From contig NZ_SJPT01000001.1 of the NCBI RefSeq assembly GCF_007860095.1, positions 200,212 through 264,211 of the forward strand: DNA of 64,000 nt, given 5' to 3'. Shown here in pieces: positions 1 to 64,000 of this stretch. Every line of letters starts with the position of its first letter. The first letter of the stretch is position 1. The position numbers were made by a program, and so were the translations under genes. The notes under the pieces were generated by a model. That model worked only from the letters and a program-made list of their open reading frames with translations, had not been told where the DNA came from and ran no database searches. This stretch comes from Novipirellula galeiformis (GTDB lineage: Bacteria; Planctomycetota; Planctomycetia; Pirellulales; Pirellulaceae).

Positions 1-2
1 CT

Positions 3-197
3 GCCGATGTACCACCGGTGCTCAGGCGTTTGGGACTGGACACCAAGACATGGTGCGAACTGGTCGGCGACTTTGGCCGGTTATTTTGCCTGGTCGCGGG
101 GCGCCCCGAGTCTGTCGATCCGCTGCGTAGCCACCGGACGCACCGCCGCTATCACTTGCGGCGACGAGCTCGAGAGCTGCTCACCCGCGCGGATTAG
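3..197 (+). CDS. C-terminal end of a probable REP-associated (RAYT/Y1-type) transposase, cut by the window edge
   Basis: An open frame enters from outside the window and stops at TAG 195-197, giving 64 visible residues. It reads like a real protein tail: a hydrophobic helix with a DFGRLF core, then a strongly basic end (SHRTHRRYHLRRRAREL). This resembles, from memory, the C-terminal extension of planctomycete IS200-like/REP-associated tyrosine transposases. The HUH catalytic domain would lie upstream and cannot be seen. The context supports the reading, because a cluster of short REP-like repeats begins about 200 bases downstream, and RAYT genes usually sit beside the repeats they act on. The coding call is fairly sure; the family call is moderate. 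Confidence 0.55.
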   Translation, partial: ADVPPVLRRLGLDTKTWCELVGDFGRLFCLVAGRPESVDPLRSHRTHRRYHLRRRARELLTRAD

Positions 198-269
198 CTT
201 GCCCGCGTCCCTCTTTTTAGCTCTCGAGCGTCGCAAAGAGTCGCCGATAGATGAACATGCGCGGCATTG

Positions 270-635
270 GCTCGATTTCGCTCGATCTCCGGCGGAATGA
301 CTCGCGATCGGCGATGGTTTCGGTCGCGGCAACCGTGAAGCTGTGCCGAGCGTCCACAGCTAGTCCGCTCTCGCTAGTCTCACGTGCCCGTACAAAATGC
401 TCTGTCCCCGCTGGATACGTTGGATAGTTGGCTTGCAAGGTGCTCTGTCCCCGTTGGATGCTCCTCTGTCCCCGTTGGCCGCAACATCGGCCCGATTTCG
501 CTTGATCTCGAGCGAGATCCCCCGCGATCGACGATGGTTTCGGTCGTAGCAACCGTGAAGCTGTGCCGAGCGTCCACAGCTAGTCCGCTCTCGCTAGTCT
601 CACGTGCCCGTACAAAATGCTCTGTCCCCGTTGGA
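270..635 (+). repeat. Direct duplication of about 145 bp, spaced 220 bp
   Basis: Bases 270-415 and 490-635 are the same sequence with scattered mismatches. Both copies run from a CGATTTCGCT(C/T)GATCTC segment through GATGGTTTCGGTCG and end in CACGTGCCCGTACAAAATGCTCTGTCCCCG. The 381-410 block is identical to 601-630, an offset of 220. The duplication includes one copy of the short REP-like unit at each end, so the array has probably grown by segmental duplication. Confidence 0.85.
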
Positions 636-780
636 TACTACTCACGCGTACCCGCACAAGGTGCTCTGTCCCCGTTGGCTACTCACGCGTACCCGCACAA
701 GGTGCTCTGTCCCCGTTGGCTCCGTTGGCTCAAGGTGCTCTGTCCCCGTTGGCTCTCTCAAGGTGCTCTGTCCCCGTTGG
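398..780 (+). repeat. REP-like array: eight copies of GTGCTCTGTCCCCGTTGG
   Basis: The core TGCTCTGTCCCCGTTGG, or a one- or two-base variant of it, starts near 398, 441, 463, 618, 662, 702, 735 and 763. Spacing is irregular, from about 20 to 155 bases. The later copies are linked by short duplicated spacers, such as the ACTCACGCGTACCCGCACAAG segment before copies 5 and 6, and by loose TCCGTTGGCT units at 721-730 and 800-810. Irregular spacing and unit length argue against CRISPR. A REP/BIME-type element mobilised by the adjacent transposase is the best explanation. Open frames through the array are products of the repeats and are not called. Bases 811-1189 hold nothing I can recognise. Confidence 0.75.
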
Positions 781-1189
781 CTGCTCCGTTGGCTGTTGGC
801 TCCGTTGGCTTGCTCGCTGCGCTGCCAGCACTCTCGCGTTTAGCAGTACGGGGACGTAAAGCCGTCAGCGGGCCGGCTCCACCACTGCGAACCGAGCCAA
901 GCGAAGTTTTTTCTCGAGACGTGATGGATCCGAGTTAACGTCGCTGGGTGAATGCGGTTTAGATCGGGATCAGCAACCGGCGATAGAGCGAATGAGCGGT
1001 TGCCGTGAGACATCGCCCCCGCTGCGGCGGGAAGCCTGAAGTATCGCCTGGAATGCGGTTTGCATCCGCTCCGGTTTGTCGATCCGCTTCTGTTTTTGTG
1101 ATCCGATCGCCCTCGCGGAAGTCAGCGGCGAAGAGGTCATTGCGGAGGAGCTGGTCGTTTGAGTGAATTGAATAAAGCAAAGGGTTTTG

Positions 1190-2443
1190 ATGGATGTCCG
1201 CGCCAAATTGGCCATTCTTGCCGATGCCGCCAAATACGATGCGTCCTGCGCCAGCAGCGGTGCGAAGAGTACCCGTGCGGGCAGCCAGATCGGTAGCACC
1301 GAAGGCATGGGGATCTGTCATAGCTATAGCCCCGACGGAAGATGCATCTCGCTGCTGAAGATTCTGCTGACAAACTACTGCATCTACGATTGCCAGTACT
1401 GCATTAACCGCATTTCAAGCGACACCCCGCGTGCTCGATTTACGGTCGATGAAGTGGTCTCGCTGACGATGGAATTCTACAAACGCAACTATGTCGAAGG
1501 ATTGTTTCTCAGCTCGGGGATCATTCAGAATTCAGACTACACGATGGAGCAATTGATCGCGGTCGCGAAGCAATTGCGCACTGTGCATGGTTACGGCGGC
1601 TACCTCCATTTGAAAACGATTCCCAATGCAGCCCAGTCCTTGATCGAAGAAGCGGGTAAGTGGGCTGATCGGTTGAGCGTTAATATTGAATTGCCCAGCG
1701 AAGGGGATCTGTATCAATTGGCGCCGGAGAAAAAGAAGCCGCAAATCGTGGGCGCAATGCAGGGCATTCGGCAAAAAATCGACGAAGCCCAACAGGAACA
1801 GGCCGCCGGTTACAAGCCGCCGCGGTTTGCGCCGGCCGGTCAGAGCACGCAAATGATCGTGGGGGCAACGCCGACATCGGACGTCGAAGTTTTGAAGACC
1901 GCGAGCGAACTGTATACGGGGCAACGTCTGCGCCGAGTCTATTATTCGGCGTACAGTCCGATTCCTCACGCTGATGCCCGGTTGCCCGGTCAAGCACCGC
2001 CGTTGATCCGCGAACATCGACTGTATCAAGCGGATTGGCTGATGCGATTCTACGGTTTCGAGGCCGATGAGATCGTCACCGAACCTGATCGAAATCTGTC
2101 CTTGGACATCGACCCCAAATTGGCGTGGGCGTTGGCCAACCGGCACTTCTTTCCCGTCGATGTCAATCGAGCGAGCCGAGAGGAATTGCTGCGGATTCCC
2201 GGCATCGGTGTTCGCAACGTGAAACGGTTGTTGGCGATCCGAAAGCATAAGAATTTACGCAGCGAAGATTTGAAGAAGCTGCGTGTGGCTTGGAACCGAG
2301 CCAAGGTGTTTGTGTTGACCGCGGATCACAATCCGAATTTAAGTGATTTGGACAAGTTAGATCTAGGCAAGCGGATGCGTCCAAAGTCGCAGCAATTGAT
2401 GTTGTTCGATGCAGCCGGTTCCGCACGGTCGGGAGAAGTTTGA
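1190..2443 (+). CDS. Putative DNA modification/repair radical SAM protein with C-terminal HhH domain
   Basis: This is a 417-residue member of the spore-photoproduct-lyase-like radical SAM family that is typically encoded next to a UDG-family protein. A C-x3-C-x2-C cluster (C64, C68, C71, within NYCIYDCQYC) would bind the [4Fe-4S] centre used to cleave SAM. A helix-hairpin-helix near residues 325-349 (NRASREELLRIPGIG) suggests binding to DNA without sequence specificity. The substrate lesion is not known. ATG 1190 follows AAAGGG by 5 bases and is preferred over the in-frame TTG at 1187. The gene abuts the next one directly (TGA 2441-2443, ATG 2444), so it opens a six-gene operon. Family assignment is confident; the chemistry is inferred. 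Confidence 0.88.
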   Translation: MDVRAKLAILADAAKYDASCASSGAKSTRAGSQIGSTEGMGICHSYSPDGRCISLLKILLTNYCIYDCQYCINRISSDTPRARFTVDEVVSLTMEFYKRNYVEGLFLSSGIIQNSDYTMEQLIAVAKQLRTVHGYGGYLHLKTIPNAAQSLIEEAGKWADRLSVNIELPSEGDLYQLAPEKKKPQIVGAMQGIRQKIDEAQQEQAAGYKPPRFAPAGQSTQMIVGATPTSDVEVLKTASELYTGQRLRRVYYSAYSPIPHADARLPGQAPPLIREHRLYQADWLMRFYGFEADEIVTEPDRNLSLDIDPKLAWALANRHFFPVDVNRASREELLRIPGIGVRNVKRLLAIRKHKNLRSEDLKKLRVAWNRAKVFVLTADHNPNLSDLDKLDLGKRMRPKSQQLMLFDAAGSARSGEV

Positions 2444-3868
2444 ATGCACTTTGTTCGGATCGATACTTTTGATCAATGGCGCAGTGAAGCGAGGAGATTG
2501 TTGCTGGCGGAAACGGCGCCTAGCGAGGTGAGTTTTTCTACTACCGATGATCAACTCTCTCTCTTCGCGTCGGAACCCAATGTGCCGACGAGCTCCGGCC
2601 AGCGTGGTGCAGCTGCGGCGAGCGTTTTGAAAGTGCCGCGAGAGTTTTTGGCGTTGGCCGAAACGGTGGCATGCCACCGCGGAACGCATCGCTGGGAATT
2701 GCTGTATCGAACCGTGTGGCGATTGACGCATGGTGAGCCGCAATTGCTGCAGATTAGCATGGATGACGATGTCCACTCGCTACAGCAAATGCTCAAAGCG
2801 GTGACTCGTGACGTCCACAAGATGAAGGCATTCGTTCGTTTCCGCAAGCTTGAAGAGGCGTCGTCACCGCAAGCCTCCTACGTCGCTTGGCACCGTCCCG
2901 ATCACAGAATCGTGCGGTTAGCGGCACCCTTCTTCGCTCGCCGTTTCAAGGCGATGCACTGGACGATCCTGACCCCCGATGAATCGGCGACTTGGGATCA
3001 AACACAGCTGCGGTATGGTGCGGGCGTACCGGCAAGCGAATCGCCCGACGGCGATGCTTTGGAAGCACTTTGGAAAACCTATTACGCATCGATCTTCAAT
3101 CCCGCACGCGTCAACGTCGCGATGATGAAACGAGAGATGCCCGTGCGACACTGGCAAACCCTGCCCGAGACCGAGTTGATCCCGGAATTGTTGGCTGCCG
3201 CGCCCGCTCGCGTCGCGGAAATGATCGAAAACAACGAAGGGTTTGCTCAGACCGCAGCCCACTACATGCCGGCCGACACCGGGTTGGACTCGTTGCGAGC
3301 GGCAGCAGCCAGTTGCCGTGCGTGTGATTTGCATCACTGTGCAACTCAAACGGTGTTCGGCGAAGGACCGCCTCGTGCCCGCATCGTGATCGTCGGTGAA
3401 CAACCGGGCGATAACGAAGACATTGCCGGAAAACCGTTCGTCGGTCCGGCCGGCCAACTGCTGGACCAATCCTTGGCTCGAGCCGGGATCCAGCGTGATG
3501 AGGTGTATGTCACAAACGTGGTCAAGCACTTCAAATTCACGACCCGTGGTAAACGTCGCTTGCATCGCAAGCCCGACTCTCGTGAAATCTTTGCCTGTCG
3601 CCCTTGGTTGGAAGCGGAACTTGCGGCCGTGAAGCCTAGTTCGATCCTCTGTTTAGGAGCAACGTCGTCCCAGGCTTTGTTTGGACGTGATTTTCGCATC
3701 ACCCTCAGTCGCGGACAAACATTCGAAACGGAGTGGAGTCGGCGAACGATCGCGACGTGGCATCCCGCCGCCATTTTGCGAATGCCCGACGCGGCAAGAT
3801 CTCAACAGATGGAACAACAATTGGTAGACGATTTAGTCTTGGCTGCTGCGAGACCGGGCAAGACGTGA
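2444..3868 (+). CDS. udgX: DUF4130-like domain fused to UdgX-type uracil-DNA glycosylase
   Basis: This 474-residue protein has two parts. Residues about 80-235 match the DNA-metabolism domain (DUF4130 type) usually found beside the radical SAM protein. Residues about 285-470 form a UDG-superfamily domain with GEQPGDNED (318-326), the UdgX-specific loop KRRLH (370-374) and HPAAILR (440-446). In characterised UdgX the loop histidine, here H374, forms a covalent bond to the excised-uracil site. Cysteines 291, 294, 385 and 403 fit the iron-sulfur ligands of this class. The protein therefore probably traps uracil-containing DNA. Its start abuts the radical SAM stop codon, and its own TGA overlaps the next ATG by one base (TGATG). 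Confidence 0.9.
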   Translation: MHFVRIDTFDQWRSEARRLLLAETAPSEVSFSTTDDQLSLFASEPNVPTSSGQRGAAAASVLKVPREFLALAETVACHRGTHRWELLYRTVWRLTHGEPQLLQISMDDDVHSLQQMLKAVTRDVHKMKAFVRFRKLEEASSPQASYVAWHRPDHRIVRLAAPFFARRFKAMHWTILTPDESATWDQTQLRYGAGVPASESPDGDALEALWKTYYASIFNPARVNVAMMKREMPVRHWQTLPETELIPELLAAAPARVAEMIENNEGFAQTAAHYMPADTGLDSLRAAAASCRACDLHHCATQTVFGEGPPRARIVIVGEQPGDNEDIAGKPFVGPAGQLLDQSLARAGIQRDEVYVTNVVKHFKFTTRGKRRLHRKPDSREIFACRPWLEAELAAVKPSSILCLGATSSQALFGRDFRITLSRGQTFETEWSRRTIATWHPAAILRMPDAARSQQMEQQLVDDLVLAAARPGKT

Positions 3869-4935
3869 TGCAAGAACTGCTTCAGACGACCGATCGCGGA
3901 TTGTACTGCGCAGCCGGCGACTTCTACATCGATCCCCAGCGGCCGGTGGATCGTGCGGTGGTCACGCATGCGCATAGCGACCACGCACGATGGGGATGCC
4001 GGCGGTACTTGGCGGTCAGCGAAAGCGAACATTTATTGCGGATGAGGATGAGCAGCGATGCGGAGTTTCAATTTCTCCGTTACGGTGAATCGGTCACCAT
4101 CGGCGGCGTGAACCTTCGTTTTCATCCGGCGGGACACATGCTGGGCTCCGCCCAAGTCCGGCTGGAGTATCGCGGTAAAGTGGCCGTGGCGATGGGCGAT
4201 CATAAGTTGGGTCGCGATCCAACCTGCAAGAGCTGGGAACCGGTCAAGTGTCATTTGTTGGTGACCGAGTCGACGTTTGGGTTACCGGTGTATCGTTGGC
4301 AGCCCGAGCAAGTCACGACGGACGTGATTAACCAATGGTGGCGAGAGAGCCGGGACGACGGAAAATGCAGTGTGCTTTACGGTTACGCGGTGGGAAAGAG
4401 TCAGCGATTGCTGGCGGGACTTGATCCTAGCATCGGTCCGATCTTTACTCACGGTGCTGTGGAAAAGGGGACGGAGGCTTATCGCAAGACAGGCGTCGAT
4501 CTGCCCAACACGACTTACGTTGGCTCGGTAACCGGTAAACGTGATTGGAGTGGCGCGATGGTCGTCGCGGTGCCGAGCGCCCACGGTTCGACTTGGATGC
4601 GAAAATTCGGCCGGATCAGTACCGCGATGGCTAGCGGTTGGATGGCCGTCCGCGGGGCCCGTCGACGACGCTCGGTCGATCGGGGCTTTGTTGTCAGCGA
4701 CCATGTCGATTGGCCCACCTTGATTGAAGCCGTCGAGGCTTGCGATCCCGACACATTGTGGGTCACTCATGGCTACTCGGCGGTGGTCGCTCGTTACTTT
4801 CAAGAACGTGGGCGTGATGCTCATGTGGTCAACTCACCGGTTCGTGGAGAAGCCGAAGCCGACGCGGCGGCAGATCAGGACTCTGGCGATGAACAGGCAT
4901 CCGATGATCAGAGCACTGGGGGTACTGAATCATGA
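3868..4935 (+). CDS. Ligase-associated DNA exonuclease (metallo-beta-lactamase fold)
   Basis: This 355-residue protein belongs to the beta-CASP/metallo-beta-lactamase nucleases encoded with bacterial ATP-dependent ligases. The metal site is visible as THAHSDH (H34, H36, D38, H39), with further ligands in PAGH (H90) and GDHK (D111), and a TESTFG motif near residue 133. By family it should trim DNA ends in a repair reaction before ligation. I chose ATG 3868, which shares a base with the previous stop, over an upstream in-frame ATG at 3733 that lies inside the UdgX gene and adds unconserved sequence. The 3' end overlaps the ligase start by four bases (ATGA). Confidence 0.9.
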   Translation: MQELLQTTDRGLYCAAGDFYIDPQRPVDRAVVTHAHSDHARWGCRRYLAVSESEHLLRMRMSSDAEFQFLRYGESVTIGGVNLRFHPAGHMLGSAQVRLEYRGKVAVAMGDHKLGRDPTCKSWEPVKCHLLVTESTFGLPVYRWQPEQVTTDVINQWWRESRDDGKCSVLYGYAVGKSQRLLAGLDPSIGPIFTHGAVEKGTEAYRKTGVDLPNTTYVGSVTGKRDWSGAMVVAVPSAHGSTWMRKFGRISTAMASGWMAVRGARRRRSVDRGFVVSDHVDWPTLIEAVEACDPDTLWVTHGYSAVVARYFQERGRDAHVVNSPVRGEAEADAAADQDSGDEQASDDQSTGGTES

Positions 4936-6533
4936 TGCGTTTTGCCGCCCTGTACCACTCGCTTGACTCGACGACCAAGACCAATGCAAAGATCGTCGCC
5001 ATGGCGGACTACTTCTCGGCCGTTGCCGCCTCCGACGCGGCCTGGGCGACGTACTTTTTATCGGGTAATAAACTGCGCCGCTTGGTGCCCACCAAGTTGC
5101 TGCGAAGCTGGGCCGCCGAGGAAGCCGGGATCGCCTCGTGGTTGTTTGAAGAGTCGTACCATGCGGTCGGGGATTTAGCGGAAACCCTTTCGCTGATCGT
5201 GCCGCCTGGGCAAGTCGTAGACGACCTTTCGCTGACTCAGTGGGTCGAAGAGCGGCTGTTGCCGCTGCGCGGGTGTGATGAGGACGAGCTGCGGACGGCC
5301 GTCGTGGACATTTGGCGTCAGACGTCCACACCGGTGCGGTTTGTGATCATGAAGTTGATCACCGGAGCGTTTCGCGTGGGAGTTAGCAAGCGATTGGTGA
5401 CGCGTGCGATCGCCGAACAATCGGCGGTCACCGCCGACGTGGTTTCGCATCGCTTGATGGGAAATTGGGAGCCAACGAGCACGTTTTTTCAACAGCTAAT
5501 CGACCCCGACACACGCGACACGCAGGCCAGCCAGCCGTATCCGTTCTGTTTGGCCCATCCGATTGAGATTGAGCACGGCCCCGCGGTGCTTGGCGATGCA
5601 GCGGACTATGTGGCGGAATGGAAATGGGATGGCATTCGCGGACAAGTGATTCGTCGTCAACAGCAGTCCTTCATATGGTCGCGTGGGGAAGAGTTGATGG
5701 AAAACCGCTGGCCTGAGATCGAAGCGGCCGCCGCGGCGCTGCCCAACGGCACCGTTTTGGACGGCGAGATATTGGCCTGTCGCTCCAGCGGGGAGGTGTT
5801 GCCGTTCGCACAGCTACAGCGCCGAATCGGCCGCAAGTCGGTGGGCAAAAAATTGAGACGCGAAGTGCCAGTGGTGTTCCACGCCTTTGACTTGTTGGAG
5901 CACGCTGGGGTCGACATCCGCGAGTTGCCGCTAATCGATCGCCGAGCGCGTCTAGAAAACTTGTTGGCGTCCCTAGAGCATCCCAATCTAGCCATTAGCG
6001 ACCGGATTGCCGGAGCATCCTGGGATGACTGGGCCGCGATTCGTGAACACAGCCGCGAACACCGTGCCGAAGGGTTGATGCTCAAACGCAATGACTCGGT
6101 CTACGACGTCGGCCGAGTGCGCGGAACGTGGTGGAAATGGAAGGTCGCCCCGTACACGATCGATGCGGTGTTGATCTATGCGCAAAAAGGGCACGGCCGG
6201 CGAGCCAGTTTGTTCACCGATTATACGTTCGCCTTGTGGGACGAAGGTGTGCTGGTCCCGTTTGCCAAGGCCTATAGTGGTTTGCAAGACAAAGAGATCC
6301 GCGAGGTCGATCGATTTGTGCGGAAGAACACCAAGGACTCGTTTGGTCCGGTCCGTAGTGTGACCCCGGCGTTGGTGATGGAATTGGCGTTTGAGGGTTT
6401 GCAGCGCTCGCCGCGTCACAAGAGCGGCGTCGCGACGAGATTCCCGCGAATCCTCCGCTGGCGTCACGACAAACGACCGCAAGACGCCAACCAGTTGAGC
6501 GACTTGCTAAAACTAGCGCCTCCGGAGTCGTGA
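4932..6533 (+). CDS. ATP-dependent DNA ligase of the ligase-associated repair cluster
   Basis: This is a 533-residue ATP-dependent ligase of the family encoded with the associated exonuclease, helicase and PdeM genes. The N-terminal part (about 1-205) is the helical DNA-binding domain. The nucleotidyltransferase motif KWDGIR places the AMP-accepting lysine at K231. DGEIL, FHAFDLL and the EGLMLK segment are further ligase motifs, and an OB-fold follows (WWKWKV onward). It is not the replicative NAD-dependent LigA but an accessory repair ligase. The start overlaps the exonuclease stop as ATGA. Its TGA at 6531-6533 shares its last base with the ATG of the helicase. Confidence 0.93.
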   Translation: MMRFAALYHSLDSTTKTNAKIVAMADYFSAVAASDAAWATYFLSGNKLRRLVPTKLLRSWAAEEAGIASWLFEESYHAVGDLAETLSLIVPPGQVVDDLSLTQWVEERLLPLRGCDEDELRTAVVDIWRQTSTPVRFVIMKLITGAFRVGVSKRLVTRAIAEQSAVTADVVSHRLMGNWEPTSTFFQQLIDPDTRDTQASQPYPFCLAHPIEIEHGPAVLGDAADYVAEWKWDGIRGQVIRRQQQSFIWSRGEELMENRWPEIEAAAAALPNGTVLDGEILACRSSGEVLPFAQLQRRIGRKSVGKKLRREVPVVFHAFDLLEHAGVDIRELPLIDRRARLENLLASLEHPNLAISDRIAGASWDDWAAIREHSREHRAEGLMLKRNDSVYDVGRVRGTWWKWKVAPYTIDAVLIYAQKGHGRRASLFTDYTFALWDEGVLVPFAKAYSGLQDKEIREVDRFVRKNTKDSFGPVRSVTPALVMELAFEGLQRSPRHKSGVATRFPRILRWRHDKRPQDANQLSDLLKLAPPES

Positions 6534-9019
6534 TGCGGCAAGTCTCTATCAAACCTCCCACGCCGTCCGCTCGCGTCGATGGTTACTTCGCTAATATCGG
6601 TTGGAAGCCGTTCCGTTTTCAGCGGTCGGTTTGGAAGGCCTACATGCAAGGTTGCAGCGGCTTGGTGCACTCGGCGACGGGAACCGGCAAGACGTTGGCC
6701 GTTTGGATGGGACCGATTCAAAAATGGCTGAAAGAGAACCCCGATGACGCGTGCTGGAATCCGAAACGCCCACCATCCCTCCGCGTGCTTTGGATCACTC
6801 CGCTGCGGGCGCTTGCCGGTGACACCGAAGCATCGTTGCGGGCACCACTCGACTCGCTCGGCTTGCCTTGGCGATTGGAGTCGCGGACCGGGGACAGCAA
6901 ATCGAGTGCGAAGGCACGCCAATTGAAACGTTTGCCAACCGCGCTGGTCACCACTCCGGAAAGCCTCTCGTTGATGTTGACTCACGAGAGACTGCTAGAA
7001 CAACTGGCGGGCCTCGAAGCCGTAATCGTCGATGAATGGCACGAACTCTTAGGTACTAAACGTGGCATTCAAACGGAGCTCGCACTCGCTCGCCTACGCA
7101 AATTGAATCCACAATTACGCACCTGGGGTGTCTCGGCGACGCTGGGAAATCTTGAGCAGGCCGAGTCCTCGCTGCTGGGGGTCGACCCGGCCGGTGAAGC
7201 GCGCATGATTCAGGGCTATCGCAAGAAGCGACTGAAATTTCAATCGTTGATTCCTGCTCAAATGGAACGCTTTCCCTGGTCCGGCCACATCGGTACCAAA
7301 ATGGTGCCTCAGGTAGCCTCGCTGCTGGACCAAGTGACCAGTGCGTTGGTGTTCGCCAACACTCGCTCTCAAACGGAACGGTGGTACCAACATTTATTAA
7401 AACAGCGACCGGATTGGGCCGGCAAGGTTGCACTGCATCACGGCTCGTTGGACACGTCGGTTCGTCGCTGGGTCGAAGACGCACTGCGCGATGGAAAGCT
7501 GCGTGCGGTGGTCTGCACGAGCAGCTTGGATCTCGGAGTCGACTTTACCGCCGTTGACCTCGTCATCCAGATCGGCAGCCCCAAGGGGGCCGCTCGTTTG
7601 CTGCAGCGTGCCGGTCGTAGCGGACATCAACCGGACGCGGAGAGTCGTTTGGCCTTTGTCCCGACCAACGCGATCGAATTGATCGAGCTGGCCGCGGCGC
7701 AGGATGCGATCCGCAGCGGACGTCTCGAAGCCCGCCCGTTGCTGAACAAACCGCTCGACGTTTTAGCGCAACATGCGGTGACGATCGCGGTAGGCGGTGG
7801 TTTTGATCCCGACGAACTCCTGCAAGAGATCCGTTCGAGTCACGCCTATCAATCGTTAACTCAACGTGAATGGCAATGGGTGTTGGACTTCGTTGTCCGC
7901 GGTGGCAGTTCACTCGCAGCCTATCCCGATTTTCACCGTGTCGAGATCGTCGATGGTCGATACCAGGTGACGCAGCGGCGAACGATCTCGCTGCATCGCA
8001 TGAACATCGGCACGATCGTGTCCGATGCATCGATGCAAGTGAAGTACTTGAAAGGCAAAACGCTAGGGACTGCGGAAGAGCATTTCTTGTCAAAGCTGCA
8101 GCCCGGCGATCGTTTTCTGTTTGCGGGGAGATTGGTTTCGTTGTCACGAATCAAAGAGAATGTGGCTTACGTGCGAAGGGCCACGGGGCAACCCGACAGC
8201 GTGCCGCGGTGGACGGGAGGACGCATGCCATTGTCGAGCGAATTGAGCGCTGCGCTGCGGGAAAAGATGGAACAGGCTGCCGATGGACAGCTTGTCGGAG
8301 CGGAGATGAAGTCGCTCAAACGGTTGTTTGCGATTCAGCAGCGTTGGAGCGTGTTGCCACGTCGCGAGCAACTATTGATCGAGCGGATCGAAACACGCCG
8401 CGGCCATCAATTGTTTGTTTTCCCGTTCGAAGGTCGGCTGGTTCATGAAGGCTTGGCAGCGCTTTTGGCGTATCGTATCTCACGCGTCCAGAAAACCACA
8501 TTCACGATGGCCTGCAATGATTATGGTTTGGTGTTGCAGAGCCCCCACAAGATCGCGATCAAGCAGTGGATTGCGGACGGCTTGTTCAATACCGAGGCAC
8601 TTGTTCCGGACATCCTCCGCAGTATGAATTCGACGGAAATGGCAAAACGCCAATTTCGCCAGATCGCGCGTGTCGCAGGCTTGATTCATCCCGGTTACCC
8701 AGGGCAACGCAAGAACACCAGCCACGTACAAGCCAGTTCCAATTTGTTCTTTGATGTGTTCTGTCAATACGATCCTGATAACCTGCTGTTGGAACAGGCA
8801 CGTCGTGAGGTCTTGGAACTGCAGTTGGAATCGTCACGCATGATCACTGCGTTAGACCGACTTGAGGACAGTGAAATCATCGTCACCGATCCACCCAAAG
8901 TGACGCCGCTTGCGTTTCCTTTGTTGGTGGACAAGCTACGAGAACGGGTGAGCAGCGAAACGCTGGCCGACCGCATTCGGCGAATGCAAACGCAACTCGA
9001 AAAAGCGGCGGACCAATAG
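6533..9019 (+). CDS. Ligase-associated Lhr-like DEXH-box helicase
   Basis: This 828-residue superfamily 2 helicase is related to Lhr. Visible motifs are SATGTGKT (Walker A, 47-54), TPLRAL (motif Ia), DEWH (167-170, the Walker B box), SAT (201-203) and LLQRAGRSGHQ (motif VI). The C-terminal half carries the Lhr-type winged-helix and core domains. In this cluster it probably unwinds or remodels repair intermediates. ATG 6533 overlaps the ligase stop by one base (TGATG). A GTG at 6530 is also in frame and would add only one residue, so the ATG is preferred. Two bases separate the stop from the next start. Confidence 0.93.
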   Translation: MRQVSIKPPTPSARVDGYFANIGWKPFRFQRSVWKAYMQGCSGLVHSATGTGKTLAVWMGPIQKWLKENPDDACWNPKRPPSLRVLWITPLRALAGDTEASLRAPLDSLGLPWRLESRTGDSKSSAKARQLKRLPTALVTTPESLSLMLTHERLLEQLAGLEAVIVDEWHELLGTKRGIQTELALARLRKLNPQLRTWGVSATLGNLEQAESSLLGVDPAGEARMIQGYRKKRLKFQSLIPAQMERFPWSGHIGTKMVPQVASLLDQVTSALVFANTRSQTERWYQHLLKQRPDWAGKVALHHGSLDTSVRRWVEDALRDGKLRAVVCTSSLDLGVDFTAVDLVIQIGSPKGAARLLQRAGRSGHQPDAESRLAFVPTNAIELIELAAAQDAIRSGRLEARPLLNKPLDVLAQHAVTIAVGGGFDPDELLQEIRSSHAYQSLTQREWQWVLDFVVRGGSSLAAYPDFHRVEIVDGRYQVTQRRTISLHRMNIGTIVSDASMQVKYLKGKTLGTAEEHFLSKLQPGDRFLFAGRLVSLSRIKENVAYVRRATGQPDSVPRWTGGRMPLSSELSAALREKMEQAADGQLVGAEMKSLKRLFAIQQRWSVLPRREQLLIERIETRRGHQLFVFPFEGRLVHEGLAALLAYRISRVQKTTFTMACNDYGLVLQSPHKIAIKQWIADGLFNTEALVPDILRSMNSTEMAKRQFRQIARVAGLIHPGYPGQRKNTSHVQASSNLFFDVFCQYDPDNLLLEQARREVLELQLESSRMITALDRLEDSEIIVTDPPKVTPLAFPLLVDKLRERVSSETLADRIRRMQTQLEKAADQ

Positions 9020-9021
9020 AG

Positions 9022-9699
9022 ATGCATGTCGATATCACGGTCGGTCAAACCCGTTTGCGTCTGCTTGCTCGGCGCGCCATTTATTGGTCGCAACTACAAA
9101 CCTTGTTCGTCGCCGATACGCACTTCGGCAAAGATGCGACCTTTCGGCGTCATGGGATTCCGGTTCCCACTGGCAGCACGGCGGCAACGCTGAGTATCCT
9201 TTCGCAGATGCTCGCCACGACGTCGGCTAAACACCTCGTCATCTTGGGCGACATGTTCCATGCTCGGTCGTCGCTTTCGGAGGAGGTGTGTGACGCGCTG
9301 TCATCGTTCTTTGCTCGACATGCGGAGCTGCGGCGTACCTTGGTTCGGGGAAACCATGATGCGCATCTGGGGCCGTTGCCGGAAGCTTGGTCCTTGGAAG
9401 TGGTTGAGCCAGGCACGCGAATGGGCAACGTGGCCCTCGGTCACCAACCGACTACGGTTCCCGAAGACGCGGATCTGTTGCTCTGTGGGCATCTCCATCC
9501 AGCACTTTCGATCGGCCGGGGAAAGGACAAACTCGGGAAACTGCCCTGTTTTTGGCTTTCAAAACGCTGCCTTGTGTTACCCGCGCTGGGGCAATTCACC
9601 GGAACCTATGCTATTGAGATGGCCGCGAATGATCGTGCTTGGGTCGTCGCCGACGAGCAACTGATCGAACTGGCTCCGCCACTCGATGACATTCGCTGA
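9022..9699 (+). CDS. pdeM: Ligase-associated endonuclease/phosphoesterase, PdeM type
   Basis: This 225-residue calcineurin-like metallophosphoesterase closes the repair operon. Its metal-binding motifs are ADTHFGK (31-37), GDMFHAR (76-82), GNHD (110-113) and GHLHP (156-160). This is the set expected of the PdeM family that accompanies the ATP-dependent ligase, exonuclease and helicase. It probably cleaves or cleans DNA ends. The ATG lies two bases after the helicase stop, with no room for a separate promoter. The 181 bases downstream, up to the deaminase, contain no recognisable gene. Confidence 0.9.
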   Translation: MHVDITVGQTRLRLLARRAIYWSQLQTLFVADTHFGKDATFRRHGIPVPTGSTAATLSILSQMLATTSAKHLVILGDMFHARSSLSEEVCDALSSFFARHAELRRTLVRGNHDAHLGPLPEAWSLEVVEPGTRMGNVALGHQPTTVPEDADLLLCGHLHPALSIGRGKDKLGKLPCFWLSKRCLVLPALGQFTGTYAIEMAANDRAWVVADEQLIELAPPLDDIR

Positions 9700-9880
9700 T
9701 CGCGTTGGGGCGAATCGGTCGGATCGAAATGGGAAGCCGTACCGAAATGGAAGTTGCCAAACGATGGCGGCACGAGAGTTGCGTGAATGAGCTAGAAATA
9801 AGAGTCGCAAACAAGGGTGGTCGCTAAGGTGGCTTGCTGCCGAAGAATGATCGCGGCGTTTTGACAATGCAGGAATTTGA

Positions 9881-10354
9881 ATGCGCAGGTCACAGCTAGA
9901 AGCTTGGATGAGTGTCGCGGTTTCCGAGTGCCGCAAGGGCCTCGAGCAAGGCGAAAGCCCCTTTGGTGCCGCGATCTTTGATCCCGGCGGCGAGTTGGTG
10001 GCAGCGCAGTTCAATGTGGTCAATACCCAGCAGGATCCCACGGCCCACGCCGAAGTGATGGCGATCCGTGCGGCGTGTCAAACGCTGGGCGTCATGACAC
10101 TGGAGGAACACTGGTTGGTTTCCACGGGGGAGCCCTGTTTGATGTGTGCGTCGGTCGCCGTGACAGCGGGCATCCGCAAATTGGCGTACGGCGCAGATTG
10201 CCGGTTTATCGACGCGGTCGGGTTCGAGACATGGGGTGTCACCAGTGAGCACATTTTTCGAGACGCTGGTATCGAGGTTGAAGTCGAAGGTGGGATTCTT
10301 AAGGACCAGTGCGAAACGCTGCTGCGTGAATCGCAAGCAAGTCGGTCGATTTGA
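9881..10354 (+). CDS. Nucleoside/nucleobase deaminase (zinc-dependent)
   Basis: This 157-residue protein is of the cytidine/deoxycytidylate/guanine deaminase fold. The catalytic zinc site is complete: HAE (56-58) supplies a histidine ligand and the proton-shuttling glutamate, and PCLMC (85-89) supplies two cysteines. Length and motif spacing fit small free-nucleoside or guanine deaminases, and also tRNA adenosine deaminase TadA. I see no feature that settles the substrate. It lies 181 bases after the repair operon on the same strand, so it probably has its own promoter. Confidence 0.8.
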   Translation: MRRSQLEAWMSVAVSECRKGLEQGESPFGAAIFDPGGELVAAQFNVVNTQQDPTAHAEVMAIRAACQTLGVMTLEEHWLVSTGEPCLMCASVAVTAGIRKLAYGADCRFIDAVGFETWGVTSEHIFRDAGIEVEVEGGILKDQCETLLRESQASRSI

Positions 10355-10475
10355 CTTCACGTCTAGAACCATTCGGAGACGCGATTCGTTCGTCCTTCGT
10401 CGCCTGACCGATCGGAATTCGCACACGTAATGAACGTAACGAAGCTTAGGGAACTACGAATCAGGATATTTTAAC

Positions 10476-11030
10476 TTGATTGAAAAATGGCTTGCTGCCG
10501 AGTGGAGCTCAATCGCACTGGTGGGACTGTCGTCTCTCGTTTGCTATGCGGCAATCTTGCTGTACACGCGAATCGTCGGCCTTCGCAGTTTTTCCAAATT
10601 GTCTGCTGCCGATTTTGCCATGACGATCGCGGTGGGCTCGTTGTTCGCATCGACAATCTCCGCCCCCAGCCCGACACTCGTCTTAGGCATCGTAGCGATT
10701 GGCTGTTTGTACGCGATGCAGTGGGGAGTGGCGGTGGCGCGACGCCAGTCCAAGATGTTCGGCAAGGCGTTGGACAACCAGCCCTTGCTATTGATGCGTG
10801 GCCCGGTTTTCCTGGACGACAATTTAAAGCAAGCGAATGTCACACGTGAGGACGTCTACGGCAAGCTTCGGGCTGCGAACGTGTTTAGCTATGACCAAAT
10901 ATTGGCCGTGGTGTTCGAAACCACCGGAGACATTTCAGTGATCCACTCCAGCGACGATGCAGCCAAACTGGATCCCGATTTTTTTCACGATGTCATCGGC
11001 GCGGAGCACCTGAGCGAACCAATTCGGTAA
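10476..11030 (+). CDS. DUF421 family membrane protein (YetF-like)
   Basis: This 184-residue protein has hydrophobic segments at about 13-30, 48-62 and 65-82. They are followed by a soluble DUF421 domain with the family signatures YTRIVGLRSFSKLSAADF and an LLMRGPVF strand. The biochemical role of the family is unknown. The start is TTG at 10476, preceded by AGGA at 10463-10466. The next methionine (residue 49) would delete the first transmembrane helix, so TTG is favoured. It stands alone between the deaminase and endonuclease III genes. Confidence 0.75.
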   Translation: MIEKWLAAEWSSIALVGLSSLVCYAAILLYTRIVGLRSFSKLSAADFAMTIAVGSLFASTISAPSPTLVLGIVAIGCLYAMQWGVAVARRQSKMFGKALDNQPLLLMRGPVFLDDNLKQANVTREDVYGKLRAANVFSYDQILAVVFETTGDISVIHSSDDAAKLDPDFFHDVIGAEHLSEPIR

Positions 11031-11174
11031 CCAACTCACTAGCTCCTATTTTGAAACTCGACCAGAACGACCGATATGTCGAAGCGACTCTTCCGGGGGC
11101 TTACCAGTCCCAGCAGAGTTCGTGCTGGCACGTCGGGCGTCTGCCCTCCACGCTGCAATCCCTTTAGCAACTCC

Positions 11175-11193
11175 AGGAGGAGCGTCGATTTTG
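11175..11193 (+). promoter_or_regulatory. Strong Shine-Dalgarno sequence that sets a TTG start for endonuclease III
   Basis: AGGAGGAG begins at 11175 and lies about 10 bases before TTG 11191. It is one of the clearest ribosome binding sites in the window. It favours TTG 11191 over the in-frame GTG at 11122, whose extra 23 residues do not look like the family. Confidence 0.65.
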
Positions 11194-11862
11194 CGTTTGC
11201 TAACCCATCGAGAGATTGAACGCCTTTATCGGATCTTGTCACAATCCATGCCGGGGCGCAGTTCGTCGGCCAAGGGGCCCAAGGGCCAACCCGATCCGTT
11301 TCGAACCTGCCTTGCTTGCATCCTTTCGGCTCAATCATTGGACCAAAACACCGCAGTCGCCACGAAGGCTCTGTTCAAGTTGGCACGCACCCCGAGGACG
11401 ATGCTAAAACTCTCGGTGGAGCAAGTTGCTGCCGCGATCAAGCCATGTGGCCTTTACAACGTGAAGGCTCGGAGCATTCAAGGATTCTGTGCGACGTTGA
11501 TCGACGAATTCGACGGGATCGTTCCACAAACTCGCGACGAGTTATTGCGTTTGCCGGGGATTGGACGCAAGTGTGCAGACATCGTGTTGCAGTTCGCGTT
11601 TGGGCAACCCACGATTGCGGTCGACACCCACGTCTTTCGAGTCTGCAATCGCACCGGACTCGCGCCCGGAAAGACGGCCGATAAAACCGCCGACGCCTTG
11701 TTAGCCCGAACGCCCGAGTGGGCAGTGGAGCAAGCCCATTTTTGGCTGATTCAATTCGGCAAACGCATCTGTGTGGCTCGCACACCACGTTGCGATGTCT
11801 GTCCGCTCAATCAGATGTGCCGAGATTACATCGATCGTCAGCCGGTCCCGATGATCCGGTGA
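11191..11862 (+). CDS. nth: Endonuclease III (DNA glycosylase/AP lyase)
   Basis: This is a 223-residue base-excision repair enzyme that removes oxidised pyrimidines and nicks the resulting abasic site. The helix-hairpin-helix LPGIGRK ends with the catalytic lysine K127. The catalytic aspartate is D145 in VDTHVFR. The [4Fe-4S] cysteines C194, C201, C204 and C210 keep the family C-x6-C-x2-C-x5-C spacing. Length matches E. coli Nth (211). The start is TTG 11191, chosen because of the AGGAGG just upstream. Downstream lies a stretch of decayed mobile-element DNA. Confidence 0.93.
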   Translation: MRLLTHREIERLYRILSQSMPGRSSSAKGPKGQPDPFRTCLACILSAQSLDQNTAVATKALFKLARTPRTMLKLSVEQVAAAIKPCGLYNVKARSIQGFCATLIDEFDGIVPQTRDELLRLPGIGRKCADIVLQFAFGQPTIAVDTHVFRVCNRTGLAPGKTADKTADALLARTPEWAVEQAHFWLIQFGKRICVARTPRCDVCPLNQMCRDYIDRQPVPMIR

Positions 11863-11950
11863 CGATGCCCCATCGTCACCGGACAACGGCTCTTACCTCT
11901 AGGTTTTGTAGTTCAAAAAAACGCCTCAGCCTCGCTCGAGAGCATTTTGG

Positions 11951-12225
11951 AAAATCGAGTTTGATTTGCAGGGTTTCTTCAAGTCGTCGACTCGATCGCA
12001 CGCCCCGCATCAATCCGTACAAAACGATCCCACTGACGATTCATAGGTGCATCGGCGGTCGGCCAGTTCCGTCGTGTTTGTGCTTAACTTCCCTGCTTTC
12101 CGGTTGGGTTGATCAAGGATTTCAACCATGCGTCTGAGCAAATGGTCCGCAGGTAAGACGTCGTCCAACCGCTCCGAGAAGAGAACGAGTTGATCACGTT
12201 GAATTTGGGGTGGGTCCCGCGGCAT
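11951..12225 (-). pseudogene. Truncated, frameshifted IS transposase (DUF772, IS1182-like)
   Basis: On the minus strand ATG 12223-12225 begins MPRDPPQIQRDQLVLFSERL and runs into LPADHLLRRMVEILDQ, the N-terminus of a DUF772-type transposase. The match then shifts frame near 12090-12110 and continues as KHKHDGTGRPPMHL, TGA (12041-12043), IVSGIVLYGLMRGVRSSRRL, ending near LEETLQIKLDF at about 11951. One frameshift and one internal stop make it non-functional. The catalytic DDE core is absent, so most of the element has been deleted. Family recognition rests on the GRPPMH and LYGLMRGVRSSR blocks. Confidence 0.72.
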
Positions 12226-12319
12226 ATCAAGACTCCTGACCGCGAACAGCCCCAACTTAGCGCGAGCCAGCCTCCAAAGCAATCCGCAAAACAACCAACA
12301 TCAAGTGACAAGTTCGCCG

Positions 12320-12550
12320 AAGCCCGGTTGCCACCAAAATCTCCCACCGCACGCTCTCTTTGCGCCGCTCCCACCGCTCCAGCGATTCCGGTGGATGGAA
12401 GGGGAAGTAACTGTTCAAATTCTTCAGCGGTTGATGCCGGACATCTTCGGCAAAAGCTGTCAGAGAGAAGCATCGTAAAACGGCAGTCGTGACAATATGT
12501 TGCGCAATATTATGTTTCGTGGGCTGCGGCGCAGAGAACGAACGCGTCAT
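12320..12550 (-). pseudogene. 5' fragment of an alpha/beta hydrolase (acetylxylan esterase-like) gene
   Basis: The minus strand encodes PLKNLNSYFPFHPP followed by ESLERWERRKESVR and ILVATGL. I recognise this block as the conserved N-terminal part of planctomycete acetylxylan-esterase-like hydrolases, where it is normally followed by WPxPxxTPL and the hydrolase core. Here the match ends abruptly at about 12320, and no GxSxG or catalytic triad follows. The upstream part does not form a clean signal peptide, which suggests a further frameshift. The next recognisable sequence on the same strand is the transposase remnant at 12225, so an insertion probably broke the gene. The call is from memory of the family and is moderate. 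Confidence 0.5.
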
Positions 12551-12701
12551 GAGGGGATCCATTGGTCGAGAGGGGGCTCCCTCGCGCTCGTGTCCGCAAG
12601 TCAATCGGCGTCCGCTATTCGCGGCTCTAGCAAACTTCGCTTCGTAATCAAGGTGCCCGGCCCAGTGCTGCGTTGAGTTCTCGCAAGCTCGTTCCCTTTG
12701 C

Positions 12702-14213
12702 TTACGGATCTGTAGTCGTCTTTAAGATTCGAGCTGGGAATTCGGCTCGTTGCGAGCCGGATGGGTTGCGCTGGTTCGCACCATGGCCGCGTTTGAAGCC
12801 TAAGGGAATCGCCAATCCGCCAGTGCTTTGTAATCGTTCGTGCAGTTGTTTCCGCATGCGGCGAACGCGTTGTTGGTGATCGGGGTTGTGGATCAGATTC
12901 GCCGTTTCCTGAGGGTCAGCAACGATGTCATAGAGCTCGTCGGTGTCCCAGATGCCGTGATACTGGATCAGTTTGTAATGCTTCGTTCGTAGGGCGTACG
13001 TGGTTGGCGTTTGGGGAAAACTGGGCTCCCAATAATATTCGTAAAGAAGGCTGCTGCGAGTCGATTTCGTGGCGTCGGGACGCTGCAGTAGCGGGGCGAA
13101 ACTTTGCCCATCGATGTCGTTCGGTACGCTCACGCCGGCCAATTCCAGGAGCGTGGGCGCCACATCAATGTTAGCCACTAACGCATCACATCGTGATGAT
13201 GCTTGAGTCCGGCCGGGACCGTAGACCAACAACGGAATTCGCATCGACTCCTCGTAGGCACAACGTTTGTCGATCAATCCATGCTCACCCCATAGATGCC
13301 CACCATCACTGGTGAAAATTACGAGCGTATCTTTTTCAAGCCCACTGGTGCGCAGTGCCTGCATGACCCGGCCCACGCTGTCGTCAATTGAGAGGATCAT
13401 TTCGCAGTAATGCCGATACATCTCTGCGACGGTTTGCTCGGCTCGTCCGTGGTAGGGAAATTCAATTCCGTGCCAACTGTTGCGTTGATCGTGGACCCAC
13501 ATCGGCTTGTTGCCATCGTCCTCGTTGCTGATCGGCGGTTGATGCGGTAGCGGTTCGTCCTTATAGCGGTCCAGATGCCGTGTTGCTGGATCATACAAGC
13601 CGTGCACGCCCTTGTGCGACAGATACATCAGGAACGGCTTGTCGCCGCGGCGTGTCTGTAGCCACTCGGTGGCGTAGTCGGTCAACTCATCGGTCATGTA
13701 CTTTTTCCGCGGCACCTGACGACCGTCGATGTTGAGCGTTTGTTGATCGGGCCAGTAGGTACCCTGCCCACGGAAGCTGATCCAGTGGTCGAACCCTGGT
13801 CTGATCGCATCACTGGAGCCGCCCATGTGCCATTTCCCTATGAACGCCGTTTCATAGCCGGCTGACTGAAGCTGTTGGGGGAAGGTGACGGTATCGGCCG
13901 GCATCAAGTCTTGGTTGTCGACGACCTTGTGATTGTGCGTATATTTTCCGGTCAGAAACGAAGCCCTTGCCGGCGAACAGAGCGAAGTTGTGACGAATGC
14001 GTTGGTGAACTGCATGCCGTCCTTGGCCAGTCGATCGATGTGAGGCGTTTCCAGGAACGGATGGCCCATAAAGCCGAAGGTATCGTGTCGAAGGTCGTCG
14101 ATCAAAATGAAAACGACGTTCGGCTTCTCATCCGCGACCGCTTGAGGGATGAGGCCCAACAACCCCAAGCTGAAGGCCAGCAACGGAATGTAGCGATGAG
14201 CAAACGTTGTCAT
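12702..14213 (-). CDS. Secreted sulfatase (formylglycine-dependent, type I)
   Basis: This 503-residue sulfatase hydrolyses sulfate esters, probably of marine sulfated polysaccharides. After a signal peptide (about 1-27, hydrophobic core LLAFSLGLLGLI), DD at 39-40 starts the metal site. CSPAR (79-83) is the signature in which C79 is converted to formylglycine, and the neighbouring SFLTGK is typical. GKWHMGG and TSDGGHLWGEHG further along are also family blocks. ATG 14213 has GGAG six bases upstream and gives a clean signal peptide; an upstream in-frame codon at 14255 does not. Sulfatases are strongly expanded in Rhodopirellula-type genomes. Confidence 0.93.
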   Translation of the reverse strand: MTTFAHRYIPLLAFSLGLLGLIPQAVADEKPNVVFILIDDLRHDTFGFMGHPFLETPHIDRLAKDGMQFTNAFVTTSLCSPARASFLTGKYTHNHKVVDNQDLMPADTVTFPQQLQSAGYETAFIGKWHMGGSSDAIRPGFDHWISFRGQGTYWPDQQTLNIDGRQVPRKKYMTDELTDYATEWLQTRRGDKPFLMYLSHKGVHGLYDPATRHLDRYKDEPLPHQPPISNEDDGNKPMWVHDQRNSWHGIEFPYHGRAEQTVAEMYRHYCEMILSIDDSVGRVMQALRTSGLEKDTLVIFTSDGGHLWGEHGLIDKRCAYEESMRIPLLVYGPGRTQASSRCDALVANIDVAPTLLELAGVSVPNDIDGQSFAPLLQRPDATKSTRSSLLYEYYWEPSFPQTPTTYALRTKHYKLIQYHGIWDTDELYDIVADPQETANLIHNPDHQQRVRRMRKQLHERLQSTGGLAIPLGFKRGHGANQRNPSGSQRAEFPARILKTTTDP

Positions 14214-14658
14214 GTCGTCTCCAATGAAAGGCTTAAAAAATGGGGCGAAGCCCAATCGTAAAGGGTGTCAGCGGGACGGGGAATCGGGGACGGAGTCCTC
14301 GTCTCGCCGTTGCAAAACTTTCCGGTCATGGGCTGCTTGATCTGTTGCCCTGGTGGTCGAATTTTGATCAACGAGATCAGCAAATGATGAGCACGCGTGC
14401 CCCGCTGGTTTGCCGGCTGTATAGCGTTGCTATGGTCAAAGCAGCAGAATTCCAATTCAAAGGAGGGTTTTCGTCGAGGGGGAACGCCAATTGCTTAAAC
14501 GCTTGTCTCATTCCGATCGCCGTGAGTTCCCTGTCAAACGTGGGAGGGCGTGCTAGCAGAACGCGTCCCCACACGCCCCTGCTCATTTCTTTCGGTCACG
14601 GCGACGGCAACTTTTTTCGTTTTCCTCCGAAGCCAAATATCACTTTTTTGAGATTGCT
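14214..14658. other. Intergenic region between the sulfatase and recQ
   Basis: About 445 bases separate two divergently transcribed genes. It must hold promoters for both, but I see no convincing -35/-10 pair, operator or small gene. Short open frames here have no recognisable content. Confidence 0.6.
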
Positions 14659-16146
14659 GTGACCTCCATCAAACACCTCCGCAATCGTCTTCGTGAGGAT
14701 TTCGGGTTTCAAACGTTTCGTCCTGGGCAATCCGAAGCATGCCGAGCTGCGATGGAGGGACGCGACACGCTAATTTTGATGCCCACCGGCTCCGGCAAAA
14801 GCTTGTGCTACCAGCTTCCTGGACTTGCGCTCGAGGGGGTGACCGTGGTGGTCAGCCCGCTCATCTCGTTGGCCGAAGACCAAGCGAAACACATTCGCGA
14901 ACTCGGATGCCAAGCCGCCATTCTCAATAGTTCCAAGTCAGCCAAACAGCTTCGCGAGTTTCATCAAGACATCCAGTCAGGAAAAGCGGAGTTTGTCTTC
15001 ACGACTCCCGAGCGTCTTCAGCAATCGGATTTATGCCAATTGTTAAGCGAGGTAGGAGTTGATCTGTTTGTGATCGACGAGGCGCATTGCGTTTGCCAAT
15101 GGGGGCACGACTTCCGGCCGGACTACCTGTGTTTGCATTATGCTCGCGAACGACTTGGCAATCCGCCGACACTCGCGATGACGGCCACCGCCTCGCCCCA
15201 AGCGATCGACCAGATCGTCCGTAGCCTCAAACTTTGCGACCCGGCGATTGTCGCGACCGGAACGCTCCGGCCAAATTTGCGTTTGTCGGTGATGCCGTCT
15301 TCGGGAGACGTGGAAAAGGAACGTCAGCTCCGTGCATTGCTTTGTGACGGATCCGATTTGATCGCCAATGAACCCGCGATCGTTTATTGTGCCACCATCA
15401 ATACCGTCGAACGTCTTCACAGCCAACTCGCCAACCTTCGTATGCCGACGCTAGCCTATCATGGCAGGATGAAAAAGGCCGCCCGAATCGCCTCTCAAGA
15501 GGCGTTTACAAATGGTCCACCTGCGGTAATGTTCGCGACCAATGCGTTCGGATTGGGCATCGATAAACCCAACATCCGCCGAGTGATTCACCATGACATC
15601 CCCGGCTCGCTCGAAGCTTATTACCAAGAGTTCGGTAGGGCCGGTCGCGATGGAGAGCTCGCTGCATGCACGTTGTTGTACGATCGTGAAGACTTGCGAT
15701 TACAGAAACTATTCGCTGGCGGCAGCCTCGATTCCTCCCAATTGCGAACGGCCCATCACACGTTGATTCAAGGCGCCCACCGCTATGGTGACGAGACCGG
15801 ATCGGTCGCACTGAAGGACTTAAAGCCGATCAGTCCACTCGGGACGCAAACGTTAAAAAACTGCTTTCAACATTTGGCGTCAGCCGGTTTGATGGCGCCT
15901 TCGGGACGTGGTCGATGGACCTGTCTTGCCGACAAAATCGACCACGAAGCGACCGACCGCTTGGCGGACGAGTCTCGTTTGCGGAGCGAGCACCGCCGCA
16001 TCGCTTTGGACCAAATTGTTCAATACGCTGAGTCGACAGAATGTCGCTGGTGGCGAATTGCGAATCATTTCGCGACGCAGGATGAGCAAGTTGCATCGGC
16101 TTGCTGTTGTGACAATTGCCAAACCCATGCAATCAATGTGGCGTGA
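14659..16146 (+). CDS. Short RecQ-family ATP-dependent DNA helicase
   Basis: This 495-residue 3'-5' DNA helicase of the RecQ family has FRPGQ (motif 0, 20-24), PTGSGKS (Walker A, 42-48), DEAHCVCQWGHDFRPDY (140-156), TATASP (motif III) and QEFGRAGRDG (motif VI). A shortened zinc/winged-helix region follows, with a cysteine-rich end (CRWW and ACCCDNC at 481-487). The HRDC domain of E. coli RecQ (about 610 residues) is missing, so this is the compact RecQ-like type and may be a paralogue. The start is GTG 14659. No neighbouring gene suggests a partner, although nth and the ligase operon are nearby. Confidence 0.9.
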   Translation: MTSIKHLRNRLREDFGFQTFRPGQSEACRAAMEGRDTLILMPTGSGKSLCYQLPGLALEGVTVVVSPLISLAEDQAKHIRELGCQAAILNSSKSAKQLREFHQDIQSGKAEFVFTTPERLQQSDLCQLLSEVGVDLFVIDEAHCVCQWGHDFRPDYLCLHYARERLGNPPTLAMTATASPQAIDQIVRSLKLCDPAIVATGTLRPNLRLSVMPSSGDVEKERQLRALLCDGSDLIANEPAIVYCATINTVERLHSQLANLRMPTLAYHGRMKKAARIASQEAFTNGPPAVMFATNAFGLGIDKPNIRRVIHHDIPGSLEAYYQEFGRAGRDGELAACTLLYDREDLRLQKLFAGGSLDSSQLRTAHHTLIQGAHRYGDETGSVALKDLKPISPLGTQTLKNCFQHLASAGLMAPSGRGRWTCLADKIDHEATDRLADESRLRSEHRRIALDQIVQYAESTECRWWRIANHFATQDEQVASACCCDNCQTHAINVA

Positions 16147-16331
16147 AAATCGCTTTGCTCGTTTGACTACGTCGCTGCAGTGGCTGCTTTTAACGTTCGC
16201 GGAGCGTCCTGAAATGCTTGAACCGTCGCGTTGCATCCGCTTCACGCGGAGCGGATGTAACCGGCGATTCGGAGAGGAGCCGTCACTCCCGTGCTCATGG
16301 CTATCGCATGAGCATGGGGACCGAACGCTCT

Positions 16332-16640
16332 CTATAGTTTATCGGCCATTTCGCGTGCTTTTGCCTGGATGGCGGCAGTGTCCGAGAGTGAGGTTAACTG
16401 CTCGTATTCGCCTAGCAGTTCTTGCGACATCTCTGGATCGCTCTCTCCAAGTCCTTGCAACTCATCGTGAAGCTGGGTTTTGTGGGCGGACAGATTTCCT
16501 GTGTCCGCCACCTTTTCCAGAGTAAACTTCGCGTCGGGCGGAGGCGGTTGGACCACCTGTCCCGTTTCACGTCCCCCGCCACAGCCGATGACTGCAACCA
16601 CAAACAACATCACCCCAACGAACCGCACTGCCGACGTCAT
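16332..16640 (-). CDS. Small predicted lipoprotein
   Basis: This 102-residue protein has a signal peptide and a lipobox ending in VIGC (C20), followed by a glycine- and proline-rich linker (GGGRETGQVVQPPPP). A short, charged, probably helical domain follows. It is likely anchored to a membrane on the periplasmic side. I do not recognise the family. It lies between the 3' end of recQ and the DUF1559 gene, transcribed toward recQ. Confidence 0.65.
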   Translation of the reverse strand: MTSAVRFVGVMLFVVAVIGCGGGRETGQVVQPPPPDAKFTLEKVADTGNLSAHKTQLHDELQGLGESDPEMSQELLGEYEQLTSLSDTAAIQAKAREMADKL

Positions 16641-16731
16641 GCGTCACTCCTAGAAAGGAAACCTGTCAACTTAGATTTTAGCGAACTTGATTTGACCAAT
16701 TGCGATACCCGCAACTGGTAACGTCCAAGGC

Positions 16732-17745
16732 TTACGGAGCTGTGACGGATTCTCCGCCGTTTCTACTTCCTAAGCCGTGGTAGAGTTGCAGGTCAATGCT
16801 GTCGGAAATGAAACGCACCGATGCATCCGCTAGTGCGTGGTTAACTCCGCCGGGGTGACGGCTGCGTGAAGGATAAATGCCGCGGCTACTGCCGTGATCC
16901 CCGCTGGAAGTACTGGTGAAGCAACCGGGGTATTTCCAGTTTGGCGTCGCGACGGTGTTAAACACGGTGTACATGAAAATACCCCGACTATAGCGTGAGC
17001 CCGACACGCTGCTGTGGTTGCTAGGATTAGCGTCACAGGCCGCTCCGGCAGTGTCAACTTGCGATTGGGTGATCACGCCTTGCTGAGTCGAATCGTTGCC
17101 GCTCCACGAAAGGCCACGAACGACATCCGTCTCGCGGCGATAAGTTCCGTTGTCATTGTCACCGGTCAACTGCTCTGCGAGCATGATCGTATTCGAGGTG
17201 CCATCGATAATGAACGCCATGTTCGTTTCCGCGGAGGGCTGGAAGACACCGTTGTGTCGGGACTCCGAAAGATTCCATCCGAGGTTGGAACCCGCAGACA
17301 CAGGATAGTTGCAGTAGCCCAGGCGACCGGCGGTGGGGTACGGCACATCCGACGGACAGACAAAGGCAGGCACCTGAACGCCTTGCGTCACGCTATCCGC
17401 ACCGGCATTAATGTAGAAATCGCGAGTGGTTGTCTTGATCTGGTCGTACAGCGCGGTTTGCTCCATGAAAGGCAGGAGCTTGATTTGTACGGGGTAGCTG
17501 TACATCGAAATCACGCTACTGGCGCCAGGAATTTGCGAGTAGCGGGGAAAGTTCAGGTACGTGTCGTGGTAGTTGTGCAGGGACAGGGCAAGTTGCTTTA
17601 AGTTGTTCGTGCATTGCATGCGGCGGGCCGCTTCACGGGCCGCTTGCACCGCGGGCAATAACAGCCCAACCAAAACCCCGATGATGGCAATCACAACTAA
17701 AAGTTCCACGAGGGTAAAACCTCGTTTTGTACGCAGCGTTTTCAT
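16732..17745 (-). CDS. DUF1559 domain protein with type IV pilin-like N-terminus
   Basis: This 337-residue protein is of the large planctomycete DUF1559 family. The N-terminus [19 protein letters not shown] is a prepilin signal: cleavage is expected between G9 and F10, with E14 as the conserved fifth residue. The helix then runs to [17 protein letters not shown], a family hallmark. The C-terminus has [16 protein letters not shown], which is the H-x9-DG motif with alanine replacing the final glycine. ATG 17745 is chosen because the upstream codon at 17787 would put 14 residues before the prepilin leader. The role is presumably a surface pseudopilin-like protein; the precise function is unknown. 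Confidence 0.88.
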
Positions 17746-18092
17746 TTCGTTACACCATGACGTGTCATGCCGACCACAACAACTCATTGCAGACGCGTAG
17801 CCCGGTGAAGACTACGTCGGGTCGGGAAGAGGTGGGAAGTAGAAGGTGGGAAGTAAAAAGGTAGGCCCGCGGTCTGAATCGATAATTCGCTTCGTCGACC
17901 AATCGGGTAGTAAGGGGGCTAGAATACCAGGAGGATTTTAGATGTCAACGCTCGGGCTAACGCTGGGTAGCCCTGGTCGTTTTTGGAGAAGCGATGTCGC
18001 AAATCCCTTCGCATTCCGAGGGAATTACTGCCAGTCTCAAGTCGATCGATCTCGCAAAAAAAGAGAAGTCAGGGACGAGTAGTCAAGAAGTC

Positions 18093-18147
18093 GGGGACAG
18101 TCATCGCGAGAGAAGGGGTATCGCGAGAGAAGGGGGGACAGTCATCG
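18093..18147 (+). repeat. Pair of GGGGACAGTCATCG repeats with a linked GAGAGAAGGGG repeat
   Basis: GGGGACAGTCATCG occurs at 18093-18106 and 18134-18147. Between them TCGCGAGAGAAGGGG occurs at 18104-18118 and again at 18121-18135. The GGGGACAG core is the reverse complement of the CTGTCCCC core of the repeat array near position 400, which suggests a related REP-like element. Confidence 0.6.
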
Positions 18148-18154
18148 AAAGTCG

Positions 18155-18174
18155 GTGGCCCAACGTTGGGCCAC
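18155..18174. repeat. Perfect 20-bp palindrome GTGGCCCAACGTTGGGCCAC
   Basis: The two 10-base halves are exact reverse complements with no spacer. It directly follows the GGGGACAGTCATCG repeats. It could be a hairpin of the repeat element or a binding site for a dimeric protein; there is no T-tract, so an intrinsic terminator is unlikely. Confidence 0.7.
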
Positions 18175-18392
18175 AGAGCATTCACCCTCGCATTATTTTC
18201 TTGCCGTTTTGGATCTTGCTAAAAATCCTTCGAGCGATGCTGCCTTTGGGCGTGCTCGTTGCGACGGGGCGTGAAGCCACGCCCACTACCGGGATCGACT
18301 CAATGTAGGGGCGATGGATCGGCTCTTTAGGTGGGGGAGTGAAGACGCAGGAGTGAAGCGACTCCGAGAAGTTTTGCAATCTTACGTCCGCA

Positions 18393-18806
18393 CTAGGACT
18401 CGTCTTTGTCACGCCAAGAGGGGCGTTTCTTTCGCGCATTGGGGTGGTGTTTGACGATCAGATGGGGGGCGTCGCGTCCGGAGAGTCGCTTACCCTCGGG
18501 GCGATTACTGCGGCGGACCAGTTTAGCGCGTAAGCGATTTTCTTTGTCGTAATACTCGTCGTCCAACTCGTACTCGACCCACATGTACTCGTAAGGGAGG
18601 ACTTCACGCTCGTAGGGGCGGCGTGGAGGGGCTCCTTCGATGGTGCCGTCGAACACGCTGCGGTGAAAGAAGACGTCCTCGCGGAAATCTTCCGCATCTA
18701 TAAATCCAAACTCACCATCGGGACTGACGAAGCGAATGGCACCGAGGCGCCGCTTCTGGATCCGATAGGGGCGTTTGATTTCCTCGTCGTCGTCGTGTCG
18801 CCCCAT
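18393..18806 (-). CDS. Cold-shock-domain-like protein with charged tails
   Basis: This 137-residue protein has a central region that aligns by eye with the cold-shock OB fold. It has GEFGFI in place of RNP1 KGFGFI and DVFFHRSVF in place of RNP2 DVFVHFSAI. It lacks the short compact length of CspA (70 residues), having an acidic N-terminus (RHDDDEEIKRP) and a basic C-terminus (KHHPNARKKRP). It probably binds single-stranded RNA or DNA. ATG 18806 is chosen because the upstream extension to 18908 is not conserved in style. Confidence 0.65.
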   Translation of the reverse strand: MGRHDDDEEIKRPYRIQKRRLGAIRFVSPDGEFGFIDAEDFREDVFFHRSVFDGTIEGAPPRRPYEREVLPYEYMWVEYELDDEYYDKENRLRAKLVRRSNRPEGKRLSGRDAPHLIVKHHPNARKKRPSWRDKDES

Positions 18807-18969
18807 GCGATTGCAATCTCTAAATACGTTAGTGGTGAATGAACATGGCACCGATCGGTGCACAATGGTGGCGGAAGCTTGCGTCAATGAAAACAAGCGG
18901 GTCGGCAATGATACGAATTATCGTTTCCGTTGGAAGTCCATGATACAAACAACCGCTTCGACGCGACAC

Positions 18970-19632
18970 TTAGTTTAGTTCCGCGTTTCCAACGAAGTCA
19001 GGGAATCCGATCCAGCGTGCGACGGACTGGGAGGTCGCGCGACGAATCAGCCGTGGCCACATTTCGTCGGCGTTTTCAAAGACGATGTCCGCTGTGGCGG
19101 GAACAAGGTGCCAGAGCCCCGATTCCAGCTCGGCGTTGAGCCGCTCGGTTTCCCAGCCAAGGTGCCCGATGATCAAGCGATAGGGGCCTGGTTGTTTATT
19201 GACTAATCCCTCGAGGTGCTGCTTTTGAGCGGCAACGTAGATGCCGTGCCCCGTTTCTGCCTCGGCGTATTCGCTAAGCTGATGAATCGCGACCACGGGG
19301 CCCGAGAGGGGGCCTCCGAAATGCACCATGCCAACGGGTGAATAGGCCGTTGAAGGCCCCTGAATCGCCGCTGCGGCGTTGTGTGGAATGAGTCCCGGCA
19401 AGCGGTGCTTGGTTTCGTCATCGGCGTCATCGGTCGCCGACTCGTCCGACGCGTCGATTTGCTCGCCGAGCAACGCCATCAATGCTTGCGGATTGGGGTG
19501 CATCGGACGGTTCAGCATCACTCCAATCACATTTTCCTGGTCATCATGCACAAGTAGACAAACCCCTCGAGCTAGGATTGGGTCGGTCGTTAAGGTGGAA
19601 GCGACAAGAAGGTTACCGGTCAATGATTCCAT
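18970..19632 (-). CDS. YqgE/AlgH family protein
   Basis: This 220-residue protein is of the DUF179 (YqgE/AlgH) family. The family features are present: GNLLVAS near the start, VCLLVHDDQENVIGVMLNRP, VHFGGPLSGP and the late GHLGWETERLNAEL block. The residues between about 75 and 95 (acidic, DESATDDADDE) are an insertion relative to short family members. The function of the family is not settled; AlgH was linked to alginate regulation in Pseudomonas. It is transcribed divergently from pdxH. Confidence 0.88.
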   Translation of the reverse strand: MESLTGNLLVASTLTTDPILARGVCLLVHDDQENVIGVMLNRPMHPNPQALMALLGEQIDASDESATDDADDETKHRLPGLIPHNAAAAIQGPSTAYSPVGMVHFGGPLSGPVVAIHQLSEYAEAETGHGIYVAAQKQHLEGLVNKQPGPYRLIIGHLGWETERLNAELESGLWHLVPATADIVFENADEMWPRLIRRATSQSVARWIGFPDFVGNAELN

Positions 19633-19852
19633 CGTGATTATTCCGAAACAGGAGTGAGATGTCTGTCATCTTGGCAGTAGGCGTGTGACGGCCTTAAATG
19701 GAGGCAAGCGGCGCGCCAAAGCGAGTGTTTCTCGCTGAAAGCAACTTTTTGATGGCGTATTCCCCGAAATCGCTTCAAAATTGCCATTTTTGAACGGTAG
19801 TGAACCACCACGTATTGAAACATCACGTTTGTGAACTTGGAGAGCCCCCCGT

Positions 19853-20500
19853 ATGTCGATCGAAAAGATGCGACGAACTTACTCGCTTAGCGGCCTCGAT
19901 AAAAAGGACGTTGATCCCGACCCGATGGTTCAGTTCGACCGCTGGTTTAAGCAAGCCACCGAGTCACGTCCGGCGGAGTGGTTCGAGCCCAACGCGATGA
20001 CACTCTCTACGGCTGATCCCAGCGGAAGGGTGAGTTCGCGAATTGTGCTGCTGAAACAAGTGAAGGAAGGTGAGTTCTATTTTTTCACGAACTACGACTC
20101 AATCAAGGGAAAACAATTAGCGAGCAATCCCCATGCCGCCCTCTGTTTCTTTTGGCCCCACTTGGAACGCCAAGTCCGCCTGGAGGGTTCGGTTCGCAAA
20201 GCGCATCGTGACGAAGCCGTTGAGTATTTCCACAGTCGGCCGCGCGCGAGCCAATTGGGGGCGCTCGTTAGCCAGCAATCGAGTGAGGTCGCTTCGCGTA
20301 TGGAATTGGAAACACGAATGGAAGCCTTGGTCGTCGAGCACGAAGGACGCGAAATTCCTTGTCCCGAGAATTGGGGCGGGTACGCGGTGAAGCCGACTTG
20401 GATCGAGTTTTGGCAAGGGCGTCCCAGCCGCCTGCATGACCGCATCGCCTACCAGCCACAAAGCGATCTTGGCTGGCAAGTGATACGGTTATCGCCGTAA
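19853..20500 (+). CDS. pdxH: Pyridoxamine 5'-phosphate oxidase
   Basis: This 215-residue FMN enzyme makes pyridoxal 5'-phosphate from PNP or PMP in the vitamin B6 salvage and biosynthesis pathway. Length matches E. coli PdxH (218). Family blocks are visible in order: MRRTYSLSGL, PNAMTLSTAD, SRIVLLK (FMN phosphate binding), FYFFTNYDSIKGKQL, ALCFFWPHLERQVRLEG, SRPRASQLGA, PENWGGY, and the C-terminal WQGRPSRLHDR with WQVIRLSP. It is a single gene, convergent with priA. Confidence 0.95.
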   Translation: MSIEKMRRTYSLSGLDKKDVDPDPMVQFDRWFKQATESRPAEWFEPNAMTLSTADPSGRVSSRIVLLKQVKEGEFYFFTNYDSIKGKQLASNPHAALCFFWPHLERQVRLEGSVRKAHRDEAVEYFHSRPRASQLGALVSQQSSEVASRMELETRMEALVVEHEGREIPCPENWGGYAVKPTWIEFWQGRPSRLHDRIAYQPQSDLGWQVIRLSP

Positions 20501-20505
20501 TGCTG

Positions 20506-20656
20506 GGCTGCTAAACGTTTGGAGTTGACATTGAATTTGGCGGGCTGTTTTGCACCCAGCTCATTCCGCAGTTACCGTCCGCCCGGCTTGTGGGGTGAGC
20601 GATGGCAGAGCTGATTGCAACAAACATACACGACTAATCCCAACGATTTAGCAGCC
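20506..20656. repeat. Inverted repeat bracketing the pdxH-priA intergenic region
   Basis: GGCTGCTAAACGTT at 20506-20519 and AACGATTTAGCAGCC at 20642-20656 are inverted copies with a one-base bulge. They sit just outside the stop codons of two converging genes, about 120 bases apart. The spacing is too long for a standard terminator. It may be a remnant of a small mobile repeat or a long hairpin. Confidence 0.4.
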
Positions 20657-20660
20657 TAGG

Positions 20661-23222
20661 CTACAGCATATCGATGGGGTCGATATCCACGACAAATTGC
20701 ACGTCATCTTTCTCAGGGATCGTGAACGAGTCGGTGGCCCGGCGAATTGTTTCGCCCAATTGGGCGCTGTCGGTGGATTGCAACAGCAGGTGAAAACGAT
20801 ATTTGCCACGCAATTTGGGGATCGGTGGTGGAGCCGGGCCGAGGATGCGGACCTCTGATCCGAGCGCTTGCCGCGATGCTTCAAGGCGGCCTAGTAATGC
20901 ATCGGCAACGGCTTCGGTCACCTCTTCGACAACCCCGCGGATGATGATACGAGCAACCGAGCCGAGCGGTGGGTAATTGAACTTGCGTCGATTGACCATT
21001 TCATCGGTTGCGAATTGCAGGTAATCGTGCCGCGATGCCGCTTGGATCGCGGGATGCTCGGGCGAGAAAGTTTGCACGACAACGCGGCCGCCTCGATCGC
21101 CACGACCGGTTCGGCCGGCGACTTGAGTCACCAATTGGAAGGTTCGCTCGGCCGCACGGAAATCGGGGAAGTGAAGCGCGCTATCCGCGTTGATGACGCC
21201 GACCAGCAAGACATTGGGGAAATCGAGCCCTTTGGCAATCATTTGTGTACCGAGCAGGATGTTCACTTCGCCGTTACGAAAAGCTGAAAGCACGCGTTGG
21301 TGGCTGCCCGGTCGTTTCATGGTGTCGCTATCCATCCGCGCGATCGTTGCGCTGGGGAAGCGGGCTTTGACTTCGACTTCCAACCGTTGAGTTCCCAGCC
21401 CGCCATAACGAATTCCATCGAAGCGGCACGCCGGGCACCAGGGCGGGGTCGCGATCGTATAGTCGCAATAGTGACAACATGCTTTGCCTCCATCGCGATG
21501 ATGCGTTAGCGGCATGTCACAGTCCGGGCATGCGACCACATGGCCACACGAAGGGCATTGGATCGTGGTGGCAAAACCACGGCGATTTAACAGCAGGATG
21601 ACTTGCCCTTGGTCTCTCAGCGTTTCTTGAACGGCGAGATGCAATGGGCGGCTTATCGCGCCACGCGTTCGGTCGTCGCGAATTCGCAGGTCAACCAATT
21701 CCACGCTCGGCATCGGACGGTTATTGATTCGCTCGTGCATCGGAATTAATTCGGCGTGCCCGGTGGAGGTGGCGTGCCATGTCTCCATCGACGGCGTCGC
21801 ACTTCCGAGGATCAAGGGAATGCCAAGTGACATCGCTCGTGCGTGGGCGACCTTGCGCGCGTGGTAACGAGGTTGTTCGTTTTGTTTGAAGGACGCATCG
21901 TGTTCTTCGTCCATCACGATCAGCCCCAGACGCGGCATCGGCGCAAAGACGGCGCTGCGCGGTCCGACGACGACTTGGACTTCACCCCGGCGAATCCGTT
22001 GCCATTGAAAATGACGTTCCGCCGGGGTCATTTGGCTGTGCAGCACGGCGACCGAATCAAATCGACGTTCGAAGCGGCCTCGCGTTTGCGGGGTCAAGCT
22101 GATCTCAGGCACCATCACGATTGCGCTGCGACCAAACTGAACGATGTACTCAATCGCTTTGATGTAGACTTCCGTTTTTCCACTGCCGGTGACGCCGTGT
22201 AGCAGCAATGTTTTTCCTGTGCCCGAGTCGATCGCGTTTTCGATTCGCTCGAGTGCGTGAGTTTGCTCGTCGTTGAGGGTGTGTGTGTGCTGGCTTTCGC
22301 CGTCATTTTTTTGCCAACGCATCGGTGTGCCCGTCGTCATTTCGCGGCGGCGTGTGACTTCGATGTAGCCTTTCGACTGTAATCCGCTAATGGGACCGCG
22401 CGTGCACTGGGCGTGGACCATCAATTCGGACGCGGTCATCGGGCGTGCCGCTGCGATCAGAAATCGAAATACCGCCTGCTGTTTCTTGGGCAGTAATTCA
22501 ATCGATTTTTCGTCCGTGCGATGCGGATCCGGCGTCAGGTAGGCTCGCTCTCGCGTACCCGCGTTGGAACGCACACTCGAGGGAATCAAGGTGTCGAAGA
22601 CTTGCCCGGTCGGGGCCTGGTAGTAATGGCTGATCCACAGCACCAAGCGGACCAGAGCGGCATCACAGAGAGGTTCGTCGTCAAGGATTTCGACAATGGG
22701 ACGAAGGGAACCACGTCGTCCTTTGAAGCCAATGCGGGTCTCAATACACCATCCGGTCATCGGATGACGTCGTTTACCCAAGGGGACACGCACCCGCATT
22801 CCCGGTTTTAAATGTTCGCGTTCCTCTTCGGGGATCTGGTAATCATAGGGGCCGTAGGGAGCTTCGCTAAACACGATTCGGCCGACCGCGATGTCGTCCT
22901 CGACGGCGAGTTCCCAAGGCGGAGGTTCGGTTTCGAACAGTTCGGCTTGTTGAGCTCCCGAGCGTTCTTCCGGTTTCTCGTCAGCGGTGTCCACGGGTAG
23001 GCCGATGCTCAATTCCGCCGAGAGGTCGAAGGCCTCGGATTTTGGCGGCGGGTCGAGCCGCTTGCCTTCGTCGACTCGCTCGCTTGGGGCATCCGCGGAG
23101 GCTGCACGAGCGTTTGGATTTGTCTCGGCATCGCGATTCGATGGGAGTCGGGAATCGGGCTTGGACATGGTCGGGGGGCCGACAATTGGTGGAATTGGAT
23201 TGGATGGTGTGCTGGTTAGCAT
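20661..23222 (-). CDS. priA: Primosomal protein N' (replication restart helicase PriA)
   Basis: This 853-residue helicase reloads the replisome at stalled forks. From the long start, GVTGSGKT (343-350) is the Walker A motif and DEEH (438-441) the Walker B box, followed by the FKQNEQPRYHARK block. The zinc region has CPSCGH, CPDC, CHYCDY and CPAC, and the GTQMIAKGLDFPNV and QVAGRTGRG motifs follow. The 3'-DNA-binding domain begins about residue 110. The first 110 residues are proline- and acid-rich and look disordered, unlike E. coli PriA. ATG 23168 is an equally possible start and would shorten this tail by 18 residues; neither start has a clear Shine-Dalgarno. Confidence 0.94.
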   Translation of the reverse strand: MLTSTPSNPIPPIVGPPTMSKPDSRLPSNRDAETNPNARAASADAPSERVDEGKRLDPPPKSEAFDLSAELSIGLPVDTADEKPEERSGAQQAELFETEPPPWELAVEDDIAVGRIVFSEAPYGPYDYQIPEEEREHLKPGMRVRVPLGKRRHPMTGWCIETRIGFKGRRGSLRPIVEILDDEPLCDAALVRLVLWISHYYQAPTGQVFDTLIPSSVRSNAGTRERAYLTPDPHRTDEKSIELLPKKQQAVFRFLIAAARPMTASELMVHAQCTRGPISGLQSKGYIEVTRRREMTTGTPMRWQKNDGESQHTHTLNDEQTHALERIENAIDSGTGKTLLLHGVTGSGKTEVYIKAIEYIVQFGRSAIVMVPEISLTPQTRGRFERRFDSVAVLHSQMTPAERHFQWQRIRRGEVQVVVGPRSAVFAPMPRLGLIVMDEEHDASFKQNEQPRYHARKVAHARAMSLGIPLILGSATPSMETWHATSTGHAELIPMHERINNRPMPSVELVDLRIRDDRTRGAISRPLHLAVQETLRDQGQVILLLNRRGFATTIQCPSCGHVVACPDCDMPLTHHRDGGKACCHYCDYTIATPPWCPACRFDGIRYGGLGTQRLEVEVKARFPSATIARMDSDTMKRPGSHQRVLSAFRNGEVNILLGTQMIAKGLDFPNVLLVGVINADSALHFPDFRAAERTFQLVTQVAGRTGRGDRGGRVVVQTFSPEHPAIQAASRHDYLQFATDEMVNRRKFNYPPLGSVARIIIRGVVEEVTEAVADALLGRLEASRQALGSEVRILGPAPPPIPKLRGKYRFHLLLQSTDSAQLGETIRRATDSFTIPEKDDVQFVVDIDPIDML

Positions 23223-23405
23223 AGTGTATGTTGGGAGAAATGAAGATGAGGGAGTTCACGTCCAGGCACAACGAGCACACGCCAGCAGACGTCACTCCTC
23301 TATCCTCGCGATTCGCTGGACAAGTCTGGTCCATCGTGAGCGTCTGGTCTCCCAACGACTCGGAAATTGCCCGCGTTTGGCACTGCAGAAAACAAGGTTT
23401 TATTG

Positions 23406-24041
23406 ATGAGAATTGGACTTTTCGGTGGCTCGTTCGACCCCGTCCACCTGGGCCATTTGTGGATTGCCGAGGCGGCGCGAGAATCGCTTGAGTTGGATCA
23501 GGTGCGTTGGATCCCGACGGCAACTTCGCCGCTAAAGCTCCACGGTGCGATTGCCTCGGATCAAGACCGTGTGCAGATGTTGAAATTGGCTCTTTCTGGG
23601 GACACGCATCACGAAGTGGACGAACGTGAAATCGAGCGCGCGGATGTCAGCTATACGGTGGAGACCGTTTCACAATTTTTAGCGGAGATGCCCGGCACGC
23701 AATTCTTTCTGATCATCGGCAGCGATTCGTTGGCAACCATTCGCAAATGGCGCGAGCCACAGCGGTTGCTCGAATTGATTACGCTTGCGGTGGTTCAGCG
23801 AGGAGGAGAAGCCGAGATCGACTTTTCCGTGCTACAGGGCTTGGTAGATTCCGATCGAATCGATGCGATTGCCTCGCAGGTGATCAAGATGCCCGTCATT
23901 GAACTTTCGAGCAGTGAGCTTCGCGACCGCATCGCTGCGGGACGAAGTATTCGTTATCGAACCCCACGGAGCGTCGAAGCATTGATTCGAGCTCGCGGAT
24001 TGTATCGCGGTGAAGGGAATCGAAAATCGCAGCGGCGTTAG
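23406..24041 (+). CDS. nadD: Nicotinate-nucleotide adenylyltransferase
   Basis: This 211-residue enzyme adenylates nicotinic acid mononucleotide in NAD synthesis. The nucleotidyltransferase motif GGSFDPVHLGH is at 7-17 and the C-terminal SSSELRDRI matches the ISSTxxR-type motif that contacts ATP. WIPTATSPLK and IIGSDSLATIRKW are further NadD blocks. ATG 23406 directly precedes RIGLFGG, the usual beginning of the protein, so the longer frame from 23367 is rejected. The gene is divergent from priA. Confidence 0.93.
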   Translation: MRIGLFGGSFDPVHLGHLWIAEAARESLELDQVRWIPTATSPLKLHGAIASDQDRVQMLKLALSGDTHHEVDEREIERADVSYTVETVSQFLAEMPGTQFFLIIGSDSLATIRKWREPQRLLELITLAVVQRGGEAEIDFSVLQGLVDSDRIDAIASQVIKMPVIELSSSELRDRIAAGRSIRYRTPRSVEALIRARGLYRGEGNRKSQRR

Positions 24042-24086
24042 GCTGCGGCTAATCGGGATGACACCGAATCATTCTTGCCGATGGGC

Positions 24087-24614
24087 TTAGAGCGTTCGGT
24101 TCAGGGCGTCGGCAAGTTTCATGGTTTCGCTGACCAGCGTGGTGACGCGTCCCTGGATTTCTTCATCGGCGAGCCCGTCGCCTTCGAATGCATCCCCGGT
24201 CGCGTAAATGAAGCGGGGAACGATGATACAGCGAAAGTCGAGCATCAAACTGTTGGCCAAGCCCATCGCGGACATGTAGCTTCCTTGGCCGCCAGCCGCC
24301 AGCATCAGACTGACCACTTTGCCCGTCCAAGCTCGACCGGTCAATTCCACGGCATTTTTGACTGCGGCATTGACGTCATAGTTATAGACGGGCGAGGCGA
24401 CGAAAATGCCTTCGGCCGCATGGATCAACCCCGACAATTCCTTGACGTTCGCGTCCGCGTAAGCCGAAGCCCCGTCGCAGGCCGGGAGTATTTTTATCGC
24501 GAGATCAAATAGCGTTACTTCACGGCCGATTTCTTGGAGCTGTTCCGTGCATGCACGAGCCAGGATACGGCTACGGCTATTGGGATGAAGGCTTGAGCTG
24601 ATCACGAGAAACAT
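24087..24614 (-). CDS. NADPH-dependent FMN reductase family oxidoreductase
   Basis: This 175-residue protein has the flavodoxin-like fold of NADPH-dependent FMN reductases. It begins with a beta strand and phosphate loop (ISSSLHPNSRSR). The SPVYNYDVNAAVKNAVEL block is the classic FMN/dimer motif of the family, followed by VVSLMLAAGGQGS. It probably reduces flavins, quinones or metals with NAD(P)H. The gene is convergent with nadD. The exact substrate cannot be told. Confidence 0.85.
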   Translation of the reverse strand: MFLVISSSLHPNSRSRILARACTEQLQEIGREVTLFDLAIKILPACDGASAYADANVKELSGLIHAAEGIFVASPVYNYDVNAAVKNAVELTGRAWTGKVVSLMLAAGGQGSYMSAMGLANSLMLDFRCIIVPRFIYATGDAFEGDGLADEEIQGRVTTLVSETMKLADALNRTL

Positions 24615-24878
24615 TGAATTGAGCTATCGTTGGCGACACGTTCGTAGAGTGTGAGACCAAGAATACTCTCAGACCGGCGGCCATTTGTCGAGTCAGAAAA
24701 GCGTGCTGCGTTTGAATCATCGAAGGTTCGCTTGCGAAGGTGAACGCTCGATAGGACTTGCGATCGCCGTGCCATTGGGGATGACCGCCCCTTTGGGAAC
24801 GCCGAAATTTCGCCTGCGCTCGTTCGCTGCGGGGGGGCGGAAACTCCATCACCCCCGCCCGTTCGCTTGAGCCTACGC

Positions 24879-25595
24879 TTAGGCGTATTCTTCGAAGTCG
24901 TCCGAATAGATTTCGCCGTCCATCCCAAGACGATGCTTGAGTTGCTGGAATTGGTTGGCGAATCGTTCGCTACTGCTATGGACGTGTTCGGCTTCGGTAA
25001 TGAATCGAATTTCATCGTCCGGGTAGACATCGCCCCGGATTAGGGTTTGCGAGAACGAGTCAAGTGGATCGCCATAGGCGATCAGCAGCTTGTGTTCGTC
25101 GAGTTGGACTTCTTGGCGTTTGGCCGGATTGATCACCGCGATGCCGGTGCAACCGTCATTGAGCAGCAGGTCTTCAAACTCCCACAGCATGCTTTTCAAC
25201 ACCGGGGCGTCGATATGTTCGCGGTACAGGTCTTCGGGATGCGGGTTGCCCTGGTGGCTTGTTTCCAAAACCACATCGACCACGGGACCGAGTTGATCGA
25301 CCAATTCAATGAACAGGTCCATCAGTCGATGGCGGGTCGCCGACGCCAGGATCACGGGTGTGCTTGAACCCGTTCTCTCGTCGACATATTGGTCGTAGCG
25401 GAAGCCTTGTTGAGGCATGATTTGAAGGTCATAGGAAGGCCGAATCGCATCGGTGAGTTCGAACACTCCGTAGGAACGAATGCCCATGTGAGCTTGTAGT
25501 TCGTCGTCGGTGAGGGTTTCGAAGCTTCCGTTGGAAGCGGCTCGATTTGCCTCGTCGCTAATGCTGTTTCGAAGAATGCGTTTGAGAAAACCCAT
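24879..25595 (-). CDS. Uncharacterised acidic protein
   Basis: This 238-residue cytoplasmic-looking protein has no signal peptide or membrane segment. It is acidic, with a glutamate/aspartate-rich end (YSDDFEEYA). Continuous codon use and the absence of internal stops suggest a real gene. I recognise no motif and assign no function. The blocks HRLMDLFIELVDQLGP and HLLIAYGDPLDSF-like stretches (residues about 86-101 and 168-180) look structured and might help a family search. The 264 bases between it and the FMN reductase gene contain nothing recognisable. Confidence 0.6.
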   Translation of the reverse strand: MGFLKRILRNSISDEANRAASNGSFETLTDDELQAHMGIRSYGVFELTDAIRPSYDLQIMPQQGFRYDQYVDERTGSSTPVILASATRHRLMDLFIELVDQLGPVVDVVLETSHQGNPHPEDLYREHIDAPVLKSMLWEFEDLLLNDGCTGIAVINPAKRQEVQLDEHKLLIAYGDPLDSFSQTLIRGDVYPDDEIRFITEAEHVHSSSERFANQFQQLKHRLGMDGEIYSDDFEEYA

Positions 25596-26090
25596 GTCGG
25601 TTTCCGAGCCCGTTCGCTACGAGAAATTATAAATGTGAAATGACGGAGGACGCACCTACCTCGTTGTGAGATCAGTACACCCAACGCTAGGTCACGTTCT
25701 TACCGGGATCATGCAAAGACGACCTAAGCGGAAAAGACGACGAGCATTTGCGACCCCATATTCAGCAATACCCCGCGATTCGTTACAACCGGCACCTTGG
25801 TGGTTGACTAGACCGGTCCCCGCATGGGTGGCATTGCCTGCTGTTCTCCGCCGCCGGTTGGCCAAACATTGTGATGCAACGGTCTGTTGCCAATCCAACA
25901 AATGAATTCCAGTGACCTCAGCGAATGCTTGAGTATGGCGCGGAGCGTTTGCGTATAATGTGCGGAGCTTGGCCGCAGCGGGACGCGTTACCCTCCGGTG
26001 AGAGCGTTTCCGGAGTCCCGCAGCGAGTCCTCAAGTTCCTGTGTTCCATCTTCTGTTCCATCATCGTCCGTTGCCTTGGTAGACAAATTC
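25596..26090. other. Intergenic region without a recognised gene
   Basis: About 495 bases separate the uncharacterised minus-strand gene from the transglutaminase-like lipoprotein gene. Short open frames exist on both strands but show no recognisable protein. A promoter for the downstream gene is expected here, but I cannot point to one with confidence. Confidence 0.55.
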
Positions 26091-27830
26091 ATGCACCGAT
26101 CGAAAGCGCTCTGTGTCGAATCGACCCATTCCCTCGTGAACGTTTGCTCACCGAGTCGACGGCCTGGGGTAATCGGTCTGCGAGGGGTGATCGGTTTGCG
26201 AGGCCCTTGGGGCCGAGGAAGCATCGTGTTGCTGATTGGGTTGGTGGTTTGCAGCGGATGCGATATTCCCGAGCGAGCGCCGAGAGATCCTGGCTCGAGT
26301 GGCTACCAGGCTCCGAATGCGGGAGGCGATCAGGAGGGGAAAAAAGACGGTAACCCGGCGGTTGCCGCGAATCAAAAAGCGGAAAATCGAGAATTCCAAA
26401 GTGATTTCGAAGCGTGGGATGCTTATTTTGTCGGTGACAAGCATGTGGGGTATCGGCACACGACCGCAAAGGGCCAAGGAGATCCCGCAGAGCGGCGGGT
26501 GGAGGTTGCGGTCGAAGATTGTTTTCTGATTGAGCGTGGACCGTCGTCCGCCTTCGTACAGCGTCATTCGCATCAGTTGGTCGAGCAAACCGACGGGCAA
26601 TTGTTGCATTTCAAGAGCCGCTTGAATGTGGGGCCGTTGATGACGACCTCCGAGGGAACGGTGGATGAGACCGAGCTTGCGATCGTCAAGACTCGCGGGG
26701 TTGCGGCGACGACGCAAACGTTGGCATGGTCCGACGAGCATCGTAGCTTGCTCGCGGTTGAGGAGTCGATTCGTCGATCTCCGCTGCAGCTTGGTGAGGT
26801 GCGCACGTTCCCCTCGGTTGCGCCCATCCAGCAAATTGCTACGACGGTACGTTTGACGGCGGTTGCGAAAGCGACCGTTCCGTTATTGGACGGAAAACCG
26901 CATGAGTTGTTGGAGATCGAGGTCGAAACCGAAATGGGCGAGGGGCGTACGAGCCATTATGTGATTTGGGCCGAATCCGATGGCTCCATTCGCCGCGTGT
27001 TGGATCCCTTGTCGAAGCTTCTGATCTATCGAACGGACAAGCCGGACGCCACCAAAGGAATCGAAGCGGAAGCGAAGGGAATCGCGATTGCGTCCATTTT
27101 GACGAAGGGCAAACTCGAGCGTTCCGAAGAGTGCCGACGTGTCGGTTTTAAGTTGGTCCGCACGTCATTGCCGGTGGCGAAAGACAAATTGATTCTTCAG
27201 CCGCACCCCACTCAGTTTCTACGAACGTTGAGCGAATCGTCACTGTTGGTGTTGGTGTCGACGTTGGGCCAGTCGCCTCCGGATGGTTTCTTGCAAGGCC
27301 GTTTTCCGGTTACCGATGAAGATCGTAAGCCAAGTGCAATCATCGACTCGGGAGAGGCAATGGTACGGCGAATCGCCCAAGCTGCTGTCGGCGCGGCGAA
27401 GCCCGAAGGCCGCGAACTCGCACTCGAACTTGCTCGCTCGGTCAATCGGTTGACGCAACTGAATCCCGAGAGTGTGGTATTCCAACGGGCTTCGGAAGTG
27501 GCTCAGAGCGCTCAAGGCGATGCGGCGGCTTATGCTGTTTTCTTGGCCGCGTTGTTGCGTGCCAAGGGAGTCGCCTCGCGAGTCGCGTTCGGTTTTCGTT
27601 ATCAGGAAACGCCAGAGCCGCGGATGGTCTACCACGCCTGGACGCTTGCCCATGTCGATGATCATTGGTTGCCGCTCGATGCGACAACCGGAGGAGTGGC
27701 CGCCGCGGACCGTTTGACGATGTCGACCAGTAGTTTAAGCGAGGAGGATATTCACGACGCGGTGATGCCGGTGCTCGATTTCCTTGGCGCCTACGAAATC
27801 GAGATCGTCGCGTCAACCATTCGCTATTAA
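26091..27830 (+). CDS. Lipoprotein with a transglutaminase-like fold that lacks the catalytic cysteine
   Basis: This 579-residue protein starts with a membrane-targeting segment (GSIVLLIGLVVCSGC) in which C57 could be lipidated. The C-terminal part (about 470-540) matches the transglutaminase-like fold: GDAAAYAVFLAALLRAKG, then YHAW with H515, then PLDATTG with D530. In active members the first block begins GDC; here position 478 is alanine (codon GCG 27522-27524). The His and Asp remain but the nucleophile is gone, so it is likely a binding or structural domain. Before the signal region lies a tandem GVIGLRG repeat. ATG 26091 is chosen to give the signal peptide; the upstream start at 25998 adds unstructured residues. 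The lipobox is imperfect. Confidence 0.75.
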   Translation: MHRSKALCVESTHSLVNVCSPSRRPGVIGLRGVIGLRGPWGRGSIVLLIGLVVCSGCDIPERAPRDPGSSGYQAPNAGGDQEGKKDGNPAVAANQKAENREFQSDFEAWDAYFVGDKHVGYRHTTAKGQGDPAERRVEVAVEDCFLIERGPSSAFVQRHSHQLVEQTDGQLLHFKSRLNVGPLMTTSEGTVDETELAIVKTRGVAATTQTLAWSDEHRSLLAVEESIRRSPLQLGEVRTFPSVAPIQQIATTVRLTAVAKATVPLLDGKPHELLEIEVETEMGEGRTSHYVIWAESDGSIRRVLDPLSKLLIYRTDKPDATKGIEAEAKGIAIASILTKGKLERSEECRRVGFKLVRTSLPVAKDKLILQPHPTQFLRTLSESSLLVLVSTLGQSPPDGFLQGRFPVTDEDRKPSAIIDSGEAMVRRIAQAAVGAAKPEGRELALELARSVNRLTQLNPESVVFQRASEVAQSAQGDAAAYAVFLAALLRAKGVASRVAFGFRYQETPEPRMVYHAWTLAHVDDHWLPLDATTGGVAAADRLTMSTSSLSEEDIHDAVMPVLDFLGAYEIEIVASTIRY

Positions 27831-27884
27831 GCGGCCCAATATAATCGGGGGGCCGAAACGTGATGCGAGATCGATCGCGACGGA

Positions 27885-28337
27885 TCATCCAACGCAGTCG
27901 AGGTGGCTTTGGACGGCGGCCAGCAGCGGATCAATCGTTTGCGATTGAATGCAGTGGGGAGGAGCCCAAGCGAACCACTGTGCCGATTCATGCTCGGTTA
28001 ACACCAGCAACGGTTTTTTGCTTAGGTAGCCCAGAAAATACTGGACCGTTTTCTCAAAGATCTGGTCCCCCGTATTCTTGTACGACACCGGATAACGAAT
28101 CTCGAAGCAAAAGGCTTCGTCGAGTTGAATTTCAGCAGCGGCGATGCCGGTTTCTTCCTCTGTCTCGCGAAGGGCCGTTTCGCGGAACGACTCGTTCGCT
28201 TCACAGTGTCCCTTGGGGAGATCCCAACGCTGGGGATGTCGCATGAGCAGGAACTCAGGTGCGGGATCTTGGGTCATCAGTAGGATGCCCGCAGCGCGAA
28301 CGCTTCCGTCGGTGGGCACTTGCATCACGTCTTCCAT
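27885..28337 (-). CDS. Nudix hydrolase (Ap4A hydrolase-like)
   Basis: This 150-residue protein carries a complete Nudix box, starting at the glycine of GHCEANE and ending REETEEETGI-like at residues about 43-65 (G-x5-E-x7-RE-x2-EE-x-G-I). The box binds divalent metal and cleaves nucleoside diphosphates linked to another moiety. The early block LLMRHPQRWDLPKGH resembles bis(5'-nucleosyl)-tetraphosphatases. Length fits the family. It converges with the transglutaminase-like gene. The substrate is inferred only by resemblance. Confidence 0.86.
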   Translation of the reverse strand: MEDVMQVPTDGSVRAAGILLMTQDPAPEFLLMRHPQRWDLPKGHCEANESFRETALRETEEETGIAAAEIQLDEAFCFEIRYPVSYKNTGDQIFEKTVQYFLGYLSKKPLLVLTEHESAQWFAWAPPHCIQSQTIDPLLAAVQSHLDCVG

Positions 28338-28585
28338 TGCTTTGGCTACTTTCGATTCTTCATCGTAATCTTATCTCTTTATCCTAATCTTCTCTGGTTG
28401 TCTCGGGGCGAACGCGGTTGCGCAGACGGGACATCCGATGATCAGTAGGATGAAGATGATAAGTTGGTGGTGCGTGACGGGGGCTCAAACAAGTGAGTCT
28501 TTTGAAGAAAAAGGGCTCGGAGCCTGTGATGCACAGGGTATGTTGTTGATTTGCCTACGTCATTGTTTGGGGGGAGTCTAGCAAA

Positions 28586-29137
28586 ATGAAGATCTACACG
28601 CGTACCGGGGATGCTGGTAGCACTGGTTTATTTGGGGGACCTCGAGTCGCCAAGGATGATGACCGCATTGAAGCGTATGGAACGGTCGACGAGGTCAATG
28701 CGTGCATCGGGATGGTGCGTTCGGCGGGAGTTTCCGATGAGATCGATGCTCAATTGTGCGAAATTCAACATGCGTTGTTTTCCATCGGAGCGGAGTTGGC
28801 GACACCGAACCCCGACGAGCATGGCATGCGGATCATTGATTCCGCGGCGGTGAAGCGACTCGAGGATTGGATCGATACTCATGAAGCCCAACTCACGCCG
28901 CTGAAAAACTTTATACTTCCCGCTGGGGGGGCTGCGGCAACACATTTACATTTAGCGCGGGCGATTTGTCGACGTGCCGAACGGCGTGTGGTCACACTTG
29001 TACGACGTCACGAAGTGAGTGTTTCGGAAGCGTTGATCGTCTACCTCAATCGTTTAAGCGATTTGTTGTTCGTACTCTCGCGGGTGGCGAATTTGGATGC
29101 GAATGTGGACGACGATCACTGGCAACGGCCGAGCTAA
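28586..29137 (+). CDS. Cob(I)yrinic acid a,c-diamide adenosyltransferase (PduO type)
   Basis: This 183-residue enzyme transfers adenosine from ATP to cobalamin to form adenosylcobalamin. The N-terminal block YTRTGDAGSTGLFGG and the following YGTVDEVNA are the ATP-binding signature, and the FILPAGG and RRAERRVV blocks near 110-135 are also diagnostic. Length matches PduO-type enzymes. The 248 bases upstream show no cobalamin riboswitch that I can recognise. Confidence 0.94.
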   Translation: MKIYTRTGDAGSTGLFGGPRVAKDDDRIEAYGTVDEVNACIGMVRSAGVSDEIDAQLCEIQHALFSIGAELATPNPDEHGMRIIDSAAVKRLEDWIDTHEAQLTPLKNFILPAGGAAATHLHLARAICRRAERRVVTLVRRHEVSVSEALIVYLNRLSDLLFVLSRVANLDANVDDDHWQRPS

Positions 29138-29641
<504 letters not shown>

Positions 29642-29890
29642 TTTCCCAACCGCCCGCTCAAGGGCAAGACTCGATGGTCGACACCGAGGCGGAAGGTGTG
29701 CGACACGATCGGTCTTTTAAGATGCCGACTTTAATAACGCCGGCATTGCGTCGCAGCGTCGATCGAGGTCGCACCGCGATCTTGAATATTTCTTCATTGG
29801 ATTTTGTAATCCATGACGAAGGGGGCGAATTCCGTCGCAGCGATCCCAGACACGTTTTGCTCGGGAAGTCGCTTCGTTTCTTTGGCTGCT

Positions 29891-32521
29891 ATGTCTGCAA
29901 GTACTTCATTACGCCCGGTTGTCATTCGCTCTCGCCAACGTCTTCGTGAGGGGCGAGCGAAGGCTCAGGTGCAACACGAATCCGGTTCGCAGGGGATTCT
30001 TGTCTCGGCCAAGCTTGCCGACCTCTATGATGACATCGTGCTAGATGTCTGGAGCGATGCGATTGAGCCCTGGGAAAATGATCGCGCCGTAAGCGGATTA
30101 GCGCTCGTCGCCCATGGTGGGTTTGGACGACGTGATTTGGCGCCCTACTCGGACGCGGACTTGATGTTGCTCGCCACGCGGGGTTCGGAACACCTTGCCA
30201 AGCGAGTCGCGGCGGATTTGACTCGCGATCTTGTGGACGCAGGCATCGTCGTCGGATTTTCGATTCGGTTGATCAACGAAGCGTGCCAGTTGGCGTGGCA
30301 GGATCCCGTCATTTTTACCTCCTTGACGGAATCGCGATTGTTGTCGGGAAGCTTGCATGTCTACAGCAAGTATTTCAATGCGCTGCGTCATGGAGCGATG
30401 CGGCGCCAGAATCGATTGATCCGTGATTGTGTGGCAGCTCGCCGAGAGGAACGGCGAAAATGGGGCGAAACAAACTATTTGTTGCGCCCCAATGTCAAAC
30501 GCTCACGCGGCGGGTTACGCGACATTCAACTGATCCGCTGGATGGGCTTTGCACGCTACGGCGAGACTGATTTGGAAAAATTGGTCAAGCTTGGAGGGTT
30601 GCCTGAAGAGGATTATCGGGTGCTACGGAAGGCGGCGGAGTTCCTGATGCGCGTGCGTAACGAGTTGCACTTTCGTGAAAAGAAGAGCCAAGATGTCTTG
30701 GATCGTTCGCTGCAGATGGAGATTGCCAAAGCGTGGGGGTATCCCGGCGAAGAAGGCAAGTTGCCGGTCGAGCAGTTCATGCAAGACTATTTTGAAAACA
30801 CGCGTAGCGTTCGCTATGCCTCGGCGTTTTTCGCCGAAGATTCTCTTACGCAACCATGGATCCATCATCTCTTAGAACGAGTTTTTTCTCGTACGATCTC
30901 CGAGCAAATTCGCATGGGGCCGACCCACATCTGGGTTCCCGATGCTCATTTGGAGACATTTGTTTCGAGTCTAGCCGATGTGTTGCGTTTGATGTTTTTG
31001 GCGAATCAGCATCGACGTCGGATCACTCATCGCACTTGGCAAGCGATTCGCCAAGCGATGCAGGAGCGTCCGCCGTCGATCCCGAGCGCCAATTCGATTG
31101 GTGCGTTTTTGTCACTCATGAGTTCACCGGGACGGCTCGCTGAATTGCTCCGTCGGCTGCATGAACTGAAAATCATCGAGCAGTTCATTCCGGCATTTGA
31201 GCGGACGCGTGGCTTGCTTCAATTCAACGCTTATCATAAGTATACGGTCGATGTGCATTGCATTCGGTCGGTCGAAGCGGCAACCGATTTAGAAGAGCAA
31301 CCGACCGCGATGGGGCGGCGTTATCGACGTTTGAAAGATAAGGGGTTGTTGCATCTTGCGCTGCTGATTCATGACGTTGGCAAAGGCTACGAAGAGGATC
31401 ATTGTGTTGTCGGCGCACGCATTGCGTTGGAAACGGCCGAGCGTCTCGGCCTGGATCGCGCCTCGACTGAGACGCTTCATTGGCTTGTGCAACAACATTT
31501 GCTTGTCAATGTCATTGCGTTCCGACATGACCTGAGTGATCCGCAGATCGTGTTGTCGTTTGCCGCCGAAGTCGGTTCGATTCGGCGGCTCGAATTGTTG
31601 ATCGTGCACGCGGTCGCAGACCTGCAAGCGGTCGGCCCCGATGTGTTGACGGATTGGAAGCTCAATTTGATCGAAGAATTATACGTGCGGACTCGCCGTT
31701 ACTTCGACACTGGGAATTTGCCTGGCAGCGAAGATGATCCCGAAATTGACCTGATTCGAGCGGATGTGCAAAAGCGATTGAGGAAGAAGAAGGCTCCGGA
31801 GAGTTGTTTTGATTTACTGCAGTCGTTGCCGCTATCGCTAATGACGCGAAGTGAGCCCGAACCGCTTGCCGATCAGTTGCGCGATGTCATTGAGCAGCTG
31901 AGTTCGAAGAACGAGTCGATTTGTTTGGCTTGTTTTGATCCCGTGTTCTCGGCGATGCGTTATACCGTCGTGCGTCGAGAATCTCATCAATCGATTGGCA
32001 CGTTTGCGCGTGCCACGGGCGCGTTTACCACCGCGGGGCTTTCGATTCTGCGCGCTCAAATCGAAACGGTGGGCGAGGATTTAGCCTGGGATGACTTTTG
32101 GGTCAGCGATCCCCTCTATCCCGAGTGCCCTCCGGCCGGCCGTGTGGAAGAGATTCGAGAACGCGTTCGCACGCTGCTGGATTCGCCCGATCAACCTTTG
32201 CCGGCCCATCCGCGAAGATGGTCGACGCGAAATCGTGAGGGAGATCAAGTCAATGTGTTGCCCACGAAGGTGAGGTTCGACAATGATACGGTGGACCGGT
32301 TTACCATCGTTTCGGTGTTTGCCTATGACGAAGTGGGATTGCTGTACCGTGTGGCATCCGCGTTCGCGGATCAGAACGTTGTTTTGCATTTTGCCAAGAT
32401 TGATACCCATCTCGATCAAGTGGCAGATGTCTTTTATGTTTCGGAACGCGATGGCAGCAAGGTGCTCGATCCCGATCGAATGGCCCGGATCGAAAACGCG
32501 TTGCTCACCGAAACTCGCTAA
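29891..32521 (+). CDS. glnD: [Protein-PII] uridylyltransferase / uridylyl-removing enzyme
   Basis: This 876-residue bifunctional enzyme uridylylates and deuridylylates PII in response to glutamine. The nucleotidyltransferase site is GGFGRRDLAPYSDADL, with D88 and D90 as metal ligands. The HD phosphohydrolase domain has HDVGKG (H494, D495). Two C-terminal ACT domains follow, with the last one visible as FTIVSVFAYDEVGLLYRVA. E. coli GlnD is 890 residues, so this is full length. ATG 29891 is chosen over 29813, whose first 26 residues look unconserved. The adjacent glnB supplies the substrate, and the order suggests joint expression. Confidence 0.95.
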   Translation: MSASTSLRPVVIRSRQRLREGRAKAQVQHESGSQGILVSAKLADLYDDIVLDVWSDAIEPWENDRAVSGLALVAHGGFGRRDLAPYSDADLMLLATRGSEHLAKRVAADLTRDLVDAGIVVGFSIRLINEACQLAWQDPVIFTSLTESRLLSGSLHVYSKYFNALRHGAMRRQNRLIRDCVAARREERRKWGETNYLLRPNVKRSRGGLRDIQLIRWMGFARYGETDLEKLVKLGGLPEEDYRVLRKAAEFLMRVRNELHFREKKSQDVLDRSLQMEIAKAWGYPGEEGKLPVEQFMQDYFENTRSVRYASAFFAEDSLTQPWIHHLLERVFSRTISEQIRMGPTHIWVPDAHLETFVSSLADVLRLMFLANQHRRRITHRTWQAIRQAMQERPPSIPSANSIGAFLSLMSSPGRLAELLRRLHELKIIEQFIPAFERTRGLLQFNAYHKYTVDVHCIRSVEAATDLEEQPTAMGRRYRRLKDKGLLHLALLIHDVGKGYEEDHCVVGARIALETAERLGLDRASTETLHWLVQQHLLVNVIAFRHDLSDPQIVLSFAAEVGSIRRLELLIVHAVADLQAVGPDVLTDWKLNLIEELYVRTRRYFDTGNLPGSEDDPEIDLIRADVQKRLRKKKAPESCFDLLQSLPLSLMTRSEPEPLADQLRDVIEQLSSKNESICLACFDPVFSAMRYTVVRRESHQSIGTFARATGAFTTAGLSILRAQIETVGEDLAWDDFWVSDPLYPECPPAGRVEEIRERVRTLLDSPDQPLPAHPRRWSTRNREGDQVNVLPTKVRFDNDTVDRFTIVSVFAYDEVGLLYRVASAFADQNVVLHFAKIDTHLDQVADVFYVSERDGSKVLDPDRMARIENALLTETR

Positions 32522-32846
32522 ATCCACTCTGGAAACGACCCGCGAGTGAGGTGTGGCTTGTTAACTTGTTGCCATTAGGCAGACTTCGCTGCTTGGGAAA
32601 ACACTTTGTTCTCTAGCGAATAAAGTACCCCTCTCGAGTTCTTTTACAGCGAAAACAAAGCGTTGCATTTGCAAACCTCTTGACGCGCGGTCATGGTTGT
32701 TTAAGTCACCGCATGCCCAGGATGCATGGCGGTAGCTCGCAACTCGGATCGACTCACTTTGATGGGTGTGAACGGGATGCGAATCGTTTGCGGAAGAGGA
32801 TTTCTCTTCGTTGCTTCCCTTTCCCTTCAACATGGAAGTTTATTCT
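32522..32846. other. Intergenic region downstream of glnD
   Basis: About 325 bases lie between glnD and a secreted cysteine-rich protein gene. A partial inverted match (AACACTTTGTTCTC near 32600, GAAAACAAAGCGTT near 32649) could form a long hairpin with about 35 bases of loop. No gene is recognised. Confidence 0.45.
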
Positions 32847-33620
32847 ATGCAAAAGCGTACCCCCATCGCATTGTTCGCGGCCGTTGTGATTGCTTGTTCA
32901 AATGGTTACGTTGCGACCGTGAGTGCTGAAAGCGATTTAGATTTTTTACTTGACCGCATGACGTTTGCCGATGCGCCGAAAGAGATCGATAAATTTGGTA
33001 AAGATCGGTCCACGCAACTGGTTTCGGACGTTGACGAGGACGCCGTCAAGAGTCTGAGCGATGTGGACGCGCCCGCTCCCCTTGCGGACGCTCCCGCTGC
33101 AAAATCAGCGGGAAAACCTCAACCGGCTGCTCCGCTCGTCGACGCTCCGATTGATCGCGAGTTTGCCGATCCGTTGGAGCGTTCTGTTCCCATGGCTTCG
33201 ACCGAACCGCCGCCACCACTTCATTTCCAGCCGGTCGATCAACATCAACCTAGCGGCATCTCACCGGCATGCGACTGTGCTCAGCACGGATGCCGCAATG
33301 GATGTGCGGCGGGGGCGGCATGTGATCCAGGCTACATTTGCCAACCCCATGTGACGCCAAACTTGCCTTCGTCGACGCTTCGCCAATACTTCCGCGGCAA
33401 TCCCTGTAACGCCCACCTGTGGGACGGGTATGCTCAAGAACGCCAGCAGTATTGTGACAAGTATCACAAGCACATTCACGACCGTTGTGAGTGCGGTCAT
33501 CGCGGCCAATGCGAAAGTTGTGTCTTAGGGCGGCGCCCTCTCGATTCCGCGCTGCTAAGAGCATCGGGGCGTCACGCTTGCAAAAGCGGTGATGGCGGGT
33601 GCGATGGACATCGTCGCTAG
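32847..33620 (+). CDS. Secreted cysteine- and histidine-rich protein of unknown function
   Basis: This 257-residue protein has a signal peptide (RTPIALFAAVVIACS, followed by a likely cleavage at SAES). The middle is proline/alanine/aspartate-rich and looks flexible (residues about 65-130). The C-terminal 110 residues are unusually rich in cysteine and histidine (CDCAQHGCRNGC, CNAHLWDG, YCDKYHKHIHDRCECGHRGQC). That composition suggests metal binding or a disulfide-rich domain; I do not recognise a family. ATG 32847 has GGAAG upstream; ATG 32832 is an alternative and would add five residues. Confidence 0.62.
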   Translation: MQKRTPIALFAAVVIACSNGYVATVSAESDLDFLLDRMTFADAPKEIDKFGKDRSTQLVSDVDEDAVKSLSDVDAPAPLADAPAAKSAGKPQPAAPLVDAPIDREFADPLERSVPMASTEPPPPLHFQPVDQHQPSGISPACDCAQHGCRNGCAAGAACDPGYICQPHVTPNLPSSTLRQYFRGNPCNAHLWDGYAQERQQYCDKYHKHIHDRCECGHRGQCESCVLGRRPLDSALLRASGRHACKSGDGGCDGHRR

Positions 33621-33798
33621 GGCAGGGCGGTGATGCACGCAGAATCGCTGATGTTTTGTGCTGCCAAGGGGACTACTCTCTTGGCGGCTCCCTTAGCTTG
33701 AGTGCCAAGCTCCACAAAAAAAATCGTGATCGACGATGAATCGGGTTTAGTTCCGCCCTCTCGGCTGCCGATAGTATTAGCACCATGGATTGGGAGGG

Positions 33799-33828
33799 TG
33801 GAACGATCGGTGTCATCGTTCCATTTTT
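33799..33828 (+). terminator. Intrinsic terminator candidate
   Basis: TGGAACGAT and ATCGTTCCA form a nine-base stem around a seven-base loop (33799-33823), followed by TTTTT. It lies about 180 bases downstream of the secreted cysteine-rich protein gene on the + strand, the only gene it could terminate. Confidence 0.55.
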
Positions 33829-33831
33829 GAT

Positions 33832-33876
33832 GGGCCATGGTGAGGCAGGGAGGGCTTCACCATGGCCCTTCTTTTG
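33832..33876 (+). terminator. Second hairpin with T-rich tail
   Basis: GGGCCATGGTGA (33832-33843) pairs with TCACCATGGCCC (33857-33868), a perfect 12-base stem, and TTCTTTTG follows on the + strand. It stands between two converging genes, so it may stop transcription from the left. The minus-strand side lacks a T-tract. Confidence 0.5.
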
Positions 33877-33880
33877 CGCG

Positions 33881-35185
33881 CTACGAGAACAGCTTCTCGA
33901 TCACGGTTCCGTTGCGAACGAGCGTAATCGGACGCCCCGTGCTGGTGTCATATTCGAGCGTCGGATCAATCCCCAGGTTGTAATAGAAGCTAGCGGCTAC
34001 ATCGTCGGGCGAAATCGCTTCGTGACGAGGCCCCGCCGCGGTGTCATCGCTCTCGCCGATGACTTGGCCCCCACGCACCGCTCCTCCGGCCATCAGCATG
34101 AACATGCATCGTGGATAATGGTCTCGTCCCCCTTCGGCGCTGCGCTCGTTGATCTTCGGGGTGCGGCCAAATTCCCCCGTCACAAAGACCGCGGTTCGCT
34201 CCAGCAATCCACGTTGCTCCAAGCCCACAAGCAACCCGCTTAAACCGGCATCGAGCTTGGGCAGGTTATTCTCTTTGAGTCTGGTGAAGTTGTCTTGGTG
34301 GGTGTCCCAGCCGCCGAGTTGAAGATTCACCAGTCGGACGCCCGATTCCACCAACCGCAGGGCTAATAGGCAGCTTTGACCAAACGATTCTTCGCCGAAT
34401 TGTTTAGAGAAACTCGCCGGTTCTTGGCTGATGTCAAACGCCTCACGGGCACGCGAGGAGGTGATCATTGTGTAGGCTTGTTCACCAAACTGGTCGAGTC
34501 CTTCGAGCAATTGGTCATTCGCTTCCAGTTCCGAGAAGCGACGGTCGAGTTTTTTGAGCAGTAATTGGCGACGTTTGACTTCGTCGACATGGATGCCGGC
34601 GGTGAGCGAGATGCCGCGCACGGAATAAGGTTGACCAAACACGGGGGTCGAGTTGGTTTCCAAAGCGGCATAGCGAATTCCGAGGAAGCCAGGACCATGG
34701 CTGCCGCGTGGGATCGCGACTTGGCTGGGGATGTCCGCGTCGGCGGGGTTCTCTTTACTCACCACCGCGCCGTAGCTTGGGTAGTCGAGCGATGGAATCG
34801 GTTTGCTACCGGTGTTGACGTATTTGCGACCGAGTTCATGAGCCGCCAAAGTGTGGCTGACCCCACGCAGGATTGCGTACTTGTCGGCACAATTTGCCAG
34901 TTTGGGTAAGTGTTCCGAAATATGGATCCCCGGCACGTTGGTGGCAATCGGCTTGAAACTTCCCCGCACGGTGTCGGGGGCCTCGGGTTTGAGATCAAAG
35001 GTATCCAGATGTGAGGGACCGCCATTGAGTTCGATAAAGATCGCTCGATCGGCCCGCCCCGAATCCACTTGCCCCGCACTCGCCATCCGCATGTAGTTTG
35101 CCAGCGTGAAGCCGCCGAGTGAAAGCACCCCTGCTTTGAGCATGTCACGACGCTGCATGCCATCACAGGTAGAATGAATTTCCAT
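33881..35185 (-). CDS. DUF1501 protein, Tat-exported
   Basis: This 434-residue member of the DUF1501 family, related to alkaline-phosphatase/sulfatase folds, is abundant in planctomycetes. The N-terminus MQRRDMLKAGVLSLGGFTL is a twin-arginine export signal. Family blocks include FIELNGGPSHLDTFDLKPEAP, GGWDTHQDNFTRLKENNLP, and FGRTPKINERSAEGGRDHYP with its metal-binding His and Asp residues. The substrate is unknown. It follows the PSCyt/DUF1553 gene by 66 bases in the same orientation and is the last gene of a five-gene operon. Confidence 0.92.
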   Translation of the reverse strand: MEIHSTCDGMQRRDMLKAGVLSLGGFTLANYMRMASAGQVDSGRADRAIFIELNGGPSHLDTFDLKPEAPDTVRGSFKPIATNVPGIHISEHLPKLANCADKYAILRGVSHTLAAHELGRKYVNTGSKPIPSLDYPSYGAVVSKENPADADIPSQVAIPRGSHGPGFLGIRYAALETNSTPVFGQPYSVRGISLTAGIHVDEVKRRQLLLKKLDRRFSELEANDQLLEGLDQFGEQAYTMITSSRAREAFDISQEPASFSKQFGEESFGQSCLLALRLVESGVRLVNLQLGGWDTHQDNFTRLKENNLPKLDAGLSGLLVGLEQRGLLERTAVFVTGEFGRTPKINERSAEGGRDHYPRCMFMLMAGGAVRGGQVIGESDDTAAGPRHEAISPDDVAASFYYNLGIDPTLEYDTSTGRPITLVRNGTVIEKLFS

Positions 35186-35251
35186 GATTATCGACTCAAC
35201 GAAGGGAGAAATAAGTAAACAGGTGAAACGGTCACTTTGTCGCGTTGGAGA

Positions 35252-38062
35252 TCAGTGGGTGATGATGAATTCTTTGGTGTTGACCAAGGCCCATAGGATC
35301 GATTCCATGCCGGCGGCTGGTGTGGGAGAATCGTGGATGAACGCTTCGGAAATTTCGCGTTCTTGGTCATCGGGGAACCGGCTTAACGTCCGTAGGTAAG
35401 CGTCTTCAACGAGCCCAGCGACGGTCATGGTTGACGTTCCCGAGGCCTGGGGTTTTGGGTCCAGCTCTTGCCATGATTTGGGATTTTCGATCAGTACATC
35501 GAGTGCGGGGATCTGAAAATCATATTGCTTGAACCGGTTGGCCATCCGGCGGTATTCACGCTCGAGTTGGCTGCGAGTCTTGGTTTGTCGATTGACCGAT
35601 TGAGCATTGAATTGGGTGACGCGTTGAATCATTTGTTTGCGAAAACTGTCGGCAGCACGCGCTGCGGCAACCTGTTTGGGATCGACGCGTTTGTTCGGTC
35701 CGGGAACTCCTAGGGATTCACACGCTTGGGCGACCCAACCGTCTTTGTCGGCGAGTCGCTTGTGCATGTCGGCATCATTGCGCAGGTAGATGGATTGCAG
35801 CAGGCTCGGTGAGTCGCTGCGGTCACAATCGCAATTCGATTCACGTGAGGATTGTCCAAATACCTCCAGTGCAAAGTTTTTCTGATTGCGGTTTTGCACA
35901 ATGCCTTCGCCAATCGCCATTTCGCTGACCTCGCCGCGAAGTCGACTCACTTTTTCATCTGAGCCCGTGGCCAAGACGACGGCGTCATAAACCACTTCGG
36001 CGGGAAGTCGACGCGGCACGTGACGTGAGAAATTGACGCGGTCCAAAGCGTTCGTCGTGTTGGTTTCGGATGATCGGGCGTAGGTTTCGCTGCGGGTGAT
36101 CTCGCGATGTAGCCACTTTAGATCGAAGTCGTGGGCGATAAATTCCGTAGCCAAGTACTCGAGCAGCGGTGCGTTGCTCGGTGGATTCGCCAGGTTCATG
36201 TCGTCCGCGGGATCCACAATCCCGCTGCCGAAGTAGTTGCTCCAAATCCGGTTGACGATCGCTTTGGCAAAGTAGGGGTTGTTTTGATCACGCAGCCACT
36301 GCATCAGCGCGGTCCGGGGGTCTTTGTCGAGCGTCGTGGGTTCGGCTTGGCCCAGGATCGTACCCGAGGGGATTTGAATCGCGGGGATTTGGCGTCCCTT
36401 CTTCTTAGCAGCGGCCCGAGCCTTTTTCGCTTTGTCGGAAATGCCTCGCGTGTTGACGATCAGCTCGCCAAAGGGAACCACCTCTCCCTTTCGTGCCGCG
36501 CTGTAGACGGCTTTGCGAAGATCGCCGTTGGCAAGTTTCTTGCCCTGCGTGATCTCTTTCAACAACGCGTCACGAACCTCCTTGGCATCCGCTCGGACGA
36601 GGTTCTGGTTCATTCGGATCGGAGTGAACAACCGCGAGAATTTTTCAAAGTCATCCTTGGACCATTGGTCAAATGGGTGTTTGTGGCACTGGGCACACTC
36701 GATACGAACGCCGAGAAATGCGTAGGCGAACCCAATCGCTCGCTCTTCGGGCTTTTGAAAGTTGCGGCGTCCCCAGAACAGTGGCATGCCATCGCGTTTG
36801 GCAAAGATCGCTTCATTGCCGGGCGTACACGCTTTCGTCATTTGTTCACAATAATCACGATAGCTTTCGCCTTCCTGGCGATTGTTGGCTTCAACCATTC
36901 CCGCCACGATCTCGTCATAAGGAACATTGGCTTCGAGCCGGTGACGCAGCCATTCGTGCCACAGCCGCGAGCCCGCGTTGCGGATCGGAAGGACGTTGTT
37001 GAGTTGGGTTTCGCTGTTTCCGGTCCAATCGGACATGCGCGTTGCCCACCACGCAGCATAGGCGGGAGAGTCGAGCAAATCTTCGATCAATTTTTCCCGT
37101 TTATCGGTCGCCGTGTCGGCTAAGAATTCGCGGACCGTGTCGCCGGCTGGAAGCATGCCGGTCATGTCGAGTGAAACGCGGCGAATGAACTCAGCGTCCG
37201 TACAGGGGCCCGAGGGAACCACGCCCAGCTTATCAAGCTTCGCTTGAACAAGCCGGTCAATCGGTTGAGCCATTGGGGCTGCGGAGGGACGTGGCTCGCC
37301 AAGCGGACGAATGACGGGGACGGGAACGACCGCATTGTCGTAATAGACCACGATGTGTGTGTCTCCGGGGTCCCCCGAATCGATGTGCCCGTGTTCGTTG
37401 ATCGTGGCGATCGCATCGTTATTGGAGCTAAAACGGCACAGTTCTGTGACCTCTTCGATGCTGCCGTCCTGCCAATGAGCAAACGCTTTCACGTCAACGG
37501 ATTCGCCCGCTTGATGGAACTGGATTTCGGTGGGAGTGACCTCGAGACGTTGCAATAATTGCACCCTTTTCGAATTGAATTTGGCTCCGGATTCGATCCA
37601 GCGACGGAGCACGTGGTGTTCCCAGCTGCCTTTTTCAAATCGTTTACCCCCTTCGTGCATTTCGGCATCGAGTGGTTTCGTTAGGATCAGACTCTCGTCC
37701 ACCTCCGCGGTATCGACACGTCCCCTATGCTCAGCTAACAACGCGTCATGATCCGCTTTAAAGTCATAGCCAAACAATGACAATGCAAAGCCCCCGCGAC
37801 CTTGGAACGACCCGTGGCAGGCGCGTCCGTTGCATCCGAGTCGGCCCAGCAGCGGCGTGATATGTTTTTGAAAGTCGGGGGCCTCTGGCGTATCGGCGCT
37901 CGCAAATCGCTCACTCAGCGGGGCGATCGTTTTCGCAGGGGAGGTTGGTTGTGGCTTCCCGATTGCGGGCTCGGCAATTCCGATCATGGGCCATCCGCCT
38001 AGCAAACAGGCCAATGCAGCGGACGCGATCCAGGGAGACGTTTTCACGGGGATTCGATTCAT
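35252..38062 (-). CDS. DUF1549/DUF1553 (PSCyt2-PSD1) protein with heme-like motifs
   Basis: This 936-residue planctomycete-specific protein has a signal peptide (PWIASAALACLLGG). A haem-like CNGRACHGS segment (C77, C82, H83; C-x4-CH) starts the PSCyt-like region. A bacterial Ig-like segment follows (LEVTPTEIQF onward, near 180-260), then DUF1549 with IECAQCHKHPFDQW (CxxCH), and finally DUF1553 (RNDADMHKRL, RFPDDQEREI). The function of the family is not established; roles in carbohydrate or redox processes at the cell envelope are proposed. ATG 38062 gives the signal peptide; the longer start 38131 does not. The neighbours are a sigma-factor module upstream and DUF1501 downstream. Confidence 0.92.
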   Translation of the reverse strand: MNRIPVKTSPWIASAALACLLGGWPMIGIAEPAIGKPQPTSPAKTIAPLSERFASADTPEAPDFQKHITPLLGRLGCNGRACHGSFQGRGGFALSLFGYDFKADHDALLAEHRGRVDTAEVDESLILTKPLDAEMHEGGKRFEKGSWEHHVLRRWIESGAKFNSKRVQLLQRLEVTPTEIQFHQAGESVDVKAFAHWQDGSIEEVTELCRFSSNNDAIATINEHGHIDSGDPGDTHIVVYYDNAVVPVPVIRPLGEPRPSAAPMAQPIDRLVQAKLDKLGVVPSGPCTDAEFIRRVSLDMTGMLPAGDTVREFLADTATDKREKLIEDLLDSPAYAAWWATRMSDWTGNSETQLNNVLPIRNAGSRLWHEWLRHRLEANVPYDEIVAGMVEANNRQEGESYRDYCEQMTKACTPGNEAIFAKRDGMPLFWGRRNFQKPEERAIGFAYAFLGVRIECAQCHKHPFDQWSKDDFEKFSRLFTPIRMNQNLVRADAKEVRDALLKEITQGKKLANGDLRKAVYSAARKGEVVPFGELIVNTRGISDKAKKARAAAKKKGRQIPAIQIPSGTILGQAEPTTLDKDPRTALMQWLRDQNNPYFAKAIVNRIWSNYFGSGIVDPADDMNLANPPSNAPLLEYLATEFIAHDFDLKWLHREITRSETYARSSETNTTNALDRVNFSRHVPRRLPAEVVYDAVVLATGSDEKVSRLRGEVSEMAIGEGIVQNRNQKNFALEVFGQSSRESNCDCDRSDSPSLLQSIYLRNDADMHKRLADKDGWVAQACESLGVPGPNKRVDPKQVAAARAADSFRKQMIQRVTQFNAQSVNRQTKTRSQLEREYRRMANRFKQYDFQIPALDVLIENPKSWQELDPKPQASGTSTMTVAGLVEDAYLRTLSRFPDDQEREISEAFIHDSPTPAAGMESILWALVNTKEFIITH

Positions 38063-38134
38063 CGAAAATACCAAAGGCCCAAGGAAGGGAGGAAGCGGAC
38101 GTTTCAGGAAACTGCGATGAGATTGCCTCACGCG

Positions 38135-38779
38135 TTACTTGGTCTCTTTTCGCTTCTCGCTGTTTTGGCCTGCGCCACGGAGAAGCTGCTGATAGGTTTT
38201 TTTGAGATGGTTGTCGAGGTTTTGTTGTTTCTCCTTCAGTCTCTCTTCGGCGGTATTCAATTGCCGTTGAGCACGTTCGATTCGTTGTTTCGTGAAGTGA
38301 ATTTCGGCTTCGCTTCGTTTGATTTCCGCTTGGACGAGCTTGCGGATCGCGTCACGAAGCGCTTCGCGATCCTCGTCCCGCTTTCGGACTTTAAACTTTG
38401 CGGCAAGCAATTTTGCCTGCATTTGTGCTCGCAGTAGCTCCGATTCGATCTGGTAGATTTCTTCGTTTCGATTTTTCGCCGTTTCAAGTCGTTTCGCGGA
38501 CTTGGCGAGATCTCGGATCGCATCTTTGTATTGATGCGGTTTTTTCAAGCGGAGTTGATCGAGTACCGGTTTAAGCTCAGGCAGGTGAGTGGCAACCAAT
38601 TCCATCGCCTTGGATTCAAGTTTGGGATCCACTTCGTTGGCTGTCTTGGACTGTGCGTTTTTGGCTGGCGAGGGCATCTCCTCAGCAAATAAAGACGCGG
38701 GCGTGCAAGGCGTTGCCCACAACACGGTGATCGTGAACAGCAGGCCAACGAAGGCAGTCCGCCCGTGAAACTTAACCAT
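38135..38779 (-). CDS. Exported coiled-coil protein of the sigma-factor operon
   Basis: This 214-residue protein has a signal peptide (GRTAFVGLLFTITVLWATPC). After it comes an almost uninterrupted, heavily charged helix (ELLRAQMQAKLLAAKF, RDAIRKLVQAEIKRSEAEI, RQLNTAEERLKEKQQNL), so a long coiled coil is expected. ATG 38779 overlaps the end of the upstream gene by eight bases and has AGGAG ten bases before it; the longer frame from 38968 is rejected. The family is not recognised. Its place between a probable anti-sigma gene and PSCyt/DUF1553 suggests a periplasmic partner. Confidence 0.8.
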   Translation of the reverse strand: MVKFHGRTAFVGLLFTITVLWATPCTPASLFAEEMPSPAKNAQSKTANEVDPKLESKAMELVATHLPELKPVLDQLRLKKPHQYKDAIRDLAKSAKRLETAKNRNEEIYQIESELLRAQMQAKLLAAKFKVRKRDEDREALRDAIRKLVQAEIKRSEAEIHFTKQRIERAQRQLNTAEERLKEKQQNLDNHLKKTYQQLLRGAGQNSEKRKETK

Positions 38780-39332
38780 CAATTTGTTCTCCTGCGTCGA
38801 TGCCCGCGACGAGCCATGCGAGTGTCGAATCATCCTCGACCCCATCGGCTTCCGCACTGAAAATCTCTTCACTTGATTCGAGTGCAAAATCCCCTGTTGC
38901 GAATTCGGGTAAGCGGTCATTGTTAAATTCGAACGTCGATTCCGATTGCACCCAAGCTTGAGCGACAAGCGTTACTTCGTTCGAGAGCGGTTGGGGGTTG
39001 GATGCGTCGTCCGAGCGATCGCGGAGCGGATTGCCGATGATGAATGCAAACATGACTGACGCTGCCAACGTCATTGCCGCCAATCCCCATCGCCACCCAT
39101 TGGAAGGGCGTGAGAGGGACACGTGGTTGGGTTGCCGTAGTGTGACCGAAGGCAGATCGGTTTTGACTTCGGCAACCCGATGAAGCATCTCGGCCATCAA
39201 TGCCAACTCGTCTCCCAGCGATTCATGCTCGCGGAGTTGGTTTTGAAATTCGGGCAATTCATCGGCGGGGAGCTCACCGAGCAGATACAGGAGGCATTGG
39301 TCGCTCCAAGCAGTGTTGGGGTGGCGGTTCAT
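38772..39332 (-). CDS. Probable anti-sigma factor with one membrane helix
   Basis: This 186-residue protein has a short cytoplasmic N-terminal domain (CLLYLLGELPADELPEFQNQL) reminiscent of anti-sigma domains. One transmembrane helix at about 81-101 (WGLAAMTLAASVMFAFIIG) and an acidic outer tail follow. It overlaps the ECF sigma gene by four bases, the classical arrangement for a sigma/anti-sigma pair. No zinc-binding HxxxCxxC motif is present, so it is not the ZAS type. The role is inferred from topology and context. Confidence 0.7.
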   Translation of the reverse strand: MNRHPNTAWSDQCLLYLLGELPADELPEFQNQLREHESLGDELALMAEMLHRVAEVKTDLPSVTLRQPNHVSLSRPSNGWRWGLAAMTLAASVMFAFIIGNPLRDRSDDASNPQPLSNEVTLVAQAWVQSESTFEFNNDRLPEFATGDFALESSEEIFSAEADGVEDDSTLAWLVAGIDAGEQIDG

Positions 39333-39946
39333 GGTTGTTTGCCTTTTTTGCGGTCGCGCTGAACGGTATCACGCTGAACGCAATCACTCATTTCGCTGTC
39401 GTTCTTTTCAATCTCGCCCTTATCGATCTCGCCGCGCAGCCGTTGTAGTGCTCGTCTCATGTGGGTCAGCGCAGTTCCGAGTGGGATTTCGAGATGGTCA
39501 GCGATTTGTTGAAACGTGAGGTTTTCGTTGATTCGAAGCCGGATGATTTGCTGCCAGTTCGTAGGCAGATTTTTGATCGCTTGGCCGAGTTGTTGGGCGG
39601 TTTCATCGGCGACGAGGTGTTCGAGATGGTTAGGGGCCGGGGCGTGGGGGAGCGAGGTGGCTTGCTTTTCGAGGATTCGCTTGGTGGTGGATTGATCGCG
39701 CCAATGGCGTGCGGACTCATTTGCAGCGACCCGAAACAACCATGCTCGGCGAGCGATCCGAGGGACCTCGTCTCGCTGTTGAACCGTCTTGATAAAGATC
39801 GTTTGCAGGCAATCCTCGACATCGGCTTCTTGAGCGAGTCGGCGGCGCAAGAAGGCGCGAAGCGTCGGCTCGGATTCCAAGAAAACCCGTTGCCACGCTC
39901 CGTCGGAGTCCTCGCTTTCCGCGTTGTCGGGAGTCTTCGTGCTCAT
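39329..39946 (-). CDS. ECF-type RNA polymerase sigma factor
   Basis: This 205-residue sigma-70 factor of the extracytoplasmic-function type has region 2 as RRRLAQEADVEDCLQTIFIK followed by RRAWLFRVAANESARHWRDQ. Region 4 is INENLTFQQIADHLEIPLGT then ALTHMRRALQRLR, a helix-turn-helix that reads -35 elements. The last 25 residues are a charged tail (SDCVQRDTVQRDRKKGK). It is the first gene of the operon and overlaps the probable anti-sigma gene by four bases. It should direct RNA polymerase to a regulon that probably includes its own operon. Confidence 0.92.
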   Translation of the reverse strand: MSTKTPDNAESEDSDGAWQRVFLESEPTLRAFLRRRLAQEADVEDCLQTIFIKTVQQRDEVPRIARRAWLFRVAANESARHWRDQSTTKRILEKQATSLPHAPAPNHLEHLVADETAQQLGQAIKNLPTNWQQIIRLRINENLTFQQIADHLEIPLGTALTHMRRALQRLRGEIDKGEIEKNDSEMSDCVQRDTVQRDRKKGKQP

Positions 39947-40021
39947 AGTTCCGTCGTTACGCTAAACAAGATGCGCCACGCGGACCGATTATTTCACGTC
40001 CGACAGAATTTTAGCGAAAAA

Positions 40022-41134
40022 CTATTTCCAGCATTCGACAATCGCGTATTGCTTGCCTGGCGTGACGGTGATGTCGTGCCATTGGGTGACAAGGTTTTCC
40101 TCGTACCAAGAGGCTTGTTTGGTGACGACAAATAGTCGTCCCCCCGGCCGCAGGGCCTGTTTCGCTGCCTCGACAAACAGGCGTGCGATACGAAAGTTGG
40201 CGTAGTACGGCGGGTTGCATACCGCAACATCGTAGCTACCCGGCGCATCGCACTGGCCGTCACAGGTCAGCCGAGCGTGGAAGTCGTTGAGCTCGTTCTT
40301 CAACGCCCCTCGTCGTGTGCACTGAATCGCCCGAGCGTTGCTGTCGATTGCCAACGTATGGATTCCCTTGGCTTGTTTGGCTAACGAGAGTGAAACCGAT
40401 CCACAGCCACATCCAATGTCGATCACGCGTTCGCCCGCCTCGATTGTGACCGCTTCCATTAACGCTTTGGCGCCCCCGTCGAGTCGTCGATGCGAGAAGA
40501 CTCCGGGACGAGTGGTTGCAGTGATCGATACTCCGCGACTGCGAAAGCTGAATTCACAATCGAACTGGCGTTGTCGTTTCAATTCACCCTCTTTACGAAG
40601 CACGTAGACGACCGCCGCATCAGATCGGATCACGGTCACCTTGGTTCCGAAGGCTTTGAGTTGATCGTGCAGCCAGGTATCGTTGGGATTGTCCACCGAT
40701 GTAACCAATCGTCCTCCCATGACGAGATTCGAATAGGCTTGCTGAAGCAAATCGCGTTGCAGTTCGGCTTCACCTCGAATCGAACAGGGGATCAACGCGA
40801 GGTCGAATTCTTCGTTTGGTAAATCGGTGTCGCACAGGATCGCCAGTTGATGATCGGCTTTGGGCGTGGTCGTCGGAGTCCATGAGGGTTCATCCGCGTG
40901 ATGATCGGCGATCGCCAAATGCTGTTGAAATTGATCGAGATACCACAGGGATACCGAGGCATCGCTGCGTTCTCGGTAGAGCGTACGGGCGGCTTGTCCG
41001 CGGCCCATCGATGTGCTGAGGATGCGTTTGCCGGGTAAGTCCTTGGCCACGTCCAACAGTGCGGATTCGGCGATTCTCGCTGGTAAGCGTGGCGGAGTTG
41101 CGTTGGGGGTGTCGTTCATTATCTTATTAGCCAA
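40022..41134 (-). CDS. RsmC/RlmG-like class I SAM-dependent methyltransferase
   Basis: This 370-residue protein has two domains: a degenerate methyltransferase-like N-terminal half and an active C-terminal half. The SAM motif VIDIGCGCGS is at 237-246 and the catalytic NPPY at 307-310. The linker RPGVFSHRRLDGGAKAL matches the RsmC/RlmG layout for rRNA guanine-N2 methyltransferases. NPPY with YANF after it is slightly different from the NPPFH of RsmC, so the exact rRNA target is open. ATG 41134 overlaps the Nramp-like gene; ATG 41119 is an alternative start. Confidence 0.85.
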   Translation of the reverse strand: MANKIMNDTPNATPPRLPARIAESALLDVAKDLPGKRILSTSMGRGQAARTLYRERSDASVSLWYLDQFQQHLAIADHHADEPSWTPTTTPKADHQLAILCDTDLPNEEFDLALIPCSIRGEAELQRDLLQQAYSNLVMGGRLVTSVDNPNDTWLHDQLKAFGTKVTVIRSDAAVVYVLRKEGELKRQRQFDCEFSFRSRGVSITATTRPGVFSHRRLDGGAKALMEAVTIEAGERVIDIGCGCGSVSLSLAKQAKGIHTLAIDSNARAIQCTRRGALKNELNDFHARLTCDGQCDAPGSYDVAVCNPPYYANFRIARLFVEAAKQALRPGGRLFVVTKQASWYEENLVTQWHDITVTPGKQYAIVECWK

Positions 41135-42734
41135 GGAATTTTTCCACGACGGTCCATGTCCCGGTGACCAGCATTGCGGTGGCGGAGAGCCACAGCATGA
41201 TGTCCCACAGGGTTCCCGGCGTCAGTTCGGGTCGAGAGCGATGGTAGCGAAAGTACAGTGCCGCACCGGCCAGCATGGGAAGCATGATGCCTTGAGCCAC
41301 ACCGCTAAGTAAAACCAATTGAGCCGGTGCGGGGAACGCGAGGTAAATCAAGAGGCATAAGATCGGAAAGCCTCCGCTAAGCCAGCGGATCCACTTTTCT
41401 CGTGTTTGCGGATCGTCAGCGATTAGCCCGACGACGCACATTGCGTCGGAGAAGGTTCTCGCGTGGCTGGCGTTGGCAACAAAGAACGTCGAGTAGAGGA
41501 CCGCGAAGGCACCAAACAAGAAGATTGCCGATGCCCATTGGGAAAACACCGGGACGAACATCACTGCCAACGTTCGGACCATGTTGTCTTTTTCAGGGTT
41601 CAGTCCCACGCGATGCAAGATCGCCGCGCCAAGCAAATAAAAGGTGATCGTTGCAAACGTATAGACCACCATTGCGCCCCAGGCGTCGACTTGCATGACC
41701 CGCATCCAGCCCGTCGCTCGGCGCAGCCAAGCGGTCGATCCGTCATCGCGGCCGACAAATCGAGCGTACCCTTTTTCCAGGCACCAATAGGGATAGACGA
41801 CAAGCTCCGCAGCACCGACGCCGATGATGCCAAACGTCGCCAGCGCGGTTCCGATCGGACGTGCATTTCCACTCGCTCCGTCACCCGGTTCCGAGGGCAG
41901 TCGGAATTGCAACCCGTGGATGAATTCCGCAAGGCTGACACGGAAATCGGGCTGGTCTTGCAGGAAATAGAGATTGGTGATCGTCAGCAAGGTGAACGAG
42001 GCGACCAGGATCGTCGCCAACGATTGAATCAATCCGTAGCGGCCCACCCAGAGCACCGCACTGGTGAACAGGGCCACGACGATGGCCCAGATCGCGGCAT
42101 CGTTGGCCGCCGTGATGTTTTCGGCCGTGACGGTTTCGCTGGGGATGGTTTCGCTGGTGGGGGGCTGATGTTGGTCGCGGTAATTTTTTTTACTCGCGGC
42201 AATTTGTTGCTCTGCTTGGGAGACGTCGACGGTGATGTCGTCCGGCGCGTAGCGTTGGAACTGCAACAGCGTTTCCGCATCGGCGATTTCGTTGTAATCA
42301 GCGCCACGCTGTGTCAACGGCACGCTGATCGCCAAGGATTGGCCGACCCCGCCGACAATACCGCCGAGTTGACTAATGCTGGCGATCCACATCAGTACCC
42401 AGTACCAGACCAACCAATTGCCTCGTCCACGAATCCGTGGTCCAGGAACCTCATCGAGGGCACGGAGCGTGGTTTTGCCGCTGACGATCGCATAGCGACC
42501 GAACTCGATTTGTGCGAATACCTTTACGACGCAGCCCAGGATGATGAGCCACAGTAGACTGAATCCCGCTTCGGCACCGGTCTTGGTGGTCGCGATCAGT
42601 TCTCCGCTGCCCACAATTGATCCCGCGACGATCAACCCTGGGCCGATACAGCGAATGATCGGGAGCATCCGTGTCGGCGGCTCCAACGTCGAGGCGGAGT
42701 CATCATGACGGATCGCGTCCTTGGGGTGTGTCAT
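41127..42734 (-). CDS. Divergent Nramp-family transporter
   Basis: This 535-residue integral membrane protein has about 11 hydrophobic segments. The first helix, GPGLIVAGSIVGSGELI (31-47), and QIEFGRYAI match Nramp. However, the metal-binding DPGN of helix 1 is replaced by GSGE, and the helix 6 MPH is replaced by YPY in GAAELVVYPYWCLEKG. Substrate preference is therefore probably not manganese or iron as in classical MntH. A soluble insertion of about 65 residues (near 145-210) follows helix 4. It lies downstream of the decarboxylase gene and overlaps the methyltransferase start by eight bases. Confidence 0.85.
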   Translation of the reverse strand: MTHPKDAIRHDDSASTLEPPTRMLPIIRCIGPGLIVAGSIVGSGELIATTKTGAEAGFSLLWLIILGCVVKVFAQIEFGRYAIVSGKTTLRALDEVPGPRIRGRGNWLVWYWVLMWIASISQLGGIVGGVGQSLAISVPLTQRGADYNEIADAETLLQFQRYAPDDITVDVSQAEQQIAASKKNYRDQHQPPTSETIPSETVTAENITAANDAAIWAIVVALFTSAVLWVGRYGLIQSLATILVASFTLLTITNLYFLQDQPDFRVSLAEFIHGLQFRLPSEPGDGASGNARPIGTALATFGIIGVGAAELVVYPYWCLEKGYARFVGRDDGSTAWLRRATGWMRVMQVDAWGAMVVYTFATITFYLLGAAILHRVGLNPEKDNMVRTLAVMFVPVFSQWASAIFLFGAFAVLYSTFFVANASHARTFSDAMCVVGLIADDPQTREKWIRWLSGGFPILCLLIYLAFPAPAQLVLLSGVAQGIMLPMLAGAALYFRYHRSRPELTPGTLWDIMLWLSATAMLVTGTWTVVEKFLG

Positions 42735-42787
42735 GAGTGATTTTGGGTATCAGGTTCGTTGGGGTAGGGCGGTCTTGCCTCCTGCCG

Positions 42788-45043
42788 CTACCGTACACAA
42801 TCGACGTAGTATTGGCGTTGTCCGTTGACGTTTTCTTCGACCAAGCCATGGATGTCCGCGTGGAATCCAGGGAATTGTTGATTGAACGCTCTGGCAAATT
42901 GTAGGTACTTGACGATGGTTTTGTTGAACCTTTCTCCAGGAATTAAGAGCGGAATTCCAGGCGGATAGGGCGTTAATAGCACGGCCGTCGCACGCCCTTC
43001 GAGCTCATCGATCTCCACGCGATCAATCTCACGATGCGTCATCATCGCATAAGCATCCGAGGGCTTCATTGCCGGTTGCATTGGCGACAAATACATTTCG
43101 GTGGTCACGCGAGCGATGTCATGGTGCTTGTAGGTGTCGTGAATCTGTTGGCAAAGGTTTTTCAGCCCGATGGATTCATAGCTTGGGAACGCTTGACAGA
43201 ATTCCGGCAAGATCTTCCACATGGGTACATTTTTGTCGTAGTCATCCTTGAACTGTTGCAACGCGCTGAGCAGCGTGTTCCAGCGTCCTTTGGTGATCCC
43301 GATCGTGAACATGATGAAAAATGAATAGAGTCCCGTCTTCTCGACGACCACTCCATGTTCAGCCAGATAGCGAGTGACGATCGAAGCGGGGATGCCGGTT
43401 TCGGCAAACTGGCCATTCACGCTCAGCCCCGGAGTGACGAGCGTGGCTTTAATGGGGTCGAGCATGTTGAAGCCCGCGGCTAGGTTGCCGAACCCGTGCC
43501 AATTATCATCGGGACGCAAGATCCAATCTTCTTGGTTGCCAATTCCTTCTTCGTTGATCTCGTCGGGACCCCAAACTTGGAACCACCAATCGTCGCCCCA
43601 TTCCGCGTCGACCTTGCGCATCGCACGTCGGAAGTTTAGCGCTTCGGCGATCGATTCTTCGACCAACGCGGTCCCGCCGGGCGGTTCCATCATCGCGGCG
43701 GCGACGTCGCATGAGGCAATGATGGCGTATTGAGGTGAGGTCGAGGAGTGCATCAAATAGGCTTCGTTGAAGACGTGCCGATCGAGTTTCTGTGTCTCCG
43801 ATTCTTTGACCAAGATCTGTGACGCCTGCGAGATGCCGGCGAGCAGTTTGTGGGTCGAATGGGTCGCGAAGACCATCGAGTCTTTGCATCGGGGGCGATC
43901 GCGTCCTAACGCATGCATGTTTTGATAGAAATCGTGGAACGTGGCATGAGGCAGCCAAGCTTCATCGAAATGCAGTGTGTCGATTTGGCCATCGAGTAGT
44001 TCTTTGAGCATTTCAACGTTGTAGACCACACCGTCGTAGGTGCTTTGCGTGATCGTCAAAATTCGCGGTTTGCGATCGGGATGGGCCGCTTGGGCTTCGC
44101 GTGCAAACGGATTGGCTTCAATTTTCTTCTGGATGTTCTCGGGGCGAAACTCATCCAACGCAATCGGCCCGATCAAGCCCAGATTGTTGCGGGTGGGTGT
44201 CAAGAAGACGGGAACGGCACCCGTCATGATGATCGCGTGCAAAATCGATTTGTGGCAATTGCGGTCCACCACGACAATGTCACCCGAAGCGACGGTCGAA
44301 TGCCAAACCATCTTGTTGGAGGTCGACGTGCCGTTGGTCACAAAGAAACAATGATCCGCATTGAAAATTCTGGCGGCGTTGTGCTCCGACGCCGCAACCG
44401 GTCCGGTGTGGTCCAAGAGTTGTCCCAGTTCTTCGACCGCGTTACAGACATCGGCACGGAGCATGTTTTCGCCGAAGAACTGGTGAAACATTTGCCCCAC
44501 AGGACTCTTCAAGAAGGCGACGCCTCCGGAGTGACCGGGGCAATGCCAGGAATACGATCCGTCGTTGGCATAATCCACCAAGGCGCGGAAAAACGGCGGA
44601 GCCAAACCATCGGTGTAGGAGCGTGCTTCACGCAGGATATGCCGAGCGACGAACTCCGGTGTGTCTTCGAACATGTGAATGAAACCGTGCAGCTCTCGCA
44701 GGATGTCATTCGGGATGTGGCTCGACGTCCGCGTCTCGCCATACAAAAAGATTGGAATGTCGTTGTTCTTAAAGCGTATCTCTTGAATGAAGGCACGCAG
44801 ATTCGCGATCGCCGCTTCTTCGGTGTCCGGGGTCAAGAATTCTTCGTCATCGATCGATAGAATGAACGCGGAGGCACGGGATTGTTGCTGCGCGAATTGC
44901 GACAGATCGCCGTAGCTGGTTGCACCGATCACCTCGGCCCCTTCGCCCTCCATCGCCTGGGCGAGCGCACGGATGCCCAAACCGGAGGTGTTCTCGGAGC
45001 GAAAGTCTTCGTCAATGATTAGAACGGGAAAGCGAAATTTCAT
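42788..45043 (-). CDS. Orn/Lys/Arg family decarboxylase (LdcA/AdiA-like)
   Basis: This 751-residue fold-type I PLP enzyme has a wing domain (about 1-135, beginning FPVLIIDEDFR), a catalytic core and a C-terminal domain. WHCPGHSGG (166-174), HFDEAWLPHATFHDFY (358-373) and ATHSTHKLL place the PLP lysine at K399. The length and the HFDEAWLPHA block resemble Pseudomonas LdcA lysine decarboxylase, but AdiA arginine decarboxylase is close, so the amino acid is not decided. It makes a polyamine such as cadaverine or agmatine and consumes protons. ATG 45043 starts the wing domain cleanly. Confidence 0.9.
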   Translation of the reverse strand: MKFRFPVLIIDEDFRSENTSGLGIRALAQAMEGEGAEVIGATSYGDLSQFAQQQSRASAFILSIDDEEFLTPDTEEAAIANLRAFIQEIRFKNNDIPIFLYGETRTSSHIPNDILRELHGFIHMFEDTPEFVARHILREARSYTDGLAPPFFRALVDYANDGSYSWHCPGHSGGVAFLKSPVGQMFHQFFGENMLRADVCNAVEELGQLLDHTGPVAASEHNAARIFNADHCFFVTNGTSTSNKMVWHSTVASGDIVVVDRNCHKSILHAIIMTGAVPVFLTPTRNNLGLIGPIALDEFRPENIQKKIEANPFAREAQAAHPDRKPRILTITQSTYDGVVYNVEMLKELLDGQIDTLHFDEAWLPHATFHDFYQNMHALGRDRPRCKDSMVFATHSTHKLLAGISQASQILVKESETQKLDRHVFNEAYLMHSSTSPQYAIIASCDVAAAMMEPPGGTALVEESIAEALNFRRAMRKVDAEWGDDWWFQVWGPDEINEEGIGNQEDWILRPDDNWHGFGNLAAGFNMLDPIKATLVTPGLSVNGQFAETGIPASIVTRYLAEHGVVVEKTGLYSFFIMFTIGITKGRWNTLLSALQQFKDDYDKNVPMWKILPEFCQAFPSYESIGLKNLCQQIHDTYKHHDIARVTTEMYLSPMQPAMKPSDAYAMMTHREIDRVEIDELEGRATAVLLTPYPPGIPLLIPGERFNKTIVKYLQFARAFNQQFPGFHADIHGLVEENVNGQRQYYVDCVR

Positions 45044-45574
45044 TAGGTTACTCTAAAGGGAACGAGACGCCACGATTCTACAAGCCGATCGTCAAGGTGT
45101 CGCGGCGCCTTCGGGAGGAATCGTGGCGAAGCAGAATGGTAGAGTGGGCGGCAGCGGATCGGGGGTGCTTTGCTGGCATTCGTTCCGGTTCGCGTCTCGG
45201 GGGGCGGCTGCTTTGTTGCCGGCAAATCCTCGAAGTGAACCGTCTCGAAAAGGTCGTTAATCGCAGGGCGGTCGCGGCAGTGAACTGCACCTGAGCTGGG
45301 GCCGTCACGCCGGTTCAGGCCGCCACGCCCGTTTGGTTCGTCCCTCCCGCGAAAATTCGTCACAGGCGATCGATTGGATGAGGGAGAGTGGATTGAGTAT
45401 CGCGTCTTGCTCATCGCCGCTCACCACGATGCGGGGCGGAACCAAGGCGGGGCGGAACCAAGGCGGGTTGATTGCCGGGGTAAGTTTCGCTCTTATTTTG
45501 TCTGCATCCCTGGTGGAAATGGACACCGTTTTTTGTATCGCCGATTGTCTTCCTCACGCACAACTGAAACATCC

Positions 45575-46564
45575 ATGGCATCGTCTGAAAAAAATATTTG
45601 GATTGGGTTTGACCTTGGTGGCACCAAGATGTTGGCGATTGCGTATGACGAAAATTGGAAGCCCCTCGGACGGCGGAGACGAAAGACACGAGGTCGAGAT
45701 GGATCCGATAGCGGTATCGAACGCGTGGCCACGACGATCGAACGCTTGCTCGTCGAAAATGAGATCCCCCCAAGCCGCATTGCTGGGATCGGAATTGGCT
45801 GCCCGGGGCCGATTGATCTTACCAAGGGCCGCATCCTGACGACTCCGAATCTCGGTTGGGATGACATCGATGTCGCGGGTTTTTTGAAGCAGCGCTTTGA
45901 TTGTGGTGTCACCGTTCTCAACGATGTCGATGCGGGGGTGTATGGCGAGTACAAATTTGGCGCGGCCCAGAAAGCTCGCTGTGTGGTCGGGATTTTCCCC
46001 GGTACCGGGGTCGGAGGCGGATGTGTGTACGAGGACAAAATTCTGCAGGGAGCTCACTTTTCTTGCATGGAGATCGGTCATACGCGGATCTCTTCGGATA
46101 CCCGCGTTTCGGGTTCGGCAAGCCCTGGAACGCTCGAGGCCGAGGCCAGTCGCTTGACCATCGCTGCGGAAGCGGCAAAGGCCGCGTTTCGTGGTAATGC
46201 CCCGAATCTGATGAAAAATGCCGGGACCAATTTGAGTGAAATTCGTAGCGGTGCGCTTGCCGATGCGATTGAAAAGGGGGACAAGATTGTTGGAGAAATC
46301 GTCGAAGAGGCGGCCCGCAGCATTGGCATCGCGGTTGCCAATGTCGTGCATATCTTGTCGCCCGATAAAATTGTTTTGGGCGGCGGATTGGTCGAAGCGA
46401 TGGAGGAGTTGTTCGTCAAAACGGTTCGGAAATCGGCCCGAGACAATGTGATGTCGGTCTACAAAGACACCTTTGACGTGGTGGCCGCAACGCTCGGGGA
46501 TGATGCCGGCGCGATGGGGGCTGCCGCTTGGGCGAAGCGGCAATTGACGTCCGAACGTCGTTGA
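45575..46564 (+). CDS. ROK family sugar kinase without the ROK zinc motif
   Basis: This 329-residue member of the ROK kinase/regulator family has the ATP phosphate loop GFDLGGTK (11-18), GIGCPGPID (73-81), the catalytic D117 in LNDVDA, and GTGVGGG (144-150). EIGH (166-169) retains one zinc ligand, but the CxCGxxGCxE block is replaced by VSGSASPGTLEAEASR, so the structural zinc site is lost. No helix-turn-helix precedes it, so it is a kinase rather than a repressor. Glucose or a related sugar is likely. ATG 45575 is preferred over 45374, which would add 67 unconserved residues. Confidence 0.9.
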   Translation: MASSEKNIWIGFDLGGTKMLAIAYDENWKPLGRRRRKTRGRDGSDSGIERVATTIERLLVENEIPPSRIAGIGIGCPGPIDLTKGRILTTPNLGWDDIDVAGFLKQRFDCGVTVLNDVDAGVYGEYKFGAAQKARCVVGIFPGTGVGGGCVYEDKILQGAHFSCMEIGHTRISSDTRVSGSASPGTLEAEASRLTIAAEAAKAAFRGNAPNLMKNAGTNLSEIRSGALADAIEKGDKIVGEIVEEAARSIGIAVANVVHILSPDKIVLGGGLVEAMEELFVKTVRKSARDNVMSVYKDTFDVVAATLGDDAGAMGAAAWAKRQLTSERR

Positions 46565-46626
46565 TTGCTGGAGCGGCCAAAGGAATCACCCGCCGCACGC
46601 TGCGTTCCTAGCAACGAGCGACAAGT

Positions 46627-47445
46627 TCATTCTTTGGATGAAGTGAATTTCAGCAGCAGCCAATCTCCCAGTCGCGGCGAGATGTGTCCCACCGCGATCA
46701 AGAGTCGGAGGTAGCGTGGCAGCACCATATCGGCCCGCCGGTAGCGAACACAGTTCAGGACGGCGATTGCAACCGTTTCCGGAGCGAGCCCCTTGATCTT
46801 GGTTCCACCGCCTGGCTTGGCCGCTTCGGCCGGCACGTTTTCATCCACACGCGACTGGTAGCGTGATCCGGCGTCGTCGCGTCGAATGGGGCCGGGATTG
46901 ACGAGCCCGACGTGAACCCCGCGTGGTTTCAGTTCGAGTCGCATTTGCTGGCTCAGCCCCGCCAAAGCATGCTTGGCGATCCCATAGCCTCCGAGGTATC
47001 GCGCACCGACCTTGGACGCGAGCGAGCCAATGTTGACGATGACGCCTTGGCGATTTTCAAGTTCGGGGATCGCGGCGGCGGAGCAGAGCAGGGTGCTGTG
47101 GACGTTTTGGCGAATCAGTTCGTCGAGTCGTTGGATCGTCAGCTGATGGGCCAGTCCTCGGTCACTGGTGCCGACACAGTTAATCAGCACATCGAGCCGG
47201 TTGAACGCCACCATGGCGGTCTGGATGGCTTGTTTCGCTCCCGTTTCCTCAGACACGTCCGCGCATGCCGTCGCCACGTAGGGAGCGTGTTGCAGGCTCG
47301 TTTGGGCCGCCTCGAGTCGGGTCGCATCACGGCCAGCGATGACAATGCGGTATCCCGCTTTGAGAAACGTGCTGGCGATCACGAGCCCTAAACCGCCTGA
47401 GCCTCCGGTTATCAACGCGACCGGTGATTTATCCGAAATGATCAC
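46627..47445 (-). CDS. Short-chain dehydrogenase/reductase
   Basis: This 272-residue NAD(P)-dependent oxidoreductase with a Rossmann fold has the cofactor motif TGGSGGLG (13-20). A catalytic serine sits in NIGSLASKVGARYLGGYG, and Y-x3-K is YGIAK in the same stretch. The C-terminal extension (RADMVLPRYLRLLIAVGHISP) is longer than in classical 250-residue SDRs and amphipathic. The substrate is unknown. GTG 47445 begins just before the first strand (SDKSPVALITGG). A longer ATG start at 47547 adds 34 residues with no family match and is less likely. Confidence 0.86.
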   Translation of the reverse strand: MIISDKSPVALITGGSGGLGLVIASTFLKAGYRIVIAGRDATRLEAAQTSLQHAPYVATACADVSEETGAKQAIQTAMVAFNRLDVLINCVGTSDRGLAHQLTIQRLDELIRQNVHSTLLCSAAAIPELENRQGVIVNIGSLASKVGARYLGGYGIAKHALAGLSQQMRLELKPRGVHVGLVNPGPIRRDDAGSRYQSRVDENVPAEAAKPGGGTKIKGLAPETVAIAVLNCVRYRRADMVLPRYLRLLIAVGHISPRLGDWLLLKFTSSKE

Positions 47446-47631
47446 GTGAGTTTGCGTCCACCAAAGCGAGTGAAGAAGCGAAAGACCCGATAAAAAAGGG
47501 TGGTTTGAACGGCTACGGGTGACGTGCCCTACTTTTTCATGCCGCAAAGCCTTAGATTCAGGTTTGGCATGGAGTGAGGTTTTTCACCCTTTTCAGCCCA
47601 GCCAACCACACCATTAGCTAGGAAGCATCGT

Positions 47632-49065
47632 ATGTCTAGGCCCACGCTCGAAGAATCATGTACGAAAATTGTCGCCACGGTCGGACCCGCCTGTGGAACA
47701 GTGGAAAAATTGGTGGAGTTGATTGAAGCGGGGGTCGACGTGTTCCGTATCAATACGGCTCACGGATCGCGCAGCGAGCACGAAGCATCCCTGGGGAATA
47801 TTCGTCAAGCATCCAAGCGATGTGGATTTGATGTCGGAGTCTTGCTGGATCTGGCCGGCCCTAAAATGCGTCTCGGCCAACTGGTGACGGATCCGCTGGT
47901 TTGCGAAGTCGGGGCGACCCTGAGCTTTATCCGAGGCGATTCGTCGACGGAGGCTTCCGAATTGACCAGCACGTACGCGCGGTTGATCGATGAACTCGCC
48001 CCCGGCGACCGCGTCATGTTGGCCGATGGCTTGGTAGCTCTTAAAGTCGAGAAGGTCACGGCCAAGCGTGCCGAGTGCCGTGTCACGGCTGGCGGAATCG
48101 TCCGCAGCCGTCAAGGGATCAATCTGCCCGGAGTCAAGCTTTCCGTCTCCGCGATGCGTCCCAAGGACGTCGACAATGCGATTTGGGCCGCCCAACAGGG
48201 GATCGACTTTATTAGTCTCTCCTTCGTACGGTCACCCGAGGATGTGCAGTCGCTGAAGAATTTGTTGGTCAGTTACGAATCCAACGCGATGGTGATCGCC
48301 AAGATCGAAAAGCCCGAAGCGTTGGACCAGCTCGAAGCGATCGTCGAGGCTTCCGACGGTGTGATGGTGGCGCGAGGTGACCTCGGGGTCGAAATCGATG
48401 TCGCCGAAACACCGGTTGCTCAGAAACGCATCATCCGCGTCTGTAAAGAGAAAATGAAGCCGGTGATCGTGGCGACGCAAATGCTCGAGTCGATGCACAC
48501 CAGTAGTCGTCCGACGCGTGCCGAGGCGAGTGATGTTGCCAATGCGATTCTCGATGGTGCCGATGCCTGCATGCTCAGCGGCGAAACGGCGATCGGAGAT
48601 CATCCCGTCAAAGCGGTCGAAATGATGAACCGGATTATGGTTTGTACCGAGCGAGAAATGTTGTCGCACAATATTTCAGAGCGAATCCCGAATACGCGAG
48701 TCCATCCGATCACCACCGCCGTGACGATCGCGGCGACCAATATTGCCGAAGCGATTCGGGCCAAGTTGATTGTGATTGGGACGCGGAGCGGTGGTACGGC
48801 TTGGGTGAAAAGTAAGAGCCGAAGCCGAATTCCAACCCTGGGAGCGAGCAATTCCCACGACACTCTGAGACGCATGAACCTGCTCTGGGGCATCAAGCCG
48901 GTCGAAGCTTCACACCTCGACCACACCCCGGAATTCATTGATGAAATCTGCCTGTGGGGACGCGAAAACGCTCACCTGCAAAAAGGAGATCAAGTGGTTT
49001 TTGTGACTGGCAGCGGTGTGGTCGAAAAGGCCCACAACGTAGTGATTGTGCATACCGTCGAATAG
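47632..49065 (+). CDS. pyk: Pyruvate kinase
   Basis: This 477-residue glycolytic enzyme makes ATP and pyruvate from ADP and phosphoenolpyruvate. TKIVATVGPACGT (10-23) starts the barrel. FRINTAHG replaces the usual RLNFSHG. ISLSFVRSPEDV, MVIAKIEKPEALD (the catalytic lysine block), MVARGDLGVEI and VATQMLESM complete the active site. RAEASDVANAILDGAD follows. Length fits bacterial type. It is divergent from the SDR gene and ends 24 bases before a converging gene. Confidence 0.96.
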   Translation: MSRPTLEESCTKIVATVGPACGTVEKLVELIEAGVDVFRINTAHGSRSEHEASLGNIRQASKRCGFDVGVLLDLAGPKMRLGQLVTDPLVCEVGATLSFIRGDSSTEASELTSTYARLIDELAPGDRVMLADGLVALKVEKVTAKRAECRVTAGGIVRSRQGINLPGVKLSVSAMRPKDVDNAIWAAQQGIDFISLSFVRSPEDVQSLKNLLVSYESNAMVIAKIEKPEALDQLEAIVEASDGVMVARGDLGVEIDVAETPVAQKRIIRVCKEKMKPVIVATQMLESMHTSSRPTRAEASDVANAILDGADACMLSGETAIGDHPVKAVEMMNRIMVCTEREMLSHNISERIPNTRVHPITTAVTIAATNIAEAIRAKLIVIGTRSGGTAWVKSKSRSRIPTLGASNSHDTLRRMNLLWGIKPVEASHLDHTPEFIDEICLWGRENAHLQKGDQVVFVTGSGVVEKAHNVVIVHTVE

Positions 49066-49088
49066 CTCCTACAGGCTACCTCCGAGCG

Positions 49089-49487
49089 TCATGCTTCCCA
49101 TTGGTCGCTAGTGCGGATTTCCAAAGTGACTTCGCCGTCCAACCGCACCGGGACGCCACCGCTAGGATCCAATTGCAACTCGATTTGGTTGTGAAGATCC
49201 CATTGCTCGGTCAGTTCGATTTCCAACGGCGGCGGCCCCGTGGGCTGTTCCTTGCCGTTGAGCCGAATCGACGTCAGCTGGCCCTGCCAGTTCGTAATCC
49301 GCAGCGCAACTCGGTCCCCCGATTCAATTCCCGTGGGACGGTTGAAGTGGCGCGTGTAGGTGGTCGAATGCCGTTGCTCCGCCGAGCTGAGGTCTTCATC
49401 CCGTTCAGGAACGTTGACACGTCTGGCATCCGATTCACCGTCGTGAAGTTGTTTGGACCAAGGATAGCGAAGTCGAATCGTGTGCAT
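49089..49487 (-). CDS. Small uncharacterised protein with a sugar-binding-domain-like region
   Basis: This 132-residue protein starts at ATG 49487; ATG 49517 would add ten residues. The part from about residue 45 (TRHFNRPTGI then ESGDRVALRITNWQGQLTSI) resembles the galactose-binding N-terminal domain of GH2 glycosidases, but no catalytic domain follows. There is no signal peptide. The resemblance is weak and comes from inspection only, so function is not assigned. It converges with pyk. Confidence 0.5.
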   Translation of the reverse strand: MHTIRLRYPWSKQLHDGESDARRVNVPERDEDLSSAEQRHSTTYTRHFNRPTGIESGDRVALRITNWQGQLTSIRLNGKEQPTGPPPLEIELTEQWDLHNQIELQLDPSGGVPVRLDGEVTLEIRTSDQWEA

Positions 49488-49556
49488 GTCGAGGAAGGGT
49501 TTCCTAGGAAGGTCCAAATGAGGGTCAGCTGTCGCTACATCAATGATGAAAATGCT

Positions 49557-50267
49557 CTAGACGCCGACCAGCGCGGCCACCACGCCGAGTCCAATCAGCC
49601 CCAAAAGTAACGCCAACAGGATCCAAACGATGATGGAGGTTTTGTACTTGATATGGGGCGTTTGGGCGACGACCTGTTGATAGCCCGGCGAGAAGACAAA
49701 TTGTCCTTTCTCGCTGAGCAGCAAGTAGAGGAAATAGGCGGAAATCAACGTGCCAATCGGAAATGCGAGTAGCCCAATCACGCTGAGCACGCTCGCGACA
49801 ATGCGAGCCCAGGGACGTAGCTTCCAAAGATTTAATGCCGTGAAACCTTGCAGCAGTCCTAACGTCAGGTAAACCAAGCCAATCACCGCCATCAAAATCG
49901 CTTCGGCGGGGGCGACCTTCTCTGCAATCCCAGCAACCACGGGCATGGCAATCATCGCCAACCCGATCGGTACCATCAGGATCGCCCCAAGCAAATAGAG
50001 CGTGCCGATCGATTTCACCGAGGCCTCATGGCTGAGGTAATAACGCCGCACCGCTTCGACATCGTCCCCCAGGGCATGCGAAACCGGGCCGACCTGTGAC
50101 GTGGGGGTGTATGGGTTGGCAATCGATCTCGGGGCTTCGTCCCGGTTGGGTAGGGCAGTGGAGCCTTGGGCTTCGGGCCGGCCGGAAGCTTCGGGCTGGC
50201 CTTGACCTTCGGGCCGGCCTGAGTTCGCGGGCCGGGCAAAGGGATTGACTTCGTCTTGGTTCGGCAT
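49557..50267 (-). CDS. Membrane protein with proline/glycine-rich repeat N-terminus
   Basis: This 236-residue protein starts at ATG 50267; the longer frame from 50378 has an unconvincing extension. The first 75 residues are disordered, with GRPEGQG, QPEASGRPEAQG repeats. After that come four hydrophobic helices (GTLYLLGAILMVPIGLAMIA, AILMAVIGLVYLTLGLLQG, IVASVLSVIGLLAFPIGTLI, SIIVWILLALLLGLIGLG). It is an inner-membrane protein of unknown role. The family is not recognised. Confidence 0.65.
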   Translation of the reverse strand: MPNQDEVNPFARPANSGRPEGQGQPEASGRPEAQGSTALPNRDEAPRSIANPYTPTSQVGPVSHALGDDVEAVRRYYLSHEASVKSIGTLYLLGAILMVPIGLAMIAMPVVAGIAEKVAPAEAILMAVIGLVYLTLGLLQGFTALNLWKLRPWARIVASVLSVIGLLAFPIGTLISAYFLYLLLSEKGQFVFSPGYQQVVAQTPHIKYKTSIIVWILLALLLGLIGLGVVAALVGV

Positions 50268-50511
50268 GGGGAGGCTCGCGAAAGGGGAAAGGGGGGGGAA
50301 CGAACAGGCAAATCTCGCTTGATAACGCATCGGCCCAGTTAATGCATGAGCCCCCGCGGGAAAGGGGGCTGAGGCCAAATTTTACCATGCGACGCGAACC
50401 GCTGGGGGGGCTTGGATGGAAACGAGTCTGGGCGGGGCTTCCGCGGGCCGCCGGTGGGGGCGAAGCCACCGACGCAAATGCAACGCCATGGAAAACGTCC
50501 CGATAACGAAA

Positions 50512-50547
50512 CAAAGCCCTGATTGGAAGAAACCAATCAGGGCTTTG
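50512..50547 (-). terminator. Intrinsic terminator for the Calx-beta/dockerin gene
   Basis: CAAAGCCCTGATTGG (50512-50526) and CCAATCAGGGCTTTG (50533-50547) form a perfect 15-base stem with a six-base loop. On the minus strand the stem is followed by TTTCGTT. It lies about 30 bases after the stop of the gene ending at 50576. Confidence 0.85.
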
Positions 50548-50575
50548 TGGAAACTAATTACGAGGTCGTCACCGT

Positions 50576-53500
50576 CTAGATGTTGTCTACAAACTGTGCC
50601 GCACGGCTGAACAGGTCATCGATGGAAGCTTGGCTAAATCCGAGAGAAGCCGAGGGAGAGCTGGAAAAATCAAGCTCATCCACTCCACCAAAGAATTGCA
50701 GTGACAAGCCATCGCGGCTGATCACGAAGTCTTCCTTGTTTAACATCGCGGTCTTCACTTGGGTGCCTTGGACGATCGAGATGATCGCGGCGTCTTTGGC
50801 GCTGTTCAGTAGCAGCTCGCCATAGTTGACGTTTTCAAAGCCTTCGGAGGCCATGAAGAAGATTTGGTGGCCGGCGGCATCCAGTGCCACGGATCCACCG
50901 CGACGTCCATTGTCCGAAGCCGACGCAGCCTCCGAATTGCCTCGCAGGTAACTCGATGCCAAAATGTCAAGGTTGGACATGGCCGCGGAGAGCCCCAGGA
51001 CAGGAAGGTCGCCAGCGACAGGGGTGCTGCTGCTCGGGCCTACCGATACCGGGACGACGTTGCTGCCGGACAGGAACACGTTCGTGCTCGAGACGCCGAA
51101 GACAACCCCATACGATCCTTGGCTCACCCCTGTGAATCGGTAGTGTCCATCCATGTCTGTGTACACGGTGGCAACCAATTCGCCGGAAGCTTTGCGAAGT
51201 TCCACTTGAACTCCTGCCAAGCCTTTTTCGTTGGTGTCCTTCATACCATTGCGGTACGGTACAACGGTTCCACCGGAGCTTGCCACTTCCGAAAGATTCT
51301 CGACTTTATCGACGAAGATCGAACCCTCGACGGTCGAGCCGCTACCGGGGTCGGTTGGGTCGTTGTCGATGATCGTAACCGCCGTGGCTTTGGCACCCAG
51401 TGCGGCGCCTCCGGTCGGATTCGCGATCGTCACGTTGAAGGTCTCGTTGGGCTCATCGATGGTGTCTTCGAGGATTGCCACGGTGACCGTCTTGGCGGTG
51501 GTATCGCCATCGGCGAACGTTACCGTTTGGGTCTTTTCGGTGTAATCGACTCCTGCGGTGGCGGTGACACCGGAAGTGGCGAATACCACCGATACCACTC
51601 CGTCGCTTCCGCCGGTTCGCGTGATCGTGAACGTCGCAACCGATCCGTTTTCATTGACCGAGACGGTTGCGGGCGAGAGCGAAATCGTACCTGGGTTCAC
51701 CACGGTCGTGTCATCGTCGTTGATGGTAACGATGGATTGTGCAGCTCCTAGCGTTGCACCCCCGGTGGCACTGCTGAGTTTGACAGTGAAGGTTTCGTTG
51801 TTTTCATCCGCGAGATCGCCAATGATGTCAACGGTGATGGTTTTCGAGACTCCATCGCCGTCGGCGAAGGTGACGGTTTGAGTCTTGGCGGTGTAGTCCG
51901 ATCCGGCAGTCGCCGTATCGGCCGCAGCGCCGGTCGCGAATTGAACGGATACGGCGCCATCGGTGCCACCGCTGCGCGAGATGGTAAAGGTGGCTTGCTT
52001 GGTTCCGCTGTCGCCTTCGTCGATGGAAATCGTTGCGGGCGAGAGCGAAATCGTACCTGGGTTCACCACGGTCGTATCATCGTCGTTGATGGTAACGATG
52101 GATTGTGCAACTCCTAGCGTTGCACCCCCGGTGGCACTGCTGAGATTGACCGTGAAGGTTTCGTTGTTTTCATCCGCGAGATCGCCAATGATGTCAACGG
52201 TGATGGTTTTCGAGGCTCCATCGCCGTCGGCGAAGGTGACGGTTTGAGTCTTGGCGGTGTAGTCCGATCCGGCAGTCGCCGTATCGGCCGCAGCACCGGT
52301 CGTGAATTGAACGGATACGGCGCCATCGGTGCCTCCGCTGCGCGAGATGGTAAAGGTGGCTTGCTTGGTTCCGCTGTCACCTTCGTCGATGGAAATCGTT
52401 GCGGGCGAGAGCGAAATCGTACCTGGGTTCACCACGGTCGTGTCATCGTCGTTGATGGTAACGATGGATTGTGCAGCTCCTAGCGTTGCACCCCCGGTGG
52501 CACTGCTGAGATTGACCGTGAAGGTTTCGTTGTTTTCGTCCGCGAGATCGCCAATGATGTCAACGGTGATGGTTTTCGAGACTCCATCGCCGTCGGCGAA
52601 GGTGACGGTTTGCGTCTTGGCGGTGTAGTCCGATCCGGCAGTCGCCGTATCGGCCGCAGCACCGGTCGTGAATTGAACGGATACGGCGCCATCGGTGCCA
52701 CCGCTACGCGAGATGGTAAAGGTGGCTTGCTTGGTTCCGCTGTCGCCTTCGTCGATGGAAATCGTTGCGGGCGAGAGCGAAATCGTACCTGGGTTCACTA
52801 CCGCCGTGTCATCGTTGGTGATGGTCACTGTCGACGTCGTCGTCCCAAGCGATGCTCCGCCCGTCACCGCACTGATCGTAGCGGTGAAGGTTTCGTTGGG
52901 TTCGACATCGGTGTCGCCGTTAATATCAACGGTGATGGTTTTAGAGGCTCCATCTCCTGCGACGAAGGTGACGGTTTGCATCTTCGCAACGTAGTCTTGT
53001 CCGGCAGTCGCCGTATCGGTCACAGCGCCGGTCGCGAATTGAACCGAAACTTCGCCATCGGTGCCGCCGGTTCGCGTCACCGTGAAGGTCGCCGTTGTGG
53101 TGCCGCTATCGCCTTCGGCTAGCGAGACGGTTGCTGGTGTAATGGCGATCGTGCCCGGTTGCACCGCGCCGCCATCAGCGGTTGCGTTGATGATAAACTT
53201 AGCGTCGCTATCAAAGCGAACTTGGTCTACCGGTACCGGACGTGAGTTGTCGTTGCCGGCTGCGTTAGGTTCTTCGAGGAATCCGTAGACCAGGAATGAT
53301 TCGCCATTGTCATCTTCACCCGGGGTTACTTCAAAGGTCAAACCTTGAACCGGTGCATTGATGAAGACAGGGATGCTGAGCGCGTCAAAGACGGTGTCCA
53401 GAGTGTCTCCGTCGCCACCGCTTGACTCCGGCACGCCGCCTGCGACGACGGGGCCGAGGCCACCCACGTTGTCAAAGACTTCGGCTGGGTTAGCAGGGTC

Positions 53501-54703
53501 GGGAACAAACGAGCCGATCACGGAGCGGTTGCCCAAAAAGCTGAACGTGCCACCGTCTGGGTTCGGTAGTGTGCGGCTGGCGTAATCAATATCGTAACGC
53601 TCGCCGATTGGAAGGCCGCCGTTGTCACGGCCTTGTAGAATATTGTCCGTGCGGAATTCTTTATTTGACGCGGGATCACCGACGGGGAATTCGGCAACGT
53701 CGGGAATGATCCGCATCCGTTGGATATTGATGGTCGGCTGGTTCACACCGATCGAGTCTGCGCCACCAAAGCGAACTTGCAAGAAGAAGTCATCGGGGTC
53801 CGCCGATGGCAAGCGAGTCACTTGCACGGTTGTGCCCGAATCGAGGAACGCACCATTGGCATCTTCAAGGGTTCCTAGAGCCGCAGCCACGCTGCCGGTC
53901 GGGTCCGCCAAGAAATCGGCGGCTTCAATGCGAGCGGTGTTTGTGCTGACGGTGTTGCCGCCCGACTTCAGCGAAATATCCAACGCCAAAGTGAATTCCG
54001 AGTTATCGATCTCCTTGCTAACGGTGATTTGCTGAGTCTCGGAAATGATCGGCTGGATCAAGCTGCCGCCATTATCACCATTGCTTTGCGTAACGCCAAT
54101 GTCCGCAACCAGCTGGAAAACCCCTTGGCGGTATCGCACATCGACGGTTTGCCCGTTACCCGTTGGCACCTGGAAAATCCGATCGCCGTCACGTAGGTCG
54201 AGGTAGCCCACCTCGAGTTCGAAGACTTGGCCAACGGCGACGTTGTAGGCGCCGTTGTCGTCTTTTGGCAATTCGGTACTGTCGCCGTCTCGAGCACTTA
54301 GCTGGACTTCGAGTAACGGCTCGCCGGCCCCTTCGCCCATGCGATTGAGGGTGTTGATGACCGACAATGCATCGGCTGCGGTCACGCGATTGTCGCCGTT
54401 GACATCGACAAACGACGTGATCTGCTCCCCTTGCCCGACTTCCGTGGATTGCCCGCCGTTGCGATTCAAGTGATTGATGACCGCCAACGCATCCATCGGG
54501 GTGACCCGCATGTTGTTGTCGACGTCATGAGCCAAAAAGTAGTTATGAGCGGAAGCAAAGTCGCCTGCGAGAAGCTCCCGTCGCTCAAGCGCTTCACTGC
54601 TCAAACGTCGCGAAGTCGTTTGACCTCGTTGGACTTGATCGTTGGAACGTTGGTTGGCCCTCAGCCATCCGGAGCGACGGAGCAATTGACGCAGATGTTT
54701 CAT
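50576..54703 (-). CDS. Giant Calx-beta repeat exoprotein with LEPR-XLL-type N-terminus and dockerin repeats
   Basis: This 1375-residue predicted surface or secreted protein has an arginine-rich N-terminus with ALERRELLAGD near residues 38-48, matching the planctomycete LEPR-XLL export motif. Dockerin type I pairs follow at about 52-123 (HDVDNNMRVTPMDALAVIN, VNGDNRVTAADALSVIN). A region of unknown fold comes next, then five Calx-beta units of about 120 residues with the NNETFTV and TITVDI pattern; three are near-identical. A SdrD-B-like segment (DKVENLSEVASSGGT onward) and a unique C-terminal tail end it. Calx-beta domains bind calcium. No cohesin is visible, so dockerin here does not imply a cellulosome. 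Confidence 0.88.
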   Translation of the reverse strand: MKHLRQLLRRSGWLRANQRSNDQVQRGQTTSRRLSSEALERRELLAGDFASAHNYFLAHDVDNNMRVTPMDALAVINHLNRNGGQSTEVGQGEQITSFVDVNGDNRVTAADALSVINTLNRMGEGAGEPLLEVQLSARDGDSTELPKDDNGAYNVAVGQVFELEVGYLDLRDGDRIFQVPTGNGQTVDVRYRQGVFQLVADIGVTQSNGDNGGSLIQPIISETQQITVSKEIDNSEFTLALDISLKSGGNTVSTNTARIEAADFLADPTGSVAAALGTLEDANGAFLDSGTTVQVTRLPSADPDDFFLQVRFGGADSIGVNQPTINIQRMRIIPDVAEFPVGDPASNKEFRTDNILQGRDNGGLPIGERYDIDYASRTLPNPDGGTFSFLGNRSVIGSFVPDPANPAEVFDNVGGLGPVVAGGVPESSGGDGDTLDTVFDALSIPVFINAPVQGLTFEVTPGEDDNGESFLVYGFLEEPNAAGNDNSRPVPVDQVRFDSDAKFIINATADGGAVQPGTIAITPATVSLAEGDSGTTTATFTVTRTGGTDGEVSVQFATGAVTDTATAGQDYVAKMQTVTFVAGDGASKTITVDINGDTDVEPNETFTATISAVTGGASLGTTTSTVTITNDDTAVVNPGTISLSPATISIDEGDSGTKQATFTISRSGGTDGAVSVQFTTGAAADTATAGSDYTAKTQTVTFADGDGVSKTITVDIIGDLADENNETFTVNLSSATGGATLGAAQSIVTINDDDTTVVNPGTISLSPATISIDEGDSGTKQATFTISRSGGTDGAVSVQFTTGAAADTATAGSDYTAKTQTVTFADGDGASKTITVDIIGDLADENNETFTVNLSSATGGATLGVAQSIVTINDDDTTVVNPGTISLSPATISIDEGDSGTKQATFTISRSGGTDGAVSVQFATGAAADTATAGSDYTAKTQTVTFADGDGVSKTITVDIIGDLADENNETFTVKLSSATGGATLGAAQSIVTINDDDTTVVNPGTISLSPATVSVNENGSVATFTITRTGGSDGVVSVVFATSGVTATAGVDYTEKTQTVTFADGDTTAKTVTVAILEDTIDEPNETFNVTIANPTGGAALGAKATAVTIIDNDPTDPGSGSTVEGSIFVDKVENLSEVASSGGTVVPYRNGMKDTNEKGLAGVQVELRKASGELVATVYTDMDGHYRFTGVSQGSYGVVFGVSSTNVFLSGSNVVPVSVGPSSSTPVAGDLPVLGLSAAMSNLDILASSYLRGNSEAASASDNGRRGGSVALDAAGHQIFFMASEGFENVNYGELLLNSAKDAAIISIVQGTQVKTAMLNKEDFVISRDGLSLQFFGGVDELDFSSSPSASLGFSQASIDDLFSRAAQFVDNI
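51681..52778 (-). repeat. Three tandem 366-bp near-identical repeats inside the Calx-beta gene
   Basis: Anchor GAAATCGTACCTGGGTTCAC recurs at 51681, 52047, 52413 and 52779, each exactly 366 bases apart (122 codons). Three complete units lie between the first and last anchors. Copies differ at roughly ten positions each by eye, mostly silent. A less similar unit lies on each side. This is the size of one Calx-beta domain, and the high identity suggests recent duplication or gene conversion. Confidence 0.9.
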
Positions 54704-54975
54704 CTGTTTTTCTCAGGAAGATGAAGGAGATTTTCGGGTAAAACTCAATGCCGAATATGACTGACTCTGTTCAATTGATTCGGTAAGAGCTTGGGTTTGG
54801 ATCGACATAGTGTGACCAGGTCGAAAAAATATGCGAGACTGCTTATTTTACCTAGTCTTTCTAGCTTATCAACGTCTGGGGGCAATCTGTGCGGACTAGC
54901 GACAACATGTTGTTGGTTTAGATAGCGAACTATGCAAAAAGTTCCGATATTTCCGCCAAAAAATGTTATGCGTCG

Positions 54976-57669
54976 TTAGTTCGCCGCGTTGGATAAAGGT
55001 TGGTTACTCTCAGCCAAGCCAGCGGTTGCGATCGACTCGGACTCCATTGTGCTTAGCAACAATTCGTTGACAACTAAATTTTCAGGGAACTTTTCAGAGA
55101 TTTGCTCTGATAAGGGCAGCTTTTCTGGTAATAGCGTGCCGATTGTAGTGAGGGTCGGGGTTTTCAGCTTCGCATCGACAATCGGCTCGATGTAATCCGT
55201 TGATGCATGCTGAGGGGCAAAATCGCCAAGCACCGCACGCGGCCATTGCGTGAGCACGGCATCATGTGAAGAGGCGTCGTTGCCAGACGCGTCGTTTCGA
55301 AGAGCCAGGCCGCGGGACGCGAGCGTCTCGCCTCCGATTCCCAAATCGCTTTCGTCGGGCGGACTCGATTGGGCCACCGGAGCCTCTCCGAGCACAGGAT
55401 CGTTTTGCGGTGATTCCCCTTCACCACCACTGGTTTGCTTCATCAATGTGTTGATGACCAGCAAGGCGTCCAAGGCGGTGACAGTGCCGTCATTGTTGAC
55501 GTCAATGAATTCGCCGTGAATCTCGTTTGCCGTCAACAATCGTGGTTGGTTGACATTCAAGTCGTTGATGATGATCAAGGCGTCATTGGCAGTGACGATT
55601 TGATCTTGATTGACATCGCCGGCGATGAGGGGGTTGTGCCGTGGGCTGGTCACCCGGTGGGCGATCGCGACCAAACCCTCGCTCGTTCCATCCACAATGT
55701 TGACGATCGGATTGGGTTGCTCGAATGCATGGATCAAATTTTCTGGGGAAAGCTCGATCATGTACTGGCCATCGGCGAGGTGGTTGAACTTCAACGCTCC
55801 CGATTCGTCGATGGTGTATTGATCTTCGATCCCAAACTCAACCGCGGAGATCGCAATCGAGGTTTCGGCGTGTCCGAACGCACGAATCTCGGCAATCCTC
55901 CCACGATCGTCTTGGATCGTTAGCTGTGTTGACATGCCATAAGCAATGCCTTCACTCGTGACTCGCTTGATCAATTGCCCTGCGGAGTCGTAGGCTTCGA
56001 TTCGTCCATAGCTTAGCGCCTGGTGATCCGCGCCCCAGATTTGCAAACGGACTTCGCCGACGTTTTCGTCGAATTCTGCGACAAAGCCTTGCCGTTTATT
56101 CCATCGTTCGCTCAACACGATGAGTTGCGAGTTGAATGATTGAAAGAATTTCTGGTTGCTGGCAATCGGTGAACTGGCGACCTCTAATTGTCGGTTTAAC
56201 GAATAACCTTGATTCGTCAGACTCACTCCACTGAGGCTGTCGCTGGCGATCGTTCCGTTGGGCAACTCGTTAGCCTCAACGCGACCGGAGAACAGCGGTG
56301 AGCCATCCGCATGCCGAATCGTTGCGGAAGCGTTGGTCAAGAATGGTTCCGACCCCGCTCGGACCGAGTTGTTGTCTTGGTCAAGAAAGGCAAAGCCGGT
56401 GATGTTGTTCGCGGAGATCGCGGGAGCGCCGATGGTGCCGTGGACTACGTTGCTGGTGATCCCGGTGCTCCCATCGACTGCGCGCCAATCAATGCGGCTG
56501 AATCCTTGGTCGATGACCACCTCAAGTTCAAAATCGACGACCTGCTGATCGGGTTGGGATGCGACGATCCACGGACCGTCATCCAACCGGTATTGAATTT
56601 CGCTGACGCGATTGAGCGTGATATCGCTTTGGGGACCTTGGGAGTTCTTGTTGGGGAGCGCCACGGCAGTGGCATGGCCATCGAAATGGTAGGTGGTGGT
56701 GGCGAGGTCAAAGTGGCCGATCCCTTGGAGATCCAACGGCACATCGAGAACATCAAAGATGCCATTGTCGTCGCTGTCTTGCCAACCAATCATTGCCAAG
56801 GTCGCTGTCGGGCTGACGTGTTGGTTATAGGCTTCGGTCAGGGGGAACCCACTGCGCATGATGCTGTTTTCGTGCACAAAGCCGGGGGTCGGATTGTCGG
56901 CTGCGTTGAGGTTCTGAGCGTTGTAGTAACCGCGGCGGTCGGTCCATGAGGAGGCACCTTTGCCGTCGTACTCGTCGCGAGCCCAGAAAATGTGTCCCAT
57001 TTCGTGGGTGATCGTGGATGCCGGACGCGTCGATGGGGTGACCATAAACAGTCCCCCGGAAAACGCGAACGCGCCTTGGAACAATCCTCCCTTGGCAAAC
57101 AATCCATCGTGCTCACCGGTCGTTGGATTGACGTCATCGGACGAGTCGACGACGAAGAGGGTGAACGCCCAATCGGTCCCGAGAGCGATGCGTTGATCGT
57201 GATTGAATGACATCACTGCGTTTTGAAGCGCCGATGACCCTGGATAGCCGAGCGAGTCCATAAATGCGCCAGCCGCCAATTGATAGCCTTCGCTATTGCG
57301 ATCGATCAATTCGTAAGGCGTTTGCACCGGCGTTTTGGCATACTCGTCATTGATCACGAATTCAAGCGAGTGAACGGTGTCCAATGTATCAAGTGTCTCG
57401 CTCCACCAATTTACCCCTTCACGGATCTTTGCGAGCACTTCATCGATTTCGTCCGCGGTCCAATTCTGGGACTCTGGATCAATGCTGCCGTTGCTTTCAA
57501 AGAAGACGGGGGTGATCGCAACTCGGCCGAGCATGAACTCAGCGGTATCCATTTCGGTCGCCCCGAGCGGAGCGGCGGCGAGCAGATTTCGCTTTTCAAG
57601 CATCTCCATGCGAGCGTGTCGGCGATTTGCCGAACGAGTTCGTTGTCGCTTTGAAGGAGAGCGAAGCAT
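54976..57669 (-). CDS. Large exported metalloprotease-like protein with dockerin repeats
   Basis: This 897-residue protein has a basic N-terminus leading to MLEKRNLLAAAP (residues 23-34), a LEPR-XLL-type motif. HEMGHIFWARDEYDG (222-236) contains HExxH followed by a possible third ligand at the aspartate, with tryptophan in the place of the metzincin glycine. The middle carries domains of unknown fold. Near the C-terminus is a dockerin pair: GDVNQDQIVTANDALIIIND and DVNNDGTVTALDALLVINTL. ATG 57669 is preferred over 57705, which adds 12 residues. It is probably a secreted zinc peptidase. Confidence 0.8.
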   Translation of the reverse strand: MLRSPSKRQRTRSANRRHARMEMLEKRNLLAAAPLGATEMDTAEFMLGRVAITPVFFESNGSIDPESQNWTADEIDEVLAKIREGVNWWSETLDTLDTVHSLEFVINDEYAKTPVQTPYELIDRNSEGYQLAAGAFMDSLGYPGSSALQNAVMSFNHDQRIALGTDWAFTLFVVDSSDDVNPTTGEHDGLFAKGGLFQGAFAFSGGLFMVTPSTRPASTITHEMGHIFWARDEYDGKGASSWTDRRGYYNAQNLNAADNPTPGFVHENSIMRSGFPLTEAYNQHVSPTATLAMIGWQDSDDNGIFDVLDVPLDLQGIGHFDLATTTYHFDGHATAVALPNKNSQGPQSDITLNRVSEIQYRLDDGPWIVASQPDQQVVDFELEVVIDQGFSRIDWRAVDGSTGITSNVVHGTIGAPAISANNITGFAFLDQDNNSVRAGSEPFLTNASATIRHADGSPLFSGRVEANELPNGTIASDSLSGVSLTNQGYSLNRQLEVASSPIASNQKFFQSFNSQLIVLSERWNKRQGFVAEFDENVGEVRLQIWGADHQALSYGRIEAYDSAGQLIKRVTSEGIAYGMSTQLTIQDDRGRIAEIRAFGHAETSIAISAVEFGIEDQYTIDESGALKFNHLADGQYMIELSPENLIHAFEQPNPIVNIVDGTSEGLVAIAHRVTSPRHNPLIAGDVNQDQIVTANDALIIINDLNVNQPRLLTANEIHGEFIDVNNDGTVTALDALLVINTLMKQTSGGEGESPQNDPVLGEAPVAQSSPPDESDLGIGGETLASRGLALRNDASGNDASSHDAVLTQWPRAVLGDFAPQHASTDYIEPIVDAKLKTPTLTTIGTLLPEKLPLSEQISEKFPENLVVNELLLSTMESESIATAGLAESNQPLSNAAN

Positions 57670-57866
57670 GAAAACCGAAAAAAATGGAGGAAAACGAAGG
57701 ACCACCCCGAGGACTTATCGGCATTAACTGCCCCCTCGGTTCTCAACTTAGACGCGACAAATCAGGATTTGTCGCACCAAATTGTTGTAAGCGTTGCCAT
57801 CCGACTACTTGCCTTAACCGGTACAGCTTAAGGCGACGTTTCTTCAGGTGACTCAGGCGATCCGGA

Positions 57867-60800
57867 TCAAAGGCTCGCGAAGATTTGGTCGAGCACGGAT
57901 GTCTCTTCTTTCTCTTCACTCGCCGCCGTCGTGTCCGCAGCCAACGTGTCGACGATCGAATCGAGTTGTCCGACCGCGACGTGATCGAAGACGCTCGCCT
58001 TGGTTGACTCACCTTCAGGAGCGATTCCGGTACCCGAATTGTGGTTCACCGTGTTGGAGGGGCTCGCGTCGGCCACCAACAGGTCACCGACCGCGGTCGC
58101 TCCAGAGGCGTAAACGCCGTTAGCGGTGGGCACGTAGTTCGTGACCACTTGCTCACCCGATGCCCCGAACGTATTTCGGTTCAGGTTGAGTTCGTTAATC
58201 ACGTTGAGTGCATCGGAAACCGTCACCACACCATCGCTGTTGGTATCAGGGAACGGTGGCAAGTCGGTCGGGGTTGCTTGATCCAAACGGATGCTCGAGG
58301 CTCCCGCACGATTGAGCGAGTTGATGATCTGTAACGCATCGAGTGGAGTGACGACGCCGCTGTTGTTGACATCGTTACGGTGGATCGGATTGCGGAACGG
58401 ATTGCTCGAGACGAAGATTTTGAAGTCTTCGACTTCGCCATTAGGCGCGAACCCGAGTGGTCCTAGGTTGCTGTCCCCGCTGGTTCCAGCGTTGTCGCCG
58501 TTGATTCGGAAGCGAGCATAGATCTCGCCGACCTTTGCATTGCCCGGGACGGCCACGTTGAGCGTGTTGCCAGCACCCACTCCGACGATCGAACGGCCGC
58601 TGCCGACCGAACCAAAGCGTTGCACTTCGCTTTCTTCGAAGACTCCGTTGCCGTTCCAATCGAACCATGCGTCGAGGTAGAACACCCCCGGTGCTTGTAG
58701 TGGTGTCGTCTCCGACGGATCGGATGGCAAGTTGATGTCGACCAAGAAGGTGGTCGTGAATCCAGGGCGTACTGCACCGTTGACGCGAACGCCATCGTCG
58801 AATCGATCCCCGTCGGGAAGTTGAGCGTCCGAGTCCGGAGTCACTCCACGTCCGAGGTACAGGTTCGAGATGACATTGTGCCGTGGTCCACCGTCCACTT
58901 GAAGCGATTTGTAAGGCGCGGGAGCATCGCCGTAATCGACTCCGTTTCCAGTGGAATCGTCTCCGCCACCGACAAACACGACCAATTCGGTGGTTCCGGA
59001 CGCGGTGTTGCTTTGCAGCAAGTTGCCGACATCGTCGCGGATGATCGGTTGAGCGACCGATCCGTTACCGGTGACTGCTCCGACGCCATCGATGATCAAG
59101 CGGTTGCCAACGATCGAGACTGTCACATTGGGAAGTCCGATGCTTTGGATCGCCGCGCGATAAAGCTCGGCGACCTCTTGGATCGTCGCATCGATCGGGA
59201 TGACCACGGGGGTCGTGGCTTTTTGTCCCGCCGATGAAAGCAGTTTCAGAGTCGTGTTGCTCAGGTCGACTGCATAGTTTGCATCGCCGCCAAGCGTGAC
59301 GCGACCGTCACCGATATTTTCAGGGGCCAATCCCAGACCCGCACCGGCGATGGCTCGTACGAGTGCATCGGCAATGCTATTGAGTGTTGCGTTGGCACCG
59401 ATTTCAACGGCGATGGCACCCGGAGTGCTCACCCCGCCACCGAAGTCCAATTCAAAGGTTCGGATCAGGGAAGCACCGCGTTGGATGACAAACGTTTGCC
59501 CATCGGTAAGGTCATCACTCACGGCGGCCAAGTCGTTCGGAACTTGCAACCCGAATCCTACCGAGGTGCCGATCGAAGGACCGCTAATCGTGTTGCTCAC
59601 GCGGATCGACGCGGATTGAGTCGTTCCATTGGCCAGCGGTGAATCGGCCAGGATCACGACGCGATTGTTCAGCACCGACGAGGTGACGTTCAATCCCGAC
59701 AATTGAATCTGAGCGTTGAGGGCTTCGGCCAATTGTTGTGTCGAGTCGGTGGCCACCACGGGAACGAGAATGCTGTTGATGTCGTTTTGAGTGGCATCGG
59801 AGTCAAACTCGAATGTCAGCGAAGTGGTGCCGTCAAAGACCGTCACGGTTTCGCCATCTGCCGCACCGAACAGCGCGGACGTCATGGTGAAGGTCGTGTT
59901 GGTCACCGTCACGGTGAACGCATCGCTCAGCGGGGTGGCCGTTGCCAGCGTTGAACCCCCAAGCAATTGAATTCGATTTTGCAATGCGGTGGCGTCCAGA
60001 TTTAGCACGGACGCATTGATCGCATCGGCAAGTGCCGCGGTGAGTTGCTCGACGCTCAGCGAGGTTGCAACCGGAATCGCAACGGAGTTGTTTAACCCAC
60101 CGTTGCCGTTGAGTTGACCGTCGGTGTCATATTCGAAGGTGATTTCTCGTTGTCCGTCGAAGATGGTGATCGATTGCCCGTCAATGTTGTTGCCGAACAA
60201 GGCTGGCGATACCACTACGCTGATGCCGGTATCGGCTTCGAGCGTTGTGAACGAGCCATCCAAGCCAATCACGGTTGTCAACGCACGATCGGTGTAGGCC
60301 GATCCCGTTTGCACGCGAAGCACCGCATCGCTCGAGTCGAGCAAGCGAATCACGTAGACCGAGTTTTCTTGCCAAACGCCTGCCAGCGGGGTCAAGCGAA
60401 TGACATTGTTCGATGGATCGTAGCCGAATCGATAGTCGATCCCTTCGACAAGCGTTTGCTCGGACTCTTCGCCAAGCGTTTGATCGAATCGAGTGACCAG
60501 GATGGCATCGCCTGTGACGCTGTCGTCATCAATGCCCACACCTGGGGTTGGATCCGCACCGGCGATGCCGTCGATCAATTGAATATCGAATGCATCGAGA
60601 ATGTCTCCGCGGCCGGTGACCACTTGGCCACCATCGAGTCCGAGATCTGGAGCTCGTGGTGCGACCAAAACGGCACGTGGCCCCACTTTGTCGGCGCGAT
60701 CTTCGGCACCACGGTCCTTGAAGACGCGTTCGCCGATACCGGAGGGAGTTTCGGCCGTCGGATCATCCACTCGCAATTGACCATTGACGTCGAGGGTCGG

Positions 60801-63800
60801 AGCAATGATCGGGCTGGGGGGCAATCCAATCGCACCGCGTACCGTTTTCAGCGAAGGTCGGTCTTCCAACGAATCGATCGAGCTGTCGATAATCGGGGTG
60901 CCGGCTCGAGGCGTAAACACCAATTGAACGGGATCGACAAAGAGTTCCTGTGAATTAGGAATCTGTTGCGCGAACGTACCGCGTGAATTCGTTTGACTGC
61001 TACGAGCATCGGTTGCGTTGCGGTAATAACTCGTTCCACCAATCACGGTTTGTAAGCTGCTGTTGTCCACCGCGATCGCGGTTTGCGAGTTTGCGATCAC
61101 ATTGTTTAACAGCGTTGGAGCGGCGCCTTGTTGGACGACGATCCCTTGGCTTCCAGGAACATAGATGTCCGCAGCCACCGTCGACAATGCGCCGATGGCA
61201 TCGATGTCGGCACCCACGGCACCGGTGGTTGAGGTGCCTTGGCCGAGATCGGTCAAACGCACAAATCCAAAGCGATCTTGTGCATTGAAGCCGTACGCAT
61301 CCAAGTCGATCGTGGCATCAATGCCTGCAACAATGCCGACATTGATAAAGTTGACGCCATCGCGGCTGACCGCAACGGAAACCCCTTCGATCGAACCGGT
61401 TTCGAAAATGATCAAGTCCGGGCGTGCGTCGCCGCTGCCGGTCAAGAAGTTGTCGGTGAAGCCCACGGTGAGCTGGCCGCGACGACCTAACGATGTCGTG
61501 AATTCGCCGTCGACAGGTTCTAAACCACGGCCGACGACATCGGGAGCTCCGAGTGCCTTGAGCGGGTTGTCAAAGCCAGCCGATACATTGGTACCCGCGG
61601 TGTAGCTGACGACCACATCGGCAAAGGAAATGTCTCCCTTGTCAAACAAGATGTCGTTGAAGACATCCGGGAACGTCTCGTCCGCTCGGTTGACGTTTCC
61701 GCCCACGATCGTGTTGTTCAAAATGCGATCGAAGGCAATCGGATTGCTTTGCGTACCACCGTTGGGACCGAGTCCCGTGATGCGAACGCCCGCGTTTGCA
61801 TTGAACGCGAGCACATTGCTCTGCACCACAACACCCGGAAGCAAGTCGTTGGTGTTGAGCTCGACAAGGTTGCGAGGGTAGACGATCGCTGCTGGGAATT
61901 GGTCAGTTTGATCCACACCTTGGACACGCGATTCCGCACCCCGGTTCAACTCGATGCCGGCATCGGCGTTGAACAGGAAGCGGCTGTTTTCAATGATGAT
62001 CACCCCTTGGTCGTTGCGATCACGATTGGAATCGCCGCGGTGGTCAAAGAGTTGGATCGTTTGGAATGCCGTTCCACGATCGGTAATCGTGACGTCACCG
62101 TAAACGTTGATGCGGCTATCGATATTGCTACCGTTGGCACCCGTGGCGGTGATGTTCAGGATTTGACGCACCGTCGTTGCGCGAAGTGCATTGATGATGG
62201 CCGTGCCGACTTCCACTGCGGTGGCGGATTGGCTGACCACGATCGGGATCTGTGAAGTCGGCGAATTGAGCCCGTTGCTGACCCCATTGGCGTCCAACAA
62301 GTCGAACTCGAACTTCAGCTCGGCACCGGCGGCACCAATCGAGAAGGTGGCACCATCGATGAGATCGTTTCCGGAAAAGGCGGTCAACGAGTAACCATTG
62401 GTCAAACGGTCATTGGTATCAAAGGTGCGGAATTGCTCACTCTCTTCGCTCGAAACGTACTCGCTGGCATCGCGGATCTCGAGCTGGTAAGCGCCCGTGA
62501 CGGTCGGTTGAGCCGGTCGTGGTGTCGAGGTAAAGAATCGCGTTCCATCTTCAACGAAGGTTTCGTTGGTTCCGACGGCACGAGAGTTTGTGGCGATTTC
62601 ACCACGCTCGGCGAATCCGATAATGATGTCGTCGATGAAGACGCCTTCGTGATTATTGTCGGCGGTTCCCGGAAGGAATCCAGCGGCAAAGCGATCGCCG
62701 TAGCGAAGTTGGTCGTTCACGAAGGGGCCGAAGTCGTCGATCGACAGGATGCCGGTGCGTACCGATGCTCCCGAGGCAGGGACGAACGAGGTGTCGTTTC
62801 CACTGAATCGCTCGGCAAGTGATTGCGAGATCGACTCGGCCACTTGGGACGCGGTGTCGAATCGGCTGACCCGAATCGGCGAGCCGGTCAACACGTCTTG
62901 GCCGCTCGTCACTAGCAAGGTCGGCGACGAGGTGGTGATCGAGGCGGTACCGTCGACTTCGATCAAGCTGCCGTCGGTTCGTGCGGAGATCGGAGATAGG
63001 AATTGCACCGAGACCGTGTACGAGTCGATTTGGCCCGTGGTCGCGGTTCCCGCGATGCGGGGGTCGTAGCTTTCGTTACCGATTCCGCTGATGCCAATGA
63101 AAATCGGCCCGTTGACGGTCGCTGTTAATTGAACCGTGTCGCGTTCGAGATTGACGATCCCCGACAATTCGTTGCCATTGGCGTCGAAGAATCGAACCGC
63201 TGCGTTGAGGGTCGGGTTGGTCACCAAGTCCACATCCACGAACAACGTGGTGCCTGCGGTGACGTCCGCTCGCACGAGGTCGACATCGTTCAAGTTCGAT
63301 GGAACTCCGAAGGCGTCGACCGATCCGATGCGGCCGCTGCCATTGATCGTGGCGTTGCCGCCTGAGTATGGCAGTGGGGTCGCTTGGTAAAGCAAGTCGT
63401 TGCGTTCCCCGATGCCACCCGGGATGTCCGAAGGATCCGAGAAATTGAAGTTGTTCGTCACGTTGTACTGAGGCAGTGGCAATCCCGCTGCCAACGAGAA
63501 CGCCGCAGCGATCTCCAATTGAGTCAATTGGCTTAGCGTCACGTTCGATTGGGGGTTCAGCAGGTTGACGCTGATTTCATTCGTCGCGACGGGACGGGTT
63601 CCATCATTGAGGATGAACGTTTGTCCGGCATACTCAATGACTTCTCGGTAATCGGGGTCGGCGTAACGAGCCGCCAAAACGGTGCCCGAAGGAACCAATC
63701 GTTTCAAGTCGACCGTGTCGGCAATCAACGTCGCAATCTGGCTCGCACTGAGATCAGCGAGCGTGGTTCCCGTTGGTTGGCTCGACAACAGGTCGATGCG

Positions 63801-64000
63801 GATTTGGCCTGCGGCCACCGGGCGAATGCCATCATCGAGTACGTAAGCTTGTCCATCAACGGTCAATACCGCGACCGCATTCGGGTCGGCGTCATACAAC
63901 GCCGCGAGTTGTTGGCCGGTAGGTGCGTTGACCGCAGGAGCCAAGTCGATGGCAAACGCTTCGCCGTTGACGACGAGTTGCGAATTTTCGACAAGCACAT
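57867..64000 (-). CDS. Very large dockerin/GEVED exoprotein, N-terminus outside the window
   Basis: At least 2043 residues are visible and the frame is still open at the window edge; a GTG at 63996-63998 is probably an internal valine rather than the start. From the visible N-terminal side, repeats of the type GTRPVATNEISVNLL occur. A pre-peptidase-like domain (LFVDVDLVTNPTLNAAVRFF) and right-handed beta-helix-like stretches (NNTIVGGNVN) follow. A GEVED domain (DYGDAPAPYKSLQ, NGEVEDFKIFVS) and a dockerin pair (NDVNNSGVVTPLDALQIINS, NSDGVVTVSDALNVINEL) end it. It is the third dockerin-bearing exoprotein in a row and presumably localises to the cell surface. Confidence 0.85.
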   Translation of the reverse strand, partial: VLVENSQLVVNGEAFAIDLAPAVNAPTGQQLAALYDADPNAVAVLTVDGQAYVLDDGIRPVAAGQIRIDLLSSQPTGTTLADLSASQIATLIADTVDLKRLVPSGTVLAARYADPDYREVIEYAGQTFILNDGTRPVATNEISVNLLNPQSNVTLSQLTQLEIAAAFSLAAGLPLPQYNVTNNFNFSDPSDIPGGIGERNDLLYQATPLPYSGGNATINGSGRIGSVDAFGVPSNLNDVDLVRADVTAGTTLFVDVDLVTNPTLNAAVRFFDANGNELSGIVNLERDTVQLTATVNGPIFIGISGIGNESYDPRIAGTATTGQIDSYTVSVQFLSPISARTDGSLIEVDGTASITTSSPTLLVTSGQDVLTGSPIRVSRFDTASQVAESISQSLAERFSGNDTSFVPASGASVRTGILSIDDFGPFVNDQLRYGDRFAAGFLPGTADNNHEGVFIDDIIIGFAERGEIATNSRAVGTNETFVEDGTRFFTSTPRPAQPTVTGAYQLEIRDASEYVSSEESEQFRTFDTNDRLTNGYSLTAFSGNDLIDGATFSIGAAGAELKFEFDLLDANGVSNGLNSPTSQIPIVVSQSATAVEVGTAIINALRATTVRQILNITATGANGSNIDSRINVYGDVTITDRGTAFQTIQLFDHRGDSNRDRNDQGVIIIENSRFLFNADAGIELNRGAESRVQGVDQTDQFPAAIVYPRNLVELNTNDLLPGVVVQSNVLAFNANAGVRITGLGPNGGTQSNPIAFDRILNNTIVGGNVNRADETFPDVFNDILFDKGDISFADVVVSYTAGTNVSAGFDNPLKALGAPDVVGRGLEPVDGEFTTSLGRRGQLTVGFTDNFLTGSGDARPDLIIFETGSIEGVSVAVSRDGVNFINVGIVAGIDATIDLDAYGFNAQDRFGFVRLTDLGQGTSTTGAVGADIDAIGALSTVAADIYVPGSQGIVVQQGAAPTLLNNVIANSQTAIAVDNSSLQTVIGGTSYYRNATDARSSQTNSRGTFAQQIPNSQELFVDPVQLVFTPRAGTPIIDSSIDSLEDRPSLKTVRGAIGLPPSPIIAPTLDVNGQLRVDDPTAETPSGIGERVFKDRGAEDRADKVGPRAVLVAPRAPDLGLDGGQVVTGRGDILDAFDIQLIDGIAGADPTPGVGIDDDSVTGDAILVTRFDQTLGEESEQTLVEGIDYRFGYDPSNNVIRLTPLAGVWQENSVYVIRLLDSSDAVLRVQTGSAYTDRALTTVIGLDGSFTTLEADTGISVVVSPALFGNNIDGQSITIFDGQREITFEYDTDGQLNGNGGLNNSVAIPVATSLSVEQLTAALADAINASVLNLDATALQNRIQLLGGSTLATATPLSDAFTVTVTNTTFTMTSALFGAADGETVTVFDGTTSLTFEFDSDATQNDINSILVPVVATDSTQQLAEALNAQIQLSGLNVTSSVLNNRVVILADSPLANGTTQSASIRVSNTISGPSIGTSVGFGLQVPNDLAAVSDDLTDGQTFVIQRGASLIRTFELDFGGGVSTPGAIAVEIGANATLNSIADALVRAIAGAGLGLAPENIGDGRVTLGGDANYAVDLSNTTLKLLSSAGQKATTPVVIPIDATIQEVAELYRAAIQSIGLPNVTVSIVGNRLIIDGVGAVTGNGSVAQPIIRDDVGNLLQSNTASGTTELVVFVGGGDDSTGNGVDYGDAPAPYKSLQVDGGPRHNVISNLYLGRGVTPDSDAQLPDGDRFDDGVRVNGAVRPGFTTTFLVDINLPSDPSETTPLQAPGVFYLDAWFDWNGNGVFEESEVQRFGSVGSGRSIVGVGAGNTLNVAVPGNAKVGEIYARFRINGDNAGTSGDSNLGPLGFAPNGEVEDFKIFVSSNPFRNPIHRNDVNNSGVVTPLDALQIINSLNRAGASSIRLDQATPTDLPPFPDTNSDGVVTVSDALNVINELNLNRNTFGASGEQVVTNYVPTANGVYASGATAVGDLLVADASPSNTVNHNSGTGIAPEGESTKASVFDHVAVGQLDSIVDTLAADTTAASEEKEETSVLDQIFASL

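Follow-up and report, generated by a model that had tools for sequence, protein, structure and literature searches.

The radical SAM/UdgX pair and the ligase-associated repair module are known as separate sets of genes. At one locus of Novipirellula galeiformis they stand in a single run, which raises the question whether the six products work together in a single new repair pathway, leading from lesion recognition or chemistry to trimming, unwinding and ligation as the sequence-only reading had proposed, or whether two known sets have come to share a locus. We addressed this in a window of 64,000 nucleotides (contig NZ_SJPT01000001.1, positions 200,212 to 264,211) and by comparison with other genomes.

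Layout and products of the six-gene cluster

The cluster comprises six co-directional genes on the + strand at 1190-9699, and each protein scores above the NCBIfam model cut-offs of its own families:

1190..2443, + strand: radical SAM protein, TIGR03916 (rSAM_link_UDG), 573.3 bits (cut-off 343.5)
2444..3868, + strand: DUF4130 (TIGR03915) fused to UdgX (TIGR03914), 281.4 bits (cut-off 189.95) and 216.4 bits (cut-off 112.25), respectively
3868..4935, + strand: ligase-associated metallo-beta-lactamase-fold exonuclease, TIGR04122, 458.7 bits (cut-off 325)
4932..6533, + strand: ATP-dependent DNA ligase, TIGR04120, 642.2 bits (cut-off 400)
6530..9019, + strand: Lhr-core DEXH helicase, TIGR04121, 1094.4 bits (cut-off 850)
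9022..9699, + strand: PdeM/MPE metallophosphoesterase nuclease, TIGR04123, 206.3 bits (cut-off 150)

All six reading frames lie where the sequence-only reading had placed them, and the five junctions agree as well. The radical SAM and UdgX genes abut (TGA|ATG at 2443/2444), TGATG joins UdgX to the exonuclease gene around 3868, ATGA at 4932-4935 joins exonuclease and ligase genes, TGATG around 6533 joins ligase and helicase genes (an alternative GTG start is possible at 6530), and two bases separate the helicase and PdeM genes (TAG-AG-ATG at 9019/9022). Co-directional genes with such tiny or negative gaps are what is expected of a single operon. The family scores also bear out the assignment of the first two genes to a known pair (TIGR03916 with TIGR03914/TIGR03915) and of the last four, adjacent genes to the ligase-associated module.

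The radical SAM protein carries CxxxCxxC at residues 64-71 and a helix-hairpin-helix near its C-terminus; the corresponding Pfam matches, Radical_SAM and HHH_3, are both under the gathering scores. The cysteine motif is present in 87/87 rows of the radical SAM alignment, and C64, C68 and C71 are invariant in an alignment of 13 rows. The AlphaFold model (pLDDT 82.9) matches radical SAM folds, with 4u0o as best hit (Z 17.2, rmsd 3.3, 224 aligned). Membership of TIGR03916 includes pairing with UdgX, and the next gene indeed encodes DUF4130-UdgX.

In the second protein, Pfam finds both DUF4130 and UDG domains. Its best PDB matches are UdgX proteins (6iod, E 1.3e-58), and its model aligns with 6iod at Z 33.3 and rmsd 1.3 over 207 residues; when the full model of 474 residues was searched, the structural matches listed fell on its UDG half. 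The protein is 49% identical over 207 residues to Mycobacterium smegmatis UdgX (PDB 6ail, 6iod; PMC10359453), from which it differs by its fusion to an N-terminal DUF4130. Both share motif A, GEQPG (54/55 UdgX rows, window included), and the His of the R-loop, which reads KRRLH in the window and KRRIH in M. smegmatis; the putative catalytic residue is His374, with His in 54/55 rows. Motif B of the window, HPAAILR (12/55 rows, window included), departs from the HPS(S/A)(L/V)(L/V)R printed in PMC10359453. The two genes stand in the same order as in the known COG4277-COG1573 pair, and the UdgX motifs are in place. We take COG4277 to be the TIGR03916 radical SAM family of the window. Unlike the known pair, the one in the window runs straight on into the ligase module, and an SOS box was not recognised. 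A link of DUF4130 with SplB-like radical SAM proteins and UDG is made in PMC3765255; our literature search for UdgX together with radical SAM proteins found no paper, and the searches brought up no experiment that assigns a function to the radical SAM/DUF4130 partner.

Turning to the module, the ligase contains the A_N, A_M and A_C domains, the helicase contains DEAD, Helicase_C, WH_Lhr and DEAD_assoc domains and matches 5v9x (E 5.1e-63), and the PdeM/MPE protein matches Nuclease MPE (6nvo, E 1.9e-38). Together with the exonuclease they make up, adjacent and co-directional, all four families of the Lhr/MPE (PdeM)/Exo/ATP-dependent ligase cluster (TIGR04120-04123), a repair cluster that was reportedly characterised by Ejaz and Shuman. 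The window departs from this cluster in its order, Exo-Lig-Lhr-PdeM, and in the two extra genes joined upstream. PMC10140301, which describes the operon, states that neither its role nor the damage it targets is known; MPE is located near Lhr-core genes in 276/319 genomes (PMC8301817).

Recurrence and separate occurrence of the two sets

The union was found in six genomes of one clade, i.e. the window's, two of the same genus, two of other genera of the family, and the cultured Neorhodopirellula pilleata. All six genes recur in the same order and direction in G000 (the window's genome), G149, G150, G176 and G203, while N. pilleata joins five of the six, with UdgX meeting the ligase at the seam, and keeps the exonuclease elsewhere in its genome. 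The recurrence of the arrangement is more than chance, and the operon-like union claimed for the window stands to this extent. Outside this clade, designated Rhodopirellula-like by inference from the nearest named relative, no joined case was found among 98 relatives, 149 phylum genomes and 79 other pair loci (from the best 80 of 593 matches). The PdeM proteins of the joined genomes are 50-66% identical to that of the window. Junctions are mostly overlapping or abutting in the window and in G176; the UdgX-exonuclease gap reaches 226 bases in G150, so translational coupling at this seam is not conserved. G176 also retains the window's downstream neighbours (deaminase-like, membrane and endonuclease III-like genes), which were not found in the 3.5-5.6 kb examined beyond the operon in G149, G150, G203 and N. 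pilleata.

Trees are compatible with a single joining. The ligases of the six joined genomes form one clade (support 100/99), and so do their radical SAM proteins together with those of G156 and G193 (support 98/95). In these two close relatives the pair is present and ligase and exonuclease were not found; the pair can thus do without the module.

The sequence-only reading had held that the functional link would be weak if the two sets lay far apart in other planctomycetes and were transcribed separately here. In part this is so. Radical SAM and ligase genes co-occur in eight of the 98 relatives (5 joined, 3 apart) and, over cut-off, in five of the 149 phylum genomes (joined in the window's genome, apart in the other 4); over both samples they are apart in 7/12 genomes, and the joined state is kept in one clade. 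Moreover, 14/22 ligase-bearing relatives are without the radical SAM gene. Among the best 80 of 593 pair matches, none of the 79 other loci, 55 of which had a full 10 kb on both sides, carried a module gene above 100 bits in the examined flank, and the six-gene unit was rejected as a general arrangement. The sole match above 70 bits near these loci (again from the best 80 of 593) was a 28% ligase match in L157.

A ligase encoded elsewhere nevertheless accompanies the pair in most of the pair-bearing genomes examined. It scored over cut-off in 42/50 genomes of the other pair loci (best 80 of 593 matches), in 9/10 pair-bearing Alphaproteobacteria (190 genomes) and in 3/3 pair-bearing Gammaproteobacteria (203 genomes), the chosen centre being included in both classes; Bacteroides ihuae, one of two control genomes with a radical SAM match, gave no ligase match, and the control genome of Caulobacter vibrioides matched the radical SAM, ligase and exonuclease models. 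Fisher tests, whose assumption of independent genomes does not hold here, gave p = 2e-7 for the phylum sample, 6e-4 for the relatives, 7e-4 for Gammaproteobacteria without the centre, 9e-5 for pair-ligase, 3e-4 for pair-Ku and 1e-8 for ligase-Ku; within Ku-positive genomes p was 0.13, within Ku-negative ones 0.08. Co-occurrence of pair and ligase is strong but not specific, the NHEJ protein Ku tracking the pair almost as well (6/9 vs 21/180 Alphaproteobacteria), and it was rejected as proof of a link between pair and module because Ku behaves alike.

The pair has a second home. Within the best 80 of 593 matches, imu/dnaE2 genes lie near it in 14/80 loci, all of them in Alphaproteobacteria (54 loci in this class). 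The pair is placed co-directionally between imuB and dnaE2 in six (L113, L138, L146, L156, L163, L172), as in the imuA-imuB-dnaE2 mutagenesis cassette of some sphingomonads, and divergently beside the cassette in four (L109, L111, L121, L140). With the queries used, no such genes were found in the other 66/80 loci, nor in any of the 34 stretches from the phylum (L067-L100) that carry pair or module. The joined operons differ from the cassette in the same respect: imu/dnaE2 genes were found neither in the window and the 400 kb next to it on the contig nor around the operons of G149, G150, G176, G203 and N. pilleata.

Readings of the union

In a dedicated pathway, the pair would be a lesion-specific front end of the module: UdgX would covalently mark uracil or abasic sites and radical SAM/DUF4130 modify them, whereupon PdeM/MPE would nick beside the site, the exonuclease trim, Lhr unwind and the ligase seal. 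We regard this as unlikely. The union has been kept in six genomes over clear divergence of PdeM, and most pair-bearing genomes examined carry a ligase even if unlinked; against this stand G156 and G193 with the pair alone, the ligase-bearing relatives lacking the radical SAM gene, the similar behaviour of Ku and the company of imuB/dnaE2 in other bacteria. That company suggests instead that the pair belongs to SOS mutagenesis (ImuA-ImuB-DnaE2) and was inserted beside the ligase module opportunistically, which is quite possible, albeit short of probable. SOS regulation is reported in PMC8565304 for the COG1573-COG4277 pair in Bacteroidetes and for UDG-based repair in Verrucomicrobia and Alphaproteobacteria, but the majority of pair loci, the phylum stretches and the surroundings of the window yielded no imu/dnaE2 genes. 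This reading is compatible with, and not exclusive of, the one we prefer. Finally, a neutral rearrangement, preserved by shared descent alone and without shared regulation, would account for the single clade of joined cases, the displaced exonuclease of N. pilleata and perhaps, through one loss in a common ancestor, the missing ligase and exonuclease of G156 and G193. It appears improbable, since the core order is kept in four joined genomes in which the window's downstream neighbours were not found, and most junctions of the window and G176 overlap or abut.

Our preferred explanation, which we consider probable, is a joining, most likely a single one, of two known damage-response sets in a Rhodopirellula-like ancestor, after which the cluster was mostly inherited whole. 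The pair stands immediately upstream of the exonuclease-ligase-helicase-PdeM operon, and presumed co-transcription would cause both sets to be made together under DNA damage; co-expression of the six genes is likely. UdgX would excise uracil from DNA and remain covalently bound at the abasic site; radical SAM and DUF4130 may perform an uncharacterised radical reaction on DNA or on the UdgX adduct, and the ligase module would cut, trim, unwind and reseal damaged strands. Biochemically, we consider it more likely that the sets act as complementary tools in a shared stress response than that they catalyse successive steps. On the best reading, a portable damage-response pair has settled in a known repair operon, with a dedicated pathway unproven. 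The merger is genuine and has been retained in several species, but it is no demonstration that the six products act in a single new repair pathway; what is new is the arrangement of known parts.

The joined operon and the ligase tendency of pair-bearing genomes provide a testable candidate link to the target lesion of the module, and the place between imuB and dnaE2 points to the pair as a portable damage-response unit. It is conceivable, though we think it rather doubtful, that the module's substrate is UdgX-trapped uracil/abasic sites, processed by undescribed radical SAM/DUF4130 chemistry and then excised and resealed, in trans in most bacteria with both sets and from one operon here.

Signals upstream of and within the cluster

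Consensus SOS boxes of several phyla, which may differ from the box of planctomycetes, gave nothing convincing in 18 upstream regions; the lone match, to a short Bacteroidetes-type consensus, was in G203. A consensus scan of 700-10000 detected 16 terminator-like sites against 11.6 expected and, where chance would give 3.3, not one sigma-70-like promoter. This outcome speaks neither for nor against internal transcript ends. One short element precedes the pair:

953..961, + strand: upstream element TGCGGTTTA, with a near-copy at 1054-1062

Written as TGCGGTTWA, the element has 11 matches in 800 kb from G000 and G150, none of which precedes a gene that we could assign to DNA repair from the start of its translation. 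The exact element occurs in 5/14 upstream regions of pairs vs 1/11 of modules, the motif having been chosen after viewing these regions, and it is found upstream of the pair in the same orientation in G149, G150, G176 and G161.

Composition of the six-gene cluster

A six-gene cluster had been proposed by the sequence-only reading at the start of the window, and this observation proved right, as the open reading frames are present and their products all score above the curated family cut-offs:

1190-9699, + strand: six-ORF cluster encoding a radical SAM protein (TIGR03916), DUF4130-UdgX (TIGR03915 and TIGR03914), exonuclease (TIGR04122), ligase (TIGR04120), Lhr-core helicase (TIGR04121) and PdeM/MPE nuclease (TIGR04123)

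The contiguous or overlapping junctions described in that reading are all borne out on the sequence, as is the assignment of the last four genes to the known ligase-associated set (TIGR04120-TIGR04123, above cut-off), subsequently designated the module; the first two genes are designated the pair. Alignment detected CxxxCxxC in the radical SAM protein and GEQPG as well as the R-loop His in UdgX. In model superpositions, the UdgX half matched M. smegmatis UdgX (6iod; Z 33.3, rmsd 1.3, 207 aligned, 49% identity), while the radical SAM model, compared with radical SAM enzymes, was closest to 4u0o (Z 17.2, rmsd 3.3, 224 aligned). At the sequence level, families, order, junctions and conserved catalytic residues are established.

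According to an excerpt of PMC10140301, the module forms an operon whose target damage is not known, and UdgX is described in an excerpt of PMC10359453 as bonding covalently to the abasic site once uracil has been excised. We infer that pair and module would be expressed together and may play complementary roles within one stress response. The union makes each of the two gene sets a testable candidate partner of the other.

Joined and separate arrangements

Pair and module were regarded as joined when the pair lies directly upstream of the module in one co-directional cluster. In the phylum sample, radical SAM and ligase genes above cut-off occurred in 7/149 and 6/149 genomes, respectively, and both in 5/149, joined only in the window's genome (G000). 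In genome G002 the two genes share a contig but are separated by 546 kb; in G034, G045 and G140 they are on separate contigs, and the surroundings examined hold pair or module genes, but never both. Among 98 genomes of relatives, the radical SAM gene was found in 12, the ligase gene in 22 and both in eight, joined in G000, G149, G150, G176 and G203 and apart in G161, G201 and G218. As G000 is common to both samples, 12 distinct genomes carry both genes. The genome search proposed for a conserved six-family order revealed recurrence in relatives; 5/12 of these genomes are joined and 7/12 are apart. The stretches from G002, G034 and G201 hold exonuclease and ligase together without Lhr and PdeM, which shows that the four-gene set can be incomplete.

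Named GTDB contigs were scanned with a radical SAM alignment and the best 80 of 593 loci were examined. One of these is joined: in Neorhodopirellula pilleata the order is radical SAM-UdgX-ligase-Lhr-PdeM, with no exonuclease in the cluster. No module gene above 100 bits was detectable near the pair in the available flank of the remaining 79 loci, 55 of which extend over a complete 10 kb to either side of the pair. The N. pilleata (G245) exonuclease gene is located away from the joined operon (locus L183, 6171-7229), and its product is 62% identical to that of the window; joined exonucleases reach 74-81%.

Trees were built from 21 radical SAM proteins and from 28 ligases. The ligases of the six joined genomes form one clade (100/99). 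Their radical SAM proteins group (98/95) with the G156 and G193 proteins, which are sisters (95/96). A genome-wide search for ligase and exonuclease found neither in G156 or G193, and no trace of module genes adjoins the pair there. The joined six fell on one side of a branch in 13% of 200 bootstraps; the radical SAM tree is compatible with G156/G193 branching either inside or beside them. A single joining followed by one loss in the ancestor of G156 and G193 fits best. The labels "planctomycete" and "Rhodopirellula-like" are presumptive and rest on the nearest named relative.

The recurrence makes the six-gene union more than chance. As far as sampled, however, the union is an event of one clade, and its parts are known and usually separate.

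Some copies may be damaged. In an unjoined module of G184, lhr is interrupted at residue 741 by ~1.6 kb (L096, 11861-13444) with 9 to 22 stops per forward frame, probably an insertion. DUF4130-UdgX of G140 (L069, 6453-8108) aligns as two pieces and that of Paludisphaera soli (L102, 11224-12462) has an alignment gap at the R-loop His; both are possible degraded copies or frameshifts.

The pair in other settings

Using ImuA, ImuB and DnaE2 of locus L111 as queries, at least one of the three was found near the pair in 14 of the best 80 of 593 loci, all Alphaproteobacteria, and none in the 34 phylum stretches (L067-L100) or the window. L111 DnaE2 exceeds its NCBIfam cut-off, and the matches of L111 ImuB to DNA polymerase IV models fall short of theirs; the protein taken as ImuA is presumptively named from its position. 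In some sphingomonad Alphaproteobacteria, the pair is co-directional between imuB and dnaE2 (L113, 7815-16281; L138, L146, L156, L163, L172), and in L109, L111, L121 and L140 it is divergent and adjoins the imu/dnaE2 cassette. These settings, together with SOS regulation of the pair reported in an excerpt of PMC8565304, fit the idea of a portable damage-response unit. On plasmids, DUF4130-UdgX relatives occur on 393 of 72,556 records, often from Rhizobium, Sinorhizobium and Phaeobacter; 143/393 cover at least 80% of the query, and matches covering less may be other UDGs. Among the matches listed, a few have a radical SAM gene annotated alongside.

Ligase above cut-off, unlinked to the pair, was present in 42 of 50 pair-bearing genomes, representing 50 of the 79 unjoined loci among the best 80 of 593. 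In class samples, each including one centre genome picked for having the pair, ligase accompanied the pair in 9/10 genomes of Alphaproteobacteria (n=190; 8/9 without the centre genome) and in 3/3 of Gammaproteobacteria (n=203; 2/2), with radical SAM and ligase genes on separate contigs or no closer to each other than about 200 kb. However, Ku (TIGR02772) was likewise found in 6/9 pair-bearing vs 21/180 other Alphaproteobacteria, which counts against a special pair-ligase link, and the association of pair and ligase was no longer clear within Ku-positive (p 0.13) or Ku-negative genomes (p 0.08; Fisher tests treating genomes as independent). Much of the co-occurrence is explained by some lineages tending to accumulate repair genes in general. 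Among the relatives, the radical SAM gene is missing in 14/22 ligase genomes and ligase in 4/12 radical SAM genomes, one of which (G182) is 72% complete. Among the controls, Caulobacter vibrioides carries both genes, and Bacteroides ihuae gave a radical SAM match and no ligase match.

DNA flanking the operon

In G000, G149, G150, G176 and G161, the pair is preceded at a distance of 88-237 bases by the motif TGCGGTTWA; in G160, where the module stands separately, the motif precedes it by 106 bases. Every copy has the direction of the gene:

Window 953-961: TGCGGTTWA
L081 13817-13825, - strand: TGCGGTTWA
L082 7419-7427: TGCGGTTWA
L083 13792-13800, - strand: TGCGGTTWA
L085 9546-9554: TGCGGTTWA
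L095 7136-7144: TGCGGTTWA

Exact matches to this motif, which was picked after the fact, occur in 5/14 pair and 1/11 module upstream regions. These six sites are among eight exact matches in 429 kb; a further 11 matches in 800 kb had no clear repair gene. Just upstream of the operon, window 260-824 holds a cluster of direct repeats with a 39-nt family in seven copies and a 159-nt duplication (260-418 and 480-638); the 184-aa ORF at 384-938 appears to result from them.

Downstream, the window and G176 share:

9881-11862: deaminase-like gene, membrane gene and endonuclease III-like gene

The endonuclease III-like gene scores just below the NCBIfam cut-off, and the membrane gene, which has no NCBIfam match, is presumably DUF421. 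In the remaining four joined genomes, the 3.5-5.6 kb examined past the operon lacks these neighbours, and thus the core outlasted its surroundings.
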